Assembly: GCA_032881465.1 (NCBI GenBank)
Contig: CP126168.1
Coordinates: 186,001 to 250,000 of the forward strand
DNA: 64,000 nucleotides
DNA from: Parvibaculaceae bacterium PLY_AMNH_Bact1
GTDB lineage: Bacteria; Pseudomonadota; Alphaproteobacteria; Parvibaculales; Parvibaculaceae
Reading direction: 5' to 3'
Of the stretch, positions 1 to 64,000 are shown one piece after another. Under the pieces are notes generated by a model, which was given only the letters and a program-made list of their open reading frames with translations, was not told the DNA's origin and made no database searches. Position 1 is the stretch's first letter. Each line of letters begins with the position of its first letter. Made by a program: the position numbers and the translations under genes.

Positions 1-2
1 CC

Positions 3-125
3 GTATTGAAGGCGAAGATTGATGACCATTTTTCAGTGGTTGCAAAGTATGCCACCTATGATGGCCCCACTGGCGGACCAGTGGACCGTGACAAGGTTTG
101 GTTCCAGGTTGGATACAAGTACTAG
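3..125 (+). CDS. C-terminal fragment of an outer-membrane beta-barrel (porin-like) protein
   Basis: An open frame enters from the left edge and ends at TAG (123-125), giving about 40 residues with no start in the window. The visible tail alternates polar and hydrophobic residues (FSVVAKYATYDG, then DRDKVWFQVGYKY) and ends in aromatic/basic residues, as in final strands of outer-membrane barrels. The DRxKVWFQxxYKY ending recalls alginate-export/porin-type proteins, but the fragment is too short to name a family. It lies 15 bp before the end of the convergent Crp/Fnr gene. Confidence 0.55.
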   Translation, partial: VLKAKIDDHFSVVAKYATYDGPTGGPVDRDKVWFQVGYKY

Positions 126-140
126 GTAGGTCTTGGGAAA

Positions 141-839
141 TCAGATCTCTGAATCATCAATAAGAGGCGTAGGCTGAGCTAGCGCGCTCAGCTCTTCAGC
201 GTCATTGATGAGGACTTCTCGTCCGGTCATTTGGACCTGATGTTGTCTGAGAGTGCCAAAAGCACGGGAAAGATTTTCAGGCGTCATGCCTAGTAGAGAG
301 GCGAGCGTCTTTTTGCCATGGGGCAAGATGAGGCTGGCCTGTCCTCCCTGCAACTGTCTTTGTTGCAAAAGGTAGTTGGCAAGGCGCTCGGTTGTTGAGC
401 GCAGTTTTTGACCCTTCAGGGCTTTCATTAGACCCCGATAGTCACCTGCAAGCTCCTGGACGATGGTGCGCGAAAATTCCACGTCATCGTCCAATGCCTC
501 CCGGACGTTTGCTGCTGGAATGAGCAGAAGCTTGGTTTTCTGAACAGTTCTGGCCGATGCGAGATAAACTGCATCTTTCAGAACGGCCGCCAGAATGAAG
601 GTTGATAGGTTCCCGGCGACTTTAAGCGTCGTCTCACGCCCGTTGGATTCAGAAAACTGTTCCACAAGTCCCTCAATCACAACGTGGAGGAAGTCTGCGG
701 TGTCTCCCTCAGTGATGAGCTGCAGATGAGGGGGAAAGGTTTGCACATATGCGCCCTGCATCAGGTCGTCGAATGTGTCCTTGGAAAGATCTGAGAAGAG
801 CGTCAGTTGGCGAATGGTCTCGACTTCATCTGAGCGCAT
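141..839 (-). CDS. Crp/Fnr-family regulator without cysteines (DNR/NnrR/FtrB-like)
   Basis: A transcription factor with an N-terminal cyclic-nucleotide-type beta-roll, a long dimerisation helix and a C-terminal winged helix-turn-helix whose recognition segment includes ASLLGMTPENLSRAF. The protein contains no cysteine, so it cannot hold the oxygen-sensing 4Fe-4S cluster of true FNR. DNR/NnrR-type members sense NO and act on FNR-like boxes. It is divergent from the nar operon, whose upstream region carries such a box, so control of nar is a reasonable inference. The ATG at 839 (232 aa) is preferred to an upstream TTG at 902, which has no ribosome-binding site; an AGGGG lies upstream of the ATG. 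Confidence 0.85.
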   Translation of the reverse strand: MRSDEVETIRQLTLFSDLSKDTFDDLMQGAYVQTFPPHLQLITEGDTADFLHVVIEGLVEQFSESNGRETTLKVAGNLSTFILAAVLKDAVYLASARTVQKTKLLLIPAANVREALDDDVEFSRTIVQELAGDYRGLMKALKGQKLRSTTERLANYLLQQRQLQGGQASLILPHGKKTLASLLGMTPENLSRAFGTLRQHQVQMTGREVLINDAEELSALAQPTPLIDDSEI

Positions 840-979
840 TGTTCGATTCTTATCCCCTGCTGCTGTGTTCCGATCATCCGGGTCTTTCTTGATAAAAGTC
901 AAGATAGGAGAACGGATTTGTCAATCCAGAGATCGGTGGGTTCTACGCATTTCAAAATAATCGACACCTAATGACGCTC

Positions 980-1009
980 AATCACCTTCTTAGGGTATCC
1001 AAGGTGATT
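980..1009. repeat. 9-bp perfect inverted repeat upstream of narK1
   Basis: AATCACCTT (980-988) and AAGGTGATT (1001-1009) are exact reverse complements separated by 12 bp. The right arm overlaps the FNR-like box. It may be a second operator or a DNA/RNA hairpin; no matching regulator can be named. Confidence 0.45.
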
Positions 1010-1017
1010 CAGATCAA
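1004..1017 (+). promoter_or_regulatory. FNR/DNR-type box of the nar operon
   Basis: GTGAT-TCAG-ATCAA matches the FNR/DNR consensus TTGAT-N4-ATCAA at nine of ten fixed positions. It lies about 80 bp before the narK1 start, a usual place for an activating site, between the divergent Crp/Fnr gene and the operon. Anaerobic or NO-dependent activation of nar is inferred. Confidence 0.65.
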
Positions 1018-1095
1018 AGGTATATCCCCGAAATGTAGCGACCTTGTGGGTGAGCGCTACACGCTCTGAACGTTAAATGCAGGGGAATTGCCGAG

Positions 1096-2421
1096 ATGGA
1101 TGCGTTGCAAGGGGTCACACCAGGTCAGCAAAATAGAATGCTAGGCGCAAGTACACTGGCTTTCACAGTTTGTTTTGCGGTCTGGACGATCTTCTCGATC
1201 ATTGGTGTGAAAATCAAAGCCGACCTGGGCTTGAACGATACTCAGTTTGGCATTCTGGTGGCGACACCAGTGCTCACCGGATCGCTGTCGCGACTGTTTC
1301 TGGGTATCTGGGCAGATCAGTACGGTGGTCGGATCATCTTTGCGCTGCAAATGTTGACGACGGCGTTTGCGGTCTTCCTGCTGACTTTCGTCACCACCTA
1401 TCCCATGTTCATTGTCGCTGCGTTGGGTCTCGGCCTTGCCGGGGGTAGCTTCGCAGTTGGTGTGACCTACGTTTCGAAGTGGTACCCCAAAGAACGGCAG
1501 GGGACGGCTCTTGGCATTTTCGGGATGGGGAATGTTGGGGCTGCGGTCACCAATTTCGGTGCTCCCCTCTTGTTGGTCTGGGTTGGTGGTGAATGGCAGG
1601 GGGTCGCTCAGATCTACGCTGCGGTCCTTGTCGTCACAGCAGTCCTATTTTTCCTCTTTTCGAAGAACGACCCGGCGCTCGAGCAGCGCAAGCGGGAAGG
1701 TGTTCCCCATGAGAGCTTTGCACAGCAGCTTGAGCCACTGCGCTACGTTCAAGTTTGGCGTTTTGCTCTCTACTATTTCTTTGTATTCGGTGCCTTCGTT
1801 GCACTGGCTCTGTGGTTGCCTCGGTACTATGTGGGTGCCTACGGCCTGGAGCTGACGACTGCGGGCATGCTTGCTGCGGCTTATGCATTGCCCGGGTCTA
1901 TCTTCCGCGCACTTGGCGGGTGGTTATCCGATGTGTTCGGTGCGCGGCGCGTGATGTATTGGACGTTTATCGCATGTTTCATCGCTTGCTTTTTCATGTC
2001 CTATCCAGCGACAGACTACACAGTTGCGGGCATTGATGGACCCATCCAGTTCAACCTCACCATTCCGTTAGAGATTTTCGTTTTCCTGACAATCATCCTC
2101 GGCTTCTTCATGTCGCTGGGTAAAGCGGCAGTCTACAAACACATCCCAGTCTACTACCCCGACCATGTTGGCTCGGTTGGAGGGATGGTGGGCCTGATAG
2201 GTGGGCTTGGTGGGTTTTTCCTGCCTGTCGCATTCGGTTTCATGAATGACATGATCGGTGTGTGGACCAGTTGTTTCATGTTGCTGACGATCCTCATTGG
2301 GGTTGCGCTGACATGGATGCATCTGGCGATCCAAAGATTGGAACGGGAGAAAAATCCCTCTCTTGCAGAACCGGCTTTCTTGCCAGAACTGGAAGAAATT
2401 CAACGCGCCCAGGGTTCCTGA
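1096..2421 (+). CDS. narK1: Nitrate/nitrite MFS transporter, NarK1-type
   Basis: A 441-residue, twelve-helix major facilitator protein of the nitrate/nitrite porter family. It has the MFS loop motif RLFLGIWADQYGGR after helix 2 and glycine-rich nitrate-signature segments (GLGLAGGSFAVG and, late in the protein, GLIGGLGGFFLP). NarK1-type proteins are thought to import nitrate with protons, starting respiration before nitrite accumulates. AGGGG precedes the ATG at good spacing. It is the first gene of the nar operon, 21 bp before narK2. In some alphaproteobacteria the two porters are fused into one protein; here they are separate. Confidence 0.92.
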   Translation: MDALQGVTPGQQNRMLGASTLAFTVCFAVWTIFSIIGVKIKADLGLNDTQFGILVATPVLTGSLSRLFLGIWADQYGGRIIFALQMLTTAFAVFLLTFVTTYPMFIVAALGLGLAGGSFAVGVTYVSKWYPKERQGTALGIFGMGNVGAAVTNFGAPLLLVWVGGEWQGVAQIYAAVLVVTAVLFFLFSKNDPALEQRKREGVPHESFAQQLEPLRYVQVWRFALYYFFVFGAFVALALWLPRYYVGAYGLELTTAGMLAAAYALPGSIFRALGGWLSDVFGARRVMYWTFIACFIACFFMSYPATDYTVAGIDGPIQFNLTIPLEIFVFLTIILGFFMSLGKAAVYKHIPVYYPDHVGSVGGMVGLIGGLGGFFLPVAFGFMNDMIGVWTSCFMLLTILIGVALTWMHLAIQRLEREKNPSLAEPAFLPELEEIQRAQGS

Positions 2422-2442
2422 GCTGCATCACCGGAGATTGTT

Positions 2443-4050
2443 ATGGCTAAAGACTTAACGAATTGGAACCCGGAAGATGAGGCTCAATGGGCCTCATCTG
2501 GGGAAGCAATTGCACGCAGGAATCTCTGGATTTCTATTCCAAGCCTCTTGTGCGGCTTCGCCGTCTGGCTTTATTGGGGCATCATTACGGTTCAGATGAT
2601 CAATCTGGGTTTTGATTTCTCAAAGTCAGAACTGTTCACGCTTGCTGCTATTGCGGGCCTGACGGGGGCGACGCTTCGCATTCCATCGTCCTTTTTCATT
2701 CGTATTGCCGGCGGACGAAACACGATCTTCCTCACCACCGCGCTTTTGATTCTACCTGCGGCTGGAACGGGATATCTGTTGCAGGACCCCAATACGCCGC
2801 TCTGGCAGTTTCAGGTCATGGCACTCTTGTCTGGCTTTGGTGGCGGTAACTTCGCCTCCTCAATGTCCAATATCAGCTTCTTCTTTCCAAAGAAGGTTCA
2901 GGGGTATTCGTTGGGCATGAATGCTGGTCTGGGGAACTTCGGCGTTACGACGATGCAAATTCTCGTACCTCTGGTGATGACTGCCGCGATCTTCGGCGGT
3001 GAAGCGCTCGTGCTTGAAAACACATCTGGCACACTAATCGGGAAGATCCCGGCGGGCACAGAAACCTACATTCACAATGCAGGTTACATATGGGTTGTCA
3101 TCTTGGTGCCGCTTGTTGCCGCCATTTGGTGGGGCATGAACAACATCACAGACGATCATGTGTCACCCAATATCGGGTCGACGCTCGGTGCGTTCGGAAA
3201 AATTCTTGGCATGCTGACTATCGGTTTGGTGACGGCTATTGCGGGGCTCTGGTTGATGCTGCCAGAGAATGCCGGCGGTTCTGGGTTCAATGTCTCAAAA
3301 TGGCTTGTCTTGCCAGGCGTGATTGGCGCCACTGTTCTGTTGCTACGCCTCATACCGGGTACGGTGCGGACGAGCCTCGACCACCAATACAAAATCTTCG
3401 ACAACAAGCACACATGGGCGATGACGGTGATCTACACGATGACGTTTGGATCGTTCATCGGGTATGCAGCTGCCTTTGGTCTCGCGATTAAAGTCATCTT
3501 TGGCTACAGTCACATCATGGTGGATGGGGTAATGACCCATGACACGATCAACGTGAACGGTCCAAGCGCTTTGATGTTTGCCTGGACGGGCCCGTTTATC
3601 GGTGCCTTGATCCGCCCGGTCGGCGGGATGATTGCCGATAAATTGGGTGGTGCGAAGGTAACGCAGATTATCTCAGTGGTCATGGTGGCCTGTGCTCTGG
3701 GCGTGGCTTATTTCATGAAGCAGGCCTATGTCTCCGCAACGCCGGAAGACTATTTCATGCCCTTCATGGTCCTCTTTCTCATTCTCTTTGCGGCGACCGG
3801 CATTGGCAACGGATCAACGTTCCGAACCATTGCGGTGGTCTTCAACAAAGAACAAGCGGGTCCCGTTCTGGGGTGGACATCTGCGGTTGCTGCGTACGGT
3901 GCCTTCATCATCCCGCAAGTGTTCGGCGAACAAATCAAGGCGACAACGCCGGAGTATGCGCTCTATGGCTTCGCCGCTTTCTACACAATCTGCATTGTCA
4001 TCAATTGGTGGTTCTACCTTCGGTCGGACGCCTACGTGAAAAACCCATGA
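2443..4050 (+). CDS. narK2: Nitrate/nitrite antiporter, NarK2-type
   Basis: A 535-residue MFS transporter of the same family as the preceding gene but longer, with large loops. The nitrate-signature region reads LLSGFGGGNFASSMSNISFF followed by a GxGNFG stretch, typical of NarK2/NarU-type nitrate-nitrite exchangers. It most likely exports the nitrite made by NarGHI in exchange for nitrate. It sits 16 bp upstream of narG in one transcription unit. Having K1 and K2 in tandem ahead of narGHJI matches the Pseudomonas arrangement. Confidence 0.92.
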   Translation: MAKDLTNWNPEDEAQWASSGEAIARRNLWISIPSLLCGFAVWLYWGIITVQMINLGFDFSKSELFTLAAIAGLTGATLRIPSSFFIRIAGGRNTIFLTTALLILPAAGTGYLLQDPNTPLWQFQVMALLSGFGGGNFASSMSNISFFFPKKVQGYSLGMNAGLGNFGVTTMQILVPLVMTAAIFGGEALVLENTSGTLIGKIPAGTETYIHNAGYIWVVILVPLVAAIWWGMNNITDDHVSPNIGSTLGAFGKILGMLTIGLVTAIAGLWLMLPENAGGSGFNVSKWLVLPGVIGATVLLLRLIPGTVRTSLDHQYKIFDNKHTWAMTVIYTMTFGSFIGYAAAFGLAIKVIFGYSHIMVDGVMTHDTINVNGPSALMFAWTGPFIGALIRPVGGMIADKLGGAKVTQIISVVMVACALGVAYFMKQAYVSATPEDYFMPFMVLFLILFAATGIGNGSTFRTIAVVFNKEQAGPVLGWTSAVAAYGAFIIPQVFGEQIKATTPEYALYGFAAFYTICIVINWWFYLRSDAYVKNP

Positions 4051-4066
4051 AAACGGAGGGTGCGAT

Positions 4067-7000
4067 ATGAGCCATCTTTTAGATCGTCTCAATTTCTTCA
4101 AGAAAGACGCGGGTACCTTCTCCAATGGTCACGGTGTGACCACGCTGGAAGACCGGAAATGGGAAGAGGGTTACCGCAAGCGGTGGCAGCACGACAAAAT
4201 CGTGCGCTCGACCCATGGTGTGAACTGTACGGGGTCGTGCTCCTGGAAGATTTATGTGAAGGGCGGGATTGTCACCTGGGAAACCCAGCAGACAGACTAT
4301 CCACGTACACGGCCTGAACTGCCCAATCACGAACCGCGCGGTTGTTCCCGTGGTGCCAGCTACAGCTGGTACATGTATTCGGGCAACCGGGTGAAGTATC
4401 CCCTCGTGCGCAAGCGTCTGATGAAGCTTTGGCTCAAAGCGCGCGAGATCATGTCGCCTGTAGAGGCCTGGACTTCAATTGTTGAGGACCCAAAGAAACG
4501 CGCCTCCTATACCAAGCAACGGGGGCTTGGCGGATTTGTCCGCGGGCAGTGGGAGGTGACGAACGAAATCATCGCCGCCGCCAACGCCTACACCGCTAAG
4601 AAGTATGGACCGGACCGCGTGATTGGTTTCTCGCCTATCCCAGCCATGTCCATGGTCTCTTATGCTGCTGGATCGCGCTACCTGTCGCTGCTTGGCGGCG
4701 TATGCATGTCCTTTTACGACTGGTATTGCGATCTCCCTCCTGCAAGCCCGCAAACCTGGGGTGAGCAAACAGACGTCCCTGAGTCAGCAGATTGGTACAA
4801 TTCAGGCTTCCTCATGCTCTGGGGATCAAATGTGCCACAGACACGGACGCCGGACGCTCACTTCTATACCGAAGCGCGGTATCGCGGTGCAAAGAGCGTT
4901 GTTGTTTCACCAGACTATAGCGAAGCATCAAAATTCTCCGATGTCTGGTTACACCCAAAACAGGGAACGGATGCCGCTCTCGCCATGGCGCTTGGACATG
5001 TGGTGTTGCGTGAATTCCACCTCGACCGCCAAGCAGAATATTTCGAAGATTATTGCCGACAATACACCGACATGCCCATGTTGGTGCGTCTGGTGAAAAA
5101 GGATGGTCAGTACATCCCAGAACGATTTGTAAGGGCCAGCGATCTTGACAGCGATCTTGGTGAAGCCAACAACTCTGAATGGAAGACATTGGCCTTTGAC
5201 GAGACGACAGACAAAGTCGTTGTTCCCAAGGGCTCCATTGGCTTCCGGTGGGGCGAAGAGGGTAAGTGGAATCTCTCTGAGGAAGACGGTGGCAACAAAG
5301 GTACCAAGCTGAAAATGACCCTCATCATGGACGAAGACCATGATGACGTTGCCAATGTCGGGTTTCCTTACTTTGGGAACCGGGAGCATGATCACTTCGA
5401 GGGCACAGAGCACGAAAGTGTCCTGACGCGCCGCGTGCCGGTCAAAAAGATGCAGCTCAAAGAAGGCGAGGCAATCGTCGCCACTGTCTTTGACTTGTTC
5501 GCGGCCAATTATGGTCTTGATCGCGGGCTGGGCGGTGAAAACGTTGCTGCGTCCTATGATGAGGATGTGCCTTACACGCCTGCATGGGCCGAGCAGATTA
5601 CTGGTGTTCCGCGTGAGCACATTATCAGCGTTGCTCGGGAGTTTGCAGACAATGCAGAGAAGACCGAGGGCAAGTCCATGGTCATTCTCGGTGCTGGTCT
5701 CAACCACTGGTACCATATGGACATGAACTATCGCGGCATCATCAATCTGCTGGTGATGTGTGGGTGCATTGGCAAGTCCGGCGGTGGCTGGTCCCACTAT
5801 GTGGGCCAGGAAAAATTGCGTCCTCAGACGGGCTGGTTGCCATTGGCCTTTGGGCTGGATTGGGCGAGGCCGCCACGTCAAATGAATTCAACGTCATTCT
5901 TTTACGCACATAGCGATCAATGGCGCTACGAGACGTTGACCAGCGAGGACATTGTGTCGCCGACAGCTCCGGATGGGGATTGGTCTGGCACGATGATCGA
6001 CTACAACGTTCAGGCTGAGCGGATGGGCTGGCTGCCGTCGGCACCGCAGTTGAAAACAAACCCGCTGCAAGTGGCAAAAGATGCTGAGGCAGCAGGAAAA
6101 GACCCGAAAGAATACGTCGTTGAAGGTCTGAAAAATGGATCGCTCGAAATGTCCTGCGAGGATCCTGACGATCCCGCCAATTGGCCGCGCAACATGTTTG
6201 TGTGGCGCTCAAATCTTTTGGGGTCGTCCGGTAAAGGACACGAGTATTTTCTCAAACATCTACTTGGTACCCAACATGGTGTGCAGGGCAAGGATCTAGG
6301 AGAAGACGGTGGGCAGAAGCCAAGTGAAGTCAAATGGCATGAAGACGCGCCGGAAGGAAAGCTTGATCTTCTTGTCACTCTCGACTTCCGCATGTCGACC
6401 ACCTGTGTCTATTCAGACATCGTTCTGCCCACAGCTACCTGGTATGAAAAGAACGACCTCAACACATCAGACATGCATCCCTTTATTCACCCGCTGACAT
6501 CGGCGGCCGACCCAGCGTGGGAAGCCCGGAGTGATTGGGAGATATACAAAGGGCTGGCAAAGACATTTTCCGAAGTTGCTCCAGAAGTGCTGGGCGTGGA
6601 GAAAGATGTTGTCACCGTGCCGATCCTCCATGATACGCCCGGCGAAATGGCCCAACCCTTTGATGTTGCCGACTGGAAAACAGGCAAGATTGACCCGATG
6701 CCGGGCAAGACCATGCCGCAGATCGCGGTTGTGGAGCGGGACTACCCGAACCTCTACAAACGCTTCACTGCCCTAGGTCCTTTGATGGAAAAGGTCGGGA
6801 ACGGCGGCAAAGGTATTAACTGGAACACCGAGCATGAGGTTGAAGGACTCCGTGAATTGAACGGTGTGGTGACCGAAGACGGGGTTACCAAGGGTATGGC
6901 CAAGATTGAAAGCGACATCGATGCAACCGAGGTCGTACTCATGTTGGCGCCGGAAACGAATGGAGAAGTAGCTGTCAAAGCCTGGGATGCACTCGGCAAA

Positions 7001-7807
7001 CATACCGGTGTTGATCACAAGCATCTCGCCCTTCCAAAGGAAGACGAGAAGATCAGGTTTCGCGATATCGTTGCGCAACCCCGAAAGATCATTTCCTCTC
7101 CTACGTGGTCCGGTATTGAGTCAGAGCATGTCTGCTACAATGCAGGCTACACGAATGTGCACGAGCTCATTCCCTGGCGTACATTGACGGGTCGTCAGCA
7201 ACTCTATCAAGACCATCTGTGGATGCGTGCTTTTGGCGAAGGGTTTTGTGTTTATCGCCCACCCATTGACACAAAGACCGTCAAGCCAATCATCAATGCT
7301 AAAGACAATGGCAAGCCTCAATTGGTGCTGAATTTCATTACGCCGCACCAGAAGTGGGGTATCCACTCAACTTATACAGACAATCTGATGATGCTGACGC
7401 TCTCGCGGGGCGGACCCATTGTCTGGCTGAGTGAGTCCGATGCGGCAAGTGCGGGCATTGAAGATAATGACTGGGTCGAAGCCTACAATGTGAACGGAGC
7501 GCTTGTCGCCCGTGCTGTTGTCTCTCAGCGGATCAAAGAGGGCACCATCTTCATGTATCACGCACAAGAGAAGGTGGTGAATGTCCCTGGAGCTGAGACT
7601 ACGGGGCACCGTGGTGGCATTCACAACTCAGTTACGCGGGCAACGCTGAAACCGACGCACATGATTGGGGGATATGCTCAGCAGTCCTACGGCTTCAACT
7701 ATTACGGCACGGTTGGTTCGAACCGCGATGAGTTCGTCATTGTCCGAAAGATGGACAATGTCGACTGGCTCGACAGACCGACAATTTCAGCGGAGGCGGC
7801 GGAATGA
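4067..7807 (+). CDS. narG: Respiratory nitrate reductase alpha subunit
   Basis: The 1246-residue catalytic subunit of membrane-bound nitrate reductase carries bis-MGD molybdenum and the FS0 4Fe-4S cluster and reduces nitrate to nitrite on the cytoplasmic face. FS0 ligands are visible at His50, Cys54, Cys58 and Cys93, one residue off the E. coli positions 49, 53, 57 and 92. The molybdenum ligand Asp222 is conserved in the YCDLPPASPQTWGEQ segment. Length is normal for the family. It overlaps narH by four bases (ATGA). The neighbouring mobB fits its cofactor need. Confidence 0.97.
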   Translation: MSHLLDRLNFFKKDAGTFSNGHGVTTLEDRKWEEGYRKRWQHDKIVRSTHGVNCTGSCSWKIYVKGGIVTWETQQTDYPRTRPELPNHEPRGCSRGASYSWYMYSGNRVKYPLVRKRLMKLWLKAREIMSPVEAWTSIVEDPKKRASYTKQRGLGGFVRGQWEVTNEIIAAANAYTAKKYGPDRVIGFSPIPAMSMVSYAAGSRYLSLLGGVCMSFYDWYCDLPPASPQTWGEQTDVPESADWYNSGFLMLWGSNVPQTRTPDAHFYTEARYRGAKSVVVSPDYSEASKFSDVWLHPKQGTDAALAMALGHVVLREFHLDRQAEYFEDYCRQYTDMPMLVRLVKKDGQYIPERFVRASDLDSDLGEANNSEWKTLAFDETTDKVVVPKGSIGFRWGEEGKWNLSEEDGGNKGTKLKMTLIMDEDHDDVANVGFPYFGNREHDHFEGTEHESVLTRRVPVKKMQLKEGEAIVATVFDLFAANYGLDRGLGGENVAASYDEDVPYTPAWAEQITGVPREHIISVAREFADNAEKTEGKSMVILGAGLNHWYHMDMNYRGIINLLVMCGCIGKSGGGWSHYVGQEKLRPQTGWLPLAFGLDWARPPRQMNSTSFFYAHSDQWRYETLTSEDIVSPTAPDGDWSGTMIDYNVQAERMGWLPSAPQLKTNPLQVAKDAEAAGKDPKEYVVEGLKNGSLEMSCEDPDDPANWPRNMFVWRSNLLGSSGKGHEYFLKHLLGTQHGVQGKDLGEDGGQKPSEVKWHEDAPEGKLDLLVTLDFRMSTTCVYSDIVLPTATWYEKNDLNTSDMHPFIHPLTSAADPAWEARSDWEIYKGLAKTFSEVAPEVLGVEKDVVTVPILHDTPGEMAQPFDVADWKTGKIDPMPGKTMPQIAVVERDYPNLYKRFTALGPLMEKVGNGGKGINWNTEHEVEGLRELNGVVTEDGVTKGMAKIESDIDATEVVLMLAPETNGEVAVKAWDALGKHTGVDHKHLALPKEDEKIRFRDIVAQPRKIISSPTWSGIESEHVCYNAGYTNVHELIPWRTLTGRQQLYQDHLWMRAFGEGFCVYRPPIDTKTVKPIINAKDNGKPQLVLNFITPHQKWGIHSTYTDNLMMLTLSRGGPIVWLSESDAASAGIEDNDWVEAYNVNGALVARAVVSQRIKEGTIFMYHAQEKVVNVPGAETTGHRGGIHNSVTRATLKPTHMIGGYAQQSYGFNYYGTVGSNRDEFVIVRKMDNVDWLDRPTISAEAAE

Positions 7808-9330
7808 AAATTCGTGCTCAAGTAGGCATGGTCCTGAATTTGGACAAATGCATCGGCTGTCACACCTGTTCGGTCACCTGTAAGAACGTTTGGACGAACC
7901 GGGAAGGTGTTGAATATGCCTGGTTCAACAATGTGGAAACAAAACCTGGCATTGGATATCCTAAGGATTGGGAGAGCCAGAAGCGCTGGAATGGCGGTTG
8001 GACGCGGCGGCAAAATGGCAAGCTGCAACCTAAGATGGGCGCCAAGTGGCGCATCTTGGCGAAGATTTTCGCCAATCCCGATCTCCCTGAAATTGATGAC
8101 TATTACGAGCCCTTCACGTTCGACTATGAGCATCTGCAAAACGCCCCAGAAATGGAGGCGACGCCGACCGCACGGCCGCGATCTCTGATCACGGGCGAGC
8201 GGATGGAGAAGATTGAGTGGGGACCCAACTGGGAGGAAATTCTTGGCGGCGAGTTTGCAAAACGCTCTAAAGACTACAATTTTGAGGGCATCCAGAAGGA
8301 AATTTACGGCGAGTTTGAAAACACCTTCATGATGTACCTGCCGCGACTGTGTGAGCATTGCCTCAATCCAACATGTGCCGCAGCATGCCCCTCTGGCGCC
8401 ATCTATAAGCGTGAAGAAGATGGCGTTGTTCTGATTGATCAGGAAAAATGCCGGGGGTGGCGGATGTGCGTCTCGGGCTGTCCCTACAAAAAGATCTACT
8501 ACAACTGGTCTTCTGGGAAGTCCGAAAAATGTACTTTCTGCTATCCAAGGATCGAAGCCGGTCTGCCAACGGTATGTTCAGAAACCTGTGTCGGGCGTAT
8601 CCGGTATCTAGGTGTGATGCTGTACGATGCGGACCGTATTGAAGAAGCGGCCTCGGCAAAAGATGATGAGGACCTCTATCAAGCGCAGCTCGACATTTTC
8701 CTTGATCCCAACGATCCAGAGGTCATTGCTCAGGCGAAGAAAGATGGCATTCCAGACGCGTGGCTGAAATCTGCTGCGCAATCGCCGGTCTACAAAATGG
8801 CGATGGACTGGAAGGTGGCGTTGCCTCTTCATCCTGAGTATCGAACTCTGCCAATGGTCTGGTATGTCCCGCCATTGTCACCGATCCAGAACGCGGCCGC
8901 AGCCGGCAAGATTGGGTTCGACAAAGAGCTGCCAGATGTGCGCGCGCTGCGCATCCCGGTGAAGTACCTGGCAAACCTTCTCACAGCTGGCAAAGAAGAG
9001 CCGGTGGTACAGGCACTGGAGCGCATGATGTCCATGCGTGCCTATATGCGCTCAAAGACCGTAGAGGGAGTGCTCGATGAGAATCTAGCCACGCGTGTGG
9101 GGCTCACGGTGAACCAGATGGAGGACATGTACCACATCATGGCGATCGCCAATTATGAAGACCGTTTTGTCATCCCGACCTCACACCGTGAGCTGGCTGA
9201 AGATGCGTATGATCTTCGGGGAAGTTGTGGCTTTAGTTTTGGCAATGGCTGCTCTGGTGGGAGCTCTGATGCAAATCTCTTCGGAGCGCCGCGCAAAAAG
9301 ACCGTAACCACGCCAACGGAGGTGATGTGA
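7804..9330 (+). CDS. narH: Respiratory nitrate reductase beta subunit
   Basis: A 508-residue iron-sulfur subunit that wires electrons from NarI haems to NarG. The first cluster motif has Cys16, Cys19, Cys22 and Cys26 (CIGCHTCSVTC), at the same numbers as E. coli. Later come CEHCLNPTCAAACP, then CRGWRMCVSGCP, in which tryptophan replaces one cysteine as in the 3Fe-4S site of the family, and a final KCTFC with two further Cys. The protein is complete and starts within the narG stop. Confidence 0.97.
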   Translation: MKIRAQVGMVLNLDKCIGCHTCSVTCKNVWTNREGVEYAWFNNVETKPGIGYPKDWESQKRWNGGWTRRQNGKLQPKMGAKWRILAKIFANPDLPEIDDYYEPFTFDYEHLQNAPEMEATPTARPRSLITGERMEKIEWGPNWEEILGGEFAKRSKDYNFEGIQKEIYGEFENTFMMYLPRLCEHCLNPTCAAACPSGAIYKREEDGVVLIDQEKCRGWRMCVSGCPYKKIYYNWSSGKSEKCTFCYPRIEAGLPTVCSETCVGRIRYLGVMLYDADRIEEAASAKDDEDLYQAQLDIFLDPNDPEVIAQAKKDGIPDAWLKSAAQSPVYKMAMDWKVALPLHPEYRTLPMVWYVPPLSPIQNAAAAGKIGFDKELPDVRALRIPVKYLANLLTAGKEEPVVQALERMMSMRAYMRSKTVEGVLDENLATRVGLTVNQMEDMYHIMAIANYEDRFVIPTSHRELAEDAYDLRGSCGFSFGNGCSGGSSDANLFGAPRKKTVTTPTEVM

Positions 9331-10067
9331 TGATTGCAAGTTTCAAAGTCATATCGGCTTTCCTCTCTTATCCGTCCAAAGAGCTGTTCGAAGCTGCCGC
9401 TGAACTATTCGATGTACTGGAAGGCGAGGGACTGTTGACGGAACCACGTCTGAAAGCGGTGCGTGGTTTTGTGGATGACCTGCTTGCCCAGGATGTCTTC
9501 GATGCACAAGAGCGCTACGTGCTCTTGTTTGATCGAACGCGCTCTCTCTCGTTGCATTTATTTGAGCATGTGCATGGGGAGGGACGTGACCGAGGCCAGG
9601 CGATGGTTGATCTCATGCAAATGTATGGAGAAGCCGGGCTTGAGATCGACGCCAAGGAACTTCCGGACTATTTGCCAATGTTTCTGGAATTTCTCTCATT
9701 GCGAGAGATAGACGAGGCACGTGACCTGTTGGGCGAACCGCTTCACATTATTTCCGGTCTCAAGGAACGGCTAAAGAAGCGGAAAAGCCCTTACAAGTCA
9801 TTGTTTGCTGCGCTTGAGTGCATCGCCAAATCCTCGGCCCGTGCGGAAGATGTGAAGGCATTCCTCTCCACACCAGAGGATGACCCAGAAGACCTGGAAG
9901 CACTTGATGCGGTTTGGAACGAGGAAGTTATCACTTTCGGTCCTGGCGCAAATAGCGACCCAAACGCCGAAGATGGCTGCCCGCAGGCAACCGAGATGCT
10001 CAATCGCATGATGCAGGAACCTGTCAAAGCACAGCCAAAGGCTGCGCATGAGCAAGTGAGGACATAA
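9330..10067 (+). CDS. narJ: Nitrate reductase assembly chaperone
   Basis: About 245 residues of the NarJ/TorD-like all-helical family, needed to insert the molybdenum cofactor and to time attachment of NarGH to NarI. Recognisable features are LSYPSKEL near the N-terminus, YVLLFDRTRSLSLHLFEHVHGEGRDRGQ split around residues 55-85, and LPDYLPMFLEFLS. The ATG at 9330 overlaps the narH stop (TGATG) and has GGAGG seven bases upstream; a GTG one codon earlier is less well spaced. It lies 3 bp before narI. Confidence 0.95.
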   Translation: MIASFKVISAFLSYPSKELFEAAAELFDVLEGEGLLTEPRLKAVRGFVDDLLAQDVFDAQERYVLLFDRTRSLSLHLFEHVHGEGRDRGQAMVDLMQMYGEAGLEIDAKELPDYLPMFLEFLSLREIDEARDLLGEPLHIISGLKERLKKRKSPYKSLFAALECIAKSSARAEDVKAFLSTPEDDPEDLEALDAVWNEEVITFGPGANSDPNAEDGCPQATEMLNRMMQEPVKAQPKAAHEQVRT

Positions 10068-10070
10068 ATC

Positions 10071-10772
10071 ATGGCTGAATTTTTCAACACGGCCATTTTC
10101 GGGATCTATCCCTATATCTGCCTGGCTGTATTGGCTATTGGAACCGTTGTTCGGTACGACCATGAACCATATTCCTGGCGATCAGGGTCCAGCCAGTTGC
10201 TTCGCCGTAAGCAACTTGTTCTGGGGTCTGTTTTCTTCCATCTGGGTGTTCTGATGATCTTTGCGGGCCATTTCGTCGGCCTGCTCACACCCATTGCGGT
10301 CTTCGATGCAATGGGCATTGCCCATGGCGACAAGCAATTGCTCGCTGTCGTGGCGGGCGGCATTGCCGGTATCATGGCGCTCTTTGGCGGAACGCTTTTA
10401 CTACATCGTCGATTGACTGATCCGCGTATTCGTTCGACATCAAGTTTCAGCGATATTGCGATCCTCCTCCTGCTTTATGTGCAGCTCCTCCTCGGCATGG
10501 CGACCATCTTTGTGTCTCTTGGTCATCTGGATGGTCATGAGATGGTGAAATTTATGAACTGGGCTCAGGGTGTTTTCACTTTTGAAGGAAATGTTGCGCG
10601 ACATGTCGCTAACGTCCACCCAATATTCAAGCTTCACATATTCCTGGGTCTTACCATCATGTTGGTGTTCCCATTCACGCGGCTTGTACACATGTTGAGT
10701 GCGCCGGTGCGCTACATGTGGCGTCCTGGTTTTCAGGTAGTGCGGTCACGGCAGGGCACGGAGGTGAAATGA
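10071..10772 (+). CDS. narI: Respiratory nitrate reductase gamma subunit (cytochrome b)
   Basis: A 233-residue, five-helix diheme membrane subunit that oxidises quinol and anchors NarGH. Histidines at 57, 67, 189 and 207 match the four haem ligands of E. coli NarI (56, 66, 187, 205) with a shift of one to two residues. The motif segments are FFHLGVLMIFAGHF and FKLHIFLGLTIML. The stop overlaps the start of the parvulin gene by four bases. Confidence 0.96.
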   Translation: MAEFFNTAIFGIYPYICLAVLAIGTVVRYDHEPYSWRSGSSQLLRRKQLVLGSVFFHLGVLMIFAGHFVGLLTPIAVFDAMGIAHGDKQLLAVVAGGIAGIMALFGGTLLLHRRLTDPRIRSTSSFSDIAILLLLYVQLLLGMATIFVSLGHLDGHEMVKFMNWAQGVFTFEGNVARHVANVHPIFKLHIFLGLTIMLVFPFTRLVHMLSAPVRYMWRPGFQVVRSRQGTEVK

Positions 10773-11569
10773 CCATGGACATGATCAGCATCAATGGTGT
10801 TGAAATTCCCTCTTCTGTGATTTCCGAGGAGGTGCAGTACCATCCCGCCGCTTCGCCGGACGCGGCAACAGGTGAAGCAGCACAAGCATTGGCGATCCGC
10901 GAACTATTCCTTCAGGAAGCAAAGAGACTCGATCTTAAGGCGGAACCTGAGGTCGATGAGGAGGGGCGGTCGGAGACAGAAGATGATGCCCTTATTCGCG
11001 TGCTGCTTGAAACAGAAATTGAAGTGGCGCTGGCGGATATGGCGACCTGCGAGCGGTATTTTGAGAACAATCGAAAGCGGTTCCACACAGCGGATATATA
11101 TGAAGCCTGCCACATACTTCTTTCTGCATCGCCAGAAGATAAGGATGGCTATGGCCTGGCGGAGGCGAAGGCAAAAGACCTCATAAAGCAGCTGAGCGAA
11201 AATCATTCGCTGTTCGCCAAACTCGCGTCAAAACATTCTGATTGTCCCTCAGCAGAAGTTGGCGGAAATCTAGGCCAACTCAGCCGTGGGCAAACAGTAC
11301 CTGAGTTTGAGACGTTTCTTTTTGAGCTCGAAGAGGGACAGCTTTGCCCTGTCCCCATAAAGTCGCGATATGGTGTTCATGTTCTCAAGCTTGACCGCAA
11401 GATCGAGGGGCTAGCACTTCCCTTCGAGGCAGTTCAGGAGAAGATTTCTGAATATCTGGAAGAAGCGAGTTGGCGGACAGCGATCGCGCAATATGTGCGT
11501 GTGCTTGCAGGTCAGGCCGATGTCAAAGGCATTGATCTCGGGGCGGTTGGAACACCGCTTGTTCAATAG
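10769..11569 (+). CDS. Parvulin-type peptidyl-prolyl isomerase of the nar operon
   Basis: A 266-residue protein with a central PpiC/parvulin domain (about residues 105-215: CHILLSASPE, FAKLASKHSDCPS, GGNLGQLSRGQTVPEFE, SRYGVHVLKLD) and a flanking helical N-terminus like NifM/SurA-type folding helpers. No signal peptide is visible, so it is probably cytoplasmic. A PpiC gene at this place is known in Pseudomonas nar operons, where a role in nitrate reductase maturation is presumed but unproven. The ATG at 10769 overlaps the narI stop (ATGA) and has GGAGG four bases before it; an upstream in-frame ATG inside narI is less likely. Confidence 0.88.
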   Translation: MTMDMISINGVEIPSSVISEEVQYHPAASPDAATGEAAQALAIRELFLQEAKRLDLKAEPEVDEEGRSETEDDALIRVLLETEIEVALADMATCERYFENNRKRFHTADIYEACHILLSASPEDKDGYGLAEAKAKDLIKQLSENHSLFAKLASKHSDCPSAEVGGNLGQLSRGQTVPEFETFLFELEEGQLCPVPIKSRYGVHVLKLDRKIEGLALPFEAVQEKISEYLEEASWRTAIAQYVRVLAGQADVKGIDLGAVGTPLVQ

Positions 11570-11584
11570 GTTTCGTGGAGTTCT

Positions 11585-12754
11585 CTAAACATCCCGCGGT
11601 TTTAAGACCAGGGGGCCGAACTGAACCGCAAAGATCAGAAACCCACTGCTCCACGCAATACCGCTGACAGCGACCAGCGGCACATAGAGAGAAGGTGCCC
11701 AGGGAGCTGCCGCCCGTAGAAGCGCACTACTGGCAATGAGTAGAAGAGCTATTGCGATGGCAGGGCTTGCGGTGAGTGGACGCCCAGAGTGCCCTAACAG
11801 GGCTCGTGTCATGACAACGAATGTCATGAGGCCGATTGTGCCGGTGGTCAACAGATGTAAGCCACTTGATGGGGGGATGAGGCTTGGTTGCCATATGCCG
11901 GACCCAATGGCCAGCAGGCTGATGCCCAAGAACGCATAACTGACATGTAGGAAAGCGATGAGGGGCTCGCGCAGCGTTCGGTGGCCTGACCATCTACTAA
12001 CACGCAGAAGGAGCAAAGTTCCCGCCAGCATAAGCGCGACGATGGTGGCCAGCGAATAGGGAAAGAATGTCCAGGAGAGGGCAGAGAGACCGGTCATCAG
12101 CAAGGCGGCTTTATCCAGGGCCCCCATATCAGGTATGGAAACTCGCTGCCCTTGCGCTTTTAGCCAGTTACCGGTGAAGGTTGGGGTTATGCGTCCACCG
12201 ATCAGGGCGATCAACAGCCCAATCGTACCTAGAGCCAACCGGCTCCACAGATCATTTACAAAAATGTCCGATAGGTCCAACCAGGAGAATAGGTTCGCGA
12301 CCCCAAAGACAGAGACAGCGACAACCACAATGAAGTTCCGCTTATTGCCACCAGCGATGACTTCGCGTCCGAATAAGAAAACGAAAAAGGGGATAAAGGC
12401 TAAATCAATTACGGCTACCGGCAGTAGCGATATCTCGCCCGTCAGCGCGAGGGCCATGCCAATGCGCCCGGCAAGCCATGTTGTGAAAAGTAGGATCAGC
12501 GGCCTTCCGGATACTGGTGGACGGCCTGTCCAGTTGGCTACAGCGGTCAGCGTAAATCCGGCAACTACCGCAGACAGATAGCCAAAAGCCATTTCATGCA
12601 TGTGCCATCTGAGCGCATCTATTGATCCTTTTGTGGCCAGCGCGCCAGAATACTCACCAATCCATACGAGAATACTCAAAGCGGCAAATGCAGCTGCGCT
12701 GACAAAGAAGGGGCGAAATCCGTAGCTAAAGAAGGTTTGTATTTTGGAGGGCAT
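11585..12754 (-). CDS. nnrS: NnrS family haem-copper membrane protein
   Basis: A 389-residue polytopic membrane protein with about twelve helices and the family opening FFSYGFRPFFVSAAAFA. Conserved histidine-containing stretches (RWHMHEMAFGYLSAVVAGF, LLTTGTIGLMTFVVMTRALLGHSGR) probably bind haem. NnrS proteins accompany denitrification genes and protect against NO-derived stress, notably dinitrosyl-iron complexes; the mechanism is unresolved. It is convergent with the nar operon and follows mobB by 2 bp. No NO reductase or nitrite reductase gene is in the window. Confidence 0.92.
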   Translation of the reverse strand: MPSKIQTFFSYGFRPFFVSAAAFAALSILVWIGEYSGALATKGSIDALRWHMHEMAFGYLSAVVAGFTLTAVANWTGRPPVSGRPLILLFTTWLAGRIGMALALTGEISLLPVAVIDLAFIPFFVFLFGREVIAGGNKRNFIVVVAVSVFGVANLFSWLDLSDIFVNDLWSRLALGTIGLLIALIGGRITPTFTGNWLKAQGQRVSIPDMGALDKAALLMTGLSALSWTFFPYSLATIVALMLAGTLLLLRVSRWSGHRTLREPLIAFLHVSYAFLGISLLAIGSGIWQPSLIPPSSGLHLLTTGTIGLMTFVVMTRALLGHSGRPLTASPAIAIALLLIASSALLRAAAPWAPSLYVPLVAVSGIAWSSGFLIFAVQFGPLVLKPRDV

Positions 12755-12756
12755 CT

Positions 12757-13287
12757 CTAGGCCTTGTCCGTGTTGAGCCCGGTTTCCTGCAAGATAAATT
12801 CGGCAATCAATTCAACATCTTCAATGTTGAATTGAGAGTGTGTCCCAATGTTTCGCTCCCGATCAGTCGCGATGGCTCTGACACTGGAATCGGTCAAGGC
12901 AACAGGTTCATCTGTAGGATCGCCACGAATAACCTCAATTTTTGGGTGGGGGTGGCGCTTGAAACCTTCAACCAAAACGAGGTCGCACGGGTCGACCCAT
13001 GACAATGTCTCCTCCAGTGATGGTACTATTGGTTCTCTGTTTTCCTGCAGCATGGCAATGCGCTTGTCTGAAGCGATAACAACCTGTGAGGCGCCTGCTT
13101 CACGGTGCAAGTAACTGTCTTTTCCTGGGTGGTCGATGTCAAAATCATGGTGAGCATGTTTGACCGTTGAGACGCTTAGCCCATGGGCGACAAAATGGTC
13201 GATCAATCGTACAACGAGCGTCGTCTTACCTGCATTTTTCCAGCCGATAATGCCAAAAATCTTTTGGGGAGCTTCTGCGTCTGCCAT
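12757..13287 (-). CDS. mobB: Molybdopterin-guanine dinucleotide biosynthesis adaptor MobB
   Basis: A 176-residue P-loop GTP-binding protein with Walker A GWKNAGKTT near residue 15, TVKHAHHDFDIDHPGKDS (switch region) and DLVLVEGFKRHPHPKIEV. All are MobB hallmarks. It assists MobA in converting molybdopterin to the guanine dinucleotide form used by NarG. Start codon ATG has GAGGT about eight bases upstream. It leads the two-gene unit mobB-nnrS beside the nitrate reductase operon, which links cofactor supply to its main client. Confidence 0.93.
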   Translation of the reverse strand: MADAEAPQKIFGIIGWKNAGKTTLVVRLIDHFVAHGLSVSTVKHAHHDFDIDHPGKDSYLHREAGASQVVIASDKRIAMLQENREPIVPSLEETLSWVDPCDLVLVEGFKRHPHPKIEVIRGDPTDEPVALTDSSVRAIATDRERNIGTHSQFNIEDVELIAEFILQETGLNTDKA

Positions 13288-13748
13288 CGATTTTTACCTC
13301 GATGCTCAATTGGTGTCAGCGGAATTGCCAGTCGGAAGCGAAGATGTATCCTGCCCGTCGGGTGACGAGGTCATGAAAGTTTAGCGCTGATGGGTGCTTT
13401 ATGCATGTGGCATCCAGTCGTGGTGCTATTTGTCGCAGCTAAGGACTGTCGGGCTTAGTTGATAGCGTCTCGGATGCCGAACGAGTGCAAATTTTCGATG
13501 GCACGTAGGCATATGATGAACTAAGCACCACGCTGAAAGTCCTGTGCCTGCAAAGCAGGAGTCTGAAGGGCGTCGTGTCAGAGCAACGAAACCAACAGGA
13601 ACTCAACGGCGCATCTCAAGAATGCTAGTTGCGCGAAGGTAAGCAGAGCTCTGCCAGAGGGCCTATGGCGATCTCTAGGAATAAGTAAGGGAAGCTGGAA
13701 CATCAGCGTCCCAGGGGGCCAGAGATTTTGAGGTCTCCGGAGTTAGAC

Positions 13749-13768
13749 ATTAAGGCTGTAGCCTTAAT
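13749..13768. repeat. Inverted repeat with 9-bp perfect arms
   Basis: ATTAAGGCT-GT-AGCCTTAAT is a near-continuous palindrome. It can form a tight stem but has no following T-run, so a terminator is not supported. Confidence 0.5.
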
Positions 13769-13790
13769 TGCACACTTCCAAACCTTATGA

Positions 13791-13814
13791 ATAGAGAAAT
13801 ATATATTTCTCTAT
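13791..13814. repeat. 24-bp perfect palindrome
   Basis: ATAGAGAAATAT and ATATTTCTCTAT are exact reverse complements with no spacer. The palindrome is AT-rich and lies in a gene-poor scar region, 23 bp downstream of another inverted repeat. It could be a protein-binding site or the end of a lost mobile element. Confidence 0.6.
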
Positions 13815-14152
13815 AACACATTGATCCAATTATCCTTTTTTGATTGGAGTGTGACGGTTTCATATTGAAGTCATCACTTTATATATCTAGCGTTTTGGTT
13901 AACGAGTCATCAGTCGAGTTCTTGTGAGCAATGCAAAGCGATGCATCCAGCAGACAAGTGTTGAGTGATGTTGACGTAGGTGGCGGAGGAAGCGAAGATG
14001 TTTTGGAAGAACTGGAAGTCGTCTGAAATCTCTCTGAATTCAAGTGTGACAGTTGAATATTCTGTGCACGAAAGTCGTTAAGTGAAGAAAGCTCCGCCAA
14101 CGGAGAAAATCCATGGTGGACCAAGCCATGGACCGACATCTCGCAGTTACTT

Positions 14153-15133
14153 TTGTCCTTTCAGCTAAATGGTGGTCAAGAACAACAAGAGGCAGCTGGT
14201 GTACCTCAAGCGATACCTGCCGCAAGCCTCGGCTTCCAGACCCTCATGATGGTCAACACATCTCCAATAGCGGTTGGTGACAATGCGGGTACATCGGTTA
14301 TCGATCTTGGAGATCTTGATGGGACGGATGGCTTTTCGATTGAGGGTGTTGCTTCTGATGACTATTCCGGAGGTTCCGTTTCGTCTGCGGGAGATGTAAA
14401 CGGCGACGGTTTTGATGATCTGATCATTGGTGCGACCGGTGTAGACGAGAACGGATCTGGCGCGGGTGCGGCCTATATTGTGTTTGGCAAGGCCAGCGGA
14501 TTTGGAGCGAACTTGGGGTTAGCCGGTCTGGATGGGACGAACGGGTTCCGTCTGGAAGGTGTTGCTGCGGGTGACTGGGCCGGTATGTCGGTGTCAGGTG
14601 CTGGTGATGTGAACGGCGACGGCTTTGATGACGTGATTGTCGGTGGCTACCACGCTGATCCTAACGGTGTTGATTCTGGATCAAGCTATGTGGTGTTCGG
14701 GAAGGCTGGTGGATTTGCTGCGAGCACGAACCTGAGCACATTAGACGGAACGAACGGGTTCCGGCTGGATGGTGTGGCTGCGAGTGACCTCGCTGGTGGC
14801 GTATCTAATGTCGGTGACGTCAATGGAGATGGCTTTGACGATGTGATCATCGGCGCCCGCTACGCTGACCATGGTGGTAGTAATTCGGGCTCGGCCTATA
14901 TTGTGTTTGGCAAGGCTGGTGGGTTCTCTGCGACGATGGATCTGAGCACGCTGAATGGCACAAATGGCTTTCGGCTGGATGGAGAAGCTAGCAAAGATGC
15001 GATTGGTACAAGCCTTTTAAACGCCGGTGTTGGCGACATTAATGGAGATGGTTTTGACGATGTGATCGTCGGGGCTTTTGGGGCCGATATCAACGACTCC
15101 AATTCAGGTAGCGCTTATGTTGTGTTCGGCTAG
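14153..15133 (+). pseudogene. Truncated FG-GAP/integrin-alpha-type repeat protein
   Basis: A run of about four 70-residue repeats, each with the calcium-binding GDVNGDGFDDxIIG core and a SGSAYxVFGKAxGF ending. These beta-propeller units occur in large secreted RTX/adhesin-like proteins exported by type I systems. The frame stops at TAG (15131-15133), exactly where other repeats have the AAG lysine of VFGKA. Past the stop the same frame continues into a fifth repeat (ASGFSANMNLSTLDGTN) before sliding into ABC-transporter sequence. The apparent TTG start has no good ribosome-binding site and the N-terminus is unclear. With no C-terminal secretion signal this is best called a broken remnant. Confidence 0.8.
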
Positions 15134-15184
15134 GCGAGTGGGTTCTCTGCGAACATGAACCTCAGCACGCTGGATGGAACCAAC
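14315..15184 (+). repeat. Tandem 210-219-bp coding repeats (FG-GAP units)
   Basis: Unit starts (CTG GAT/AAT GGx ACx AAC/GAT, encoding L-D/N-G-T-N/D) fall at 14315, 14528, 14741, 14951 and 15170, giving spacings of 213, 213, 210 and 219 bp. The last unit is cut after five codons. Near-identical DNA between units makes the tract prone to recombination and collapse in assembly. Confidence 0.85.
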
Positions 15185-15740
15185 GTCTGGTGAAGTCCGT
15201 ATGGACGGCGCGACATTCGACCAATGGGAGAAAGGGGACCTTGGGCGGTGGATCGGCTATCTCCCGCAGGATGTTGAGCTGTTCTCGGGCACCGTCAAAG
15301 AAAACATTGGACGATTCCAGAGAAATGTTGATGACGCGGAGGTCGTCAATGCGGCAATGGTGGCCGGTGTCCATGAGATGATACTGAAGCTGCCAGAGGG
15401 ATATGAAACTCAGATCGGAGAAGACGGCGCCGTTCTCTCAGGTGGGCAGCGACAGCGCATTGGTCTAGCGCGCGCCTTTTTTGGGAACCCCAAATTGATT
15501 GTTTTGGATGAGCCGAATGCCAATTTGGATAATGAGGGTGATCTCGCCCTGACCAAGGCTATTGAGCATGCCAAGTCTAACGGCCAGACAATTTTTGTGA
15601 TGGCGCATCGGCCCAGCGCGATTGTAGCGGTCGATTTGATATTGATGATGCGTGAAGGTCGGCAAGTGGCCTTCGGTTCCAAGGATGATGTGCTAAAAAA
15701 TGTTACTGAGAATAAGCGATCTGTGGCGGCGGCTCAGTGA
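15174..15740 (+). pseudogene. 3' remnant of a type I secretion ABC transporter ATPase (PrtD/HlyB-like)
   Basis: The 188-residue frame holds only the distal nucleotide-binding domain: Q-loop region IGYLPQDVELFSGTVKENI, signature LSGGQRQRIGLARA, Walker B LIVLDEPNANLD and the H-loop VMAHRPS. The membrane domain and the Walker A loop, about 390 residues in full-length relatives of some 570-590, are missing. Homology starts at PTSGEVRMDG, within a few bases of the fifth FG-GAP unit (LDGTN), and GGAACCAACG can be read as part of either gene. This points to a deletion fusing an adhesin gene to its exporter. The remnant cannot bind ATP normally. It overlaps the HlyD gene by 41 bp. Confidence 0.85.
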
Positions 15741-17061
15741 GGTCGTCGCAGGTGCCTTTGGCCCTCGAGACGGCGATGCAAACGAGTATCGACAAGCACT
15801 TCTCTGGGGGTATGCCGTTGCGGCGATTTTCAGCATTGCTTTTTTCGGTTGGGCATTCTTCACGGTGATTTCTGGTGCGGTTGTCGCACCGGGCTCTATT
15901 GTGATTCAGGGGCAGGTCAAGACCGTACAGAACCTTGATGGCGGTATCGTCGCTGAGATCGCCGTCAAAGAAGGCCAGAATGTTGCCAAGGGTGATTTAC
16001 TGCTACGTCTAGACAGCTCTCTCCTCATGGCCAATCGCGCAATTGTGGAAGGCAGGCTTGCGGAAGCGATTGCATTGCAGACCCGATTGCTTGCCGAGCG
16101 TGACAGTGTTGAGGTGCTTAGCAAGCCGGCATTGTTACCGATATTGGTGAATGCATCCAGTATCGATCAGGCAATAAGGACGCAGACGGAAATTCTCGAA
16201 GCACGCTCTTTAACAAGGGAAGGGCAGACCAATCAGTTGACCGAACGCATCCATCAGTTCGAGGAAGAGATTGTTGGTGCTCAGGGTTTGCAAATTGCGA
16301 GGCGCGAACAACTTGCTCTAATTTCTAAGGAGCTGGGAGGTGTAAAAGAACTCTATGACCAAGGACATGCGCCTCTCACGCGAGTCTTGGCACTAGAGCG
16401 AGAGAGCGCAAACCTTAAAGGCCAGATCTCAGAGATGAGTGGGAGTATCGCTAGACTCCGTAGCTCGATTGGCGAAACACGGCTGCAGCTGTTGCAGATC
16501 AACAAGGACTTTCGAGAGCAAGTTCTCACTGAGTTGCGGGATGCCTCTGCACAGGTGGAAGAGCTAAGAGAGCAGCATCTTTCACTTCTTGAGCAAGTCG
16601 AGAGGACCGAAATTCGTTCTCCGGTGGAAGGGGTTGTACATGAACTCGCTATGCACACTCTGGGAGGCGTGGTCAGGCCTGCCGAACCGATCCTTAAGAT
16701 TGTCCCAGCGGAGAAACACTTGATTATCAATGTTCGTGTGGAGCCGCTGCATATTGACCAGATCTACGCCGGCCAATCCGCTTTTGTGAAACTAACCGCC
16801 TTCAATAGTCGTTCTGTTCCTGATTTGGAATGCAATGTTACAACGGTATCTCCAGACCTGGTGACAGACGAACGTTCCGGTATGGCTTGGTACGAGGCGA
16901 ATTTGGAATTGGCTCCAAACGAAGCCGAAAAGCTGGGCGGCTTGTCACTCGTCTCAGGCATGCCAGCCGAAGCATTCATTCGTACGACGGATAGAACCGT
17001 GATGGGCTATTTGCTGAAGCCGCTAAGTGATCAGATCTTCCGTGCATTTCGTGAAGAGTGA
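15700..17061 (+). CDS. HlyD-family type I secretion membrane fusion protein
   Basis: A 453-residue periplasmic adaptor: a short cytoplasmic N-terminus, one membrane helix (about residues 34-58, GYAVAAIFSIAFFGWAFF), a lipoyl half-motif (VKTVQNLDGGIVAEIAVKEG), a long coiled coil (about 110-300), then the returning lipoyl/beta-barrel part (RSPVEGVVHELAMHTLGGVV). It would bridge the ABC exporter to a TolC-like channel. It appears intact although its partner ABC gene is broken and no TolC gene is nearby, so it is probably an orphan unless another exporter exists. The start overlaps the ABC remnant. Confidence 0.88.
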   Translation: MLLRISDLWRRLSEVVAGAFGPRDGDANEYRQALLWGYAVAAIFSIAFFGWAFFTVISGAVVAPGSIVIQGQVKTVQNLDGGIVAEIAVKEGQNVAKGDLLLRLDSSLLMANRAIVEGRLAEAIALQTRLLAERDSVEVLSKPALLPILVNASSIDQAIRTQTEILEARSLTREGQTNQLTERIHQFEEEIVGAQGLQIARREQLALISKELGGVKELYDQGHAPLTRVLALERESANLKGQISEMSGSIARLRSSIGETRLQLLQINKDFREQVLTELRDASAQVEELREQHLSLLEQVERTEIRSPVEGVVHELAMHTLGGVVRPAEPILKIVPAEKHLIINVRVEPLHIDQIYAGQSAFVKLTAFNSRSVPDLECNVTTVSPDLVTDERSGMAWYEANLELAPNEAEKLGGLSLVSGMPAEAFIRTTDRTVMGYLLKPLSDQIFRAFREE

Positions 17062-17317
17062 TGCCGTCATGTTTACTGAAAAACAGACATCAAGGCGGTA
17101 GAGTAAATGGTCAAACTCATCCTGGCGGGTCGCGGGGCCTCTCATTCCTCAGAAATTTGTGAAATTCCTTTGCGCTCGCGGGCGCCGCTGACGATGCTCG
17201 GGGCATCCCGCAACAGAAGACTTAATGTGCATCTGATGGTCGCTCAGGGGAAGGTGACTTGTTCTGCCTCGCAATAACCGATACTTCTTTCCGGCAAAAC
17301 AATCTTGAGGACTACCC

Positions 17318-17995
17318 ATGCAGTTTGATGACGTAATTTTGGGCCGTCGGAGTATCCGGGGCTATAAATCCGAACCCGTTCCAAAGGCTTTGATTGAAGA
17401 AGTTTTGACACTGGCAATGCGTGCACCATCGTCGATGAACACCCAGCCATGGAGTTTCTACGTCATCTCCGGAGAACCACTGGACCGCATTCGCGCGGGC
17501 AATACCGAACGGAACTTAGCAGGTGTCCCCCACTCGCGAGAGTTTCGTATTGGCCAGCCTTTTGACGGCAAGCACCGCGAAAGGCAGATTGGTGTTGCCA
17601 AGCAATTGTTTTCCGCCATGGGGATTGCTCGCGAAGACAAAGAAGCGCGCCAGGATTGGGTGTTGCGCGGCTTCCGCCAGTTTGACGCGCCGGTATGTGT
17701 GATTGTGACATATGACCGCGCGTTGGCCGATAGTGACGATACGGCGTTCGATTGTGGTGCGGTCACAACCGCACTGGTAAATGCTGCCTGGTCGCGCGGG
17801 CTTGGTGCCGTCATTAACAGTCAGGGTATCATGCAGTCACCCGTTGTACGGGAGCATGCTGGCATTGCTGACGATCAAGTTATCATGAAAGCAATTGCTC
17901 TGGGCTGGCCCGATGACACCTTCCCTGCCAACAAGGTGGTTTCAGAACGTAAGAGTGTCGAGGAGGCTACTGTGTTTGTTGGCTTCGCTGACTAA
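17318..17995 (+). CDS. Nitroreductase family flavoprotein
   Basis: A 225-residue FMN-dependent NAD(P)H oxidoreductase of the NfsB/nitroreductase fold. The N-terminal RRSIRGYKSEPVP and APSSMNTQPWSFYVIS segments contact FMN, and the C-terminal ALGWPDDTFPANKV is typical. The substrate is unknown; such enzymes reduce nitroaromatics, quinones or enones. GAGG lies eight bases before the ATG. It is a single gene between the broken secretion locus and the convergent agmatine operon. Confidence 0.88.
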   Translation: MQFDDVILGRRSIRGYKSEPVPKALIEEVLTLAMRAPSSMNTQPWSFYVISGEPLDRIRAGNTERNLAGVPHSREFRIGQPFDGKHRERQIGVAKQLFSAMGIAREDKEARQDWVLRGFRQFDAPVCVIVTYDRALADSDDTAFDCGAVTTALVNAAWSRGLGAVINSQGIMQSPVVREHAGIADDQVIMKAIALGWPDDTFPANKVVSERKSVEEATVFVGFAD

Positions 17996-18059
17996 GTCAA
18001 GGTCCATGACCTCTGTTGCAACATCTCGCACATAGGCCTTTGGGCGCACAGGTGTCAGA

Positions 18060-18962
18060 TTAATTGGAGATCCATGTGCCTTTGGTCCCCGCCAAGACCT
18101 GATCAGCGTTCTTGAGGGAGCCGATCATCGCTGGATTGCCGGTCGCTTGCACAAAATTGCAGGCGGCCGCGATTTTTGGTCCCATGGAGCCTTCGGCGAA
18201 GTTCATTGTCGTGAGCGCTGTTGGCGTAGCCCGGTCCAGCTTCTGTTCGTCGGCTTGTCCCCAGTTTCGATAGACGCCATCCACGTCTGTCAAAATGAGA
18301 AGCCTGTCTGCGTTGAGACGGCACGCCAGCAGAGCAGCAGTAAGGTCTTTGTCGACAACCGCCTCCACTCCCGACATATGGCCGTTGGCCTCTTGCATAA
18401 CCGGTATGCCACCGCCGCCGCCACATATGACGAGAACGCCAGATGCTACTAGGTTTTTGACAATGGGCAGCTCAAGTATGTCAACGGGTGTCGGCGATGG
18501 CACGACACGCCGGAAATTTTTGCCGTCCTGGGCGACGTCCCATCCGCGGTCTCGAGAGAGGTCTTGGGCATCGCTCATTGAATAGATGGGACCAATCAGT
18601 TTTGTCGGATTGCTGAACGCTGGGTCCTTTGGGTCCACCAGTGTGCGTGTGAGTAGAGTTGCGATTCTCCTGTCGGGCATCTCGTTGGCCAGCACTTGCC
18701 CAATCACATACCCGATCATGCCTTGGGACTCTGCTCCGAGAACGTCCAATGGGAACGCGGGCGCCTCCTTGAAGGCTTCAGCTTCCAGAGCAAGCAGCCC
18801 TACCTGTGGTCCATTGCCGTGGACAAGAACGACTTCATGACCGTCCGCGATTTTAGTCAAAGCGTCTGCAGCGCGCTGTATGTTGTGTTCTTGGTTCTCT
18901 GCGCTCAGAACTTCGCCCCTCTGCAGCAGCGCATTGCCCCCTATCGCAACGACGAGCCTCAT
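18060..18962 (-). CDS. aguC: Carbamate kinase (agmatine deiminase pathway)
   Basis: A 300-residue amino-acid-kinase-fold enzyme that transfers phosphate from carbamoyl phosphate to ADP, giving ATP, CO2 and ammonia. Motifs are [16 protein letters not shown] at the N-terminus, [16 protein letters not shown], and [16 protein letters not shown]. The ATG at 18962 overlaps the aguA stop (ATGA) and gives the usual family start; an upstream in-frame codon would add nine residues. It is the last of four genes with agmatine deiminase, so energy capture from agmatine is the likely role. arcC is an alternative name by homology. Confidence 0.92.
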
Positions 18963-20080
18963 GAGCGCTCGCTCGGCATCTCTACCCATCGTTTCGGTTG
19001 TTGTTGGGTAATGCAGTGAATGTTTCCACCCCCGAGCAGGATCTCACGGGCGTTGACCGGAATGATTTTTCGGTCCGGAAAGAGAGCGGCCAGTTGCGAA
19101 ACAGCCTCTTTGTCCATCGGGTCTCCAAACTGTGGGACAACGATGACTCCGTTTCCAATGTAGAAGTTGATGTAAGATGCAGCGAGGCGGTCATCAGGTT
19201 GCCTGGGAAGTGTCCCCTCAATCGCATCGACGCCGCCGCTTTCTTCCTCCGTAATCAAGACCGGGCTGGGCAGCGGGATTTTGTGCACTTCCAGCGCGCG
19301 GCCTTTGGCATCGCGTGCCTCCGCGAGGCGGTCATAGGCATCCTGGCTGATCGCATACTGAGGATCATCTTTGTCCTCACACCAGGCCAGGGCCACAACA
19401 CCAGGTCGGATGAAGCAACAGATATTGTCGATATGGCCGCTGGTTTCGTCGTTATAGATACCCTTGCCTAGCCATATGAATCTCTCGATCCCTAGATAGT
19501 CACTCAGTGTTTTTTCTATGTCCGCTTTTGAGAGATCCGGGTTTCGATTGGGGTTGAGCAGACATTCTTCAGTCGTGAGGAGCGTTCCCTCGCCGTCCAC
19601 ATGAACCGATCCCCCCTCCAGCGTGATGGGGGCTCGATAGCGGTCCACTCTTTCAATCTCTGATACTTTCTGGGGCACCAGGTCATCTTGGTCCCAAGGG
19701 AAATAGAGACCTGCACGCACGCCGCCCCAGGCGTTGAATTGCCAGTTGATGAGACGAACATCGCCTGTGTGATTGATAAGGAAGGTAGGCCCGCAATCTC
19801 GCATCCAGGCATCATTATTGGTCATTTCAACAACACGGATATGGGTGGGCAGCATGGCACGCGCATTCTGAAATTGCGTAGGGGAGACCCCCATTGTCAC
19901 GGGTTCTCCCTCCGCGATGGCGCTGGCAACGTCCACAAACGCCTGTTGGGCTGGCTTGACCCCTAGCCGCCAATTGTCGGATCGCTCAGGCCAGAGCATC
20001 CAGCATCCATCATGGGGCTCAAATTCACCGGGCATCCAATATCCGTCTGCCCTTGGCGTGCTGCTCACGAGCCGTTTCAT
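18959..20080 (-). CDS. aguA: Agmatine deiminase
   Basis: A 373-residue guanidine-modifying (GME/PAD-fold) enzyme hydrolysing agmatine to N-carbamoylputrescine and ammonia. Family marks include the opening [20 protein letters not shown], the substrate segment [13 protein letters not shown], the histidine in [10 protein letters not shown], and the nucleophile cysteine in [13 protein letters not shown] near residue 357. Length is normal. It lies 58 bp after the transporter gene and overlaps carbamate kinase. Confidence 0.95.
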
Positions 20081-20138
20081 CTCTGCAATCTCCAGCTACT
20101 ATTCAATCAACTGCGGACCGGCTTAACCTCGAGCAGGG

Positions 20139-21539
20139 TCAATCTTTGGATCCTTTGCCGATCAGCCACTCACCTATCAGGAAAGTAATGATCACCCCAC
20201 CGACGATTGATCCGGCATAGGTGAGATCAAATTCTCCGGGCACATAGATGAAGAAGACGATGGCCTGGATGATGAATGAAAGACAAAGACCGGTAAGGGC
20301 GATCGCGCCCACATTTCCGCCGGGGACGCGATAGGGCCGGGGCCGGTCGGCGTCGATTTTGCGAAGCCGTAGGAAGGCACCGAACATGAACAGATAACAG
20401 AGCAAAAAGACAACGGACGAGAAAGCAAACAGGGTCCAGAAGAGGTCCTCAGCATCAGCCGCCATAAATCCGTAGACGATCACGACGACGGTGGTAATGG
20501 CGCCTGTAATAAAAGCTGCGTTTGCGGGGGTTTTGTAAACAGGGTGCAATCTTGCAAAGCTTGGGTGCAGATCGCCAGCATCGGCAGCCTCAGCCGCAGA
20601 ACGGTTGGCACCCATGGTCCAGGTCACCATATTCGCCACAAACGTGTAGAGCGCCATAATGCCAAGGATCATAACGGCGAACCCGCCGAGACCTTCTGTG
20701 CCGAGCAGTTTGTAAAGCGTATCGACAATGCCCTCGATAAGGCTGATGTCATCAAGCGGCAAGGCAATAAGAACGCCCACAGTTCCCAGCAGATAGAAAG
20801 CCGCGATAAGCGTGCCGGACACGATGATCGCTTTGGGCACATCCCGCGCTGGATCATCCATTTCCTCGCTCGCGCCGGACATGAGCTCGAACCCCATGAA
20901 GTTGTAGACAATCACCGGCAGAAAGGCCAAAGACACGCCCCAACTTGGGGTGAGTGTTTCAAGTGTGATGGGATTGGCAACACCATGGTTTATTGCATAG
21001 TAGATCCCGCCAAACCCAATCACCATCATGATCAGAGCTTTAAACACAGCGCCTATATTGGGTATCCACTTGCCGACGTCGAGCGCCATGACATTAATCG
21101 ATACAGTGAGCCAGGTCAGCGCGATAGCGATGACGATCTGTGGCCACAGACCCAGGTCGGGCATAAAGAGCTGTGAAAAAATGCCAGCGAACAGAAGGTA
21201 GACGGAAGGCTGCCAGAGCGCGACGTTGATCCACCAGAGCCAAGCGGTGCGCCCACCCCAACGATCTCCATATGCCCGTTTGACCCAGGAGTAAATGCCG
21301 CCTTGATCTGGATAGGTGCTGCCCAGTTCTGCGGTAATCAGGCCATAGGGAATAAAGAAAAAGATCAGCGTAAAGACCCACCAGAAGATCGATTGAACGC
21401 CTATGGAGGCGGACGCAGCAAGCTGGTCAATCACCAAGATGGCGCACACGGTGAACAAGGTCATATCCAGACCTTTTAGAACGCGCTTAAAGCCTTTACC
21501 CGATGTTGCTGAGGGTACTGAAATGGATGGGTCTGACAT
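20139..21539 (-). CDS. aguD: APC-family permease, probable agmatine/putrescine antiporter
   Basis: A 466-residue twelve-helix amino acid-polyamine-organocation transporter, with family features such as ELGSTYPDQGGIYSWVKRAYG after helix 2 and GFELMSGASEEMDDPARDVPKA mid-protein. Its place between the carbamoyltransferase and agmatine deiminase is that of AguD in lactic acid bacteria, which swaps external agmatine for putrescine. The substrate is inferred from context, not from residues. Confidence 0.82.
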   Translation of the reverse strand: MSDPSISVPSATSGKGFKRVLKGLDMTLFTVCAILVIDQLAASASIGVQSIFWWVFTLIFFFIPYGLITAELGSTYPDQGGIYSWVKRAYGDRWGGRTAWLWWINVALWQPSVYLLFAGIFSQLFMPDLGLWPQIVIAIALTWLTVSINVMALDVGKWIPNIGAVFKALIMMVIGFGGIYYAINHGVANPITLETLTPSWGVSLAFLPVIVYNFMGFELMSGASEEMDDPARDVPKAIIVSGTLIAAFYLLGTVGVLIALPLDDISLIEGIVDTLYKLLGTEGLGGFAVMILGIMALYTFVANMVTWTMGANRSAAEAADAGDLHPSFARLHPVYKTPANAAFITGAITTVVVIVYGFMAADAEDLFWTLFAFSSVVFLLCYLFMFGAFLRLRKIDADRPRPYRVPGGNVGAIALTGLCLSFIIQAIVFFIYVPGEFDLTYAGSIVGGVIITFLIGEWLIGKGSKD

Positions 21540-21589
21540 GTTCGTTTCTCCACTTTGTTCGGATTATCTCGGTAGGTACTGATGGGGGG

Positions 21590-22600
21590 CTAAACACTCT
21601 CCGCCAAAAAGGCGTCTACTTGCTTCTTGTGATGAGCAGTCAAGTCGTCTGACGGGCGTTTGAGATGCGGATAGGTGAACCAGACAAGGATCGCCTTCTC
21701 CGCATGTAGTCTGTTTTCCGCTTGATCAAAAATGATGGACTGGGGGCCGTCGAGAATCTCATCCGTGGCCTCCACGCCCCGAGATGCCGGCAGGCAGTGC
21801 ATGACCTTTACGGTGGTTGGAGCTTTTTTCAAAAGGTCGGCATTTACTTGGAAGTCCGGCATAAAGGCGGCCTCCCGGTCGGGAATTTCATCTTCCTGCC
21901 CGACCCACCACCAGAGATCTGTATAGATAAAGTCGGCGTTCGCGACCGCGGCCGCCGGATCATCTGTAACAGTGAGTGATCCGCCAGAAGTCTCACAATT
22001 CTTGCGCGCGATTTTCGCCCAGTCTGCGGGCACCTGGTATTTTTTCGGTGCTGCATGCGTGAAGTCCATCCCCATACGGGTGCATATCCACATAAGAGAA
22101 GAGCATACATTCGTTGCATCTCCGACAAATGTAACTTTCAAGTCTTCTAGTTTTTTCCCATCTGGCGCGTGCTCAATCATGGTGAGAGCATCACACAAGA
22201 CCTGTGTTGGGTGGTTGTAGTCCGTCAGGCCATTGATAACAGGAACTGTTGCATGCTTTGCGAGCTCAGTGACCGTTTCGTGCTCCAGTGTCCGGGCCTC
22301 AATCACGTCGACCATGCGCGATACCACGCGCGCTGTATCAGCGATGCTTTCGCGCGCGCCAAGATGTATTTCCCCTGGTTTCAGATAGAGGGCATGTCCC
22401 CCAAGCTTCGTCATAGCGACTTCAAACGAAATACGTGTTCGCGTTGAGGGTTCTTCAAAAATCATGCCCAAGGAGGCACCGCGCAGCAATGGTGGGCATG
22501 CCCCATCTTTATCAGCTGCCTTTAAAAGGCGCGCCAATTCTATGATCTTCAGAAGTTCTAGTTTTGAGTAATCTTGGGTCTGAATAAAATGCTTGAGCAC
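21590..22600 (-). CDS. aguB: Putrescine carbamoyltransferase
   Basis: A 336-residue transcarbamylase that phosphorolyses N-carbamoylputrescine to putrescine and carbamoyl phosphate. The carbamoyl-phosphate motif is STRTRISF, followed by AMTKLGGHALYLKPGEIHLG, the DYNHPTQ motif and the HCLPASRG loop. The long DLWWWVGQEDEIPDREAAFM insertion and FDQAENRLHAEKAI tail resemble putrescine rather than ornithine enzymes. The GTG at 22600 is chosen because AGGAG lies about seven bases upstream and gives the usual length of about 340; an upstream ATG would add 35 untypical residues. First gene of the agu unit. Ornithine carbamoyltransferase is the main alternative. Confidence 0.87.
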   Translation of the reverse strand: MLKHFIQTQDYSKLELLKIIELARLLKAADKDGACPPLLRGASLGMIFEEPSTRTRISFEVAMTKLGGHALYLKPGEIHLGARESIADTARVVSRMVDVIEARTLEHETVTELAKHATVPVINGLTDYNHPTQVLCDALTMIEHAPDGKKLEDLKVTFVGDATNVCSSLMWICTRMGMDFTHAAPKKYQVPADWAKIARKNCETSGGSLTVTDDPAAAVANADFIYTDLWWWVGQEDEIPDREAAFMPDFQVNADLLKKAPTTVKVMHCLPASRGVEATDEILDGPQSIIFDQAENRLHAEKAILVWFTYPHLKRPSDDLTAHHKKQVDAFLAESV

Positions 22601-22772
22601 GGCACAACTCCTCACCTCGGAAACAAGCGTGATTAATTGGTCGGCCACACTATCTTGGTTTTGCTGCCACGCTGCATTGATCCATCGCATGCCAGTGAGG
22701 GACATATCAGAAGTTCACGTTTCAGAGATTTGGGGTTTCTGAAGTGTCAGCCTTATCGATCTTTTCAGCCGG

Positions 22773-23420
22773 TTACGAGCTGTCGAGAGAGTTTGACTGG
22801 CGATCAAGTGCGGCATTAAAAGCCTGTCTTGCAGGCGCTGTCAGGCACGGCAGGAGCACAGAGAAATGGTGTTGAATGCCCCGTTCCTGGTCGTTCCAGC
22901 TGATCTTATCGAGCCCTTCTGCCTCGCGCAGATAGTCCATCCAATATCTGCTGACAATCCAGAGCGACCGGGTAAGGTGTTCAAGGTCGATAGGGAAATC
23001 ACGTCGAAACAGGTTTTCCTTTTCAATCCGATGGATCAACTCGTGGAGCTCACGGAAGTCAGCTGATAGCTCAGAGTCCGAATGCAGACTGGTATCTTCT
23101 GAAACATATTGCGTCCGGTTTTGCAGTGCGAACCGGTTCGCCCAGGTTAGGTCCATCGCAAACAAGAGATGATCCACATAATCATCAGCGATGGCGCCGC
23201 CTTGACGCCCGGCTCTGCGGCTTTGAGCCTGGTCCCGAGCGTCAGACTCCAGCCGCATTGCAAGGTCACGTTTGGTCGGAAAGTGATAGGTCAAATTCCC
23301 CTGCGAGATTCCTACCGCTGCCGCTATCTCCGTCAATGTTGTTGCTGCATAGCCTTTGTCGTTAAACAGTCGGCGGCTGGCATTGAGAATTCGCTCTGGC
23401 GTGGTCGTACGCGATGCCAC
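22773..23420 (-). CDS. TetR-family transcriptional regulator
   Basis: A 215-residue regulator with an N-terminal TetR helix-turn-helix (RILNASRRLFNDKGYAATTL, then EIAAAVGISQGNLTYHFPTK) and a divergent ligand-binding C-terminus. It sits divergent from the GMC oxidoreductase and upstream of, in the same direction as, the agu genes with 172 bp between. Two perfect inverted repeats in the divergent intergenic region are plausible operators. The effector is unknown; it could control the GMC gene, the agu operon, or both. Confidence 0.9.
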   Translation of the reverse strand: MASRTTTPERILNASRRLFNDKGYAATTLTEIAAAVGISQGNLTYHFPTKRDLAMRLESDARDQAQSRRAGRQGGAIADDYVDHLLFAMDLTWANRFALQNRTQYVSEDTSLHSDSELSADFRELHELIHRIEKENLFRRDFPIDLEHLTRSLWIVSRYWMDYLREAEGLDKISWNDQERGIQHHFSVLLPCLTAPARQAFNAALDRQSNSLDSS

Positions 23421-23462
23421 TGAACACCTCCAAGGCAGGGAGAATCACAAAAAGTTTGACAA

Positions 23463-23480
23463 TTAGGTTTTACTACCTAA
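23463..23480. promoter_or_regulatory. Inverted repeat, candidate TetR operator 1
   Basis: TTAGGT-TTTACT-ACCTAA has perfect 6-bp arms. It lies between the TetR start (23420) and the GMC start (23539), next to a second palindrome sharing the TAGGT/ACCTA half-site. Confidence 0.55.
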
Positions 23481-23483
23481 AAA

Positions 23484-23499
23484 TAGGTAAGTCTACCTA
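23484..23499. promoter_or_regulatory. Inverted repeat, candidate TetR operator 2
   Basis: TAGGTA-AGTC-TACCTA has perfect 6-bp arms and begins 3 bp after the first repeat ends. Two adjacent copies of one half-site suggest binding of two TetR dimers. Confidence 0.55.
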
Positions 23500-23538
23500 A
23501 TCAAGGTTGTTGCTAACACAAACCAGGAGGGTGTGTTG

Positions 23539-25018
23539 ATGAGCGCGAAATCCAGACACATAGTAATCGTAGGCGGTGGCACATCAGGCTCCGTATTGGC
23601 GGCCCGCCTCAGTGCAAACCCTGACTTTACTGTCACTCTGCTTGAAGCAGGGCCAGATGATAAAACCTATGATGCTGCTGTTCTTGAGCCCGTTCGTGCA
23701 CCGGATGCTTGGTTGGGCGGTCCCAACATTGAGATGACTTTAATGTCTGGCCAAGGGGGTGATATTCCCATGCTCCAGGGGCGGTTGCTGGGGGACTTCA
23801 GCAGTGAACGGTTTGGCCACATTAAGGGGGATGCCTGTTGACTATGATGGGTGGGCATCAGCCGGCCTCGACGGTTGGGGGTGGCGCGATGTCGAGAGCA
23901 CTTTTATCGCAGCCGAAACCGACCTGGACTTTGGGTCGTCTGCAATTCACGGGGATACCGGTCCCTTGCCCGTCCGAAGATGGCGTCGCGACGAACTAAG
24001 TCGCGCTCAACTCGCCTACTATGACGGTATGCTGGAGACTGGAAACCCGGCAGTTGCGGATATCAATGATCCGACACAGCTCCCAGGCATGGGAGTATTC
24101 CCTGTGACCATCGACTCACAGGGCAAAAGGGTAACAACTAGTCTTGCCTATCTGACGTCAAATGTACGCGCGCGTCACAATCTCAACATTCATACTGGCG
24201 CTGAGGTGGCTGGGCTCAATGTGGATGGAACCCGTGTCACTGGCGTTAAACTGGCCTCTGGCGCCGAAATGGAGTCTGACGAAGTAGTGGTCACCGCAGG
24301 GGCACTGTGGACACCGACCTTGCTAATGCGCTCGGGCATCGGTCCGGCTGGGCACCTTGCAGATCATGGCATCACGGTCCACAAAGACTTGCCAGTGGGG
24401 GAGACGATGAGCGATCACATCGGGCCCGGTCTTCGTTATGGACATAGTGGACCCAGAGGCGGTTCAGCCGGTCCTGCTCAGGTCTTGCTCATTGGAGCCT
24501 CAAACGGCACCGATGTTGACACCCACACCTTCCCGATTGCGCCAAATACAACTGAGGGCCCAACAGAATTCGTAATGGCAGTGTTTCTGTTGCGCTCTTC
24601 CGGGCGCGGATCAGTGCGGCTGGGAGAGACGGCTGAAGCCGGGCCGCTTGTGACAGTCCCGCCATTGCCAGACGATGGCATTGACAGTCTTCGCTACGCG
24701 TTTGACCGACTGGCTGAGTGGGAAGCGTCTGGGCCGGCGCGCGCGCTTGGGTGCGAACCTCTCGACCCTCAGGATCTAAAATCTGAAACCGCAGTCTCCG
24801 ACGCGCTTGAACGTTTCACGATCAGCTATGGCCATATGACGAGCACTTGCCCGATGGGAAAAGTGTTGGATGCAGACTGTCGGGTCTTGGGCATCGGAGG
24901 ATTGCGGCTCGCCGATGCGTCGATCATGCCAACCATCCCGTCCGGCAATACCTATCTTGGCTGCGTTATGGTTGCTGAGCGCATTGCACAGAAGATGTTG
25001 GCGGAGGGCGCCCCCTGA
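23539..25018 (+). pseudogene. GMC-family FAD oxidoreductase with a frameshift
   Basis: The parts together read as one glucose-methanol-choline oxidoreductase of about 490 residues. The first frame (from the ATG at 23539, with AGGAGGG upstream) has the FAD motif IVIVGGGTSGSVLAARL and runs to MLQGRLLG. The second frame then continues TSAVNGLATLRGMPVDYDGW to the C-terminal PSGNTYLGCVMVAERIA. The shift is in a G-run at 23790-23794: four bases separate the CTG and ACT codons where the canonical Leu-Gly-Gly-Thr-Ser would need six. Either a real lesion or a homopolymer read error is possible. The rest of the gene shows no decay, so the event is recent or artefactual. Substrate unknown. Confidence 0.8.
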
Positions 25019-25056
25019 GGCACTGATTTCCAACATTGGAAAAGCGTGCACCGGTC

Positions 25057-26130
25057 CTAGCCGGTTTCCAGGACATTGATACCTTTGTTGAACGGGGCTG
25101 CTCGTTCCACGTCGTACCCCGAATTGGCCTCGACTGACGAATCCCAGATCAATACGTATTCGTCCTGCGGAAGCAACGCCTTCACCTTCCGTTGATCGTC
25201 TTCGCCGAGGTTTGCAAACTCTTCGCGCAGCCTCTCAAGGCAATAGACACGGTACCTGGAAACGGGCATGTTTTTGTAAGCGCACCCTTGCACATTCATC
25301 TCAAACTGTTTCTTGTCTTTGCTATAGGCAAGGGCATTCTCTCTCAGCTGTACCAGGTGGGTTTCAGCGATCTCCTTGAGCAGGGGAGCTGCGTCGTCTG
25401 GGACCGTGTCGAGGAGGGATGTCTCACCAGCGGTCCTATGCGCGTTCCAAACTCGCGCAACCCATTCAGCGATGGCTGGCCAATCATTTCTCATGATGGC
25501 GGCTGGGGTGGGATCCTGTCCGAAATGCCGGAGCATCGGCCCCATCATGCCAATGTCTGCAATTGAAGGCGTGTCTCCGAGCAGATAGGGGCGGTTTTCG
25601 AGCATGGAGAGCATGCCACGCATCGCGTTGAAGAAGCCCGCTTCCACATGATCCCAGGTATCCTTGGTGACGCCGTCTCTCTTCACGAACAAGGTATGTT
25701 GGCGTTTTTTTACCATGCGCCTGCGGACGAAGCGGGGCAGGCGCAAATGGGTCGTGACCTCGTCCGCAAGAATGCGTGAAAGCAACTCGCGGTCATGGTC
25801 ATAACTCCACCTGTAGTGCATGGCTGACCGCCAAAGCCATTCATCGCCATAGTCTTCAATTAGAAGCGCGATAAACCGCACAACTGGATCGCTTGGCATG
25901 ACAGAACGACTAGGATACTCGCTTTCCAGCTGTTGAATGATCGGCGTGCTGTCAGACATCCAGCGCCCATCCGGTCGCTCAACGATTGGCACCTGGACCG
26001 CACCGGCGTGTTCGCGAATATGCTTCTGCTTTGCGAAAGGGTGCTCCATGTCATAAGCGATGCCCTTGTATCGAAGGTAAGCCTCAAGTTTGCCGGTGTA
26101 GTAGGAAACAGAAACGCCCCAGACTTTCAT
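25057..26130 (-). CDS. Large glutathione S-transferase-like protein
   Basis: A 357-residue protein whose N-terminal 80 residues form a thioredoxin-like GST domain (MKVWGVSVSYYTGKLEAYLR, VPIVERPDGRWMSDSTPIIQ) followed by a helical GST C-domain (RPYLLGDTPSIADIGMMGPM). It is about 150 residues longer than classical GSTs, with a C-terminal extension of unknown fold. The ATG at 26130 has GGAGGGA upstream; an earlier in-frame start would add 16 residues. The substrate is unknown. Confidence 0.8.
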   Translation of the reverse strand: MKVWGVSVSYYTGKLEAYLRYKGIAYDMEHPFAKQKHIREHAGAVQVPIVERPDGRWMSDSTPIIQQLESEYPSRSVMPSDPVVRFIALLIEDYGDEWLWRSAMHYRWSYDHDRELLSRILADEVTTHLRLPRFVRRRMVKKRQHTLFVKRDGVTKDTWDHVEAGFFNAMRGMLSMLENRPYLLGDTPSIADIGMMGPMLRHFGQDPTPAAIMRNDWPAIAEWVARVWNAHRTAGETSLLDTVPDDAAPLLKEIAETHLVQLRENALAYSKDKKQFEMNVQGCAYKNMPVSRYRVYCLERLREEFANLGEDDQRKVKALLPQDEYVLIWDSSVEANSGYDVERAAPFNKGINVLETG

Positions 26131-26231
26131 TGTCTTCCCTCCTTGGATGTGCTCCCGCCTTGGGAGACAGATTGACAATACTGAAGGGCAGTGGCCTAGA
26201 ATGCTAAAAAGTTACATTTTGGAGCCAATTT

Positions 26232-26924
26232 GTGAAAGTCCTGCGTCCGAAGACCAAAACGCTTAGAGATTTACTCTCCGTGGAAGTTATGGGGCGTTTG
26301 ATCGCAAGTGGAGCAACGAAACGGTATACCGACGGCCAGATTATCCAGGACCGCGGCGACAAGCGCGCTGGCCTGACAATCGTCAAGACTGGTGAAGTCA
26401 TCGCTGGCAATGTTGGGCAAGACGGATCCTTCCTCACATCAGCTTTATTGCGTGCGGGCGAGACCTTTGGCGAGCAGACCCTGTTCTCAGATCTGCGGCG
26501 CACCCATACCTTATGGGCGCACGGGGCGGCGGATATCACATTTGTGAGTAAAAGAGAGTTTTTGCAGCTCTTTGATGAGGAGCCATCAATTGCTCAAGCG
26601 CTACTGGCAATGATGGTTCAACGAAATTATGAGATGATGAACTTCATCGACTCTCAGCGACGGTTCTCCTTAACGGCGCGGGTCGCTCGTTTGCTGCTGG
26701 CAACAGTGGACACTGAGGAAAACCATTCGAGTGTTGACTGTCGGCAGGAAGATCTTGCCTTTATGTTGGGTGTCTCAAGGGTTGCTGCTGGTAAGGCGCT
26801 TAAACGTTTGGAGGGTCGAGACTTGATCACGCTGCGCTACGGTCGGATTGATATTGATGATATTGGCGGATTGCAGGCGATGGTCGCAAGTGAGGATCAA
26901 TTTTTCACAGTCGAAAATGACTGA
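26232..26924 (+). CDS. Crp/Fnr-family transcriptional regulator
   Basis: A 230-residue Crp-like protein: a beta-roll sensor (about residues 20-120, including the GETFGEQTLFSD loop), a dimerisation helix, and a C-terminal helix-turn-helix (QEDLAFMLGVSRVAAGKALKR, then GRDLITLRYGRIDI). It has a single cysteine, in the DNA-binding half, so it is not an FeS-type FNR. GTG start with GGAG seven bases before. Divergent from the GST-like gene and 99 bp before a dehydrogenase gene. Its signal is unknown. Confidence 0.88.
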   Translation: MKVLRPKTKTLRDLLSVEVMGRLIASGATKRYTDGQIIQDRGDKRAGLTIVKTGEVIAGNVGQDGSFLTSALLRAGETFGEQTLFSDLRRTHTLWAHGAADITFVSKREFLQLFDEEPSIAQALLAMMVQRNYEMMNFIDSQRRFSLTARVARLLLATVDTEENHSSVDCRQEDLAFMLGVSRVAAGKALKRLEGRDLITLRYGRIDIDDIGGLQAMVASEDQFFTVEND

Positions 26925-27023
26925 AAGCGGGCACTTTTTTCGCGTTTCTCCGTCCCTATATCGGTATACGGTGCGTGGGAACTCCCATCGCCGGAATAGC
27001 TCAAAGAAAGAACTGAATACATC

Positions 27024-27851
27024 GTGACGACATATTCTGACAAAACCGTTTGGATCACTGGGGCATCATCGGGGATTGGAGAGGCGCTGGCCAAAACCTT
27101 TGCCGCCAACGGTGCAGACATCATTCTGTCAGGTCGGCGCGTAGACGCCTTGCAGGCGGTTGCCGATCAGCTGCCGACCGACACGCTCGTGCTTCCTTTC
27201 GAGGTAACCGACTATAACGAGCTTGAGGGCATTGTAGCGAAAGCCTGGGACTGGAAGGGCCGGGTAGATGTGCTTGTCAACAATGCAGGTGTCAGCCAGC
27301 GGAGCCTGGCAGTTCACACCACCCCACAAGTCTATACAGACCTGATCAATATCGACCTGATCGCGCCAATCTGGCTAACCCAGCTGCAACTGCCCAGGAT
27401 GGTTGAAGCAGGTGGAGCGCACATCATTGCCATCAGTTCAGTCGCTGGCCGCTTCGGTCCGCCGCTTCGCACAGCCTATGCAGCGGCGAAACATGGGCTG
27501 ATCGGGTACATGGATGCACTGCGTACCGAAGTGTCCAGTCTCCATAATATCAATGTCACGAATGTTCTGCCGGGATCAGTTGCGACCAATGTGTCGCGCA
27601 ACGCCTTTACGGCAACCGGATCTATTCGTGGCAAATCCGACGCTGCGATCGAGGGAGGAGATGATCCAATGGATTGTGCCAAGGCAATCCTTGACGCGGT
27701 GGACAGAAACACCCCTGAATTGGTCTTTGCCAGTGGCGCCGAGCTCGATCTTGCAAAGCTGCGCCATTCCGATCCGGAAAAACTCTTCGAGATGGCAGCG
27801 CAGTTTGGTGCGCAGATCGCAGAACAATACGAGTCCGGCGACGACTCCTAA
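27024..27851 (+). CDS. Short-chain dehydrogenase/reductase
   Basis: A 275-residue classical SDR with a Rossmann fold. NAD(P) motif TGASSGIG, NNAG at about residue 90, catalytic serine in ISSVAGRFG and the tyrosine/lysine pair YAAAK are all present. The RRVDAL after strand 2 suggests NADP preference, as in DHRS7-like enzymes. Substrate unknown. GTG start is read; no other good start lies nearby. Convergent with the DUF3137 gene. Confidence 0.88.
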   Translation: MTTYSDKTVWITGASSGIGEALAKTFAANGADIILSGRRVDALQAVADQLPTDTLVLPFEVTDYNELEGIVAKAWDWKGRVDVLVNNAGVSQRSLAVHTTPQVYTDLINIDLIAPIWLTQLQLPRMVEAGGAHIIAISSVAGRFGPPLRTAYAAAKHGLIGYMDALRTEVSSLHNINVTNVLPGSVATNVSRNAFTATGSIRGKSDAAIEGGDDPMDCAKAILDAVDRNTPELVFASGAELDLAKLRHSDPEKLFEMAAQFGAQIAEQYESGDDS

Positions 27852-27876
27852 GTGACATTGAAAGGGCAGGGGTATT

Positions 27877-28797
27877 CTAGATTCTAGTTGAGGCATCGAG
27901 GTTAAGACCGTCGACAATCTCCTCGAACATTTGTAATTCCCGTTCAAAGAGCAGGACAGCACTTTGCTGCGAAAGGGGCTGACTCAGGTCCTTTACATCG
28001 AAAAATCCCAACTCGTCACGGTTTGAGGATTTTGCGTCAATTGCCAAGTAGAGAGAATTTCGCTCGAAAGCAGCCTGTATTTCAGCTCCGGGAAAGACAT
28101 TGCGAATATCAAGCAGGCGCTGCATGAAGCTTGGTGTCAGCAGATAGCGCGCTTCCACCTGATCGCTGCTGTAGACCTGAAACTGCTTTTCAAAAACAGG
28201 GTCTTCAAGCGTAACCCGTTCGCCTTTTTGGGCGAAACCCGCCGCCCAGTTGAAAAAGCCGGAATCGGTGAGGACGACAGTCGACCCCTGAAAGTCTTTG
28301 GGAAAGTTGAAGCGGGCGAGCAGACCTGAAAAGACTGTTCGAACAGAGTCAGACTTCCGGTTTTTGGTCCGCATCTTGGCGAGCGCTTCAAAAAGCTCAA
28401 ACCGTACGCCGTCGAGCTCGCCTTCAAACAGATCTTCGACCTCTAACTCATTGTGCGACCTTAGAAGCCCGAGATCTCGATAGATCTTAACTGCGTTTTC
28501 AGAGGGGCCATCGACGTCGAAACTCCAGCCCCGCGCTTCTGCCATGTGCGACAGAATATCTGTCTTCATACGCTCCTTGAGCTCAAAGAGTTTGAACTCG
28601 GCGATCATGTAGGTGAGGCCGCCACCGATGAGGAGGGTAATGAGGCCCTCCGGGCCGAATGTCACCGCAGAAATGACCGAAACCACGGCGACGATCGGCA
28701 CCCCCACCAGCCACACATTCTTACGCCATCGCATAGCCTCCAGCCGTTCTTGTTCAAGCTCGTCAAACAAGTGCGGGTCAAAACTATATTTGCTCAT
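27877..28797 (-). CDS. DUF3137 membrane protein
   Basis: A 306-residue protein with two membrane helices near residues 29-65 (VWLVGVPIVAVVSVISAVTF and GLITLLIGGGLTYMIA) and a soluble C-terminal domain of the DUF3137 type (DLFEGELDGVRFELFEALAK, FQGSTVVLTDSG). Function is unknown. Such proteins often neighbour LemA, as here, 43 bp downstream of it, suggesting a shared envelope role. Confidence 0.8.
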   Translation of the reverse strand: MSKYSFDPHLFDELEQERLEAMRWRKNVWLVGVPIVAVVSVISAVTFGPEGLITLLIGGGLTYMIAEFKLFELKERMKTDILSHMAEARGWSFDVDGPSENAVKIYRDLGLLRSHNELEVEDLFEGELDGVRFELFEALAKMRTKNRKSDSVRTVFSGLLARFNFPKDFQGSTVVLTDSGFFNWAAGFAQKGERVTLEDPVFEKQFQVYSSDQVEARYLLTPSFMQRLLDIRNVFPGAEIQAAFERNSLYLAIDAKSSNRDELGFFDVKDLSQPLSQQSAVLLFERELQMFEEIVDGLNLDASTRI

Positions 28798-28840
28798 GGC
28801 TTAGGCCTGGCCGTTTGCAGGGAAGATGCTGGCACTAACC

Positions 28841-29422
28841 CTAACCAGACAGGATATCACCAGCATAGACAGGTTCCCGCTCTGCTTCATCAATTTCAAA
28901 GAAAGGCATTGCTTTAACACCGGCAAATGCAGCGATTGTTGACGAAGGCCAGATTTCCACCGCATTTTGGAGATCCTCAACTGCTGAATTGTAGAAGCGC
29001 CGCGCCGCCGAAATGTGTCCCTCTACTTCCTGATAGGTTTCTTGCGCATTCTTCATTGCTTCAACGAACCGCGGTTCGGGATAATTTTCTGCAACGGCGA
29101 ACAATTGCCGCATGCTTTGCGCGAGGCCCGATTCAGCTTCCAGGCGACCTTTGATGGCGTCTGGATTGTCTGTGTCTGTGGGGAGTTCGGTAGCGGTCCG
29201 CAGGCGGGTCACCTCCTCAATGAGCGACATCTCCTGCTTCATTGTCTCTTTAGCGATTTTGAGGACGTTGGGAATGAGGTCGTGCCGCTTTTTAAGCTGC
29301 ACATCAATGGTGGAGAACGCATTGCGCGCTCGGTTTCGTTTTTGAATTACTGATACGTACAAGGAATAGCCGACCACGACGACCACACCGACGACGATGA
29401 GAAGAATCCAAGTGCTATCCAT
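28841..29422 (-). CDS. lemA: LemA family protein
   Basis: A 193-residue protein with one N-terminal membrane helix (about residues 5-25) and an alpha-helical LemA domain (NAFSTIDVQLKKRHDLIPNV, ESGLAQSMRQLFAVAENYP, AARRFYNSAVEDLQNAVEIW, and a C-terminal FFEIDEAEREPV). The biochemical role is not settled. It forms a two-gene unit with the DUF3137 gene downstream. Confidence 0.92.
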   Translation of the reverse strand: MDSTWILLIVVGVVVVVGYSLYVSVIQKRNRARNAFSTIDVQLKKRHDLIPNVLKIAKETMKQEMSLIEEVTRLRTATELPTDTDNPDAIKGRLEAESGLAQSMRQLFAVAENYPEPRFVEAMKNAQETYQEVEGHISAARRFYNSAVEDLQNAVEIWPSSTIAAFAGVKAMPFFEIDEAEREPVYAGDILSG

Positions 29423-29562
29423 GTAGTACCTCCAGACAGCACCGTCTACACGGTGCCCAGATTTCGACGGGACAGTCTACAGTCTCCGCGAGTAGCAGGA
29501 CAGACTCAAGCTGAACACCTAATTAATACGTGCCCTGCGCGGGTGTCCCGCGGGGCACCGTG

Positions 29563-30861
29563 TCAATGGACCGTAGTCCGACGCTCTGCTTCCCTAAAAA
29601 CACGTTGAAAATTGCCACCCCAGATCTTCTGAATATCTTCGGCAGAATATCCAGCTCGCACCAAGGCGATGGTGACATTCAGGGCTTCACTGGCGTCTGC
29701 ATAGCCCTCGATGCTGCTGCCATGATTGAAGTCGTTGCCAATACCGACATGATCAATGCCGATGCGGTCGACGATATAGTCGATATGAGCAATCATATCC
29801 GAAACACTTCCGCGCCCGATAGTCGAGCGCATCTCGAGCAGAAAGGCGCGTTGAGCGGCTGGATCTTCTAATTCCCAATAAAGCTCATAAGGATATGAAT
29901 ACGCTTCTGGAAGGCCGGCTTTAACGCGGACGGCTTTGACTCTCTCAAGGAGATCAGGGTCTGAGAGCGCAACAAGATAGGCACCAAAGGCCGCCACATG
30001 TATGACGCCGCCCTTCTCGCCGATAAAGTCAATTTCTTCGTCCGATAGATTGCGGGTCACATTGGAAATGGCCCGTACATTGGAATGGCTGGCGATGATC
30101 GGCGACTTAGACAGAGAGATCGCTTGAAGCGCCGCTGCCTTGGACATTTGTGAGATATCGACTACTCCCCCGAGCGCATTGATCCGCTCAATGGCAGCGA
30201 TGCCCAAGGGCGATAGACCGCCATGCTCTTCTCTTGGTTCGTAAGACTTGGTGGCACCATCATAGAGGGGGCGGGAGGAATCCGAGAAATCATTGTGGCC
30301 CAGATGATTAAGCCCAAATACGCGCACGCCTGCTGCGTAGAAATGGTCAATTGTGCTGACATCGCCTTCGAGCGATCGGGCGTTTTGAAACCCGAGGATG
30401 ATTGCCGGTTTGCCGTCTGCCTTTGCTGCTTCAAGCTCGGCAGCGGAAGTCGCCAACACAACATCTCCGTCAGACGCATTCACGAGTTCCAATGCAACGG
30501 CCAGTTTTTCTTCCGCCAAGGCACGGGCTTCTGCGTCCCCTTCAGCTGTTCGAGGTCCTGGCCCAACAGCAACCGACATGACAACAGCGTTTACGCCGCC
30601 GGCCGCAAGCTTCTCAGGGCTGACTTTCGAAACGCCTCCCTCTCCAAGATAGCTGAGCGATGTCGAGGGAATGACAATGTCGGCATGAGCATCAAACACC
30701 AAGGCGTCCCCATGAATGGCTTGGGCTTTTGCGATGATCTCGGCTTCTGGCGCAACTTCCTCTGCATGGAGGGGAAGAGACGCAGCGACGACGACGACGA
30801 CGACGAACAAACTGCCCAATGCGCGTCGCGAGGCGATGAGAAGTCTAGTGAAGCTGTTCAT
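29563..30861 (-). CDS. Secreted M19 family (membrane) dipeptidase
   Basis: A 432-residue amidohydrolase-fold zinc dipeptidase with a signal peptide (hydrophobic VVVVVVAASLPLHA, cut near residue 33). Metal-site features are visible: HAD near the start (VFDAHADIVIP), GLNHLGHNDFSDS, SKSPIIASHSNVRAIS and GIGNDFNHG. Relatives cleave dipeptides, including D-amino-acid forms, in the periplasm. Single transcription unit; an AT-poor gap precedes the divergent acyl-CoA dehydrogenase genes. Confidence 0.88.
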   Translation of the reverse strand: MNSFTRLLIASRRALGSLFVVVVVVAASLPLHAEEVAPEAEIIAKAQAIHGDALVFDAHADIVIPSTSLSYLGEGGVSKVSPEKLAAGGVNAVVMSVAVGPGPRTAEGDAEARALAEEKLAVALELVNASDGDVVLATSAAELEAAKADGKPAIILGFQNARSLEGDVSTIDHFYAAGVRVFGLNHLGHNDFSDSSRPLYDGATKSYEPREEHGGLSPLGIAAIERINALGGVVDISQMSKAAALQAISLSKSPIIASHSNVRAISNVTRNLSDEEIDFIGEKGGVIHVAAFGAYLVALSDPDLLERVKAVRVKAGLPEAYSYPYELYWELEDPAAQRAFLLEMRSTIGRGSVSDMIAHIDYIVDRIGIDHVGIGNDFNHGSSIEGYADASEALNVTIALVRAGYSAEDIQKIWGGNFQRVFREAERRTTVH

Positions 30862-31087
30862 TCGTTCCCCCAGGGCAAAGTACAGGCAGGATGTTCTGCC
30901 TGCCGAACGGGTAGTCTACAGGTTATGGCGGACACTCCAAATGCTAACCAGCTTTTGGGCACGGTCATCAGCGATTAGATTTGACGCAGCGGCATCGGTC
31001 ATTTGCACGAGACGCTAAACTATTGGCCAGACTTTGATATGGTGGCGCAAACCGAATGCTCACCAAAGACATATCAAGGGGCAAACA

Positions 31088-32299
31088 ATGACCACATCAG
31101 CTGACCTGGATGGCTTCCGCGCAGAAGTATCCGATTGGGTGCAGACGAATTTTCCAAGCGCGCTCAATGGATTTGATCTTGGAGCAGATAGCCCCAGCGA
31201 AAAGGGAGTGAGCGGTGAGTTTCGAGCGTGGCGCCAGGCACTTGCCGACAAAGGGTGGGGTACGCCGACTTGGCCCAAAGAATATGGTGGCGCCGGACTA
31301 AGCGACCCTGAAGCCAAAGTCATCCGTCGGGAAATCGCCAAAGCTGGAGCCTTTAACCCAATCCCCCCAATGACTGGGATGGGCGTGACCATGGTTGGTC
31401 CGACTATCCTAGAATACGGAACCGATGAGCAGAAAGCGAAGCATCTGCCTGGCATTGCAAGCGGAGAAGTTCGCTGGTGTCTAGGGTTGTCGGAACCCAA
31501 TGCTGGATCTGACTTGGCTTCGTTGAGCACAAAGGCGGTGGACGAAGGCGACGCCTTCATCCTCAATGGCCAGAAAATTTGGACCTCCGGTGCGCACATT
31601 TCACAATGGTGTGGCGCTGTCGTGCGAACCGACCCAAAGGCGAAGAAACGAGACGGCATCAGTTTTGTCATGTTGCCGATGGACCAGAAAGGCGTTGAAA
31701 CTCGTCTTATCAAGCTGATTTCTGGTGCCTCCCCGTTTTGCGAAACTTTCTTCAATGACGCGCGTGCAGACAAGAAAGATCTGCTGGGAGACCTCAATGA
31801 CGGGTGGAGCGTCGTGAAGCGATTGCTGCAACATGAACGCCAAAGTCAAACTTCCGCACCAGCTGCAGTAAAAATTGATCAAGAGCCATTGCAGGAACAG
31901 GCGAAGCGGTACGTGGGAACACTGCAAGACGGAACCCTTGCGGACCCGGACCTGCGTCTTCGGATTGTCGGGAATCTGATGGATGCGGAAGCCCACAAGC
32001 TGACCGTCTCCCGTATCACGGCAGAGGCAAAAGGCCAGGTGAAGGTAAGCGCTGCCGCCTCGATCCTGAAAAACTCAATGACCCGGGTCGCGCAGACCAA
32101 GGCGGAGCTGACACTAGAGATGATGGGCAATCAGGGCATCGGTTGGGAAGGTGAGCAATTCTCAGATGAAGAATTGCGCAGCGTCCGCGATTGGCTGATG
32201 GGCAAGGCCATGTCGATCTATGGCGGCTCGGCCGAGATTCAAAACAACATCATCTCCAAGAACATTCTGGGCCTCCCAGAAACGACACAACAAGGCTAA
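31088..32299 (+). CDS. Acyl-CoA dehydrogenase, first of an adjacent pair
   Basis: A 403-residue flavoprotein with the FAD/substrate motif WCLGLSEPNAGSDLAS and the C-terminal SIYGGSAEIQNNIISKNILG. Such enzymes oxidise acyl-CoA to enoyl-CoA and pass electrons to ETF. The YGGSxEIQ ending and the immediate neighbour, a shorter and more divergent acyl-CoA dehydrogenase 19 bp away, recall heteromeric pairs used on steroid, terpenoid or branched acyl chains. The ATG at 31088 is preferred, with AAGGGG upstream, over an in-frame ATG 54 bp earlier. Confidence 0.88.
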   Translation: MTTSADLDGFRAEVSDWVQTNFPSALNGFDLGADSPSEKGVSGEFRAWRQALADKGWGTPTWPKEYGGAGLSDPEAKVIRREIAKAGAFNPIPPMTGMGVTMVGPTILEYGTDEQKAKHLPGIASGEVRWCLGLSEPNAGSDLASLSTKAVDEGDAFILNGQKIWTSGAHISQWCGAVVRTDPKAKKRDGISFVMLPMDQKGVETRLIKLISGASPFCETFFNDARADKKDLLGDLNDGWSVVKRLLQHERQSQTSAPAAVKIDQEPLQEQAKRYVGTLQDGTLADPDLRLRIVGNLMDAEAHKLTVSRITAEAKGQVKVSAAASILKNSMTRVAQTKAELTLEMMGNQGIGWEGEQFSDEELRSVRDWLMGKAMSIYGGSAEIQNNIISKNILGLPETTQQG

Positions 32300-32318
32300 C
32301 GGGGCTTAAGAAAAGATC

Positions 32319-33455
32319 ATGGCTGCACTTACTGAAGAACAAACGCTTATCAAGGATCAGGCAACTTCATGGGCGAGCGCCGAAGCGCCGGTCTCAAAGT
32401 TCCGTGCGATGAGGAACGAAGGTGCTGAAGTGGGATTCGCCGAGCTTACTTGGTCCGCGATGGTGGAGATGGGCTGGACGGGCATTCTGGTGCCGGAAGA
32501 ATATGGTGGGTCTGACCTTGGCTACCTGACCTTCGGGCTGGTTTTAGAAGAGTTGGGAAAGCAGTTGGCGGCGTCTCCGCTCTTTGCCTCCGCCTATGTC
32601 GGTGCGACAGCGCTTCTGCTCGCTGGCAACGATACACAAAAGTCGAGCCACCTGCCGCGGATCGTAGACGGGACAGAAATCGTGACCCTCGCAGTTGATG
32701 AGGGACCGCGGCATGCGCCCGCCCGAACAGCTTGTGTGGCGAAAGCAGCGGGTGATAAATATGTCCTCAGCGGAACAAAGACCCTGGTTCTAGAAGGCAT
32801 GTCGGCGACCCATTTTATTGTCGTCGCGCGGTCGGCTGGCAGTGTGGGAGACGCGCAAGGCCTCTCTCTCTTTATTGTCCGAGCAGATGTGGCAGGCCTA
32901 TCTCGACGTCCAATGAAAACCATAGACAGCCGTGGGTATGCAGAGTTGAGTTTCAATGGCGTCGAAGTCTCGGATGCTGATCTCATGGGACCGGCAGGTC
33001 AGGCCGGGGAAGTGTTGGATGAGGTCCTGGATCGCGCGCGAGCCGGGATAGGGGCAGAGATGTTGGGCGTCGGGTCGCAGGCATTCGCGATGACTCTGGA
33101 TTATCTGAAAACACGCAAACAGTTCGGCGCTGTCATCGGGTCCTTCCAGGCGCTTGGACATCGGGCAGCGGAACTGTTTGCTGCGATGGAACTTGCACGC
33201 TCCTGTGGTGAGGCAGCCCTTCAGGAAATTGACGCTCAGAGTAACAGCGTCGCAAAAGCCTGTTCTCTGTCAAAAGCGAAGGTCGGAGACTTTCTCCATA
33301 CTATGTCCAATCAGCTGATCCAGATTCATGGCGGCATTGGCATGACAGACGAGTTCGATGCAGGTCTGTATCTCAAGCGGGCGCGTGTCTTGGAGACGCT
33401 TTATGGCAACCAGGCCTTTCACCGTGACCGGTATGCACGGCTGCTGGGTTTCTGA
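32319..33455 (+). CDS. Acyl-CoA dehydrogenase, second of an adjacent pair
   Basis: A 378-residue acyl-CoA dehydrogenase-fold protein. N-terminal and middle domains are divergent: the usual TEPxAGSD FAD segment is replaced by ALAVDEGPRHAPA-like sequence around residues 125-140. The C-terminal LIQIHGGIGMTDEFDAGLYL is typical of the second member of two-subunit enzymes. It probably forms a heteromer with the upstream product; activity alone is doubtful. Stop at 33455. Confidence 0.85.
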   Translation: MAALTEEQTLIKDQATSWASAEAPVSKFRAMRNEGAEVGFAELTWSAMVEMGWTGILVPEEYGGSDLGYLTFGLVLEELGKQLAASPLFASAYVGATALLLAGNDTQKSSHLPRIVDGTEIVTLAVDEGPRHAPARTACVAKAAGDKYVLSGTKTLVLEGMSATHFIVVARSAGSVGDAQGLSLFIVRADVAGLSRRPMKTIDSRGYAELSFNGVEVSDADLMGPAGQAGEVLDEVLDRARAGIGAEMLGVGSQAFAMTLDYLKTRKQFGAVIGSFQALGHRAAELFAAMELARSCGEAALQEIDAQSNSVAKACSLSKAKVGDFLHTMSNQLIQIHGGIGMTDEFDAGLYLKRARVLETLYGNQAFHRDRYARLLGF

Positions 33456-33456
33456 G

Positions 33457-33477
33457 GCCGGTCAAGATTGAACCGGC
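33457..33477. terminator. Weak hairpin between convergent genes
   Basis: GCCGGT and ACCGGC flank a 9-base loop just after the acyl-CoA dehydrogenase stop, before the convergent TetR gene. There is no T-run on either side, so it is at best a weak intrinsic terminator. Confidence 0.35.
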
Positions 33478-33505
33478 AACAATGTACTGAGACACCTCTA
33501 TCAGC

Positions 33506-34099
33506 TCATGGTGCGTCAACGACAAACAGTCGGCGCGCTGTGGCCTGCATACGCTCAGCATAGTCAGCCCGCGCCCAACCACACTCGACCGTCAATTGCT
33601 CCCAGTTTCTGAGCGACAACATCGTCCACAAGATGTCCGTCGCCTGTCCGGGGGAATAATCGGCTGTGAGTGTTTTGTCGCGCGCTAACGCCAGGATTGC
33701 CGCCTCGCACCCTTCGCGCATGTCTTGCATGCGCTTATCCCAGGCAGCCGCAGCTTCTGGATCTGAATCTCGCATTGCCAATAGCGCTTTCCCGATCCCA
33801 TAGATCTCTGGAAGGAAACCCGCCCAGGCACTGATAAAGGCGTCCAGGCGCTCAATCCCGGTCTTGGCCGTCCTGCTGGGGATGAGGCGTTCATCCCCCC
33901 CGTGAAGCTCATCCACATAGTGCGTTGTGGCAATAAGCAGATCCCCACGGTTTCGGAAATGAAGATAGAGCGCCTGCCGGGTGATGCCGACTTTGGCCGC
34001 AATATCTGACATGCGGACGCTGTTTCCCTGGCCGGATTCCAGCAATTCCAGGCTGGCGGCGAGGATTTTCTCCCGAGTCGATTTGGCGTCACTTGACAT
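33506..34099 (-). CDS. TetR-family transcriptional regulator
   Basis: A 197-residue regulator with a helix-turn-helix in the first 55 residues (ILAASLELLESGQGNSVRMS, then DIAAKVGITRQALYLHFRNR) and a helical C-terminus. Divergent from a three-gene unit (atypical SDR, DUF1772, DUF4345). The ATG at 34099 is preferred to a GTG at 34114 that would start inside a long palindrome; neither has a clear ribosome-binding site, so a leaderless message is possible. It probably represses the divergent genes and itself through that palindrome. Confidence 0.88.
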   Translation of the reverse strand: MSSDAKSTREKILAASLELLESGQGNSVRMSDIAAKVGITRQALYLHFRNRGDLLIATTHYVDELHGGDERLIPSRTAKTGIERLDAFISAWAGFLPEIYGIGKALLAMRDSDPEAAAAWDKRMQDMREGCEAAILALARDKTLTADYSPGQATDILWTMLSLRNWEQLTVECGWARADYAERMQATARRLFVVDAP

Positions 34100-34113
34100 G
34101 GTGTCTAGTAGCA

Positions 34114-34153
34114 CTTACTTGTCACCGTGTCAATTTACACGGTGTCAAGTAAG
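34114..34153. promoter_or_regulatory. Long imperfect palindrome, candidate TetR operator
   Basis: CTTACTTGTCACCGTGT (34114-34130) and ACACGGTGTCAAGTAAG (34137-34153) are reverse complements over 17 bp with one mismatch and a 6-bp spacer. It lies between the divergent TetR gene and the SDR gene. Another copy of the CTTGACA half occurs at 34092, over the TetR start. Confidence 0.7.
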
Positions 34154-34162
34154 GAGCTGAGC

Positions 34163-34786
34163 ATGAAGATCATTATTTTTGGAGCAACAGGATCATTGGG
34201 TCGCCATCTGGTCGATCAGGCACTTGCCCGGGGTGAAGCCGTGACGGCGTTTCTGCGCAACGCGTCAGCGTTGGACCGACACCATCAAAACCTGAATGTG
34301 ATTGAGGGTGACGTGCTTGATCCTGCAGCAGTCGACGCGGCGGTCAAAGGACATGATGCAGCACTGATCGCCCTTGGAGCGGGACGGAAGGGTGGGGTTC
34401 GTGCTCAAGGTACGAAACACATCATTGATGCAATGGAGCGTCACAATGTGCGTCGTCTTGTCTGCCAAACCACGCTCGGGGCCGGCGACAGTCATATCCA
34501 TCTCAATTTTTTCTGGAAGCACATCATGTTTGGCTGGCTGCTGAAACAGGCCATGGCAGACCACGAAGAGCAGGAAGCCTTCATCAGACAAAGCAACCTT
34601 GATTGGATCACTGTTCGTCCTGCTGCTTTCACCGATGGACCGGTGACCGGTGACTACATGCTTGGCTTTCCACAGTCTGAAAGCAGCTTGGCGCTCAAAA
34701 TATCCCGGGCAGATGTTGCCAACGTGATGCTGCAGCAAGTGACCACAGACACATTTCTGCACAAATCACCGGGACTTTCCTACTAA
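34163..34786 (+). CDS. NAD(P)-binding atypical SDR (NmrA/SDR_a5-like)
   Basis: A 207-residue Rossmann protein with the N-terminal glycine motif IIIFGATGSLGRHLVDQAL and a C-terminal TVRPAAFTDGPVTGDY segment as in NAD(P)H-binding atypical SDRs related to flavin/biliverdin reductases. No classical YxxxK pair is evident. The ATG at 34163 has AAGGAG nine bases upstream. Leads a unit with two small membrane proteins under the divergent TetR; the substrate is unknown. Confidence 0.85.
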   Translation: MKIIIFGATGSLGRHLVDQALARGEAVTAFLRNASALDRHHQNLNVIEGDVLDPAAVDAAVKGHDAALIALGAGRKGGVRAQGTKHIIDAMERHNVRRLVCQTTLGAGDSHIHLNFFWKHIMFGWLLKQAMADHEEQEAFIRQSNLDWITVRPAAFTDGPVTGDYMLGFPQSESSLALKISRADVANVMLQQVTTDTFLHKSPGLSY

Positions 34787-34810
34787 CTCAACCTGCGAAA
34801 GGAACACGCG

Positions 34811-35311
34811 ATGACGCAGGCTTGGCTTCTTCTTATGTATGAAATTTCCCTCATTTCCAGTGCCCTGGTTGCAGGTGTCTTTCTGACATTCTCCGACTTT
34901 GTCATGAGATCATTGAATGGCGCCAGAACAAGTGCAGGCATTGAAGTGATGCAGGGGATCAACCGAGAGGTGTTCAAAACTATCTTTATGGTTTTATTGA
35001 TTGGCATGTGGGGGTGTTCCGCGGCCTTAGGCGCTGCCGCTTACTTTGGGGCTTTGGGCAGCGGCAGTACGTCCATCCTCTGGGCAGCGATTGTCTATTC
35101 GGTGGGTGTTGCTGGTGTCACGCTGGTCTTCAACGTACCGATGAACACCAAGCTGGCGGCGAAGGCCTATGGCAGTCCTGAAGCGGCTGCATATTGGACA
35201 GACGTCTACTACCCCCGTTGGACATTTTGGAATTGGGTGCGAGGCATTGCCGCTGCGGTCGCCGCTGTCCTTTACCTCACCGCATGCCTGCAACTGGTGC
35301 AAGGCTCGTAA
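34811..35311 (+). CDS. DUF1772 (anthrone oxygenase-like) membrane protein
   Basis: A 166-residue protein with about four membrane helices. The FNVPMNTKL motif and WTFWNWVRGIAAAVAAVLYL C-terminus are characteristic of DUF1772, a family related to anthrone oxygenase. Actual function in bacteria is unknown. It follows the atypical SDR by 24 bp and precedes the DUF4345 gene by 20 bp. Confidence 0.82.
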   Translation: MTQAWLLLMYEISLISSALVAGVFLTFSDFVMRSLNGARTSAGIEVMQGINREVFKTIFMVLLIGMWGCSAALGAAAYFGALGSGSTSILWAAIVYSVGVAGVTLVFNVPMNTKLAAKAYGSPEAAAYWTDVYYPRWTFWNWVRGIAAAVAAVLYLTACLQLVQGS

Positions 35312-35331
35312 GAACAACTTGAAGAAGGACT

Positions 35332-35757
35332 ATGATGATGGAAAGCACATTACGACTGAAAGCACTTCTGTTCGTTACGGGCCTGATCGGCATCGGCATT
35401 GGCGGAGCTATCCTGTTTGTGCCCGCTGAATTTCATGCCACCGGTGGCATCGTGATCGGGAACGATGAAAGCCTGCTGAGCGAAGTGCGAGCCGCAGGTG
35501 GGGCGCTCCTCGCCTGCGCATTTATTGTCATGCTGGGAGCATTTGTCTCAAAGCTCATTTTCACGGCGCTGGTGCTGTCGACAGCGCTTTATCTCTCCTA
35601 CGGCGCATCGCGTTTGGTGAGCATGGCTCTCGATGGTTTGCCGTCTACCAGCCTGATGGCAGTAACGGTGTTTGAGCTCGGCATTGGGTTGGTTTGTGCA
35701 TTGGCGCTGGTGACGAGTAAATCATCAGCTAACCCCGACGGCAATGTGACCGCCTAG
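35332..35757 (+). CDS. DUF4345 membrane protein
   Basis: A 141-residue protein with four predicted membrane helices (first at about residues 8-28, LKALLFVTGLIGIGIGGAIL). The conserved SEVRAAGGALLACA stretch after a P-A-E-F loop fits DUF4345. Function unknown. GAAGGA precedes three consecutive ATG codons; the first is used here. Last gene of the TetR-associated unit. Confidence 0.78.
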   Translation: MMMESTLRLKALLFVTGLIGIGIGGAILFVPAEFHATGGIVIGNDESLLSEVRAAGGALLACAFIVMLGAFVSKLIFTALVLSTALYLSYGASRLVSMALDGLPSTSLMAVTVFELGIGLVCALALVTSKSSANPDGNVTA

Positions 35758-35869
35758 TCTGGTCTCCATGATGCTTCTGCGGGCGTGATTCTATCAAATC
35801 AGTGGCGGCGGGGCTTTATGGTATGTATCAAACATCTCGTGCGAATGTGGCGCACGTTGGGAGTGGTGC

Positions 35870-37147
35870 ATGCAAAAAGATCAATATGGAAATCCGCTGA
35901 CAACCAGCTCAGTGAAGGCGCGGGACGCCTATGTCCGGGGGCTAGAGTTCAATCTCGCAGCTGCCCCGGGTGCTGAAGAAGCGTTTCAGAAAGCAGTTGC
36001 TGAAGACGAAAACTTCGCTCTGGCGCACCTCGCCATTGCCCGCAACCGCCAGGTTGAAGGGCGCGGGGTTAGCGGGCGTGAGCCCTATGCGTCCGCTAAG
36101 GCCTGTGCCGGGGGTCTGACCCCTCGAGAGCAAGGGCATCTGGCAATCATAGGGTCGTTGTTGGAAGGTAAAAGCGATGGCGTCTATCAGAAAGCCAAGG
36201 CCCACCTGCAGGAGTTTCCGCGCGATGTCATGATCGCCCAGGCGTGCCTTGGTGTGTTCAGTCTGATCGGGTTTGGGGGACAGCCGGGACGGGAGGCAGA
36301 GAACCTCGCCTTGTCGTCAATGCTGGCGCCCCACTATGGCGATGATTGGTGGTTTCTTTCCACGCACGCATTTTCTCAGATGGAGGCGGGGCAGTTGGAA
36401 CCAGCAGCGCAGTCAATCGACCGTTCGCTTGCGATCAACCCACGAAATGCCAACGGCTCCCACCATAGGGCGCATCTCTACTATGAAGTAGGAGAGACCA
36501 AAGCAGGGCTTGCTTATCTGAAAGATTGGATAGCTGACTATGACCCGCAAGGTGTCATGCACTGTCACCTGTCCTGGCATATCGCGCTCTGGGCTTTGGC
36601 GGAAGGTGATGTTGAGACAATGTGGAAGGTGGCGGATGCGGCTATTGACCCTGACACGAGCTCCGGTCCTGCACTCAACATCGTAACAGACATGCCAGCA
36701 CTCCTCTATCGCGCTGAGCTTGCAGGCGTGGAGGTGGCACCAGAACGATGGCGCGCCATCAGCGATTATGCGACAGCCCGTTTTGGGAAACCGCGGCTCG
36801 GTTTTGCGGATGTGCACGCGGCGCTCGCGCATTCAATGGCTGGAAACGCAGAAGGTGTTGCGACAATCGTCGAAAAGGCAAATGGGCCTGCGGAGGACCT
36901 TGTTCGGGTCCTTGCGGAAGCGTTTCAAGCATTTGCTAAGCAGGATTGGCGGCTCACCACCCAACATCTGACAAAAGCTCTATCGGATCATGCCCGGATA
37001 GGTGGAAGCCGCGCCCAACGAGATCTAATTGAGCTCGCAATGGCAATTGCGCTCGCACGGCAGGGCAAAGCCGAAGAGGCAAAAAGGTTGCTGATGTCTC
37101 GCAGGCCACGGGCGCTTGGCGCCGCTGCGCAAACGATTTCAAACTAA
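35870..37147 (+). CDS. Tetratricopeptide-repeat protein of the TTC38 type
   Basis: A 425-residue soluble helical protein. The opening QYGNPLTTSSVKARDAYVRG and later segments such as HCHLSWHIALWALAEGD and GGSRAQRDLIELAMAIALAR are typical of the TTC38 family, whose role is unknown. GGGAG lies six bases before the ATG. It lies 24 bp before an acyl-CoA dehydrogenase gene and probably shares its message. A paralogue is at 59198-60583. Confidence 0.85.
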   Translation: MQKDQYGNPLTTSSVKARDAYVRGLEFNLAAAPGAEEAFQKAVAEDENFALAHLAIARNRQVEGRGVSGREPYASAKACAGGLTPREQGHLAIIGSLLEGKSDGVYQKAKAHLQEFPRDVMIAQACLGVFSLIGFGGQPGREAENLALSSMLAPHYGDDWWFLSTHAFSQMEAGQLEPAAQSIDRSLAINPRNANGSHHRAHLYYEVGETKAGLAYLKDWIADYDPQGVMHCHLSWHIALWALAEGDVETMWKVADAAIDPDTSSGPALNIVTDMPALLYRAELAGVEVAPERWRAISDYATARFGKPRLGFADVHAALAHSMAGNAEGVATIVEKANGPAEDLVRVLAEAFQAFAKQDWRLTTQHLTKALSDHARIGGSRAQRDLIELAMAIALARQGKAEEAKRLLMSRRPRALGAAAQTISN

Positions 37148-37171
37148 ACTCAAGAATAGGTACCGATCAGA

Positions 37172-38341
37172 ATGACTGACACTATCTCAGAGGCAGCGCG
37201 CGAAATTGGCGACCGCGTAGAGCGCTTCGTGCGGCAGGAAATTGCACCTTACGAACAAGACCCTCGTGCAGGGTCCCATGGGCCTTCGGAAGAGCTTGTG
37301 CGGGAGATGCGGAACAAGGCAATCAAAGCCAATGTCATGACCCCGCATATCAGGAAAGATGGCGGACACTACAGCCAGGTCGAGACCGCCTACATCCTCA
37401 AGAAATCAGGTCTCTCGCCGCTCGGCCCTGTGGCCTGCAATACCATGGCGCCAGATGAAGGAAACATGTTCTTGCTCGGCAAAGCTGGAAGCGAAGAACA
37501 GAAAACGCGGTTCCTGGCCCCATTGGTGAGCGGTGAAGCAAGATCAGCATTCTTCATGACAGAGCCGTCGGCCGATGGAGGGGCAGGGTCCGACCCGTCC
37601 ATGATGCAGACGGAAGCCAAGCTCGATGGCAATCATTGGGTCATCAACGGCAAGAAGACCTACATCACTGGGGCCGACGGCGCCAAAGTCGGCATCGTGA
37701 TGGCAAATTCCGATCAAGGAGCCTGCATGTTTCTGGTGGATTTGCCCGACCCGGCGATCCAAATCACCCGCGTGTTGGAAACGATTGACAGCTCCATGCC
37801 GGGCGGACATGCAGAAATTACCATCGACAATTTGCGCGTTCCGGCCGACCAGATGTTGGGTCAGCCGGGCCAGGGCTTTCGCTTTGCACAAGTCCGTCTG
37901 GCACCCGCAAGGCTCTCTCATTGCATGCGCTGGTATGGCGTTGCGGTTCGTGCGCAGGAAATTGCGACGGAGTATGCATGCCGCCGGGAGGCTTTTGGCA
38001 AGCTTCTGATCGATCATGAAGGCGTAGGCTTCATGCTTGCGGAAAATCAGATCGACCTTAAGCAGTCAGAACTGATGATTGATTGGTGTGCAGCGACCCT
38101 TGATCGTGGTGAAGACGGAAACGTTGAGAGTTCGATGACCAAAGTGTCGGTTTCTGAGGCGCTCTTCCGCGTGGCAGACCGATGTGTTCAGGTGATGGGC
38201 GGCATGGGTGTGACCGGAGACACCATCGTCGAACAATTGTTCCGGGAGGTGCGCGCCTTCCGTATCTATGACGGCCCGACCGAAGTTCACAAATGGTCGC
38301 TCGCCAAGAAAATCAAGAAGAAGACGCTTGCGGCGAACTGA
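37172..38341 (+). CDS. Acyl-CoA dehydrogenase (ACAD10/11-like)
   Basis: A 389-residue acyl-CoA dehydrogenase with the motif FFMTEPSADGGAGSDPSMMQ, the QVMGGMGVTGDTIVEQL segment and a C-terminal RIYDGPTEVHKWSLAKKI. The DGPxEVH ending groups it with ACAD10/11-type enzymes, which act on long or 4-hydroxylated acyl chains in some systems; the bacterial substrate is unknown. It follows the TTC38-like gene closely. Confidence 0.88.
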   Translation: MTDTISEAAREIGDRVERFVRQEIAPYEQDPRAGSHGPSEELVREMRNKAIKANVMTPHIRKDGGHYSQVETAYILKKSGLSPLGPVACNTMAPDEGNMFLLGKAGSEEQKTRFLAPLVSGEARSAFFMTEPSADGGAGSDPSMMQTEAKLDGNHWVINGKKTYITGADGAKVGIVMANSDQGACMFLVDLPDPAIQITRVLETIDSSMPGGHAEITIDNLRVPADQMLGQPGQGFRFAQVRLAPARLSHCMRWYGVAVRAQEIATEYACRREAFGKLLIDHEGVGFMLAENQIDLKQSELMIDWCAATLDRGEDGNVESSMTKVSVSEALFRVADRCVQVMGGMGVTGDTIVEQLFREVRAFRIYDGPTEVHKWSLAKKIKKKTLAAN

Positions 38342-38354
38342 TCGCCAATGATCG

Positions 38355-38383
38355 TTCAGGGGCACTGATGAAGCGCCCCTGAA
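38355..38383. terminator. Bidirectional hairpin terminator
   Basis: TTCAGGGGC (38355-38363) and GCCCCTGAA (38375-38383) form a perfect 9-bp stem with an 11-base loop. It sits between the convergent acyl-CoA dehydrogenase and TRAP solute-binding genes, followed on the plus strand by a short TTTT run a few bases later. Confidence 0.6.
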
Positions 38384-38389
38384 ACAGTT

Positions 38390-39424
38390 TTAGCTGTAGC
38401 GGTAAGGCCGCCCAGCCTTTTGCATATCTGCGTTGTATTTCTTGAAGATATCAACAACCTTCGCCTTGGTTGGTGACTCAGCAGCGATCTCGTCCCAGAA
38501 GACGAGAGCCGCTGCTTCAACCGTTGCCCATTCTTCATCTGGAATTGACGTAAGCTGCATCTTTGTTCCATCGACGCGGAGCGATGCCTCGCCGCCCCAG
38601 TACCACCACTGGCGGTAATAGTGGGAGCTATCCATCGTAATCTTGAGCAGCTCTTTCAAATGATCGGGAAGCTCGTTATAGCGATCCATGTTGGCAAAGA
38701 AGGATCCCGCCCAGGCGCCGGAGATATTGTTGGTGAGGAAATAGTCAGTGACATCAGCCCAGCCGACTGTGTAGTCCTCGGTGATGCCAGACCAGGCGAC
38801 GCCGTCCAGCTCACCTGTCTGTACTGCTACTTCAATATCTTCCCAGGGCAGTGTGACGGGCACGACACCAAACTGACTGAGAAAACGCCCGGCTGTTGGG
38901 AAGGTGAAGACGCGCTTGCCCTCTAAGTCTTCCAGGCTTCGGATCGGGTCCTTCGTCGCAAAGTGGCAGGGATCCCATGCCCCGGCTGAAAGGTGTTTCA
39001 CCCCGACTTTCGAATATTCCTCGTCCCAGATTTCATTGAGACCGTACTGATTGAACAGGACCGGCACATCGAGCGAATAACGAGACGCAAATGGGAAGTA
39101 TCCGCCAAACACCGTCACTTCCGTCGGCGAAGCCATGGAGTCATCATCAGACTGAACAGCGTCGATGGTTCCATTCTGCATAGCGCGGAAGAGCTCCCCT
39201 GTCGGGACCAGTTGATCAGCGAAAAAGAGCTCAATCTGCATCTCATCGCCGGCGATTTTATTGAAGCTGTCAATCGCAGGCTTGATGACATGTTCCGCAA
39301 GAGCGGGTCCGGCATAGGTTTGCATCCGCCAGCGGATGGTTGTGTCTGCGTGAACCGCCGGCGCGGCCAAGGTGGCAGCCCCAGCAACACCGGCAGTGGT
39401 TAAAAACTTACGTCTGGTCGTCAT
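38390..39424 (-). CDS. dctP: TRAP transporter solute-binding protein (DctP-type)
   Basis: A 344-residue periplasmic binding protein with a twin-arginine signal (TRRKFLTTAGVAGAATLAAP). DctP features include GELFRAMQNGTIDAVQ, the RSLEDLEGKRVFTFPT stretch and the VQTGELDGVAW segment with substrate-contacting residues. The likely ligand is an organic acid, but specificity cannot be read. Last gene of the dctQ-dctM-dctP unit, with 83 bp before it. Confidence 0.92.
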   Translation of the reverse strand: MTTRRKFLTTAGVAGAATLAAPAVHADTTIRWRMQTYAGPALAEHVIKPAIDSFNKIAGDEMQIELFFADQLVPTGELFRAMQNGTIDAVQSDDDSMASPTEVTVFGGYFPFASRYSLDVPVLFNQYGLNEIWDEEYSKVGVKHLSAGAWDPCHFATKDPIRSLEDLEGKRVFTFPTAGRFLSQFGVVPVTLPWEDIEVAVQTGELDGVAWSGITEDYTVGWADVTDYFLTNNISGAWAGSFFANMDRYNELPDHLKELLKITMDSSHYYRQWWYWGGEASLRVDGTKMQLTSIPDEEWATVEAAALVFWDEIAAESPTKAKVVDIFKKYNADMQKAGRPYRYS

Positions 39425-39507
39425 ATCTCGTCTCCTTGTTAGTCGATTGGATACTCGCTCAGGGTATTTGGGCAGCGATACACACTCAGCTCCCCTAGAA
39501 ACTCCTT

Positions 39508-40830
39508 CTATTTTCCGTAGACCACTTCCGGCAACCAGAGAGCGATCTGCGGAAAGGCCATGATCAGGGTCAGGGCCAATAACATCACCATAACGAAAGG
39601 AAGGATGGAACCATAAATGTCACGCAGGCTGATTTCTGGCGGTGCCATGGCGCGCATGAGAAATAAATTATACCCAAAGGGCGGCGTCATATAGGCAATC
39701 TGTGTGGTGATTGTGTAGAGAATGCCGTACCAAACGAGATCAAAGCCAAGTGCGCCGACGAGTGGAACATAGAGCGGCGCAACAATCACGAGCATTGCCG
39801 TGTCGTCCAAGAAGGTCCCCATTAATAAGAAGCTGAGTTGCATCAAAATGAGGATCATCCAAGGATTAAGGCCCAGTTGATCAGTAAAGAGATTGTCGAT
39901 CGCGCGAACAGCACCAAGTCCATCAAACACCGCGCCAAATCCCATGGCGGCCAGGATGATCCACATGAACATGCAGGAGATCGCCAGTGTCTGGCGCACA
40001 GAAGTCTCAAAGACGTCTCGCGTCATACGTCGTTTAACAATAGCTGCAAAGAAAGCCGCAAGCGCCCCGATCGCTGAACTTTCCACAAGCGACGTCCAGC
40101 CATTTACGAAAGGAACCATCATGGCCGCGAAGATGCCAACAGGCAGCAGGCCTGCGCGCAATAGACGGAGTTTCTCTCCCAGCGGGACCGTACGTTCTTC
40201 CTCGGGAAGAGCGGGCCCCAAGGCTGGGTTGATGCGGCATCGAAAATAGATGTACGCGATAAACATAGCGGCCATCATGAGCCCGGGCAGAACGCCCGCG
40301 AGCCACAATTGTCCGACAGGTTGTCGCGCAATCATGGCATAGAGGACGAGAACAACCGACGGAGGAACGAGGATGCCGAGCGAAGAGCCCGCTTGCACAA
40401 CGCCTGTCACCATCCGTTTGTCATAACCTCGGCGGAGGAGCTCTGGTAATGCGATGGTTGCGCCAATCGCCATTCCAGCAACAGAAAGTCCATTCATGGC
40501 AGAGATGAGCACCATGAGACTGATGGTGCCGATGGCGAGTCCGCCATTCACAGGCCCCATCCAGACATGGAACATCTTGTAGAGGTCGTCAGCAATCTTG
40601 GATTCTGACAACACATATCCCATAAAGATAAACATGGGCAGGGTGAGAAGTGGGTACCACTTCATCAGTTTCATTGCAGAGGAGAAGGGGATGAGTGAGC
40701 CGCCAGTTCCCCAAAGTGTGAGCGCCGCCACGGCGGCTACAGCGCCGATGGCACCGAAGACACGCTGCCCTGTCATGAGCATCAGCATCATGGAGGAAAA
40801 CATCACAATTGCGATCAGCTCATATGACAT
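39508..40830 (-). CDS. dctM: TRAP transporter large permease (DctM-type)
   Basis: A 440-residue twelve-helix ion-coupled transporter subunit. Typical stretches are FIFMGYVLSESKIADDLYK, the GVVQAGSSLGILVPPSVVLV loop and MGTFLDDTAMLVIVAPLYVP near helix 9. Works with DctQ and DctP for sodium-coupled uptake. Its first base is the last base of the dctQ stop codon region, so translation is coupled. Confidence 0.94.
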   Translation of the reverse strand: MSYELIAIVMFSSMMLMLMTGQRVFGAIGAVAAVAALTLWGTGGSLIPFSSAMKLMKWYPLLTLPMFIFMGYVLSESKIADDLYKMFHVWMGPVNGGLAIGTISLMVLISAMNGLSVAGMAIGATIALPELLRRGYDKRMVTGVVQAGSSLGILVPPSVVLVLYAMIARQPVGQLWLAGVLPGLMMAAMFIAYIYFRCRINPALGPALPEEERTVPLGEKLRLLRAGLLPVGIFAAMMVPFVNGWTSLVESSAIGALAAFFAAIVKRRMTRDVFETSVRQTLAISCMFMWIILAAMGFGAVFDGLGAVRAIDNLFTDQLGLNPWMILILMQLSFLLMGTFLDDTAMLVIVAPLYVPLVGALGFDLVWYGILYTITTQIAYMTPPFGYNLFLMRAMAPPEISLRDIYGSILPFVMVMLLALTLIMAFPQIALWLPEVVYGK

Positions 40831-41336
40831 CAGAGCTCAACCTTCCGGATTTTTGCAATGTCCTTGAAAAGCTCAGAGATGGCCTGCAGCAGCATTAGAA
40901 AAAGGCCAACCGTCATAATGCTTTTAATCGGCCAAAGATAAGGTCGCCAGGCGGTGGGATTGCGTTCTCCGTATTGCAGTGAATAGCTGGTGCTATCAAT
41001 CGCGCCATAGAGCAAGACGCCCAGATAGAAGATCAGCAGCAATACGGTGAAGCTATCGAACCATGCCTTCTTGCGAACCGACCAATTGCCATAGAAAAGA
41101 TCCATCCGCACGTTTGAGCCAAGTTGAATGGAGTAGGGCCCACCTAGAATGTAATAGGTGACCATGGCGAACTGAGCGACTTCGAGAGTCCACAGGGAAG
41201 GCAAGAAAAATGTTTTGGAAATGGATGACCAGAGAAGAATGCCCATCATGACAAAAATGCCATACATCATAGCGCGCCCGATGCGATGGTTGATGGCGTC
41301 GACCGTGCGCACATAAACGCTCACAAATCGGGGCAT
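40830..41336 (-). CDS. dctQ: TRAP transporter small permease (DctQ-type)
   Basis: A 168-residue four-helix membrane protein. The stretch FVMMGILLWSSISKTFFLPS with LWTLEVAQFAMVTYYILGGP matches DctQ helices 1-2, and LGSNVRMDLFYGNW is the conserved loop. First gene of the TRAP operon; its upstream region carries an inverted repeat. A TetR gene lies further upstream on the same strand. Confidence 0.92.
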   Translation of the reverse strand: MPRFVSVYVRTVDAINHRIGRAMMYGIFVMMGILLWSSISKTFFLPSLWTLEVAQFAMVTYYILGGPYSIQLGSNVRMDLFYGNWSVRKKAWFDSFTVLLLIFYLGVLLYGAIDSTSYSLQYGERNPTAWRPYLWPIKSIMTVGLFLMLLQAISELFKDIAKIRKVEL

Positions 41337-41349
41337 TGGGTATCCTTCA

Positions 41350-41367
41350 ATGTCACTACACTGACAT
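41350..41367. promoter_or_regulatory. Inverted repeat upstream of the TRAP operon
   Basis: ATGTCA-CTACAC-TGACAT has perfect 6-bp arms and ends 14 bp upstream of the dctQ start. A regulator site is likely, but the binding protein is unknown. Confidence 0.45.
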
Positions 41368-41419
41368 CGTGATACGTCTTGGTCCGATGCACAAGGGGCC
41401 GGTCAGTGAATGCGGCAAT

Positions 41420-42031
41420 CTATTGGCCGTAAATTGTGGCATTCCAGATATCAGCGGATGTTTTGCCTATGGCGCTGGCTTCATCTGGTTCTGTACGAAG
41501 CATATTGTCATTCGCGAGTGCATTGTTCATCAGGATGAGTGCACGAGCCGCGCGATCTGGATCGGCAACTTTCGAGCGCCCAAGCATAATCTGCTGACGA
41601 ATAAAGCGTGCGGTCTTTTCAATAAAATAGTCGATGACCCGTTCACGCCACTCGCTATAAACCTGCGCACTATTGTTTGATGCCTGTTCTAAGGCACGCA
41701 TCGCCGTATGGTGAGCCTCCATCGCGACGAACATGTCGGTCAGGTGTGTTTGTGTGTCGACTAGGTAGTTGTCGCTGTCTTTGCCTTCAAGCCAGCCATC
41801 AACGGGAGTTCGAATGGCTTCTTCGAACCGATCCATAAAGCCTAGCGCTAGCTCGTCCACACTTTTGAAGTAATGATAGAAGGAGGATCGGGTCATCTCC
41901 GTGCGCCGCATGATGACATCCACCGTTAGGGATCCGAAGTCTACGTCGGCCAAAGCTGCGACCGTTGCGTCGATGATCTCTTCACGGGCCATTTCCGGCG
42001 TGCGGCGTCTTCTCTGGGGTTTGCCTTGCAT
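41420..42031 (-). CDS. TetR-family transcriptional regulator
   Basis: A 203-residue regulator. A basic N-terminus (KPQRRRRTPEMAREE) precedes the helix-turn-helix (IIDATVAALADVDFGSLTVD, VIMRRTEMTRSSFYHYFKSV). The C-terminal part is unlike characterised members. It lies between the TRAP operon (same strand, downstream) and a divergent flavin monooxygenase, so either may be its target. The ATG at 42031 is chosen; a GTG at 42088 would add 19 residues, and neither has a clear ribosome-binding site. Confidence 0.85.
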   Translation of the reverse strand: MQGKPQRRRRTPEMAREEIIDATVAALADVDFGSLTVDVIMRRTEMTRSSFYHYFKSVDELALGFMDRFEEAIRTPVDGWLEGKDSDNYLVDTQTHLTDMFVAMEAHHTAMRALEQASNNSAQVYSEWRERVIDYFIEKTARFIRQQIMLGRSKVADPDRAARALILMNNALANDNMLRTEPDEASAIGKTSADIWNATIYGQ

Positions 42032-42104
42032 TTTTGGCTCATTTCTGCGGTCTTTGAAAGCTACGAAGGGCACGCCCCACACAGCCACGCTACTCTATGT
42101 GGCT

Positions 42105-42123
42105 TATTGACAGGCCGTCAATA
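42105..42123. promoter_or_regulatory. Inverted repeat between TetR and monooxygenase genes
   Basis: TATTGAC-AGGCC-GTCAATA has perfect 7-bp arms. It is framed by AGTGGCT/AGCCAC repeats (AGCCAC at 42083, GTGGCT at 42099 and again at 42124). Its place in the divergent intergenic region fits an autoregulatory TetR operator. Confidence 0.55.
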
Positions 42124-42180
42124 GTGGCTCATTCTTTATGTATTATCGTGGTGACAGGAGCGACGAGGGAGGACGCCTGT

Positions 42181-43725
42181 ATGAATGTGCATGTGAATGA
42201 AATGTCTGGTGGACAGGGTGCAAGCTGGGCGAAGGCAGGGACACAGCCTCGCGTCGCGATCATCGGCGCTGGCATGTCGGGCATTGCTGCGGTGGTGAAA
42301 CTACGCGAAGCAGGCTACACGGATCTCACTGTCTATGAAAAGACGGACAAAGTTGGCGGGACCTGGCGTGAAAACCAATATCCCGGCCTCTCATGCGATG
42401 TGCCATCTCGGTGGTATTCTTTCTCCTTTGCACTTAATCCAGATTGGACCCATCGCTTCTCATATGGTCCCGAGATTCAGGCCTATATGGAAAAGACGGC
42501 AAAAGATTTCGGCGTCACCGATATTGTTAAGTTCAACACACCGGTCACAGACCTAACCTATGACGCGCCATACTGGCGTTTGACCACGGGCGCGGGTGAT
42601 GTCGAACAATATGACATTGTTATCTCAGCGACAGGTGTGTTGCACAATCCTGTTCTGCCAAAGATTGAAGGGCTAGACAGCTTCGAAGGTGCCATGTTCC
42701 ATACGGCCAGATGGGATCATTCGGTGCCCTTGGAAGGGCGCAAGGTCGGCATCATTGGAACGGGCTCCACGGCTGCGCAGATCATCGGTGCGATCACCAG
42801 CAAAGTTGGCACGATGAATGTGTTCCAGCGTACGCCTCAATGGATGATCCCGTTGCCACAGGTTGAATATACAGGAGCAACCAAGTGGCTGATGCGCACT
42901 TTCCCTGCATTGCAGAAACTCACCTACAACTTCTACTTCAAAACGATGGTGAAGCATTTTGGTCAGGCAACGGTAGGCGATCAAAAGGAACTCGCGAAAA
43001 TCCAGGAGGCCTGTTCTAAGCACTTGGAAGAGGCTGTGCAGGATCCTGAGCTCCGGGCGAAGCTGACACCGGACTACCAGGCAGCGTGCAAACGTCTTAT
43101 CTTCTGTTCGGATTTCTATCCGGCGATCACCAGTGAAAATGCGAACCTCATCACAGAAGGGATTGAACGTATTGTCCCGGAAGGCATCAAGACAGTAGAC
43201 GGAAAAATTCATGAGCTGGATGTGCTCGTTCTTGCAACAGGCTTTGATGCCACGTCGTTTATCCTGCCAACCAAAGTGACCGGAGAGAACGGTCGTGATC
43301 TCGGTGAGGCGTGGGATGGCTCGCCCCGTGCGCACCGCGCGGTTGGTATGCCGGGTTTCCCGAATTTCTGGATGCTGGAAGGGCCAACGGGCCCGGTCGG
43401 CAACCTGTCGCTCATCACCATTACTGAACATCAGGTCGATTATGTAATCTCTATGCTCAACAAGATGCGTGACGAAGGTTTAGAGGGGATTGCGCCAAAA
43501 CAATCATCCTTTGATGCCTATAATGCTGAGATGCAGGCTCGTGTACCAACGACGGTATGGGCAAGCGGCGGGTGCGACAGCTGGTATTTTGATAAGTCAG
43601 GTGTTCCTAACCTCTATCCGTTTTCTCCAGACCGATATCTGAACGATATGCACGATCCAGACTTCTCGGAGTATCGATTAATCGCAGACAGCAAAGAGGT
43701 GGATGCTGTTCAGGCTGCTGAATAG
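42181..43725 (+). CDS. Flavin-containing (Baeyer-Villiger-type) monooxygenase
   Basis: A 514-residue NADPH/FAD monooxygenase. The first nucleotide motif is AIIGAGMSG, the second VGIIGTGSTAAQI, and between them FEGAMFHTARWDHS matches the Baeyer-Villiger fingerprint FxGxxxHxxxW(P/D). These enzymes insert oxygen next to ketone carbonyls, giving esters or lactones. The ATG at 42181 has GGGAGGA about nine bases upstream; an in-frame upstream ATG would add 28 residues. Divergent from a TetR gene. It fits a ketone or terpenoid degradation role together with the acyl-CoA dehydrogenases, by inference. Confidence 0.9.
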   Translation: MNVHVNEMSGGQGASWAKAGTQPRVAIIGAGMSGIAAVVKLREAGYTDLTVYEKTDKVGGTWRENQYPGLSCDVPSRWYSFSFALNPDWTHRFSYGPEIQAYMEKTAKDFGVTDIVKFNTPVTDLTYDAPYWRLTTGAGDVEQYDIVISATGVLHNPVLPKIEGLDSFEGAMFHTARWDHSVPLEGRKVGIIGTGSTAAQIIGAITSKVGTMNVFQRTPQWMIPLPQVEYTGATKWLMRTFPALQKLTYNFYFKTMVKHFGQATVGDQKELAKIQEACSKHLEEAVQDPELRAKLTPDYQAACKRLIFCSDFYPAITSENANLITEGIERIVPEGIKTVDGKIHELDVLVLATGFDATSFILPTKVTGENGRDLGEAWDGSPRAHRAVGMPGFPNFWMLEGPTGPVGNLSLITITEHQVDYVISMLNKMRDEGLEGIAPKQSSFDAYNAEMQARVPTTVWASGGCDSWYFDKSGVPNLYPFSPDRYLNDMHDPDFSEYRLIADSKEVDAVQAAE

Positions 43726-43740
43726 AAGGCGGCGGGCTGC

Positions 43741-44607
43741 TTGACGCATCTGCGCCTTCACAACTCTTTTCTAGATTTGATGATCTCGCCTTCACATGGA
43801 GGCGGGGTCATTTCATTTCAGGCGTTTGGGGAACCAGTCCTGAAGTCCGCCCCCGTTCCAATGTCAGGACCGACAGATCCTGCTGCATTTGTTCTTCTTC
43901 CCTATTGCAACCGCATTGCGGACGGACACGCAGAATTTGAGGGTGAAGCCCTTCAATTGATGTCGACACTTTCTGGTGAGCCCCATGCACTGCATGGAGA
44001 AGGCTGGATATCGAAGTGGGAGGTGAAAACGCGTAGTGAAACCTCCGCTGAACTTTTCTACGTCCATAAACCGACCAACGGCACTTGGCCCTGGGCCTTT
44101 GAAGCCACGCAATACTACGAACTCTCAGCCAATCGTTTGGTACATCGTTTGAAAATCCAAAATATTTCTGAACGCCAGATGCCAGCTGGTTTGGGCTTTC
44201 ATCCCTATTTCCCGCGTGAAGTGGGTGACGGGTTTGCAGCGCATGTCGAAGGGAAATGGAATGTCCAAGATGACTTACTACCGACGTTGCACGAGGACGG
44301 ATGCGCAGACGATTATTGGCCTAACGACCAGCTCAATTCTGGCTTGCCGCTCGACCATTGTTTTACCGGGTGGAATGGTAAGCTCACACTCACCCGGAAA
44401 AACTTCCAGATATGCCTGGCAGCATCAGAAGAACTGGGTCTGCTCCATGTTTACGCGCCGGTCGACGCGGGCTTTTTCTGCGCAGAACCCGTGTCCCATA
44501 TGCCAGACGCGCTCAATCGGCCTGGTGAACCCGACCAGATGCAAGTGCTACAGCCAGGCGAGATTTTCAAAGCGTCTATCAGCTATCTCATTGAAAAATC
44601 TGCTTGA
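43741..44607 (+). CDS. Aldose 1-epimerase (galactose mutarotase-like) protein
   Basis: A 288-residue beta-sandwich protein. The catalytic histidines are seen in HALHGEGWISKW and GLGFHPYFPRE, and the LPLDHCFTGWNG segment and the QVLQPGEIFKA tail fit the family. It interconverts anomers of a hexose or a related sugar. The TTG start 15 bp after the monooxygenase stop is the only one that keeps the beta-sandwich N-terminus. Confidence 0.85.
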   Translation: MTHLRLHNSFLDLMISPSHGGGVISFQAFGEPVLKSAPVPMSGPTDPAAFVLLPYCNRIADGHAEFEGEALQLMSTLSGEPHALHGEGWISKWEVKTRSETSAELFYVHKPTNGTWPWAFEATQYYELSANRLVHRLKIQNISERQMPAGLGFHPYFPREVGDGFAAHVEGKWNVQDDLLPTLHEDGCADDYWPNDQLNSGLPLDHCFTGWNGKLTLTRKNFQICLAASEELGLLHVYAPVDAGFFCAEPVSHMPDALNRPGEPDQMQVLQPGEIFKASISYLIEKSA

Positions 44608-44731
44608 TGGGCTTTGGTGACGAGCCCGCCCAACAGGGCCGAGATTCGTGGTTCGTTTCTGTGTCCAAACGTGTACCTTGTCAGGCATAGACCAACTCAA
44701 AAACGCGAAGATCCTGAACAGGGGGAAATAC

Positions 44732-45979
44732 ATGTCAGAAGTCGATGCAGACCTATTTCAACTCGCCATGTCTGAAGAGGCGCGGCCTCTTATGGATGCG
44801 GTAAAAAAACACATAGTTGAAAACGTTGACCCGATTACCGAAGAGTTCATCAAACTCAATGATGAGAAAGAAGACCGCTGGAGCTGGCATCCGCGCCAGT
44901 TAGAACTCTTGGAGGGCGCCAAAGACAAAGCGAAGGAAGCCGGCCTTTGGAACTTCTTTTTGCCCGATGATGAATCCGGCGCAGGTCTCAGCAATCTGGA
45001 TTACGCCTATATTGCTGCGGAGCTCGGCAAGTCACCGCTCGCGTCGGAGTCGCTGAACTGCAGCGCGCCAGACACTGGCAACATGGAAGTGCTGGAACGC
45101 GTTGGAACACCTGAACAGAAAGAACAATGGCTAAAGCCGCTTCTGGACGGTGAGATCCGGTCAGCCTATGCCATGACAGAACCAAATCTCCCGTCTTCGG
45201 ATGCAAAGAACATCAGCACAAGCGCTGTGTTGGAGGGTGACCAGTGGGTCATCAATGGCGAGAAATTTTATATCTCTGGTGCAGGTGACCCGCGTTGTAA
45301 GATCATGATCACCATGGTGAAAACGAGCCCTGATGCGGCACCAAGCAAGCAGCAGTCGCAGATCCTGGTGCCTATCGATACCCCTGGCGTAGAAGTCCTC
45401 GAAGGCATGCAGGTCTTCGGTGAAGACCACGCGCCGCGTGGGCATATGCACATCAGATTTACAGATGTTCGTGTGCCAAAGGAAAACATGCTCCTTGGGG
45501 AAGGCCGTGGCTTTGAAATCTCTCAGGTACGCCTGGGGCCAGGTCGTATACATCACTGCATGCGCTCGATCGGCAAGGCGGAAAAAGCGCTCGAGTTGAT
45601 GGTGAAGCGGGCCGGGTCCCGCGAAGCGTTTGGTAAGCCGATCGCGAAGCTCGGAAAAAACGTTGAAGTGATCTCGCGCGCTCGTATCGAGATCAACGCC
45701 ATGCGCTTGGCGGTACTGCAAGCCGCCAAGGCCATGGACGTCCTCGGCAACAAGGAAGCCCGCGTCTATGTGAGTGCGGTGAAGGCAATGGTGCCGGAGA
45801 AAGTCTGTTTGATCATCGACCAGGCCATACAGATGCATGGCGCTGCGGGTATTTCTCAATGGACGCCATTGGCGGGTCTATACACAGACATGCGCCATCT
45901 GCGCTTTGCTGACGGTCCAGATGAAGTGCATCACATGGTTGTGGGGCGGGCAGAACTGCAGAAATACGACCTGTGGTAA
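44732..45979 (+). CDS. Acyl-CoA dehydrogenase (ACAD10/11-like)
   Basis: A 415-residue acyl-CoA dehydrogenase. The motif AYAMTEPNLPSSDAKNIST has SSDA in place of the usual AGSD; EKFYISGAGDPRCKIMI and the C-terminal RFADGPDEVHHMVVGRAELQ follow. It groups with the 37172-38341 enzyme by the DGPxEVH ending. GGGGGA is well placed before the ATG at 44732; an upstream in-frame start would add 28 residues. It is followed by a strong terminator. Confidence 0.88.
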   Translation: MSEVDADLFQLAMSEEARPLMDAVKKHIVENVDPITEEFIKLNDEKEDRWSWHPRQLELLEGAKDKAKEAGLWNFFLPDDESGAGLSNLDYAYIAAELGKSPLASESLNCSAPDTGNMEVLERVGTPEQKEQWLKPLLDGEIRSAYAMTEPNLPSSDAKNISTSAVLEGDQWVINGEKFYISGAGDPRCKIMITMVKTSPDAAPSKQQSQILVPIDTPGVEVLEGMQVFGEDHAPRGHMHIRFTDVRVPKENMLLGEGRGFEISQVRLGPGRIHHCMRSIGKAEKALELMVKRAGSREAFGKPIAKLGKNVEVISRARIEINAMRLAVLQAAKAMDVLGNKEARVYVSAVKAMVPEKVCLIIDQAIQMHGAAGISQWTPLAGLYTDMRHLRFADGPDEVHHMVVGRAELQKYDLW

Positions 45980-46026
45980 GCTGAGTTCAAGCTTGGCGCG
46001 AAGCCAGATTTGGACGAGAAATGTGG

Positions 46027-46064
46027 AAACCCCTTACGAGCTTCGGGCTGGTGAGGGGTTTTTT
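46027..46064 (+). terminator. Rho-independent terminator
   Basis: AAACCCCTTAC and GTGAGGGGTTT form an 11-bp stem with one G-T wobble and a 13-base loop, followed by a T-run to 46064. It lies 47 bp after the acyl-CoA dehydrogenase stop. Confidence 0.8.
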
Positions 46065-46209
46065 AACGTGAAAAGCCTAATTTCTGGGCAGATCGCTAGT
46101 TGTATCAACGCTGATACAATTTCGCAGAAGAAAGGGTGCCTTCGGGACACGTTGGCCTGCTTTGACTCCTAGTCTTCTGTTGCTTGCGTCGAACTGGGAG
46201 AATATCGAT

Positions 46210-47586
46210 ATGCATGCATCAAGGCGCCAGGTGTTGATGGGCGCGGCAGCAACTTCTGTGCTGGCGACCGCCGGCTGTGTGGGAACCTTTGGATCCTCTT
46301 CATCATACCTCACACAGATCCTCGAACCTGTAAATCAGAATACGGTTTTTCATTGGACCGATATCGTGATGCAACAGGTGCGGGATCAACGTGTGCCGCC
46401 CCCACGCGCGGCATACAATTTTTCTCTGCCTTTGGCCGCAGGATTTCTAGCGGCAAACGGGATTGAGCAAAAATATGTCGAGCCCTTCGGGGTCGGCGCG
46501 GGTCCAGCAGGAGCAGACCCTGAAGTTGCCTATGGCGTAGCGTTCGCAATTGCTGCAGCTGAAGCTTTTCAACAGCCATTCATTTTCGAACGTCGAGCTT
46601 TCTTAGGCCAATTCCCTGATGGTGAGGCAAAGCAGCTTGGCGTGGAGTGGGGGGAGCGTGTGGGCAGCTACATTGTCGACATGCGCACCGATGATGGCTC
46701 AGAGCCCAGCGAGGCAAACTTTTATTTGGATCGCTATCAGCGCCGTCCAGATGAACTGCGCTGGAGTCCTACGGGCCCATTTTACTCAGCGTCACCGGGA
46801 CCGGCCTTTGGCTCGTTTGCGCGTGGTGTTTTTCCAGGGCAAGGAAAAATCAAACCCTGGACAATGACGTCTGGGTCTCAGTTTCGGGCGGTTGATTTTT
46901 ATGACCCCAAAAGCCCTGAATTCGCGAATGAATTTGCTACCATCAAGGCATTAGGTGGCGGCGACAGTACGATACGGACAGAGGATCAATCTCAGATTGC
47001 CCTCTTCTGGGAAGATGGTCCCTGGGGGATTACGCCGCCCGGCCACTTCATCTATATCGGCATTCAACTCCTGCAAGACCAAGGATTGAGTTTCATAGAA
47101 CTGGCGCGGGCCTTCGCATTGATGGGCATGACGCAGGCGGATGCCTCAATCAGCGCCTGGGACAGCAAATATCACCACGATATTGTGCGGCCTGAGAGTG
47201 CCATTCGGGTAAGAGCACCTAAGTTCCACAATCCCGATCCGCGCGTGGTCGCCCAATCGGATTGGCAGAGCTATATCCCAACACCAGAGTTCCCCGCCTA
47301 TACATCAGGTCATTCGACCTTTGGGGCCGCCGGTACTGAGATGATTGCACACGTCCTGGGGCGCGATGAGGTGACCTTCTCAGGAAGGTCTCCTGACCAG
47401 GTCCTTTGGCCGGAACTAACGGGTGTCACTCGACGCTGGACGAGCCTTAGCCAGGCGGCTGAGGAAAATGGGCTTTCTCGCCTGTATGGTGGTGTTCACT
47501 GGGAACTCGATCATGTGCAGGCCATGAAAGCGGGGCGTGCTATTGCACGTCAAGCCTATCAAACACTTTTTGTGAAGAGGGCTTGA
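46210..47586 (+). CDS. Vanadium-dependent haloperoxidase-like (PAP2 superfamily) protein
   Basis: A 458-residue protein with a Tat-type signal (SRRQVLMGAAATSVLATAGC; the cysteine at residue 23 sits in a weak lipobox). The vanadate-site motifs are all present: KYHHDIVRPESAIR, the P-x-Y-x-SGH core in FPAYTSGHSTFGAA, and RLYGGVHWELDHVQA with the axial histidine. Family members oxidise halides with hydrogen peroxide or act as phosphatases; which applies cannot be read. GGGAG lies upstream of the ATG at 46210. The next gene, 4 bp later, encodes a beta-barrel protein. Confidence 0.85.
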   Translation: MHASRRQVLMGAAATSVLATAGCVGTFGSSSSYLTQILEPVNQNTVFHWTDIVMQQVRDQRVPPPRAAYNFSLPLAAGFLAANGIEQKYVEPFGVGAGPAGADPEVAYGVAFAIAAAEAFQQPFIFERRAFLGQFPDGEAKQLGVEWGERVGSYIVDMRTDDGSEPSEANFYLDRYQRRPDELRWSPTGPFYSASPGPAFGSFARGVFPGQGKIKPWTMTSGSQFRAVDFYDPKSPEFANEFATIKALGGGDSTIRTEDQSQIALFWEDGPWGITPPGHFIYIGIQLLQDQGLSFIELARAFALMGMTQADASISAWDSKYHHDIVRPESAIRVRAPKFHNPDPRVVAQSDWQSYIPTPEFPAYTSGHSTFGAAGTEMIAHVLGRDEVTFSGRSPDQVLWPELTGVTRRWTSLSQAAEENGLSRLYGGVHWELDHVQAMKAGRAIARQAYQTLFVKRA

Positions 47587-47589
47587 GGC

Positions 47590-48606
47590 ATGACCAAGAA
47601 CAATCAGAAATTCTTGCTCTCGACGGCATCGACAGCTGTTTTGTTAGGGGCGGCAACGACCGCATATGCGGAGGGCGTGTCTCTCAACTATGAAAGACTT
47701 TCTTTCTTCGAGGAGCCTCTCGCGACAGAAGTAGGTGATGTAACGTTAGAACTCAGAGGTACTGTCGACCTGCCTGTATCAGTCCAATTGGAGGGCGATG
47801 ACAGAGAGGACTACAACTTCACAGGAAACTTTCAGGTCAACGCTGAAACTCAGACAGCCAATCAGCTGACTCTGGGTGCGGCCTATTTCGGTCAATACGC
47901 GACAGAAGATACCGATGACCACTACACAGACAACGTGGCTGGTTACGTCGGCGGTGTTTGGGGAACGCTCATTGGGGGCAATGTCTCTGGAATTGTCCGT
48001 GAAGAGACAAGACGTGCGCGCGGTGTTGGCAATGCAGAGCTGGCATTCGATGCAACCTATGGTTCGCTGGATGACCTAGGTGGTTCCTATATTGGTCGTT
48101 ATGGGCCGGTTGTGCTTAGCGGTACCATTGACGAAGACGCAAATGTGGACGTTGGTTTCATGTTCCAGAGGCCGCTTGGCAACAAGGACTATCGTTTCAC
48201 GGGCCGCTACTCGGAAGGCACCTATACATCCGCAGATGGGTCAGCTGTCTTCGATACTCGAGCTGTTGGTGCGGTCGCAGAGTTTGTCTATGGCAGCTCA
48301 ACATTTGATCTTGGCGTGGGGTATGAAGATTTTGCCGCGACAGCTGTGGATGTTGACCGGTGGTACCTGTCAACGGGCGCTCAAACCAAGATAGGTGTTA
48401 CGAGCCTGTCTCTTGAAGGTCATTATGGCGAGGTAGAAGGCCAGGAAGAGGTCGCGGCCTCATTTGGCGCTGCCTACGACATCGCCCGGGGTTTGTCAGC
48501 CAATCTTGGTGTCAATTACAGCTATGCTCCCATAACGGTAAATGGAATCAGTTTTAACGACGCCCAGGAAACAAAGGGTATCGTGTCTTTGCGATATAGT
48601 TTCTAA
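47590..48606 (+). CDS. Outer-membrane beta-barrel (porin-like) protein
   Basis: A 338-residue protein with a signal peptide (LSTASTAVLLGAATTAYA, cut before EGVSL). The rest is a run of amphipathic beta strands ending in VSLRYSF, with a terminal phenylalanine as needed for outer-membrane assembly. It resembles gram-negative porins of the alphaproteobacterial type only generally. It lies 4 bp after the haloperoxidase-like gene and 86 bp before an OmpR-type response regulator, so it may be a target of that system. Confidence 0.8.
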   Translation: MTKNNQKFLLSTASTAVLLGAATTAYAEGVSLNYERLSFFEEPLATEVGDVTLELRGTVDLPVSVQLEGDDREDYNFTGNFQVNAETQTANQLTLGAAYFGQYATEDTDDHYTDNVAGYVGGVWGTLIGGNVSGIVREETRRARGVGNAELAFDATYGSLDDLGGSYIGRYGPVVLSGTIDEDANVDVGFMFQRPLGNKDYRFTGRYSEGTYTSADGSAVFDTRAVGAVAEFVYGSSTFDLGVGYEDFAATAVDVDRWYLSTGAQTKIGVTSLSLEGHYGEVEGQEEVAASFGAAYDIARGLSANLGVNYSYAPITVNGISFNDAQETKGIVSLRYSF

Positions 48607-48691
48607 GATAAGCTAGTCGGCGCGCGACAATGCTTGCGCGTCTTGCGCCGACGGTACTGAGAGATCGACAAAAGACAGGGGTTGTCGACGA

Positions 48692-49405
48692 ATGGAGCGG
48701 TTCGCTCGCATTCTGGTTGTAGATGATCAGCCAGATATCCGTGAAGCACTCGGCGCTCATCTGGAGCGAAGTGGGTTTTCTGTCGCGCTTGCAGAAAACG
48801 CGAGCGCCGCGCGGTCGCTCATAGAGTCTGACACAATCGACCTAGTCGTGCTCGACATCATGATGCCAGGGGAAGATGGTCTAAGTCTTTGTCGGCATTT
48901 GCGCGAAACGCAGAACCTACCAGTAATACTTCTCACCGCGTTGACGGATGATACGGATCGCATTGTCGGGCTGGAGCTCGGTGCAGATGATTATGTGACC
49001 AAGCCGTTCAACCCGAGGGAGCTCGTAGCCAGGATTAAGGCAGTTCTACGCAGAACTCAAAATCCAGCGGAAATCACCCAGAACATGCATACCAGGCGGT
49101 TTGGTACATGGGTGCTGCACCTGCATAGAGGCGAGCTGACCGATCAGGATGGCACCATTGTTCCATTAAGCGCAGGCGAGATACAGTTACTCACTGTGTT
49201 TCTCGAAAACCACAATTGCGTTCTGACCCGTGATGAGCTGATCGACCTCACAAAAGGACGAGATGCGTTGCCGTTCGAGCGCAGCGTGGACAATATGATC
49301 AGCAGATTGCGCCGCAAGATCGAGCCCAACCCGAAAGAGCCGATCTATATAAAGACGGTTTGGGGTGGTGGGTACCGGTTTGTCACGCAGTCCGACGCGC
49401 CGTGA
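48692..49405 (+). CDS. OmpR-family response regulator
   Basis: A 237-residue two-domain regulator. Receiver: acidic pair Asp11/Asp12, phosphoacceptor Asp55 (LVVLDIMMPGEDG) and the lysine in YVTKPFNPREL. Output: winged helix with LSAGEIQLLTVFLENHNCVL, and VDNMISRLRRKIEPNP then a YIKTVWGGGYRF wing. Its stop overlaps the GTG start of the kinase, so the pair is translationally coupled. Upstream porin-like and haloperoxidase genes are possible targets. Confidence 0.95.
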   Translation: MERFARILVVDDQPDIREALGAHLERSGFSVALAENASAARSLIESDTIDLVVLDIMMPGEDGLSLCRHLRETQNLPVILLTALTDDTDRIVGLELGADDYVTKPFNPRELVARIKAVLRRTQNPAEITQNMHTRRFGTWVLHLHRGELTDQDGTIVPLSAGEIQLLTVFLENHNCVLTRDELIDLTKGRDALPFERSVDNMISRLRRKIEPNPKEPIYIKTVWGGGYRFVTQSDAP

Positions 49406-50862
49406 TCGATTTTCTTCGACTTCGAACGCTGCCAGGGCAACTCATCACCTTGTTTGTCGTTGTCCTGCTGGTCTCTCAGGTTGTCAATGTCTTGCTGATA
49501 ATTGGTGAGCGACGGATGCAAGCACGCTCTACGCTTTATGCCTCGGCCATTGAGAAAATGGCTAACGGGACTGAGCAAGTCATCGCATTTCCAGGCAGAA
49601 GACTTGGTCCTGAACCCAGAGATAGGCGGGGTGCCCCTGTTCGTATTGAGGTGAATCCATCCTCGGCGATTGGTCGCCTTTCAGAGATAGAATGTCTCTC
49701 TGCTTATGAAGAGCAGCTCAGTAATCTGTTGCACAGTCGGAGTATTCAATTTGAAACTGTGCGCGTCTGTCGGGGAGAAAAGCTGCGGCCGCCTGAGCGT
49801 CAATCTGGTACAGCGGGAGCGAGGCGGTCTGACAACGGTGTGGGCCGAGATGGCCAGCGAGCCATGCGTCCGCCGCCGCCAGGACATAGACCTCCGCCCG
49901 ACCCGAGGGGGGCACCTGGTCCGGGTTTTGAAAGCATGGTGATGTCGGTCCATCTGGCGGATGGTCGATGGATCAATGGGATCACCGGACACTATCCACT
50001 GGAAAACATGACGCCACGCGTGTTTTTGGCAACTGGTGGCATGGTGTTGGTAACGGTTCTTGTTGTTATCTTTTTTGCAGGGCGCATTACCCGCCCTCTG
50101 ACCAGCCTCGCAGAGGCTGCGGATCAGTTGGGCCGCGGTGGGCATGGAATATCTCTGAAAGAAGAAGGGCCAACGGATCTGCGCTCGGCGATTGCCGCGT
50201 TTAATGCCATGCAGGAACGGCTCACCCGCATGATCGAAACCCAGCGGACAATGCTCCGGTCCGTCGGTCATGACTTAAGGACGCCACTCACATCGCTACG
50301 CATACGGGCGGAGGCCATGGAACCGGAGGTCGAGCGTATCAAAGTGATCGCGACTCTCGATGAAATGAAGGCGATGATTGAGGAGATCCTTACCTGGGCA
50401 GAAGATGCCTCAGGTATGGAAGAGCTTCACCGCGTTGATTTGAATGCACTGTTGACTAGCCTAAGTGATGATTATCAAGACGCTGGCCAGAATGTGATCT
50501 ACGAAGAGGGCGCGGCAATCATTGTGTTGTGCAGACGCGTTTCTCTCCGTCGCGCGTTGCGTAACCTTATCGACAACGGTCTGAAATATGGGGATGAGGT
50601 CAATATTTCCCTTTTTGTCGACGGTGAATCCGTTCGCATCTGCATCGACGATAAAGGACCCGGTATTCCAGACGAGGATCTGCGCGATGTCCTCAAACCG
50701 TTTGTCCGCCTGGAAACATCGCGGAACAAAGATACCGGCGGGTCTGGGTTAGGATTGTCGATCGCTCAGTCAATCATTCAGGCGCATGGCGCTGAACTGG
50801 ATCTCCAAAATAGGAAATCGGGTGGTTTCCGTGCATCATTCAAGTTACCGCGAGAGACCTGA
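49402..50862 (+). CDS. EnvZ-like sensor histidine kinase
   Basis: A 486-residue membrane kinase: first helix at about residues 12-33 (LITLFVVVLLVSQVVNVLLI), a periplasmic domain of about 180 residues, a second helix, HAMP, then the H-box MLRSVGHDLRTPLTSLRIRA, N-box RNLIDNGLKYG, and G-boxes DDKGPGIPDE and GGSGLGLSIA. The periplasmic part carries a proline/glycine/arginine-rich tract with PPPPGHRPPP near residues 155-175, which is unusual. GTG at 49402 overlaps the regulator stop (GTGA). Confidence 0.93.
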   Translation: MIDFLRLRTLPGQLITLFVVVLLVSQVVNVLLIIGERRMQARSTLYASAIEKMANGTEQVIAFPGRRLGPEPRDRRGAPVRIEVNPSSAIGRLSEIECLSAYEEQLSNLLHSRSIQFETVRVCRGEKLRPPERQSGTAGARRSDNGVGRDGQRAMRPPPPGHRPPPDPRGAPGPGFESMVMSVHLADGRWINGITGHYPLENMTPRVFLATGGMVLVTVLVVIFFAGRITRPLTSLAEAADQLGRGGHGISLKEEGPTDLRSAIAAFNAMQERLTRMIETQRTMLRSVGHDLRTPLTSLRIRAEAMEPEVERIKVIATLDEMKAMIEEILTWAEDASGMEELHRVDLNALLTSLSDDYQDAGQNVIYEEGAAIIVLCRRVSLRRALRNLIDNGLKYGDEVNISLFVDGESVRICIDDKGPGIPDEDLRDVLKPFVRLETSRNKDTGGSGLGLSIAQSIIQAHGAELDLQNRKSGGFRASFKLPRET

Positions 50863-50886
50863 AAGCGACGAATCAATCGACGACCA

Positions 50887-52503
50887 TCAGGTCGAATAGG
50901 ATGGGTCGTACATATAGCCCTGGATGGCGTGGGCATATCCTTCAGGATGAGAAATCTGAGCAACGCCTTCGCGGTTTGCGGTGTCGGCGACGCGCTCGGC
51001 GATCTTTGCGGAAACATTTCGGATTGTTGGCAGTCTTGGATAGATTGCACCTTCTGCGATATCCTGATCCGTCACCTCGTCAGCGAGTGCTTCTGCTGCA
51101 GCCAGAAACATATTCTCAGAGATGACCGTCGCATCCGAGACAATAGCCCCCAATCCAATACCCGGAAAAATATAGGCATTGTTGCCTTGGGCGGGGCGAT
51201 GAGTGTGGCCATTCAGAGAAATTGTTTCAAAAGGGCTGCCACTGGCAAAGATCGCCCTTCCATCGCTCCACTCGTATGCCTGCTCGGCTGTGCATTCAGC
51301 GCTCGAGGTCGGATTGGATAAGGCAAAGATAGTCGGCCGGTCGTTGATATCCGCCATCGCGTGGACGACTTCTTCAGTAAATGTACCTGGTGCACCGGTA
51401 GCACCTATCAGCACGTCCGGTTGGATGGTTCGGATCGCCGAGAGAAAGTCCAGTTCGGGATGTTTGTGTGCGTAAGGTAAGTTATGAGACATCAGATCTG
51501 AGCGGCTCTCAACGACAAGTCCCTCAACGTCGACAAACCAAAGTTTTGCGCGTGCCTCGTCATAGGATAGTCCTTTTTGCTGAAATGCCGCGCAGATGAG
51601 GTCAGCAATGCCAGTCGCCGCAGATCCTGCGCCAAGAAACATGATTTTCAGGTCTTCGAACTTTTTGTTTGATATGCGTGTGGAAGCATAAACGCCAGCG
51701 AGTGCCACGGCGGCAGTTCCCTGAATATCGTCGTTGAAACAGAGAACCTGATCCCGATAGGTGTTCAGCAGCCGATAAGCATTGGGTGTCTGAAAGTCTT
51801 CAAATTGAATGAGCGCTTTAGGGAACTTCACCTGAACAGCGTCAACAAACTCCGCCACCAGTGCATCATAGTCATCACCACCTACACGGGGGTAAGGGTA
51901 GCCGAGATAAAGAGGATCTTTGCGAAGCTCTTCATTTTCTGTCCCGACATCAAGCATCACTGGGAGGCATTGATGGGGGTGAATCCCAGCACAGGCAACG
52001 TAGAGAGCGAGCTTCCCAATGGGGATACCCATACCGTTCGCACCAAGGTCGCCAAGGCCAAGGATGCGCTGGCCATCGGTAATCACGATCACACGAATGT
52101 CGTTTTCTGGCCAGTTTTCAAGCATGGATGAGATATGACCTCTGTCTTCCGGCGTAATGTAGAAGCCCTGTGGTTTTCTAAAAATGTGGGCGAATTCTTT
52201 GCAGGCTTGCCCTACCGTCGGCGTGTAAACCAACGGCATGATCTCTTCGATGTGATCTATCAGCGTCCGGTAGAAGAGTGTTTGGTTGCGCTCTTGAAGA
52301 GCGGTCAAAAAAATGTACCGCTCAATATCGTAAGCCTTGCGACGCATGTTCGCCAGAACACGCATTTTCTGCGTATCAAGATTGGAAACGTTGTGGGGCA
52401 GCAGGCCGCGTAGGCCCAACGCATCACGTTCTTGCCGCGAGAAGGCTGTTGATTTTGTGCGCACCCTATCGCTCAATAACGAGCGGCCTACTGCCTTCCT
52501 CAT
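50887..52503 (-). CDS. Malic enzyme (oxaloacetate-decarboxylating malate dehydrogenase)
   Basis: A 538-residue enzyme converting malate to pyruvate and CO2 with NAD(P) reduction. It is of the MaeA/eukaryotic-like size. Family marks: PLVYTPTVGQAC, IVITDGQRILGLGDLGANGM, the metal-site CFNDDIQGTAAVALAG and dinucleotide motif FLGAGSAATGIADLI. Cofactor preference cannot be read with confidence. Single gene convergent with the sensor kinase. Confidence 0.95.
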   Translation of the reverse strand: MRKAVGRSLLSDRVRTKSTAFSRQERDALGLRGLLPHNVSNLDTQKMRVLANMRRKAYDIERYIFLTALQERNQTLFYRTLIDHIEEIMPLVYTPTVGQACKEFAHIFRKPQGFYITPEDRGHISSMLENWPENDIRVIVITDGQRILGLGDLGANGMGIPIGKLALYVACAGIHPHQCLPVMLDVGTENEELRKDPLYLGYPYPRVGGDDYDALVAEFVDAVQVKFPKALIQFEDFQTPNAYRLLNTYRDQVLCFNDDIQGTAAVALAGVYASTRISNKKFEDLKIMFLGAGSAATGIADLICAAFQQKGLSYDEARAKLWFVDVEGLVVESRSDLMSHNLPYAHKHPELDFLSAIRTIQPDVLIGATGAPGTFTEEVVHAMADINDRPTIFALSNPTSSAECTAEQAYEWSDGRAIFASGSPFETISLNGHTHRPAQGNNAYIFPGIGLGAIVSDATVISENMFLAAAEALADEVTDQDIAEGAIYPRLPTIRNVSAKIAERVADTANREGVAQISHPEGYAHAIQGYMYDPSYST

Positions 52504-52646
52504 AACGCCTGCCTCTCGCTATTGTCGCTCTGTGAACTTTGCAATTAGTGAGACTATAGATTTTGTCCTCTCCCGGAGACAATTTGTCAGTCAATTCGTG
52601 GTGAGGCACTGGTGATTGTGGGAACTGAGCATTCACCGTCGAGCAA

Positions 52647-52880
52647 CTATCCTTTCCCACCTGCAATTCCGTCCCGCGGACGTTTTGGCAAGCGGCTCCA
52701 AATGGATTGGGCAACACTGAGGGCAATGACAAAAAGAAGAAAAACCGCGACGATCCGCAGGTCATTGAAGTCTGTGCCTTTGGTCCATGCGGGGAATTGG
52801 CCCCAGGCAAAATAAACGCCATAGCAGACGCCGGTGGCAATAGCGAGGCCAGCCACATGCCAGATCAATCGGTAGACCAC
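52647..52880 (-). CDS. Small two-helix membrane protein, end of the Rieske/haem b operon
   Basis: A 77-residue protein with two membrane helices (about residues 5-26 and 43-62) and a basic C-terminus. Its GTG start shares one base with the upstream TAG stop (TAGTG), so translation is coupled. No family is recognised. By place it may be a structural subunit of the redox module. Confidence 0.7.
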   Translation of the reverse strand: MVYRLIWHVAGLAIATGVCYGVYFAWGQFPAWTKGTDFNDLRIVAVFLLFVIALSVAQSIWSRLPKRPRDGIAGGKG

Positions 52881-53650
52881 TACAGAACCTCCACACTATT
52901 GAGGTCGACTTTGAAGACCATCAGGTCACCCCTGCGCTCAATCTGACCGTCGACACGCACTCGAGCAGCGACATATCTCTGCAGCTCCTCCTCAATTGGA
53001 TTTCCATCTTGATCCGATAGGAGGAAAAATTCGGTTCCCTCAACAGGCGCGGTGCTAACAAAAACCGCTGGCACACCGCCATTCAGACACAAATTGGCGC
53101 AGGCTTTGTGAGCAATCCCGGTTCCCGGGCGCATAGCGCCCACATAACACTTGCCGTCGCAAACCTCTCCGGTCAGTCTCCACGTGCCAAGATCCGTAAC
53201 AGACAGATCAATTGTGGCGCGCACATCATCAGTCAACCCTTCAGCCGACGCTTGTAGGGGGACTCGACGGCCTACCTGCAACATGTCGATCGTTCCGCGT
53301 TTCAGCAACACTCCACCGACATCCACGACTTGACCGGCGAGCGCCGCTGCTTTCGCCTGCACACCCCGTTTTCCTTGCCCCGCAAGAAGGAGCGTATGCC
53401 CATCGGGGTAGGTTTCATTGGGGGCAATGCGTACGAGAGGATAGGGCGCTGTTTCCAGAATACCTGTGAATGTTTTGTGCTGAAAGAAAAACCGGCCTGG
53501 CCCGGGATCGGGTTGCGTAGCAGAGATAAAGTACCCCGCACCCGCCATCGCTCCGACAAACATTACGATGATCAGAAGAAAGAGTGAACGGCTGCCACGC
53601 GGTACGCCCCGTATGTAACCGACAAAAAAATCATCATGCGTCTTGGGCAT
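52880..53650 (-). CDS. Membrane-anchored protein with C-x3-C pairs, Rieske/haem b operon
   Basis: A 256-residue protein of unknown function. One N-terminal membrane helix (about residues 22-43) leaves a large domain outside the membrane, probably periplasmic. The domain has a cysteine/histidine patch: Cys164 and Cys168 (EVCDGKCYVGAMRPG), His181, Cys184 and Cys188 (HKACANLCLNGGVPAVF). That could bind a metal or form disulfides; there is no CxxCH haem c site. The start shares one base with the upstream stop (TAATG). Conservation of the patch suggests a dedicated partner of the Rieske/haem protein. Confidence 0.75.
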   Translation of the reverse strand: MPKTHDDFFVGYIRGVPRGSRSLFLLIIVMFVGAMAGAGYFISATQPDPGPGRFFFQHKTFTGILETAPYPLVRIAPNETYPDGHTLLLAGQGKRGVQAKAAALAGQVVDVGGVLLKRGTIDMLQVGRRVPLQASAEGLTDDVRATIDLSVTDLGTWRLTGEVCDGKCYVGAMRPGTGIAHKACANLCLNGGVPAVFVSTAPVEGTEFFLLSDQDGNPIEEELQRYVAARVRVDGQIERRGDLMVFKVDLNSVEVL

Positions 53651-54705
53651 TAGGCACTCTCCCCAATGCGGACTGGATCAACATGCGTGCCCGGTGGGTT
53701 GGGTTTTGGATCAACCAGGATGTCGCCGTCTCTAAGCTGCAATCGATAGGTAGCGATTTTTTCGGTAAAGGGAGCGGGTGCACGCCCATCTTCAGGCCGG
53801 TACTGGAACCCGTGCCAGGGACAGGTGATACAACCATCGACAATGCGGCCTTCGCCTAAGGGACCGTTTTGATGAGCGCAGGCGTTGGATGTTGCAGACA
53901 GCTTCCCATCATATCGAAATATCGCGATGCGCTCGCCACCGGGCAGTGGCACCATGTGGCCATGCTCATCTTCAATTTCGTCTAACCGTGCGACATTGAT
54001 CCAGTCACCCTCAACAGTAGCAGCGGTGATCCGGTCCGCGTCTGTCTCGCGCTTTCCGGCCGCAATGTGGAGAGCCAACACGGTTGCAGAAAAGAAGACC
54101 ACGAGAATGGGGAAGATGGGGTCTGTAGCGCCCTGCATGTACCCAAAAAGCACATGCGCCACCAGGGAGGTGTAGCCCACATAAATGATCATATGGAGTG
54201 CCTTCCAGAACGGAGGCGTGAAGAACTTCAACCAGAAATCATGGCTTGTAACGGCGAGTACCAACAGGACGAACAGCGAGAATATACCGAAGGCTTCAAA
54301 GGGGAAGCCAAGAAACTGCCCATAGTCGACATTGCTGGTGAGAAGGGCGACATATCGGTCAGTCGGCGAGAAGACATAATACCAATCAATGACATAGCTT
54401 GCATGGGTCAGCGCGACGGCGAAAGTGAGGACGCCCAGGTGTCGGCGATTATAGAGCAGCGGCAGAAACCGCCTGTCGAGTCGGGCCAGCGGACCAATGC
54501 ATAGGATGAGCGAGAGCAGTATGAACGCGCAGGTGCCAAACGCACGCATGCGCAGAATGGGATAGTTCACCTGTTCCGAGCGCTCAATCTCCATGGGCGC
54601 GTATTTGAGGAACAGAACGATGTAAAGCGCGATGCCTGCAAGTGCGACGAGATCATAAACATACTTGTTGGGGTTCCACTGGACTGGCGTGTATTTGACG
54701 CTCAT
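53650..54705 (-). CDS. Ferric-reductase-like haem b membrane protein fused to a Rieske domain
   Basis: A 351-residue fusion. The first about 215 residues hold roughly six helices with histidines at 89/101 and 171/184, a spacing of 12-13 as in bis-His haem b sites of ferric reductase/MsrQ proteins. The C-terminal 120 residues are a Rieske 2Fe-2S domain: Cys276-Ala-His278 and Cys295-Pro-Trp-His298. Electrons could pass between the soluble cluster and membrane haems; donor and acceptor are unknown. No FAD or NAD domain is present. Translationally coupled with both neighbours by overlapping stop/start codons. Confidence 0.85.
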   Translation of the reverse strand: MSVKYTPVQWNPNKYVYDLVALAGIALYIVLFLKYAPMEIERSEQVNYPILRMRAFGTCAFILLSLILCIGPLARLDRRFLPLLYNRRHLGVLTFAVALTHASYVIDWYYVFSPTDRYVALLTSNVDYGQFLGFPFEAFGIFSLFVLLVLAVTSHDFWLKFFTPPFWKALHMIIYVGYTSLVAHVLFGYMQGATDPIFPILVVFFSATVLALHIAAGKRETDADRITAATVEGDWINVARLDEIEDEHGHMVPLPGGERIAIFRYDGKLSATSNACAHQNGPLGEGRIVDGCITCPWHGFQYRPEDGRAPAPFTEKIATYRLQLRDGDILVDPKPNPPGTHVDPVRIGESA

Positions 54706-54866
54706 CGTGTCCCCTCCTGGCTGGTGGCAGGCGGGGAGAGCTGGACCGGCGCGTGGTCAGCACTTTGCTGAGTGTGAATGACGCCTGCGATAGCAAAAAG
54801 CAACGGCAGGATGAGGGCCAGTCCGCGCCAGATCGCAAAATGGGCAGTTCTGTGTCGTCTTTTCAC
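54702..54866 (-). CDS. 54-residue membrane peptide, Rieske/haem b operon
   Basis: A short frame from GTG (54866-54864) to TGA overlapping the ATG of the Rieske fusion gene (ATGA). The product has a basic N-terminus (KRRHRTAHFAIWR), one hydrophobic helix (LALILPLLFAIAGVI) and a proline-rich end. AGGGG stands about seven bases before the GTG. The tight spacing (9 bp from the upstream gene, 4-base overlap downstream) supports it as a real gene. Function unknown; a small subunit or assembly factor is inferred. Confidence 0.6.
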   Translation of the reverse strand: MKRRHRTAHFAIWRGLALILPLLFAIAGVIHTQQSADHAPVQLSPPATSQEGTR

Positions 54867-54875
54867 GGGCAGCCC

Positions 54876-55088
54876 CTAGCTTGCTTTAAGTTCAAGGCGG
54901 ACCCAGCGCAAAACGACCAAAGGCCAAAGGCTGACAATGGCTGGGATAAGCAAAGGACGAAACAGATAGGCACCGCGGGCGTCTTCATCGATCCGGTCTA
55001 CGCCGATCAGAAGAAACAAGGCAGCAACCCCGACACCCACAAGGGCGTACATGCGCAATGCAGCCAGCGTCACTTCAGCAAAATCCAT
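54876..55088 (-). CDS. Small membrane protein, first gene of the Rieske/haem b operon
   Basis: A 70-residue protein with two hydrophobic helices (about residues 10-30 and 43-62). It is not assigned to a family. It starts the five-gene unit in which all junctions are 9 bp or less or overlap. ATG is used; a GGGGGG run lies just upstream. Divergent from a secreted esterase gene. Confidence 0.7.
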   Translation of the reverse strand: MDFAEVTLAALRMYALVGVGVAALFLLIGVDRIDEDARGAYLFRPLLIPAIVSLWPLVVLRWVRLELKAS

Positions 55089-55272
55089 ATTCCCCCCAGA
55101 TATTGACCTACGACATCAGCTCGTAGAGTTTTAAAGACTATTGAGTCTTGCTTCCTATGTGCAATACACAAGTGCAACATTGTGATCAGTTTCGCTCTCA
55201 ATTTCGTCATGTGTTCGTGAACGGAATTTCCGCTACTCATTTCACAGTCGAGAGTTTTGTCTTGAGGGTCAG

Positions 55273-56106
55273 GTGTCCCGTTTTTTTTCTATCAATCTGC
55301 TCATAGTTTGTGCACTTGCAAGTTTCCTTGCGCAGCCCGCTTCGGCGTGTGGAACGAGCCAAAGAGATTGTGTCATAGGATCAGGTGACTATCGGATCTA
55401 CCTGCCCGAAAATTTGGCTGGTGAGCCGCCTGCCGGAGCCGTCCTCTTTTTCCATGGGTGGAAGGGGTCGTCCCAGGGGGTCATGCGCAACGCAAGCATG
55501 CGGGCAATGAGTGATCGCCTCAACATCGCACTCATCGCCGCAAACGGTCTTCGCGGTGGTTGGTCATTTCCAGGAGCACCAGCAAGAACCAGAAACGAAC
55601 TCGAGTATGTGGAAGAGGTATTGGAAGATGTGCAGGTGCGGTTCAACGTACCTAAATCCAGAATTCTGGCGTCTGGCTTTTCGCTAGGCGCTTCGATGGT
55701 CTGGAGTCTGTCATGTTATATGGGTGACAAGTTCGCAGGTTTTGCACCTGTGGCGGGAACGTTCTGGAATCCGCTTCCAGAAACCTGTCCAAGTGGCCCG
55801 CCCAACCTCATACATTATCACGGGCGAAAAGACGGTACTTTTCCCTTGGCAGGGCGTGCGATTGCTGGCGGTCTCTATCATCAGGGAAATACACATGAGA
55901 GTTTTGATCTCTGGCACTCTCAGGGTCAATGTGAGACAGAAGAACCGCTGATCACTGAATCCGGGATCTTTCAGTGTGAACGTAGATCTGGATGCGGGAG
56001 CAGCGTTTTGGAACTTTGCCTCCATGAGGGGGGGCATGTTTATCGCGCTGCGTGGATTGAACGCAGCTGGGGCATTCTGTCCGACCTCAAGGGTTGGGAG
56101 CATTAG
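55273..56106 (+). CDS. Secreted PHB-depolymerase/feruloyl-esterase-like hydrolase
   Basis: A 277-residue alpha/beta hydrolase of the LpqC/PhbZ-like type with a signal peptide (NLLIVCALASFLAQPASAC). The oxyanion region is LFFHGWKGSSQG, the nucleophile is in ASGFSLGASM (GxSxG), the acid in YHGRKDGTFP and the histidine in HEGGHVYRAAW. Multiple cysteines suggest disulfides. Substrate could be a polyester or a phenolic ester. GTG start with GAGGG upstream. It overlaps the upstream end of the CoA-transferase frame slightly. Confidence 0.85.
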   Translation: MSRFFSINLLIVCALASFLAQPASACGTSQRDCVIGSGDYRIYLPENLAGEPPAGAVLFFHGWKGSSQGVMRNASMRAMSDRLNIALIAANGLRGGWSFPGAPARTRNELEYVEEVLEDVQVRFNVPKSRILASGFSLGASMVWSLSCYMGDKFAGFAPVAGTFWNPLPETCPSGPPNLIHYHGRKDGTFPLAGRAIAGGLYHQGNTHESFDLWHSQGQCETEEPLITESGIFQCERRSGCGSSVLELCLHEGGHVYRAAWIERSWGILSDLKGWEH

Positions 56107-56129
56107 GCTCAGGCCGTAGAGAAAGCAGC

Positions 56130-57404
56130 ATGAAGACTGACGAGCAGACGCAAAATGGAGGTGGCCCCCTCTCTGGCCTGACAGTGCTGGACCTGTCCCG
56201 GATCCTTGCTGGTCCAACGGCGACGCAATTGCTGGGCGACCTGGGTGCGGAGATCATAAAGATCGAGCGGCCTGGCAAAGGGGATGACACCCGCGCATGG
56301 GGGCCACCATTCCTTCAAGACGCAGAAGGTAATGACACGGAAGAAAGTGCTTACTATTTGTCCTCAAACCGCAACAAGAAATCGGTCGCCATCAATTTGG
56401 CAAATGAGGAGGGACGGGAGCTCATTCGTCAATTGGCGGACAGCGCAGACATTCTGGTTGAAAACTTCAAGGTGGGGGATCTCGCGCGCCATGGGCTGGA
56501 CTACAAGTCTCTCTCTCAGAGAAACGCTCGCCTGATCTACTGTTCTATTTCAGGTTTTGGGCAAACCGGCCCCTACGCCCCACGAGCGGGATATGATTTT
56601 CTCATTCAGGGCATGGGTGGGATTATGAGTATCACCGGTGACCCCGTGGATCAGGCGAACAGCACTGGGCCGATGAAGGTTGGGGTTGGAATTGCAGATG
56701 TCATGTGCGGCATGTATGCGACGGTCGGAATTCTGGCGGCACTGGAAGCGCGCCACAAGACCGGCACCGGTCAGCATATAGACATCTCGCTTCTGGACAC
56801 TCAGGTGGCCTGGCTGGTCAATCAGGGTGCCTCTTATCTTGTCTCAGGAGAAACCCCGGTCCCTTTAGGGAATGGACATCCGACCATTGTGCCTTATGAG
56901 ACTTTCCCCGGTTCTGACAAGGCCTTCATCCTTGCCGTTGGAAACGATGGCCAGTTTTCGAAGTTCTGCGCGGTGGCAGGTGCTGAGCACCTGTCTTCAG
57001 ATAAGCGATTTGCCAGGAATGTTGATCGTGTGCGGAACCGTGATGTGTTGGTTCCTTTGTTGCAGGGGCTAACTCGAAAAAAATCAGCATCAGAATGGAT
57101 TGAGCTATTGGAAAGTGCAGGGGTTCCTTGCGGGCCGATTAACACCATTCCGGAGGCTTTTGCGGATCCCCAAATTCAACACAGAGAAATGAAAGTCGAG
57201 ATGCCGCATCCAACCTCAGGCAGTGGATCTGTTTCGCTCATTGGCAATCCACTCAAGCTGAGTAAGACACCCGTTCAGTACGACCGCCCGCCCCCAATCC
57301 GCGGTGCAGACACGAAGACTGTTCTGGCAAGCAAGCTCCATCTCTCTGAAGAAGAGATCGCTGAACTCGCGGCGGCCGGCGTAGTAGAGGACAAGAAGAT
57401 ATGA
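56130..57404 (+). CDS. CaiB/BaiF family CoA-transferase
   Basis: A 424-residue class III CoA-transferase with the opening LSGLTVLDLSRILAGPTATQ, IKIERPGKGDDTRAWGPP, the catalytic aspartate in GYDFLIQGMGG and GTGQHIDISLLDTQVAWL. Members move CoA between a carboxylic acid and an acyl-CoA; the pair is not readable here. The ATG at 56130 is preferred to an in-frame ATG 36 bp earlier that lies inside the esterase gene. It overlaps the ThDP enzyme by four bases (ATGA), implying a two-step pathway. Confidence 0.9.
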   Translation: MKTDEQTQNGGGPLSGLTVLDLSRILAGPTATQLLGDLGAEIIKIERPGKGDDTRAWGPPFLQDAEGNDTEESAYYLSSNRNKKSVAINLANEEGRELIRQLADSADILVENFKVGDLARHGLDYKSLSQRNARLIYCSISGFGQTGPYAPRAGYDFLIQGMGGIMSITGDPVDQANSTGPMKVGVGIADVMCGMYATVGILAALEARHKTGTGQHIDISLLDTQVAWLVNQGASYLVSGETPVPLGNGHPTIVPYETFPGSDKAFILAVGNDGQFSKFCAVAGAEHLSSDKRFARNVDRVRNRDVLVPLLQGLTRKKSASEWIELLESAGVPCGPINTIPEAFADPQIQHREMKVEMPHPTSGSGSVSLIGNPLKLSKTPVQYDRPPPIRGADTKTVLASKLHLSEEEIAELAAAGVVEDKKI

Positions 57405-59005
57405 AAACCGGCGCGGAGATTATTGCAGATCACCTGCATGGGGCCGGGTGCCGGACGGCCTTCGGTATTCCGGGCGGCGAAGTTCTCGCACTGGTTGATG
57501 CTCTTAGCCAAAGTGGTATTCAGTTTGTCCTGACGAAACACGAAAATTCTGCAGGCTTCATGGCGGAGGGCGCATGGCATGCAACCGGTGCGCCAGGTAT
57601 TCTTGTCGCAACGCTGGGACCAGGCGTTGCAAATGCGGTGAATGTCGTTGCCAACGCTCATCAGGATAAAGTGCCCCTCATCTTCCTCACGGGGCGCGTT
57701 GATGCGACGGAAGCTGAAACCTATACCCACCAGGTCTTTGATCATCAGGCGCTGTTGCGGCCGATTGTAAAGGCGAGCTTTTGTGCAGCATCTGGGGCGG
57801 TGGGTGCCATGATCGAAAAAGCCCTTCTCGTTGCGACAGAGGGTCAGCCGGGCCCCGTTCATATTGACGTGCCGATTGGTGTTGCCGAAGGGGCAGTACC
57901 AGAAGCGGAGCGGGTTTTTTCAGCCTCACCAGCTCTCGGTGCGCCAAATGCTGCGGGGCTTGAGCAGGTTGTTGCAAGCCTAGAGAATGCGGAACGCCCA
58001 CTGGCGATTGCAGGCGTTGATGCGGTCAACGAAGAGGCGGGTACCGCCATTCAGGCATTTTGCGAGCGATATGGCGTTCCCCTCATTACAAGTTATAAGG
58101 GGAAGGGATTGATTGATGAGACCCATCCGCTGGTCATCGGTGGAGCGGGGCTGTCGCCCAAGGCTGACAAGGTGTTAATGCCGCTCATCAATAAGTCTGA
58201 TCTGATTTTTCTGCTTGGTTATGATCCAATTGAGATGCGCGTGGGCTGGCGAAACCCGTGGGGGCCAGAAAAACAGGTGGTGGAAATAACACCAGTCGTT
58301 AGGACCCATGGCATGCACCGGGTCACAGAGAGTTTCCTCTCCCCGTTATCGGATACGCTCTCCGCCTTGTTTGTAGCTAAGCCGCGAGATACATGGGCAG
58401 ACGGCGGGGCAGCAGAAGCGCGAACGGATCTCGCGAACGCGTTCGCAACCGCGGTTGAGAGTTTTTCTCCCGGTCGTGTCTACGACGCACTGCGCAAAGT
58501 GCTGCCAGCAACCACTGTGATGACGACGGATAGTGGCGCGCATCGCATTTTGCTCTCACAAAAATGGACAACCCATGCGCCTCGTACGCTCTTGCAATCC
58601 TCAGCGCTCTGTACAATGGGCTGCGCTGTGCCGATTGCAGCAGGCTACAAGCTCTGTGCTCCTGAGGTGCCGGTGGCAACTGTGTTGGGTGACGCAGGCC
58701 TTGAAATGATCTTGGGCGAACTCGCCACCATTCGCGACTTGAATCTCCCCCTCATCATCACCGTAATGGTCGACGAAAGCCTTGGACTCATTGAGATGAA
58801 ACAACGGGCAATGGGCCGCTCGAATGTAGGGGTGGATTTTGACGGTACTGACTTTCCGGCAGTTGCAGAGGCCATGGGAGGCAAAGGCTTTTGGATTGAT
58901 GATGTTGAATCCTTGGAGAGAGAAGCGAAAGCGGCTTTAAGCCGAGACAGCTTCACGCTGCTAGCTTGTCGTATTGGTCGCCGCGCGTATGATGGCGCTT
59001 TTTAG
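57401..59005 (+). CDS. Acetolactate synthase-like ThDP-dependent enzyme
   Basis: A 534-residue thiamine-diphosphate enzyme with the three-domain ALS/POX fold. The catalytic glutamate is in LTKHENSAGFMAEG, the central domain spans about 185-330, and the ThDP-Mg motif begins GDAGLEMILGELATIRDLNL. A role as oxalyl-CoA decarboxylase or 2-hydroxyacyl-CoA lyase would suit the coupled CoA-transferase, but key signatures could not be checked and a 2-oxoacid decarboxylase is equally possible. Confidence 0.85.
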   Translation: MKTGAEIIADHLHGAGCRTAFGIPGGEVLALVDALSQSGIQFVLTKHENSAGFMAEGAWHATGAPGILVATLGPGVANAVNVVANAHQDKVPLIFLTGRVDATEAETYTHQVFDHQALLRPIVKASFCAASGAVGAMIEKALLVATEGQPGPVHIDVPIGVAEGAVPEAERVFSASPALGAPNAAGLEQVVASLENAERPLAIAGVDAVNEEAGTAIQAFCERYGVPLITSYKGKGLIDETHPLVIGGAGLSPKADKVLMPLINKSDLIFLLGYDPIEMRVGWRNPWGPEKQVVEITPVVRTHGMHRVTESFLSPLSDTLSALFVAKPRDTWADGGAAEARTDLANAFATAVESFSPGRVYDALRKVLPATTVMTTDSGAHRILLSQKWTTHAPRTLLQSSALCTMGCAVPIAAGYKLCAPEVPVATVLGDAGLEMILGELATIRDLNLPLIITVMVDESLGLIEMKQRAMGRSNVGVDFDGTDFPAVAEAMGGKGFWIDDVESLEREAKAALSRDSFTLLACRIGRRAYDGAF

Positions 59006-59197
59006 GCAGGCGTCGCCCATTTAGGAGGCATTTCCCAGCGCGGTGATCACAAATCTGTGTACGGTTGATGATCAAAAACGTGTCGCTCATCGCGCACTCT
59101 CAAATGCAAGTGAACAACGGCTGAAGTGTGTGGAAATCAACTTCTGATTGGTGCTACGGCTAGTACTGGGTACGCGGCATTAAATTGAGAGTGATCA

Positions 59198-60583
59198 ATG
59201 ACATACACAGACGCATTCGGATCAGATGTAACACTGGATAAGAAGTCTACGCTTGATCATTGGAATAGGGTATCCCGCGCATTCCTCTCCCATTCGTCTG
59301 CCACACCCAATCATCTGGCGTCTGTTCTCGAAGAAGCCCCGACCTTTGCTCTTGCTCACGCGTTTCAAGGCATCTCCTATCTGACACTGGGTCGCAAAGA
59401 GCTGATTGAGAATGCGCGCATGGGCCTGGCAAACGCGAAGCAGGCCGTGGCGACTGTCGGCTGCACCAAAAGAGAAGGGCAATACATTGAAGCGTTGGAG
59501 ACTTGGCTTGCAGGCCATCCCGTTCAGGCTGCTGCTGTCATGGACGATGTGTTGGCGGAAACGCCAGGCGATGCGATGGCCTTGAAACTTGGTCACGCCA
59601 TTCGCTTTATTCTGGGTGACGCAAAAGGCATGCGGCGATCCCTTGAAGCGGTTTTACCGGTATACGACAATGCGCATCCCGCCACGGGGTATGTACTGGG
59701 GTGTCACGCCTTTTCAGCAGAAGAGACTGGTGATTACGAGCTTGCGGAAGCCCAGGGTCGAAAAGGCTTGGAAATGGCGCCAGATGACGCCTGGGGGCTC
59801 CATGCGATTGCGCACGTTTTTGACATGACTGGTCAACCCATGGCGGGTGCAGGATGGTTAGGCGGTCAGACAGAGCGATGGGCTCACTGCAACAATTTCG
59901 GATTCCATGTCTGGTGGCATCTCGCGCTCTTTTTGCTCGCAATCGGCGCAACAGACGAAGTGCTTGACCTTTACGATCAGAAATTCCGCGCAGAGCATAC
60001 CGATGACTATCGCGATATTTCAAACGCGGCGTCAATGTTGGTCCGCCTGGAGATTGAAGGCGTCTCGGTTGGAAACCGCTGGGAAGAGCTTACGGGTCTT
60101 TGTGAAAAGCGCACACAAGACGGTTGTGTTGTCTTTGCCGACCTGCACTACATCATGCCGCTCGCGCGCCTGGGTCGGCGAGAGGCGGCTGACGCACTGA
60201 TTGAGACGCTGACAAAGAACGCGACAAGTATGTCAGGTCACATGAGTTCTGTTGCTCGGACATCGGGCGTACCTGCAGCGCGGGGTATTCTCGCTTACTA
60301 TCGAGGAAACTACCGCGAGGCCTACAGAGATTTGGCCGCAGCACGTCCCTCCATGCAGAGCGTGGGCGGCAGCCATGCGCAAAGGGATGTCTTTGAACGG
60401 CTGACGGTAGATGCCGCGACGCGTGCGGGTCTTTTGGACGATGCAATCGCCATTCTTCAGGATCGGGAAAAGAACCGAGGTGCCCCTGATGCGTTTTCGA
60501 CCGCGCGCCTAAAATCATCCAAGGCAGAAGCTGTAGATGAAGAGCCTCTGGTAGTGGGCGTTTCAGCTCCCCTCCTTGCCTAA
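59198..60583 (+). CDS. Tetratricopeptide-repeat protein of the TTC38 type (paralogue)
   Basis: A 461-residue helical protein with the same architecture as the 35870-37147 product: early VLEEAPTFALAHAFQGISYL, mid-protein HAIAHVFDMTGQPMAGAGWL and NNFGFHVWWHLALFLLAIGA, late GGSHAQRDVFERLTVDAATR. Family function is unknown. Separate transcription unit, 192 bp after the ThDP gene. Confidence 0.85.
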   Translation: MTYTDAFGSDVTLDKKSTLDHWNRVSRAFLSHSSATPNHLASVLEEAPTFALAHAFQGISYLTLGRKELIENARMGLANAKQAVATVGCTKREGQYIEALETWLAGHPVQAAAVMDDVLAETPGDAMALKLGHAIRFILGDAKGMRRSLEAVLPVYDNAHPATGYVLGCHAFSAEETGDYELAEAQGRKGLEMAPDDAWGLHAIAHVFDMTGQPMAGAGWLGGQTERWAHCNNFGFHVWWHLALFLLAIGATDEVLDLYDQKFRAEHTDDYRDISNAASMLVRLEIEGVSVGNRWEELTGLCEKRTQDGCVVFADLHYIMPLARLGRREAADALIETLTKNATSMSGHMSSVARTSGVPAARGILAYYRGNYREAYRDLAAARPSMQSVGGSHAQRDVFERLTVDAATRAGLLDDAIAILQDREKNRGAPDAFSTARLKSSKAEAVDEEPLVVGVSAPLLA

Positions 60584-60647
60584 AATTCGCCACTAGCCTT
60601 GGGCAATTGTACCCGGTGGGACGGTATGTATGGCCCTAAAAATGGTA

Positions 60648-60684
60648 TTAAGCGGCTCTCTAAAAGGGTATGAGGACCGCTTAA
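60648..60684. promoter_or_regulatory. 8-bp inverted repeat upstream of opgC
   Basis: TTAAGCGG (60648-60655) and CCGCTTAA (60677-60684) are exact reverse complements separated by 21 bp, ending 10 bp before the first opgC start. Possible operator or leader hairpin. Confidence 0.35.
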
Positions 60685-60694
60685 GTGGTTCGAC

Positions 60695-61855
60695 ATGGGG
60701 ATTTTTTACGTGACAGTAATTCAGAAGCGGCCAAGAGACCCTCGTCTCGACTTCTTTCGTGGGCTCGGAATGTTCATCATTTTCATTGCGCATGTTCCTG
60801 GCAACTCCTGGACGCTGTGGATACCGGCGCGCTTTGGTTTTTCTGACGCCACGGAGATATTTGTCTTCTGTTCCGGCATGGCCTCTGCCATTGCTTTCGG
60901 TCGCGTGTTCAACGAACATTCCTGGTCCATGGGGACCGCCCGCATTCTCTATCGGATTTGGCAGGTCTATTGGTCCCACATCGCTGTATTCCTGACCATC
61001 GCCGCCATGTTGGTGACCATTGATCATCTGGGTGGATTTGACGGTCTCTATGTCCGAAAGCTCAATCTGCAACATTTCTTTGCGCGACCAGCAGAGAACC
61101 TGGTGGGGTATCTAACGCTAACTTATGTGCCAAACCTGTTTGATATCTTGCCCATGTATTTGGGCATTCTGGCGCTGGTGCCGCTTGTCATGGCGTTGGG
61201 CATGCGCCACCCGGCTCTAGCCGGCCTTTTTGTCGGCGGTCTCTGGCTGGCTGCGAATTTTCATCTTTTGAACCTGCCTGCAGAGCCCTGGTCTGATCGC
61301 ACCTGGTTCTTCAATCCTTTTGCGTGGCAGCTCATTTTTTTTACTGGGTTTGCGTTTGGGTTGCGCTGGTTACCAGCACCACCTGTGAACAAGACGCTTA
61401 TCATTCTTGCGGCGCTATTCGTCATCCTGACCATCCCCTTTGCTTGGTACCGCGCTTACAATGCGCTTCCATTCTTTGCGGAATGGAGAGGCGAGATTTC
61501 GTTCCTCATCAACAAGACCCGGTTCGGCTTTTTCCGCTATGTGCATTTCCTCTCTCTTGCCTATTTGGCATGGGTTGCAGCCGGAGAGGGCGGCAAGCGT
61601 CTGCAAGGTGGTGCCGTGTGGAACAGATTTGTCTTGATCGTTCAAAAGGTGGGGCAGCAATCGCTGGCAGTTTTCCTTGTAAGTCTGGTCGCTGCGCGTT
61701 TTGGGGGCTTTCTGCTCGATCAGATGGGGCGCAACTTTGGGTCCGCGGCACTGGTAAACCTTGGTGGTTTTGTGCTGCTGATTGCGATCGCCTATACGGT
61801 CGGATGGTTCAAGGGGCAACCTTGGAAGCTGGCACCAAAAGCAGCACAAACCTGA
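60695..61855 (+). CDS. opgC: OpgC-type membrane acyltransferase (glucan succinyltransferase)
   Basis: A 386-residue polytopic protein with about ten helices. The RDPRLDFFRGLGMFIIFIAH opening and the FSDATEIFVFCSGMASAIAF loop are hallmarks of OpgC, which decorates osmoregulated periplasmic glucans with succinyl groups. A GTG at 60710 with GGGGA upstream is an alternative start. Convergent with opgGH, the stops being 13 bp apart, which ties it to glucan modification. Confidence 0.88.
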   Translation: MGIFYVTVIQKRPRDPRLDFFRGLGMFIIFIAHVPGNSWTLWIPARFGFSDATEIFVFCSGMASAIAFGRVFNEHSWSMGTARILYRIWQVYWSHIAVFLTIAAMLVTIDHLGGFDGLYVRKLNLQHFFARPAENLVGYLTLTYVPNLFDILPMYLGILALVPLVMALGMRHPALAGLFVGGLWLAANFHLLNLPAEPWSDRTWFFNPFAWQLIFFTGFAFGLRWLPAPPVNKTLIILAALFVILTIPFAWYRAYNALPFFAEWRGEISFLINKTRFGFFRYVHFLSLAYLAWVAAGEGGKRLQGGAVWNRFVLIVQKVGQQSLAVFLVSLVAARFGGFLLDQMGRNFGSAALVNLGGFVLLIAIAYTVGWFKGQPWKLAPKAAQT

Positions 61856-61868
61856 TCGAAAGACTCAA

Positions 61869-63815
61869 TCAGGCAGAAGAAGGAACCGTGTCAGGTGCTG
61901 GGAGCGCCGATATGCCTTCATTCTCCGGCAGTAGGACAGACTCTGAAGGCGACAGCTGATGGTGATACTGGTCAGCCAACAGGACGATGGCCGGAGCCTT
62001 ACGCTGTTCTGGCGCGACCAGAAGACCAATTCTGTCGAACAAGGTCCCAGGACGCCGCGCGAGCAGGCTTGAAAGCGGAGCAGCAAGAACAAGTCCCGTG
62101 ACCACGGGAATGAGCCAAAGGGTAATCGCGCCCGCAGCAATCCCATAAAGAAGGCCCAAGCCCAAAATGGTTTCAACCGCGTGGATCCGGAACAGATCAC
62201 CAAAATCGTCGCGTGTGGCAGACCGGCGCTGCGCATTCCAGCCCTGTTCCTGCCCCGCAAGAGTTCGAGCGACCGCAAGCGTCTGTTGGACCATCAGCAC
62301 TGGTGCAACCGCTGCGGAAAGCATCACCTCGATGATGAATGATATCGTGATGCGAAGGCGCCCACCCCAGGCCTGACTGCTATCTCCACGCACAAGCTGG
62401 CTCAAAAAGCCCAGAGCTTTCGGAAGGAAGAGGACGCCGATGGTCACCGCAAAGATCAACTGCATGGGCGTCATGTCGGAATTGATGGTCAGACTGCGGC
62501 TCACACTCTGCCAATGATCCACCGCAAAGATCGACGCCATTGGATCAACAGTTGTGAACAAGCCCAGACAAATAAACATCAGCCACATCGGCGCAGCCAT
62601 ATAGGCCATAATACCGTGAAGTAAGTGGAAACGACTTATTGGATGCAGGCTTGCAGCACCAACAACGCCAACATGTTGGAGATTTCCCTGGCACCACCGT
62701 TGGTCTCGAACAACATGATCAATCAACGTCGGCGGTGTTTCTTCATAACTTCCACCGAGCTCGGTCAGGAGACGGACTTTCCATCCAGCACGCCGCAGTA
62801 AAGCGGCCTCAACAAAGTCGTGGCTCATCACCACGCCCCCAAAAGGACCATTGCCCTTCAGGTCAGGAAGGCCTGCGGAGGCGGCGAAAGCGCGCGTCCT
62901 AATGATTGCGTTGTGGCCCCAATAATTGCTTTCGCCCACAAACCAGGAGGCAAATCCTCTGGCAAGAGTTCGACCATAGGCGGCAGTCGCAAACTGTTGA
63001 AGGCGTCCAAATACGGTATTGGTTCTAATCAGACGTGGAACTGTTTGAATGAGACCAGCACTTGGGTCGGCGGCCATTTCGTCTGTCAGACGACAGATGG
63101 TTTCCCCCTCCATAACGCTATCGGCATCCAGCACGACCATAGTGTCATAGGCGCCGCCCCAGCGTCGGACCCATTCTTCAATGTTGCCGGCCTTACGACC
63201 GACATTATCTGCGCGCCGTCGATAGAAGAGGGCCGCGCTTGGCATAAGCTGTTTTGCTCTTTTTAGCATCGCAATTTCTTCAGCGGCTGCTGCCGTGTCG
63301 CGCGTATCGCTGAGAACAAAGAAGGAAAACTCATGCATGCTGTCAGTCTCATCGAGGCTTTTCAGCATGGCGGTGGCATTCGCAAAAACCCGCCCGGGGT
63401 CTTCATTGTAAGCGGGAACCAGGAGGGCGACCTTCATAGGTTCGGCCGGACTGGACGACGCAATGTGGTCGCGGTTGCGTCTCAGAAATCCGAGAAGCAC
63501 ATTCACGCCGGAAAGAGAAATCCAGAAGAAATTGGCTGCGAAGAGACAGGCAATGCCGATTTCCGACGGCGTGATCCCCCCCACAGAGAACGCCGCCAGC
63601 GTTTCGTAGAGTAGCCAGAGCGTTGTAAGAGAAGAAACCGAAAAGACACCTGCACGTCTCAACGAGAGAAGTGAGCCACTCCCAGCCTGTTGTTGCTGTG
63701 GCGCAATCGGATCTGTGAACGGCGTGTCAAAACGCTGCGCTGGCATTGCCAGCGGCGCTTCTGGTGGCATATGGGCTTCTGACGACACTATTGACGCGTC
63801 CATCGGTACAACCAC
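61869..63815 (-). CDS. opgH: Periplasmic glucan glucosyltransferase OpgH (MdoH)
   Basis: A 648-residue family 2 glycosyltransferase with several membrane helices. It uses UDP-glucose to build the beta-glucan backbone and export it. Motifs: VALLVPAYNEDPGRVFANA, VLDADSVMEGETI, SHDFVEAALLRRAGWKV and the QRWCQGNLQH signature (QxxRW-like). It is shorter than E. coli OpgH at about 850 residues, as is usual in alphaproteobacteria. The GTG at 63815 has AGGTGA seven bases before it; an in-frame ATG at 63803 is possible. It overlaps the opgG 3' end. Confidence 0.92.
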   Translation of the reverse strand: MVVPMDASIVSSEAHMPPEAPLAMPAQRFDTPFTDPIAPQQQQAGSGSLLSLRRAGVFSVSSLTTLWLLYETLAAFSVGGITPSEIGIACLFAANFFWISLSGVNVLLGFLRRNRDHIASSSPAEPMKVALLVPAYNEDPGRVFANATAMLKSLDETDSMHEFSFFVLSDTRDTAAAAEEIAMLKRAKQLMPSAALFYRRRADNVGRKAGNIEEWVRRWGGAYDTMVVLDADSVMEGETICRLTDEMAADPSAGLIQTVPRLIRTNTVFGRLQQFATAAYGRTLARGFASWFVGESNYWGHNAIIRTRAFAASAGLPDLKGNGPFGGVVMSHDFVEAALLRRAGWKVRLLTELGGSYEETPPTLIDHVVRDQRWCQGNLQHVGVVGAASLHPISRFHLLHGIMAYMAAPMWLMFICLGLFTTVDPMASIFAVDHWQSVSRSLTINSDMTPMQLIFAVTIGVLFLPKALGFLSQLVRGDSSQAWGGRLRITISFIIEVMLSAAVAPVLMVQQTLAVARTLAGQEQGWNAQRRSATRDDFGDLFRIHAVETILGLGLLYGIAAGAITLWLIPVVTGLVLAAPLSSLLARRPGTLFDRIGLLVAPEQRKAPAIVLLADQYHHQLSPSESVLLPENEGISALPAPDTVPSSA

Positions 63816-64000
63816 TTCTCACTCACCTGTTTTCCATCTTGTCGAAGCACAATGCGAAACTCCGATGAGTTCTCTTCTTGCGGATCATATTGGAAGGTCA
63901 ATCGAAGCCCTCCTCTATGCGGGTTGGTTTCAAGAACTGGAAATTGAGCGACGCCTTTGCTGGTAAAAATTTCTGGGACAAGAGCATCTACATTCTGTGC
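63788..64000 (-). CDS. opgG: C-terminal part of periplasmic glucan synthesis protein OpgG (MdoG)
   Basis: The minus-strand frame entering from the right edge ends at TAG (63790-63788) with 70 residues visible. Segments NPHRGGLRLTFQYDP and RIVLRQDGKQVSEKWLYRW match the C-terminal beta-sandwich ending of OpgG/OpgD. Its last bases overlap the opgH start, the standard opgGH arrangement. The N-terminus lies outside the window. Confidence 0.82.
   Translation of the reverse strand, partial: AQNVDALVPEIFTSKGVAQFPVLETNPHRGGLRLTFQYDPQEENSSEFRIVLRQDGKQVSEKWLYRWTRQ

Follow-up and report, generated by a model that had tools for sequence, protein, structure and literature searches.

STEAP and NOX proteins carry electrons across the membrane, and STEAP2-4 possess an NADPH-binding oxidoreductase domain. 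In the available text of PMC5676040, NOX proteins are described by a rule of two His-X12/14-His motifs, and MsrPQ is described as using electrons of the respiratory chain in the available text of PMC5449189. A form of the ferric reductase domain (FRD) superfamily with a Rieske domain is known already, since the available text of a 2013 survey lists it as M4 (PMC3591440); the word "operon" is absent from the survey's main text. The five-gene module with a 256-aa protein (A256) described here appears to be unstudied: no paper on the five-gene operon was found among the matches listed in literature searches, and no curated family covers the module.

The operon lies on the minus strand of the window (the whole 64,000-nucleotide stretch of DNA that was analysed) and runs from 55088 down to 52647 with the following genes:

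54876..55088, minus strand: Orf1 (70 aa), an ORF for a small membrane protein with two helices as judged by eye
54702..54866, minus strand: Orf2 (54 aa, GTG start), an ORF for a membrane peptide with one helix by eye and a basic, His-containing N-terminus
53650..54705, minus strand: Orf3 (351 aa), the core protein, with a Ferric_reduct haem b domain and a C-terminal Rieske [2Fe-2S] domain
52880..53650, minus strand: Orf4, referred to as A256 (256 aa), with an N-terminal anchor helix followed by a Cys/His-bearing domain
52647..52880, minus strand: Orf5 (77 aa, GTG start), an ORF for a small membrane protein with two helices by eye

All five ORFs are present where a sequence-only reading had placed them. 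The tight junctions noted there were confirmed from the coordinates as a 9-base gap between Orf1 and Orf2 followed by overlaps of 4, 1 and 1 bases. Orf1, Orf2 and Orf5 are proposed to be small membrane subunits of the complex.

Pfam matched residues 56-181 of Orf3 to Ferric_reduct (PF01794; 44.7 bits against a gathering score of 28) and residues 235-320 to Rieske (56.8 bits against a cut-off of 20.3). The core alignment comprised the window copy and 78 of the 80 named loci, with L077 (broken) and L079 (fused) left out, and in all 79 sequences the predicted haem ligands His89, His101, His171 and His184 are invariant, as are the predicted Rieske ligands Cys276, His278, Cys295 and His298 (C-x-H...C-x-x-H). 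The AlphaFold2 model of Orf3 (mean pLDDT 86.3) has a membrane core of six helices with the Rieske domain after the last helix. His89/101 lie within helix 87-112 and His171/184 within helix 164-190, spaced as His-X11-His and X12, respectively. The Pfam matches and the invariance support the haem b ligand pairs and the fused Rieske domain that had been proposed from the letters, and from these residues we infer two stacked b haems and the other cofactor content. The structure alignments contained 52 of 57 selected core sequences and 60 of 61 A256 sequences, the window included.

In VIA-align comparisons, the nearest match of the predicted membrane core was STEAP2 (Z 18.0, rmsd 3.4, 206 aligned), followed by STEAP4 (Z 17.6), STEAP1 (Z 17.5) and NOX5 (Z 16.2). 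Some of the NOX5 alignments extend into the Rieske part, and fold similarity was also found to DUOX. Orf3 is thus predicted to have a STEAP-like membrane core, yet one that is unspecific to STEAP given the NOX5 score. It shares with the FRD superfamily (bacterial FRE/NOX, STEAP) the six-helix core, the two His pairs in two helices and the Ferric_reduct match, but the module lacks FAD and NAD(P)H domains and instead comprises a Rieske domain, A256 and small subunits. The absence of a FAD/NAD domain, already remarked on in the sequence-only reading, holds for Pfam matches in all five proteins, none of which matched a STEAP-type NADPH-binding domain either; a NOX identity was rejected because Pfam, at E up to 1, gave no FAD/NADPH match for any of them. 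It is therefore highly improbable that the complex is a NOX-like bacterial superoxide-producing oxidase that electrons enter through the Rieske domain, despite its fold likeness to NOX5 and DUOX, and both the His-X11-His spacing of the first pair and the conserved A256, which suggests a protein acceptor, argue further against such an oxidase. Like MsrQ (YedZ), Orf3 is a putative haem b membrane protein of the FRD type with a periplasmic partner, but it scores 33.1 bits against the NCBIfam equivalog cut-off of 130 for MsrQ and carries a Rieske domain; an MsrPQ identity was not upheld. The earlier view that the system cannot be named needs amendment, since the membrane part can be assigned to the ferric-reductase/NOX/STEAP superfamily, while the module itself has no curated family.

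The Rieske part of the Orf3 model aligned with the Rieske ferredoxin BphA3 at Z 16.0 (rmsd 1.8, 104 aligned). This domain is closest to the dioxygenase ferredoxins, and its Gly281 and Trp297 are invariant at the sites matching the disulphide cysteines of the bc1-type high-potential Rieske proteins. It shares the CxH...CxxH ligands and the fold match with the dioxygenase ferredoxins (BphA3, AndAb), but it is fused to a haem membrane protein and its proposed acceptor is haem rather than an oxygenase. The module also resembles bc1/b6f in combining haem b and a Rieske cluster in a membrane complex, whereas its core is Ferric_reduct, it has a ferredoxin-type Rieske domain that is probably cytosolic, and none of its five proteins contains CxxCH, in agreement with the earlier remark that c-type haem is absent. 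A bc1-type identity was rejected, no Pfam cytochrome b match being obtained at E up to 1. The Rieske domain of Orf3 is predicted to be cytosolic, at the position occupied by the FAD/NADPH domain in NOX.

The module is conserved in Alphaproteobacteria. A search for relatives at E 1e-3 gave 585 matches, which probably include other Rieske proteins, and the best 80 were used; the 95-locus set was compiled after removal of the duplicates L025, L028, L030 and L042. The A256 gene follows the core gene in 78 of the 80 named loci, and the other two loci stop at contig edges. In one MAG locus (L079), Orf3 and A256 form a single 611-aa frame. Orf1 itself matched no Pfam or NCBIfam family. Of the 95 loci, 94 have a relative of it ahead of the core gene, and these are all 94 with enough flank; in 45 of them it is fused to Orf2, which then forms its C-terminal tail. 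In the other 49, where Orf2 is separate in the sense of being unfused to Orf1, a like peptide was recognised by eye in the gap in 47 and was uncertain in L046 and L071. Two other counts of Orf2 were set aside, one from an iterated HMM that drifted onto Orf1 and was invalid, the other from a strict motif (29 of 95 loci) that was too narrow. An Orf5-like protein was found downstream in 78 of the 92 loci with enough flank, using a profile that iteration may have broadened. Across the 95 loci, only two of the ORFs called in the 3 kb around the core gene contain a CxxCH motif. The core gene is present in 18 of 385 genomes of the class and full-length A256 in 16, all of them among the 18; a phylum search detected the core gene in 7 of 339 genomes, an unstated number of which are outside the class, and all 7 belong to the same class. 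Given this co-occurrence across loci and genomes, a chance neighbourhood of the five genes was rejected. The sequence-only reading, which had called the locus a coupled five-gene operon for an undescribed haem b/Rieske module, is thereby supported, having withstood both tests that it had set itself, namely co-occurrence of the five genes in other genomes and comparison with MsrPQ.

In A256, Asp165, Lys167, Cys168, His181, Cys184 and Cys188 are invariant, with the three cysteines present in 78 of 78 sequences (L108 was left out of the alignment). Of the four cysteines pointed out earlier, Cys168, Cys184 and Cys188 are therefore upheld, and Cys164 is not, since 6 of 78 sequences have Val there and more distant copies carry Val or Ile; the invariant His181 belongs to the motif. 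The AlphaFold2 model of A256 (mean pLDDT 89.5) shows, after the anchor helix, a domain whose first half is OB-like and whose second half bears the invariant Cys/His site, and this domain probably faces the periplasm. A256 matched no Pfam or NCBIfam family, and a PDB sequence search with its profile gave an unconvincing best match, a sporulation protein at E 0.006. Fold searches returned generic OB-fold matches only (Z 8.0 or less), so no function was read from the fold.

The electron donor, which the sequence-only reading had left unspecified, can be narrowed, because relatives of the module adjoin flavin and TPP enzymes that bear a Rieske domain. In 42 of 95 loci, a soluble enzyme that itself bears a Rieske domain is encoded within 6 kb of the module: a glutamate-synthase-like FMN enzyme (Rieske-FMN) in 35, a TPP-dependent enzyme (Rieske-TPP) in 30 and an FMN-reductase fusion (Rieske-FMN_red) in 2. 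The figure of 42 is what remained of 48 loci in which a further Rieske motif had first been counted, after removal of the core-A256 fusion (1), of L098 and L099, whose Rieske proteins are of a different kind, of a fragment at a contig end in L091 and of two 225-aa proteins whose Rieske identity is improbable. Among the Rieske-FMN and Rieske-TPP genes, 61 of 65 are oriented along the module strand, and the outer flanks of the same loci contain 0 Rieske-motif ORFs in 700 kb. Across the 385 class genomes, a glutamate-synthase-like match including the Rieske part was found in 9, 8 of which have the core gene, and 5 further matches without the Rieske part all occur in genomes without it. Rieske-TPP was found in 15 genomes, 7 with the core gene and 8 without (in one of the 15, G381, the contig ends before the Rieske part). 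After the window's genus was removed, the core gene was present in 5 of 6 Rieske-glutamate-synthase-like genomes and 4 of 12 Rieske-TPP genomes (hypergeometric p of 3e-7 and 6e-4, respectively, phylogeny being ignored). At most three candidates were scored per genome in these searches, so partners may be missed.

In 10 of the 18 core-gene genomes, neither Rieske-FMN nor Rieske-TPP was found at E 1e-120. Two of these 10 have a Rieske-FMN_red gene, and in two genomes this gene immediately follows the core gene, in the place of A256. A possible parallel is the flavin reductase Fre, named as a potential donor of MsrQ in the available text of PMC5676040. In the remaining 8 of 18, the search with Rieske-FMN_red retrieved only Rieske parts, belonging either to the core gene or to further Rieske proteins in which no flavin or TPP domain was found. 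Rieske enzymes are therefore not obligatory and cannot be the only donors.

We tentatively propose, with slightly less than even confidence, that the module is a transmembrane relay from a Rieske enzyme through the Orf3 Rieske domain and haem b to a periplasmic acceptor by way of A256. The complex would be of the NOX/STEAP kind with a Rieske ferredoxin domain in place of the cytosolic FAD/NAD(P)H domain. Electrons would enter from soluble Rieske-bearing enzymes where these are present, the candidate donors being the Rieske-FMN glutamate-synthase-like and Rieske-TPP pyruvate-oxidase-like enzymes and, in one lineage, the Rieske-FMN-reductase. The donor's Rieske cluster would reduce that of Orf3, and the membrane would be crossed via two stacked b haems held by the pairs 89/101 and 171/184. 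At the periplasmic side, electrons would exit to the Cys3/His domain of A256, which might pass them on or keep a metal (copper being the best guess) or thiol site reduced. We infer the direction of flow, the donors and the acceptor. Besides the core-gene genomes in which these enzymes were not found and the occurrence of Rieske-TPP without the core gene, two further findings were counted against this relay: the first His pair of Orf3 is one residue short of the NOX spacing, and the window genome encodes both Rieske-FMN and Rieske-TPP proteins outside the window, about 17 and 63 kb from the operon.

For the Rieske-TPP protein of the window genome, the highest-scoring NCBIfam model was pyruvate oxidase; ubiquinone-dependent pyruvate dehydrogenase was one of those that followed, and all stayed below cut-off. 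Such scores, and the resemblance of the soluble partners to respiratory oxidising enzymes, would suit a quinone-linked pathway in which the Rieske enzymes feed the ubiquinone pool through Orf3 and A256 serves in structure or assembly. We regard this pathway as quite unlikely, since the core fold matches STEAP and NOX, and A256, which probably faces the periplasm, has been retained in 78 of 80 loci and bears an invariant Cys/His site. Glutamate synthases consume electrons, which raises the reverse flow, from quinol through the haems and the Rieske domain to reductive enzymes of the cytosol, for example the glutamate-synthase-like protein; MsrPQ, which includes a distant relative of the core, is described as drawing on the respiratory chain. 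Ferredoxin-type Rieske domains are of low potential in characterised members, however, so that the step from quinol to Rieske would be uphill, and the periplasmic A256 would be left without a role, making this direction very unlikely.

The C-terminal domain of A256 has stand-alone relatives at 14 places; at every one of these it is paired with one other Cys-rich protein, and at 8 of the 14 it adjoins a SCO1 gene, the SCO1 identity being confirmed by Pfam for 4 of 4 neighbours tested. This neighbourhood provides an indirect link by which copper is the best guess for a metal held by A256. A special case of the relay would be a STEAP-like metalloreductase whose substrate is Cu(II) or Fe(III) in the periplasm and whose metal-binding subunit is A256. 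We consider it doubtful: although the core is closest in fold to STEAP proteins and the SCO1 genes point the same way, no iron or copper uptake gene was recognised by eye among the recurring neighbour clusters, which were family-searched in part.

If the relay is correct, it represents an uncharacterised electron route between cytosol and periplasm in Alphaproteobacteria, a Rieske cluster substitutes for the NADPH-flavin domain of the NOX/STEAP kind, and the Rieske-glutamate-synthase-like and Rieske-TPP families, which have no known function, gain a plausible and directly testable redox partner. A broader and rather unlikely possibility is that the module is a shared port in the membrane whose plug is a Rieske domain: unrelated soluble enzymes (the glutamate-synthase-like FMN enzyme, the TPP-dependent pyruvate-oxidase-like enzyme and the FMN-reductase) would each have gained a Rieske domain for Rieske-to-Rieske handover, and the haem b module would export the electrons to a metal- or thiol-bearing periplasmic subunit.

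Pfam searches of four neighbouring window genes found no MsrP-type molybdoenzyme among them. Two of the window's genes outside the operon are as follows:

56094..57404, plus strand: family III CoA transferase (436 aa; Pfam), not an operon member
57401..59005, plus strand: acetolactate-synthase-like TPP enzyme without a Rieske domain (534 aa; Pfam), not an operon member

The CoA transferase stayed below the NCBIfam cut-offs, the nearest model being succinate-glutarate CoA-transferase, and for the TPP enzyme none of the 25 models listed of 53 reached its cut-off. Tungstate- and tricarboxylate-transporter-like genes, labelled by reading, adjoin some Roseobacter copies of the module and were given no weight because they recur in few related loci only. 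On two Rhizobium plasmids, a TPP enzyme, a CoA transferase and a TPR protein are encoded near the module.

The five open reading frames lie on the minus strand of the window from 55088 down to 52647, where the sequence-only reading had placed them. A gap of 9 bases separates Orf1 (70 aa) from Orf2 (54 aa), and the remaining junctions are overlaps of 4, 1 and 1 bases. In the 351-aa core protein Orf3, Pfam places Ferric_reduct over residues 56-181 and Rieske over 235-320, each above its cut-off, and no Pfam or NCBIfam family scored above cut-off for Orf1, Orf2, A256 (Orf4, 256 aa) or Orf5 (77 aa). The MsrQ model gave Orf3 33 bits, its cut-off being 130, and this identity was rejected. The CxxCH motif of c-type haem proteins is absent from all five proteins. 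The module is a conserved, uncharacterised five-gene redox set, a variant of the ferric reductase domain (FRD) superfamily kind, and its tie to Rieske-bearing soluble enzymes is unexpected. In a 2013 survey of the FRD superfamily (PMC3591440), one listed architecture has a Rieske domain, and Rieske is counted among four added electron-transfer domains; the word 'operon' is absent from the survey's main text. No paper on the five-gene operon was among those listed by literature searches, which covered few subscription journals and no preprints. PMC5676040 and PMC5449189 supplied the motif rule for NOX and the background on MsrPQ.

The five-gene module is real, as co-occurrence among relatives indicates. 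In named genomes, 585 stretches contained some relative at E 1e-3, probably with other Rieske proteins among them; the best 80, every one at E 2e-120 or better, were taken as the named loci. A256 lies downstream of the core gene in 78 of the 80 named loci, most commonly with a 4-base overlap, and the other two (L055 and L070) stop at a contig edge. Full-length A256 was found in 16/385 class genomes, all within the 18 having the core gene. In a set of 95 loci, a relative of Orf1 is present in 94, every one with sufficient flank. In 45 of these 94 loci Orf2 forms the C-terminal tail of Orf1, a fusion that argues for physical association of the two proteins; it is unfused in 49, including the window, and a separate peptide of like appearance was seen by eye in the gap in 47 of them. 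The core gene and A256 form a single 611-aa frame in the metagenome-assembled L079. Orf5-like proteins were detected downstream with an iterated profile in 78 of the 92 loci with sufficient flank.

The core gene occurs in 18/385 genomes and 13/276 genera of the class sample. Within the window's genus it is present in 5/7 genomes, the window counted, and an order search found it in 0/33 genomes from other genera of the family. All 7 positive genomes in the phylum sample (of 339) belong to Alphaproteobacteria. Roseibium, Roseovarius, Tateyamaria, Litoreibacter, Nisaea and Thalassobaculum are among the best 80 of the 585 stretches. Five Rhizobium plasmids also carry copies, and where the match is annotated, in three of them, the protein is named only 'Rieske 2Fe-2S domain-containing protein'.

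The predicted haem ligands His89, His101, His171 and His184 of Orf3 and its four Rieske ligands are invariant in 79/79 sequences, as is His155, and His213 is retained in 78. An AlphaFold2 model was built from 52 sequences (mean pLDDT 86.3). When Foldseek matches were re-aligned, the membrane part aligned best with STEAP2 (Z 18.0, rmsd 3.4, 206 residues), followed by STEAP4 (Z 17.6), STEAP1 (Z 17.5) and NOX5 (Z 16.2), and the C-terminal part with BphA3, a Rieske ferredoxin (Z 16.0, rmsd 1.8, 104 residues). Beside these matches may be set two rival readings of the module, a superoxide-making oxidase and a metalloreductase, the latter a special case of the transmembrane electron relay that we regard as the best reading. 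Part of the NOX5 alignments extend into the Rieske region, therefore Orf3 has a Rieske domain where NOX has its dehydrogenase domain, which is cytosolic in the eukaryotic proteins (PMC3591440). Orf3 has six helices and no twin-arginine pair was seen ahead of the last one; from these features the simplest reading is that the Rieske domain is cytosolic. The loop charges on their own have little bearing on topology. Gly281 and Trp297 are invariant and occupy the positions of the disulphide cysteines of high-potential bc1 Rieske proteins, so a low-potential cluster of the ferredoxin type is expected in Orf3.

Neighbour clustering over the 95 loci revealed two recurrent enzymes with a Rieske domain of their own, one of 536 aa of glutamate-synthase type (Rieske-FMN) and one of 661 aa with a TPP enzyme (Rieske-TPP), each assigned by Pfam on one member. 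A survey of CDGSH proteins mentions members that carry Rieske and glutamate-synthase domains (PMC5859297). Within 6 kb of the core gene, Rieske-FMN occurs in 35 loci, Rieske-TPP in 30 and both in 25, and 61 of these 65 genes are on the module's strand; zero Rieske-motif ORFs were called in 700 kb of outer flanks of the same loci. With two fusions to an FMN reductase (Rieske-FMN_red) included, 42/95 loci have at least one such enzyme within this distance. The fusions (L038:6257-7384 and L039:3359-4474; Pfam was run on the L038 member) join Rieske to an NADPH-dependent FMN-reductase-like domain and stand right behind the core gene, at A256's expected place.

Fourteen class genomes gave a glutamate-synthase-like match at E 1e-120, and 9 matches span the Rieske part. 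The core gene is present in 8 of these 9 genomes, the exception being 67% complete, and in 0/5 whose match omits the Rieske part. Rieske-TPP was found in 15 class genomes, 7 of them with the core gene. With the window's genus excluded, the core gene accompanies Rieske-FMN in 5/6 (p 3e-7) and Rieske-TPP in 4/12 genomes (p 6e-4), p-values that ignore phylogeny. The window's own genome encodes both outside the window, Rieske-FMN at contig positions 257905-259500 and Rieske-TPP at 303749-305728. Its Rieske-FMN gene follows a cation/proton-antiporter-like gene whose cluster occurs in 15/95 loci. A gene of this kind directly precedes the Rieske-glutamate-synthase-like gene at L161:7899-10785 and L163:10003-12945, and the pair persists where the haem module sits elsewhere in the genome. 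Among the Rieske-TPP ORFs (L164, L166-L173 and G000:C1:303749-305728 of the window's genome), those of four of the 15 class genomes are about 870-925 aa, and the one long form run against Pfam (L171) has CDGSH and Fer4_19 iron-sulphur domains as well.

Of the 18 core-gene genomes, 10 have neither Rieske-FMN nor Rieske-TPP. Two of these have a Rieske-FMN_red gene, and a search of the other 8 with this fusion matched Rieske parts only. Five match places were inspected and held a 527-550-aa Rieske protein (two, and a third by likeness), a stand-alone Rieske ferredoxin and a Rieske-PhyH protein, none of them with a flavin or TPP domain. Rieske proteins of about 530-550 aa lie at L225:232-1812, L226:1411-3060 and L230:1459-3096, in genomes with the core gene and without its usual Rieske partners; their long C-terminal part gave no Pfam family in the two tried, and the third is alike by eye. 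Since none of the three enzymes was found in some core-gene genomes, the core module works without them in some species, and they are candidate donors rather than fixed subunits. In the relay reading, a soluble Rieske enzyme would pass electrons to the Rieske domain of Orf3, which would hand them through the two predicted haems across the membrane to A256, or whatever A256 serves, in the periplasm. The Rieske-FMN_red variant parallels the flavin reductase Fre, proposed as a possible feeder of MsrQ (PMC5676040). Rival readings of the same chain are delivery to quinone and a reverse flow, with electrons coming from quinol.

The A256 model, built from 60 sequences (mean pLDDT 89.5), has an N-terminal helix and then largely beta structure, and its fold matches are generic, function-unspecific OB folds (Z 8.0 or less, mainly residues 53-150). 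Of the four cysteines singled out in the sequence-only reading, Cys168, Cys184 and Cys188 are retained in 78/78 sequences, as are Asp165, Lys167 and His181, but Cys164 is replaced by Val in 6/78 and by Val or Ile in remoter copies. The C-terminal domain stands alone in 14 places of the class sample (L208-L221), in proteins of about 140-170 aa with N-termini that look signal-like by eye; the L220 copy is without the first Cys. Counted with queries drawn from one of the 14 places, the partner in 14/14 is another Cys-rich protein, about 170 aa long, and an SCO1/SenC gene lies downstream in 8/14. One Cys-rich member searched gave no Pfam family, Pfam bore out SCO1 in 4/4 neighbours tried, and some of the six places without SCO1 are on short contigs. 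The SCO1 neighbourhood is a pointer, short of proof, to a link between this domain and copper, and the L208-L221 genes may make up a copper or oxidase-assembly set that is so far undescribed.

Opposite the operon, the window carries a second neighbourhood, in which the TPP enzyme is Rieske-less and one protein belongs to the cluster of a TPR-like protein:

55273-60583, plus strand: PHB-depolymerase-like esterase, family III CoA transferase, TPP enzyme, TPR-like-cluster protein

Two Rhizobium plasmids have, by annotation, a similar set close to the module (TPP enzyme, CoA transferase, TPR protein), and parts of this set occur at L073, L081 and L096.
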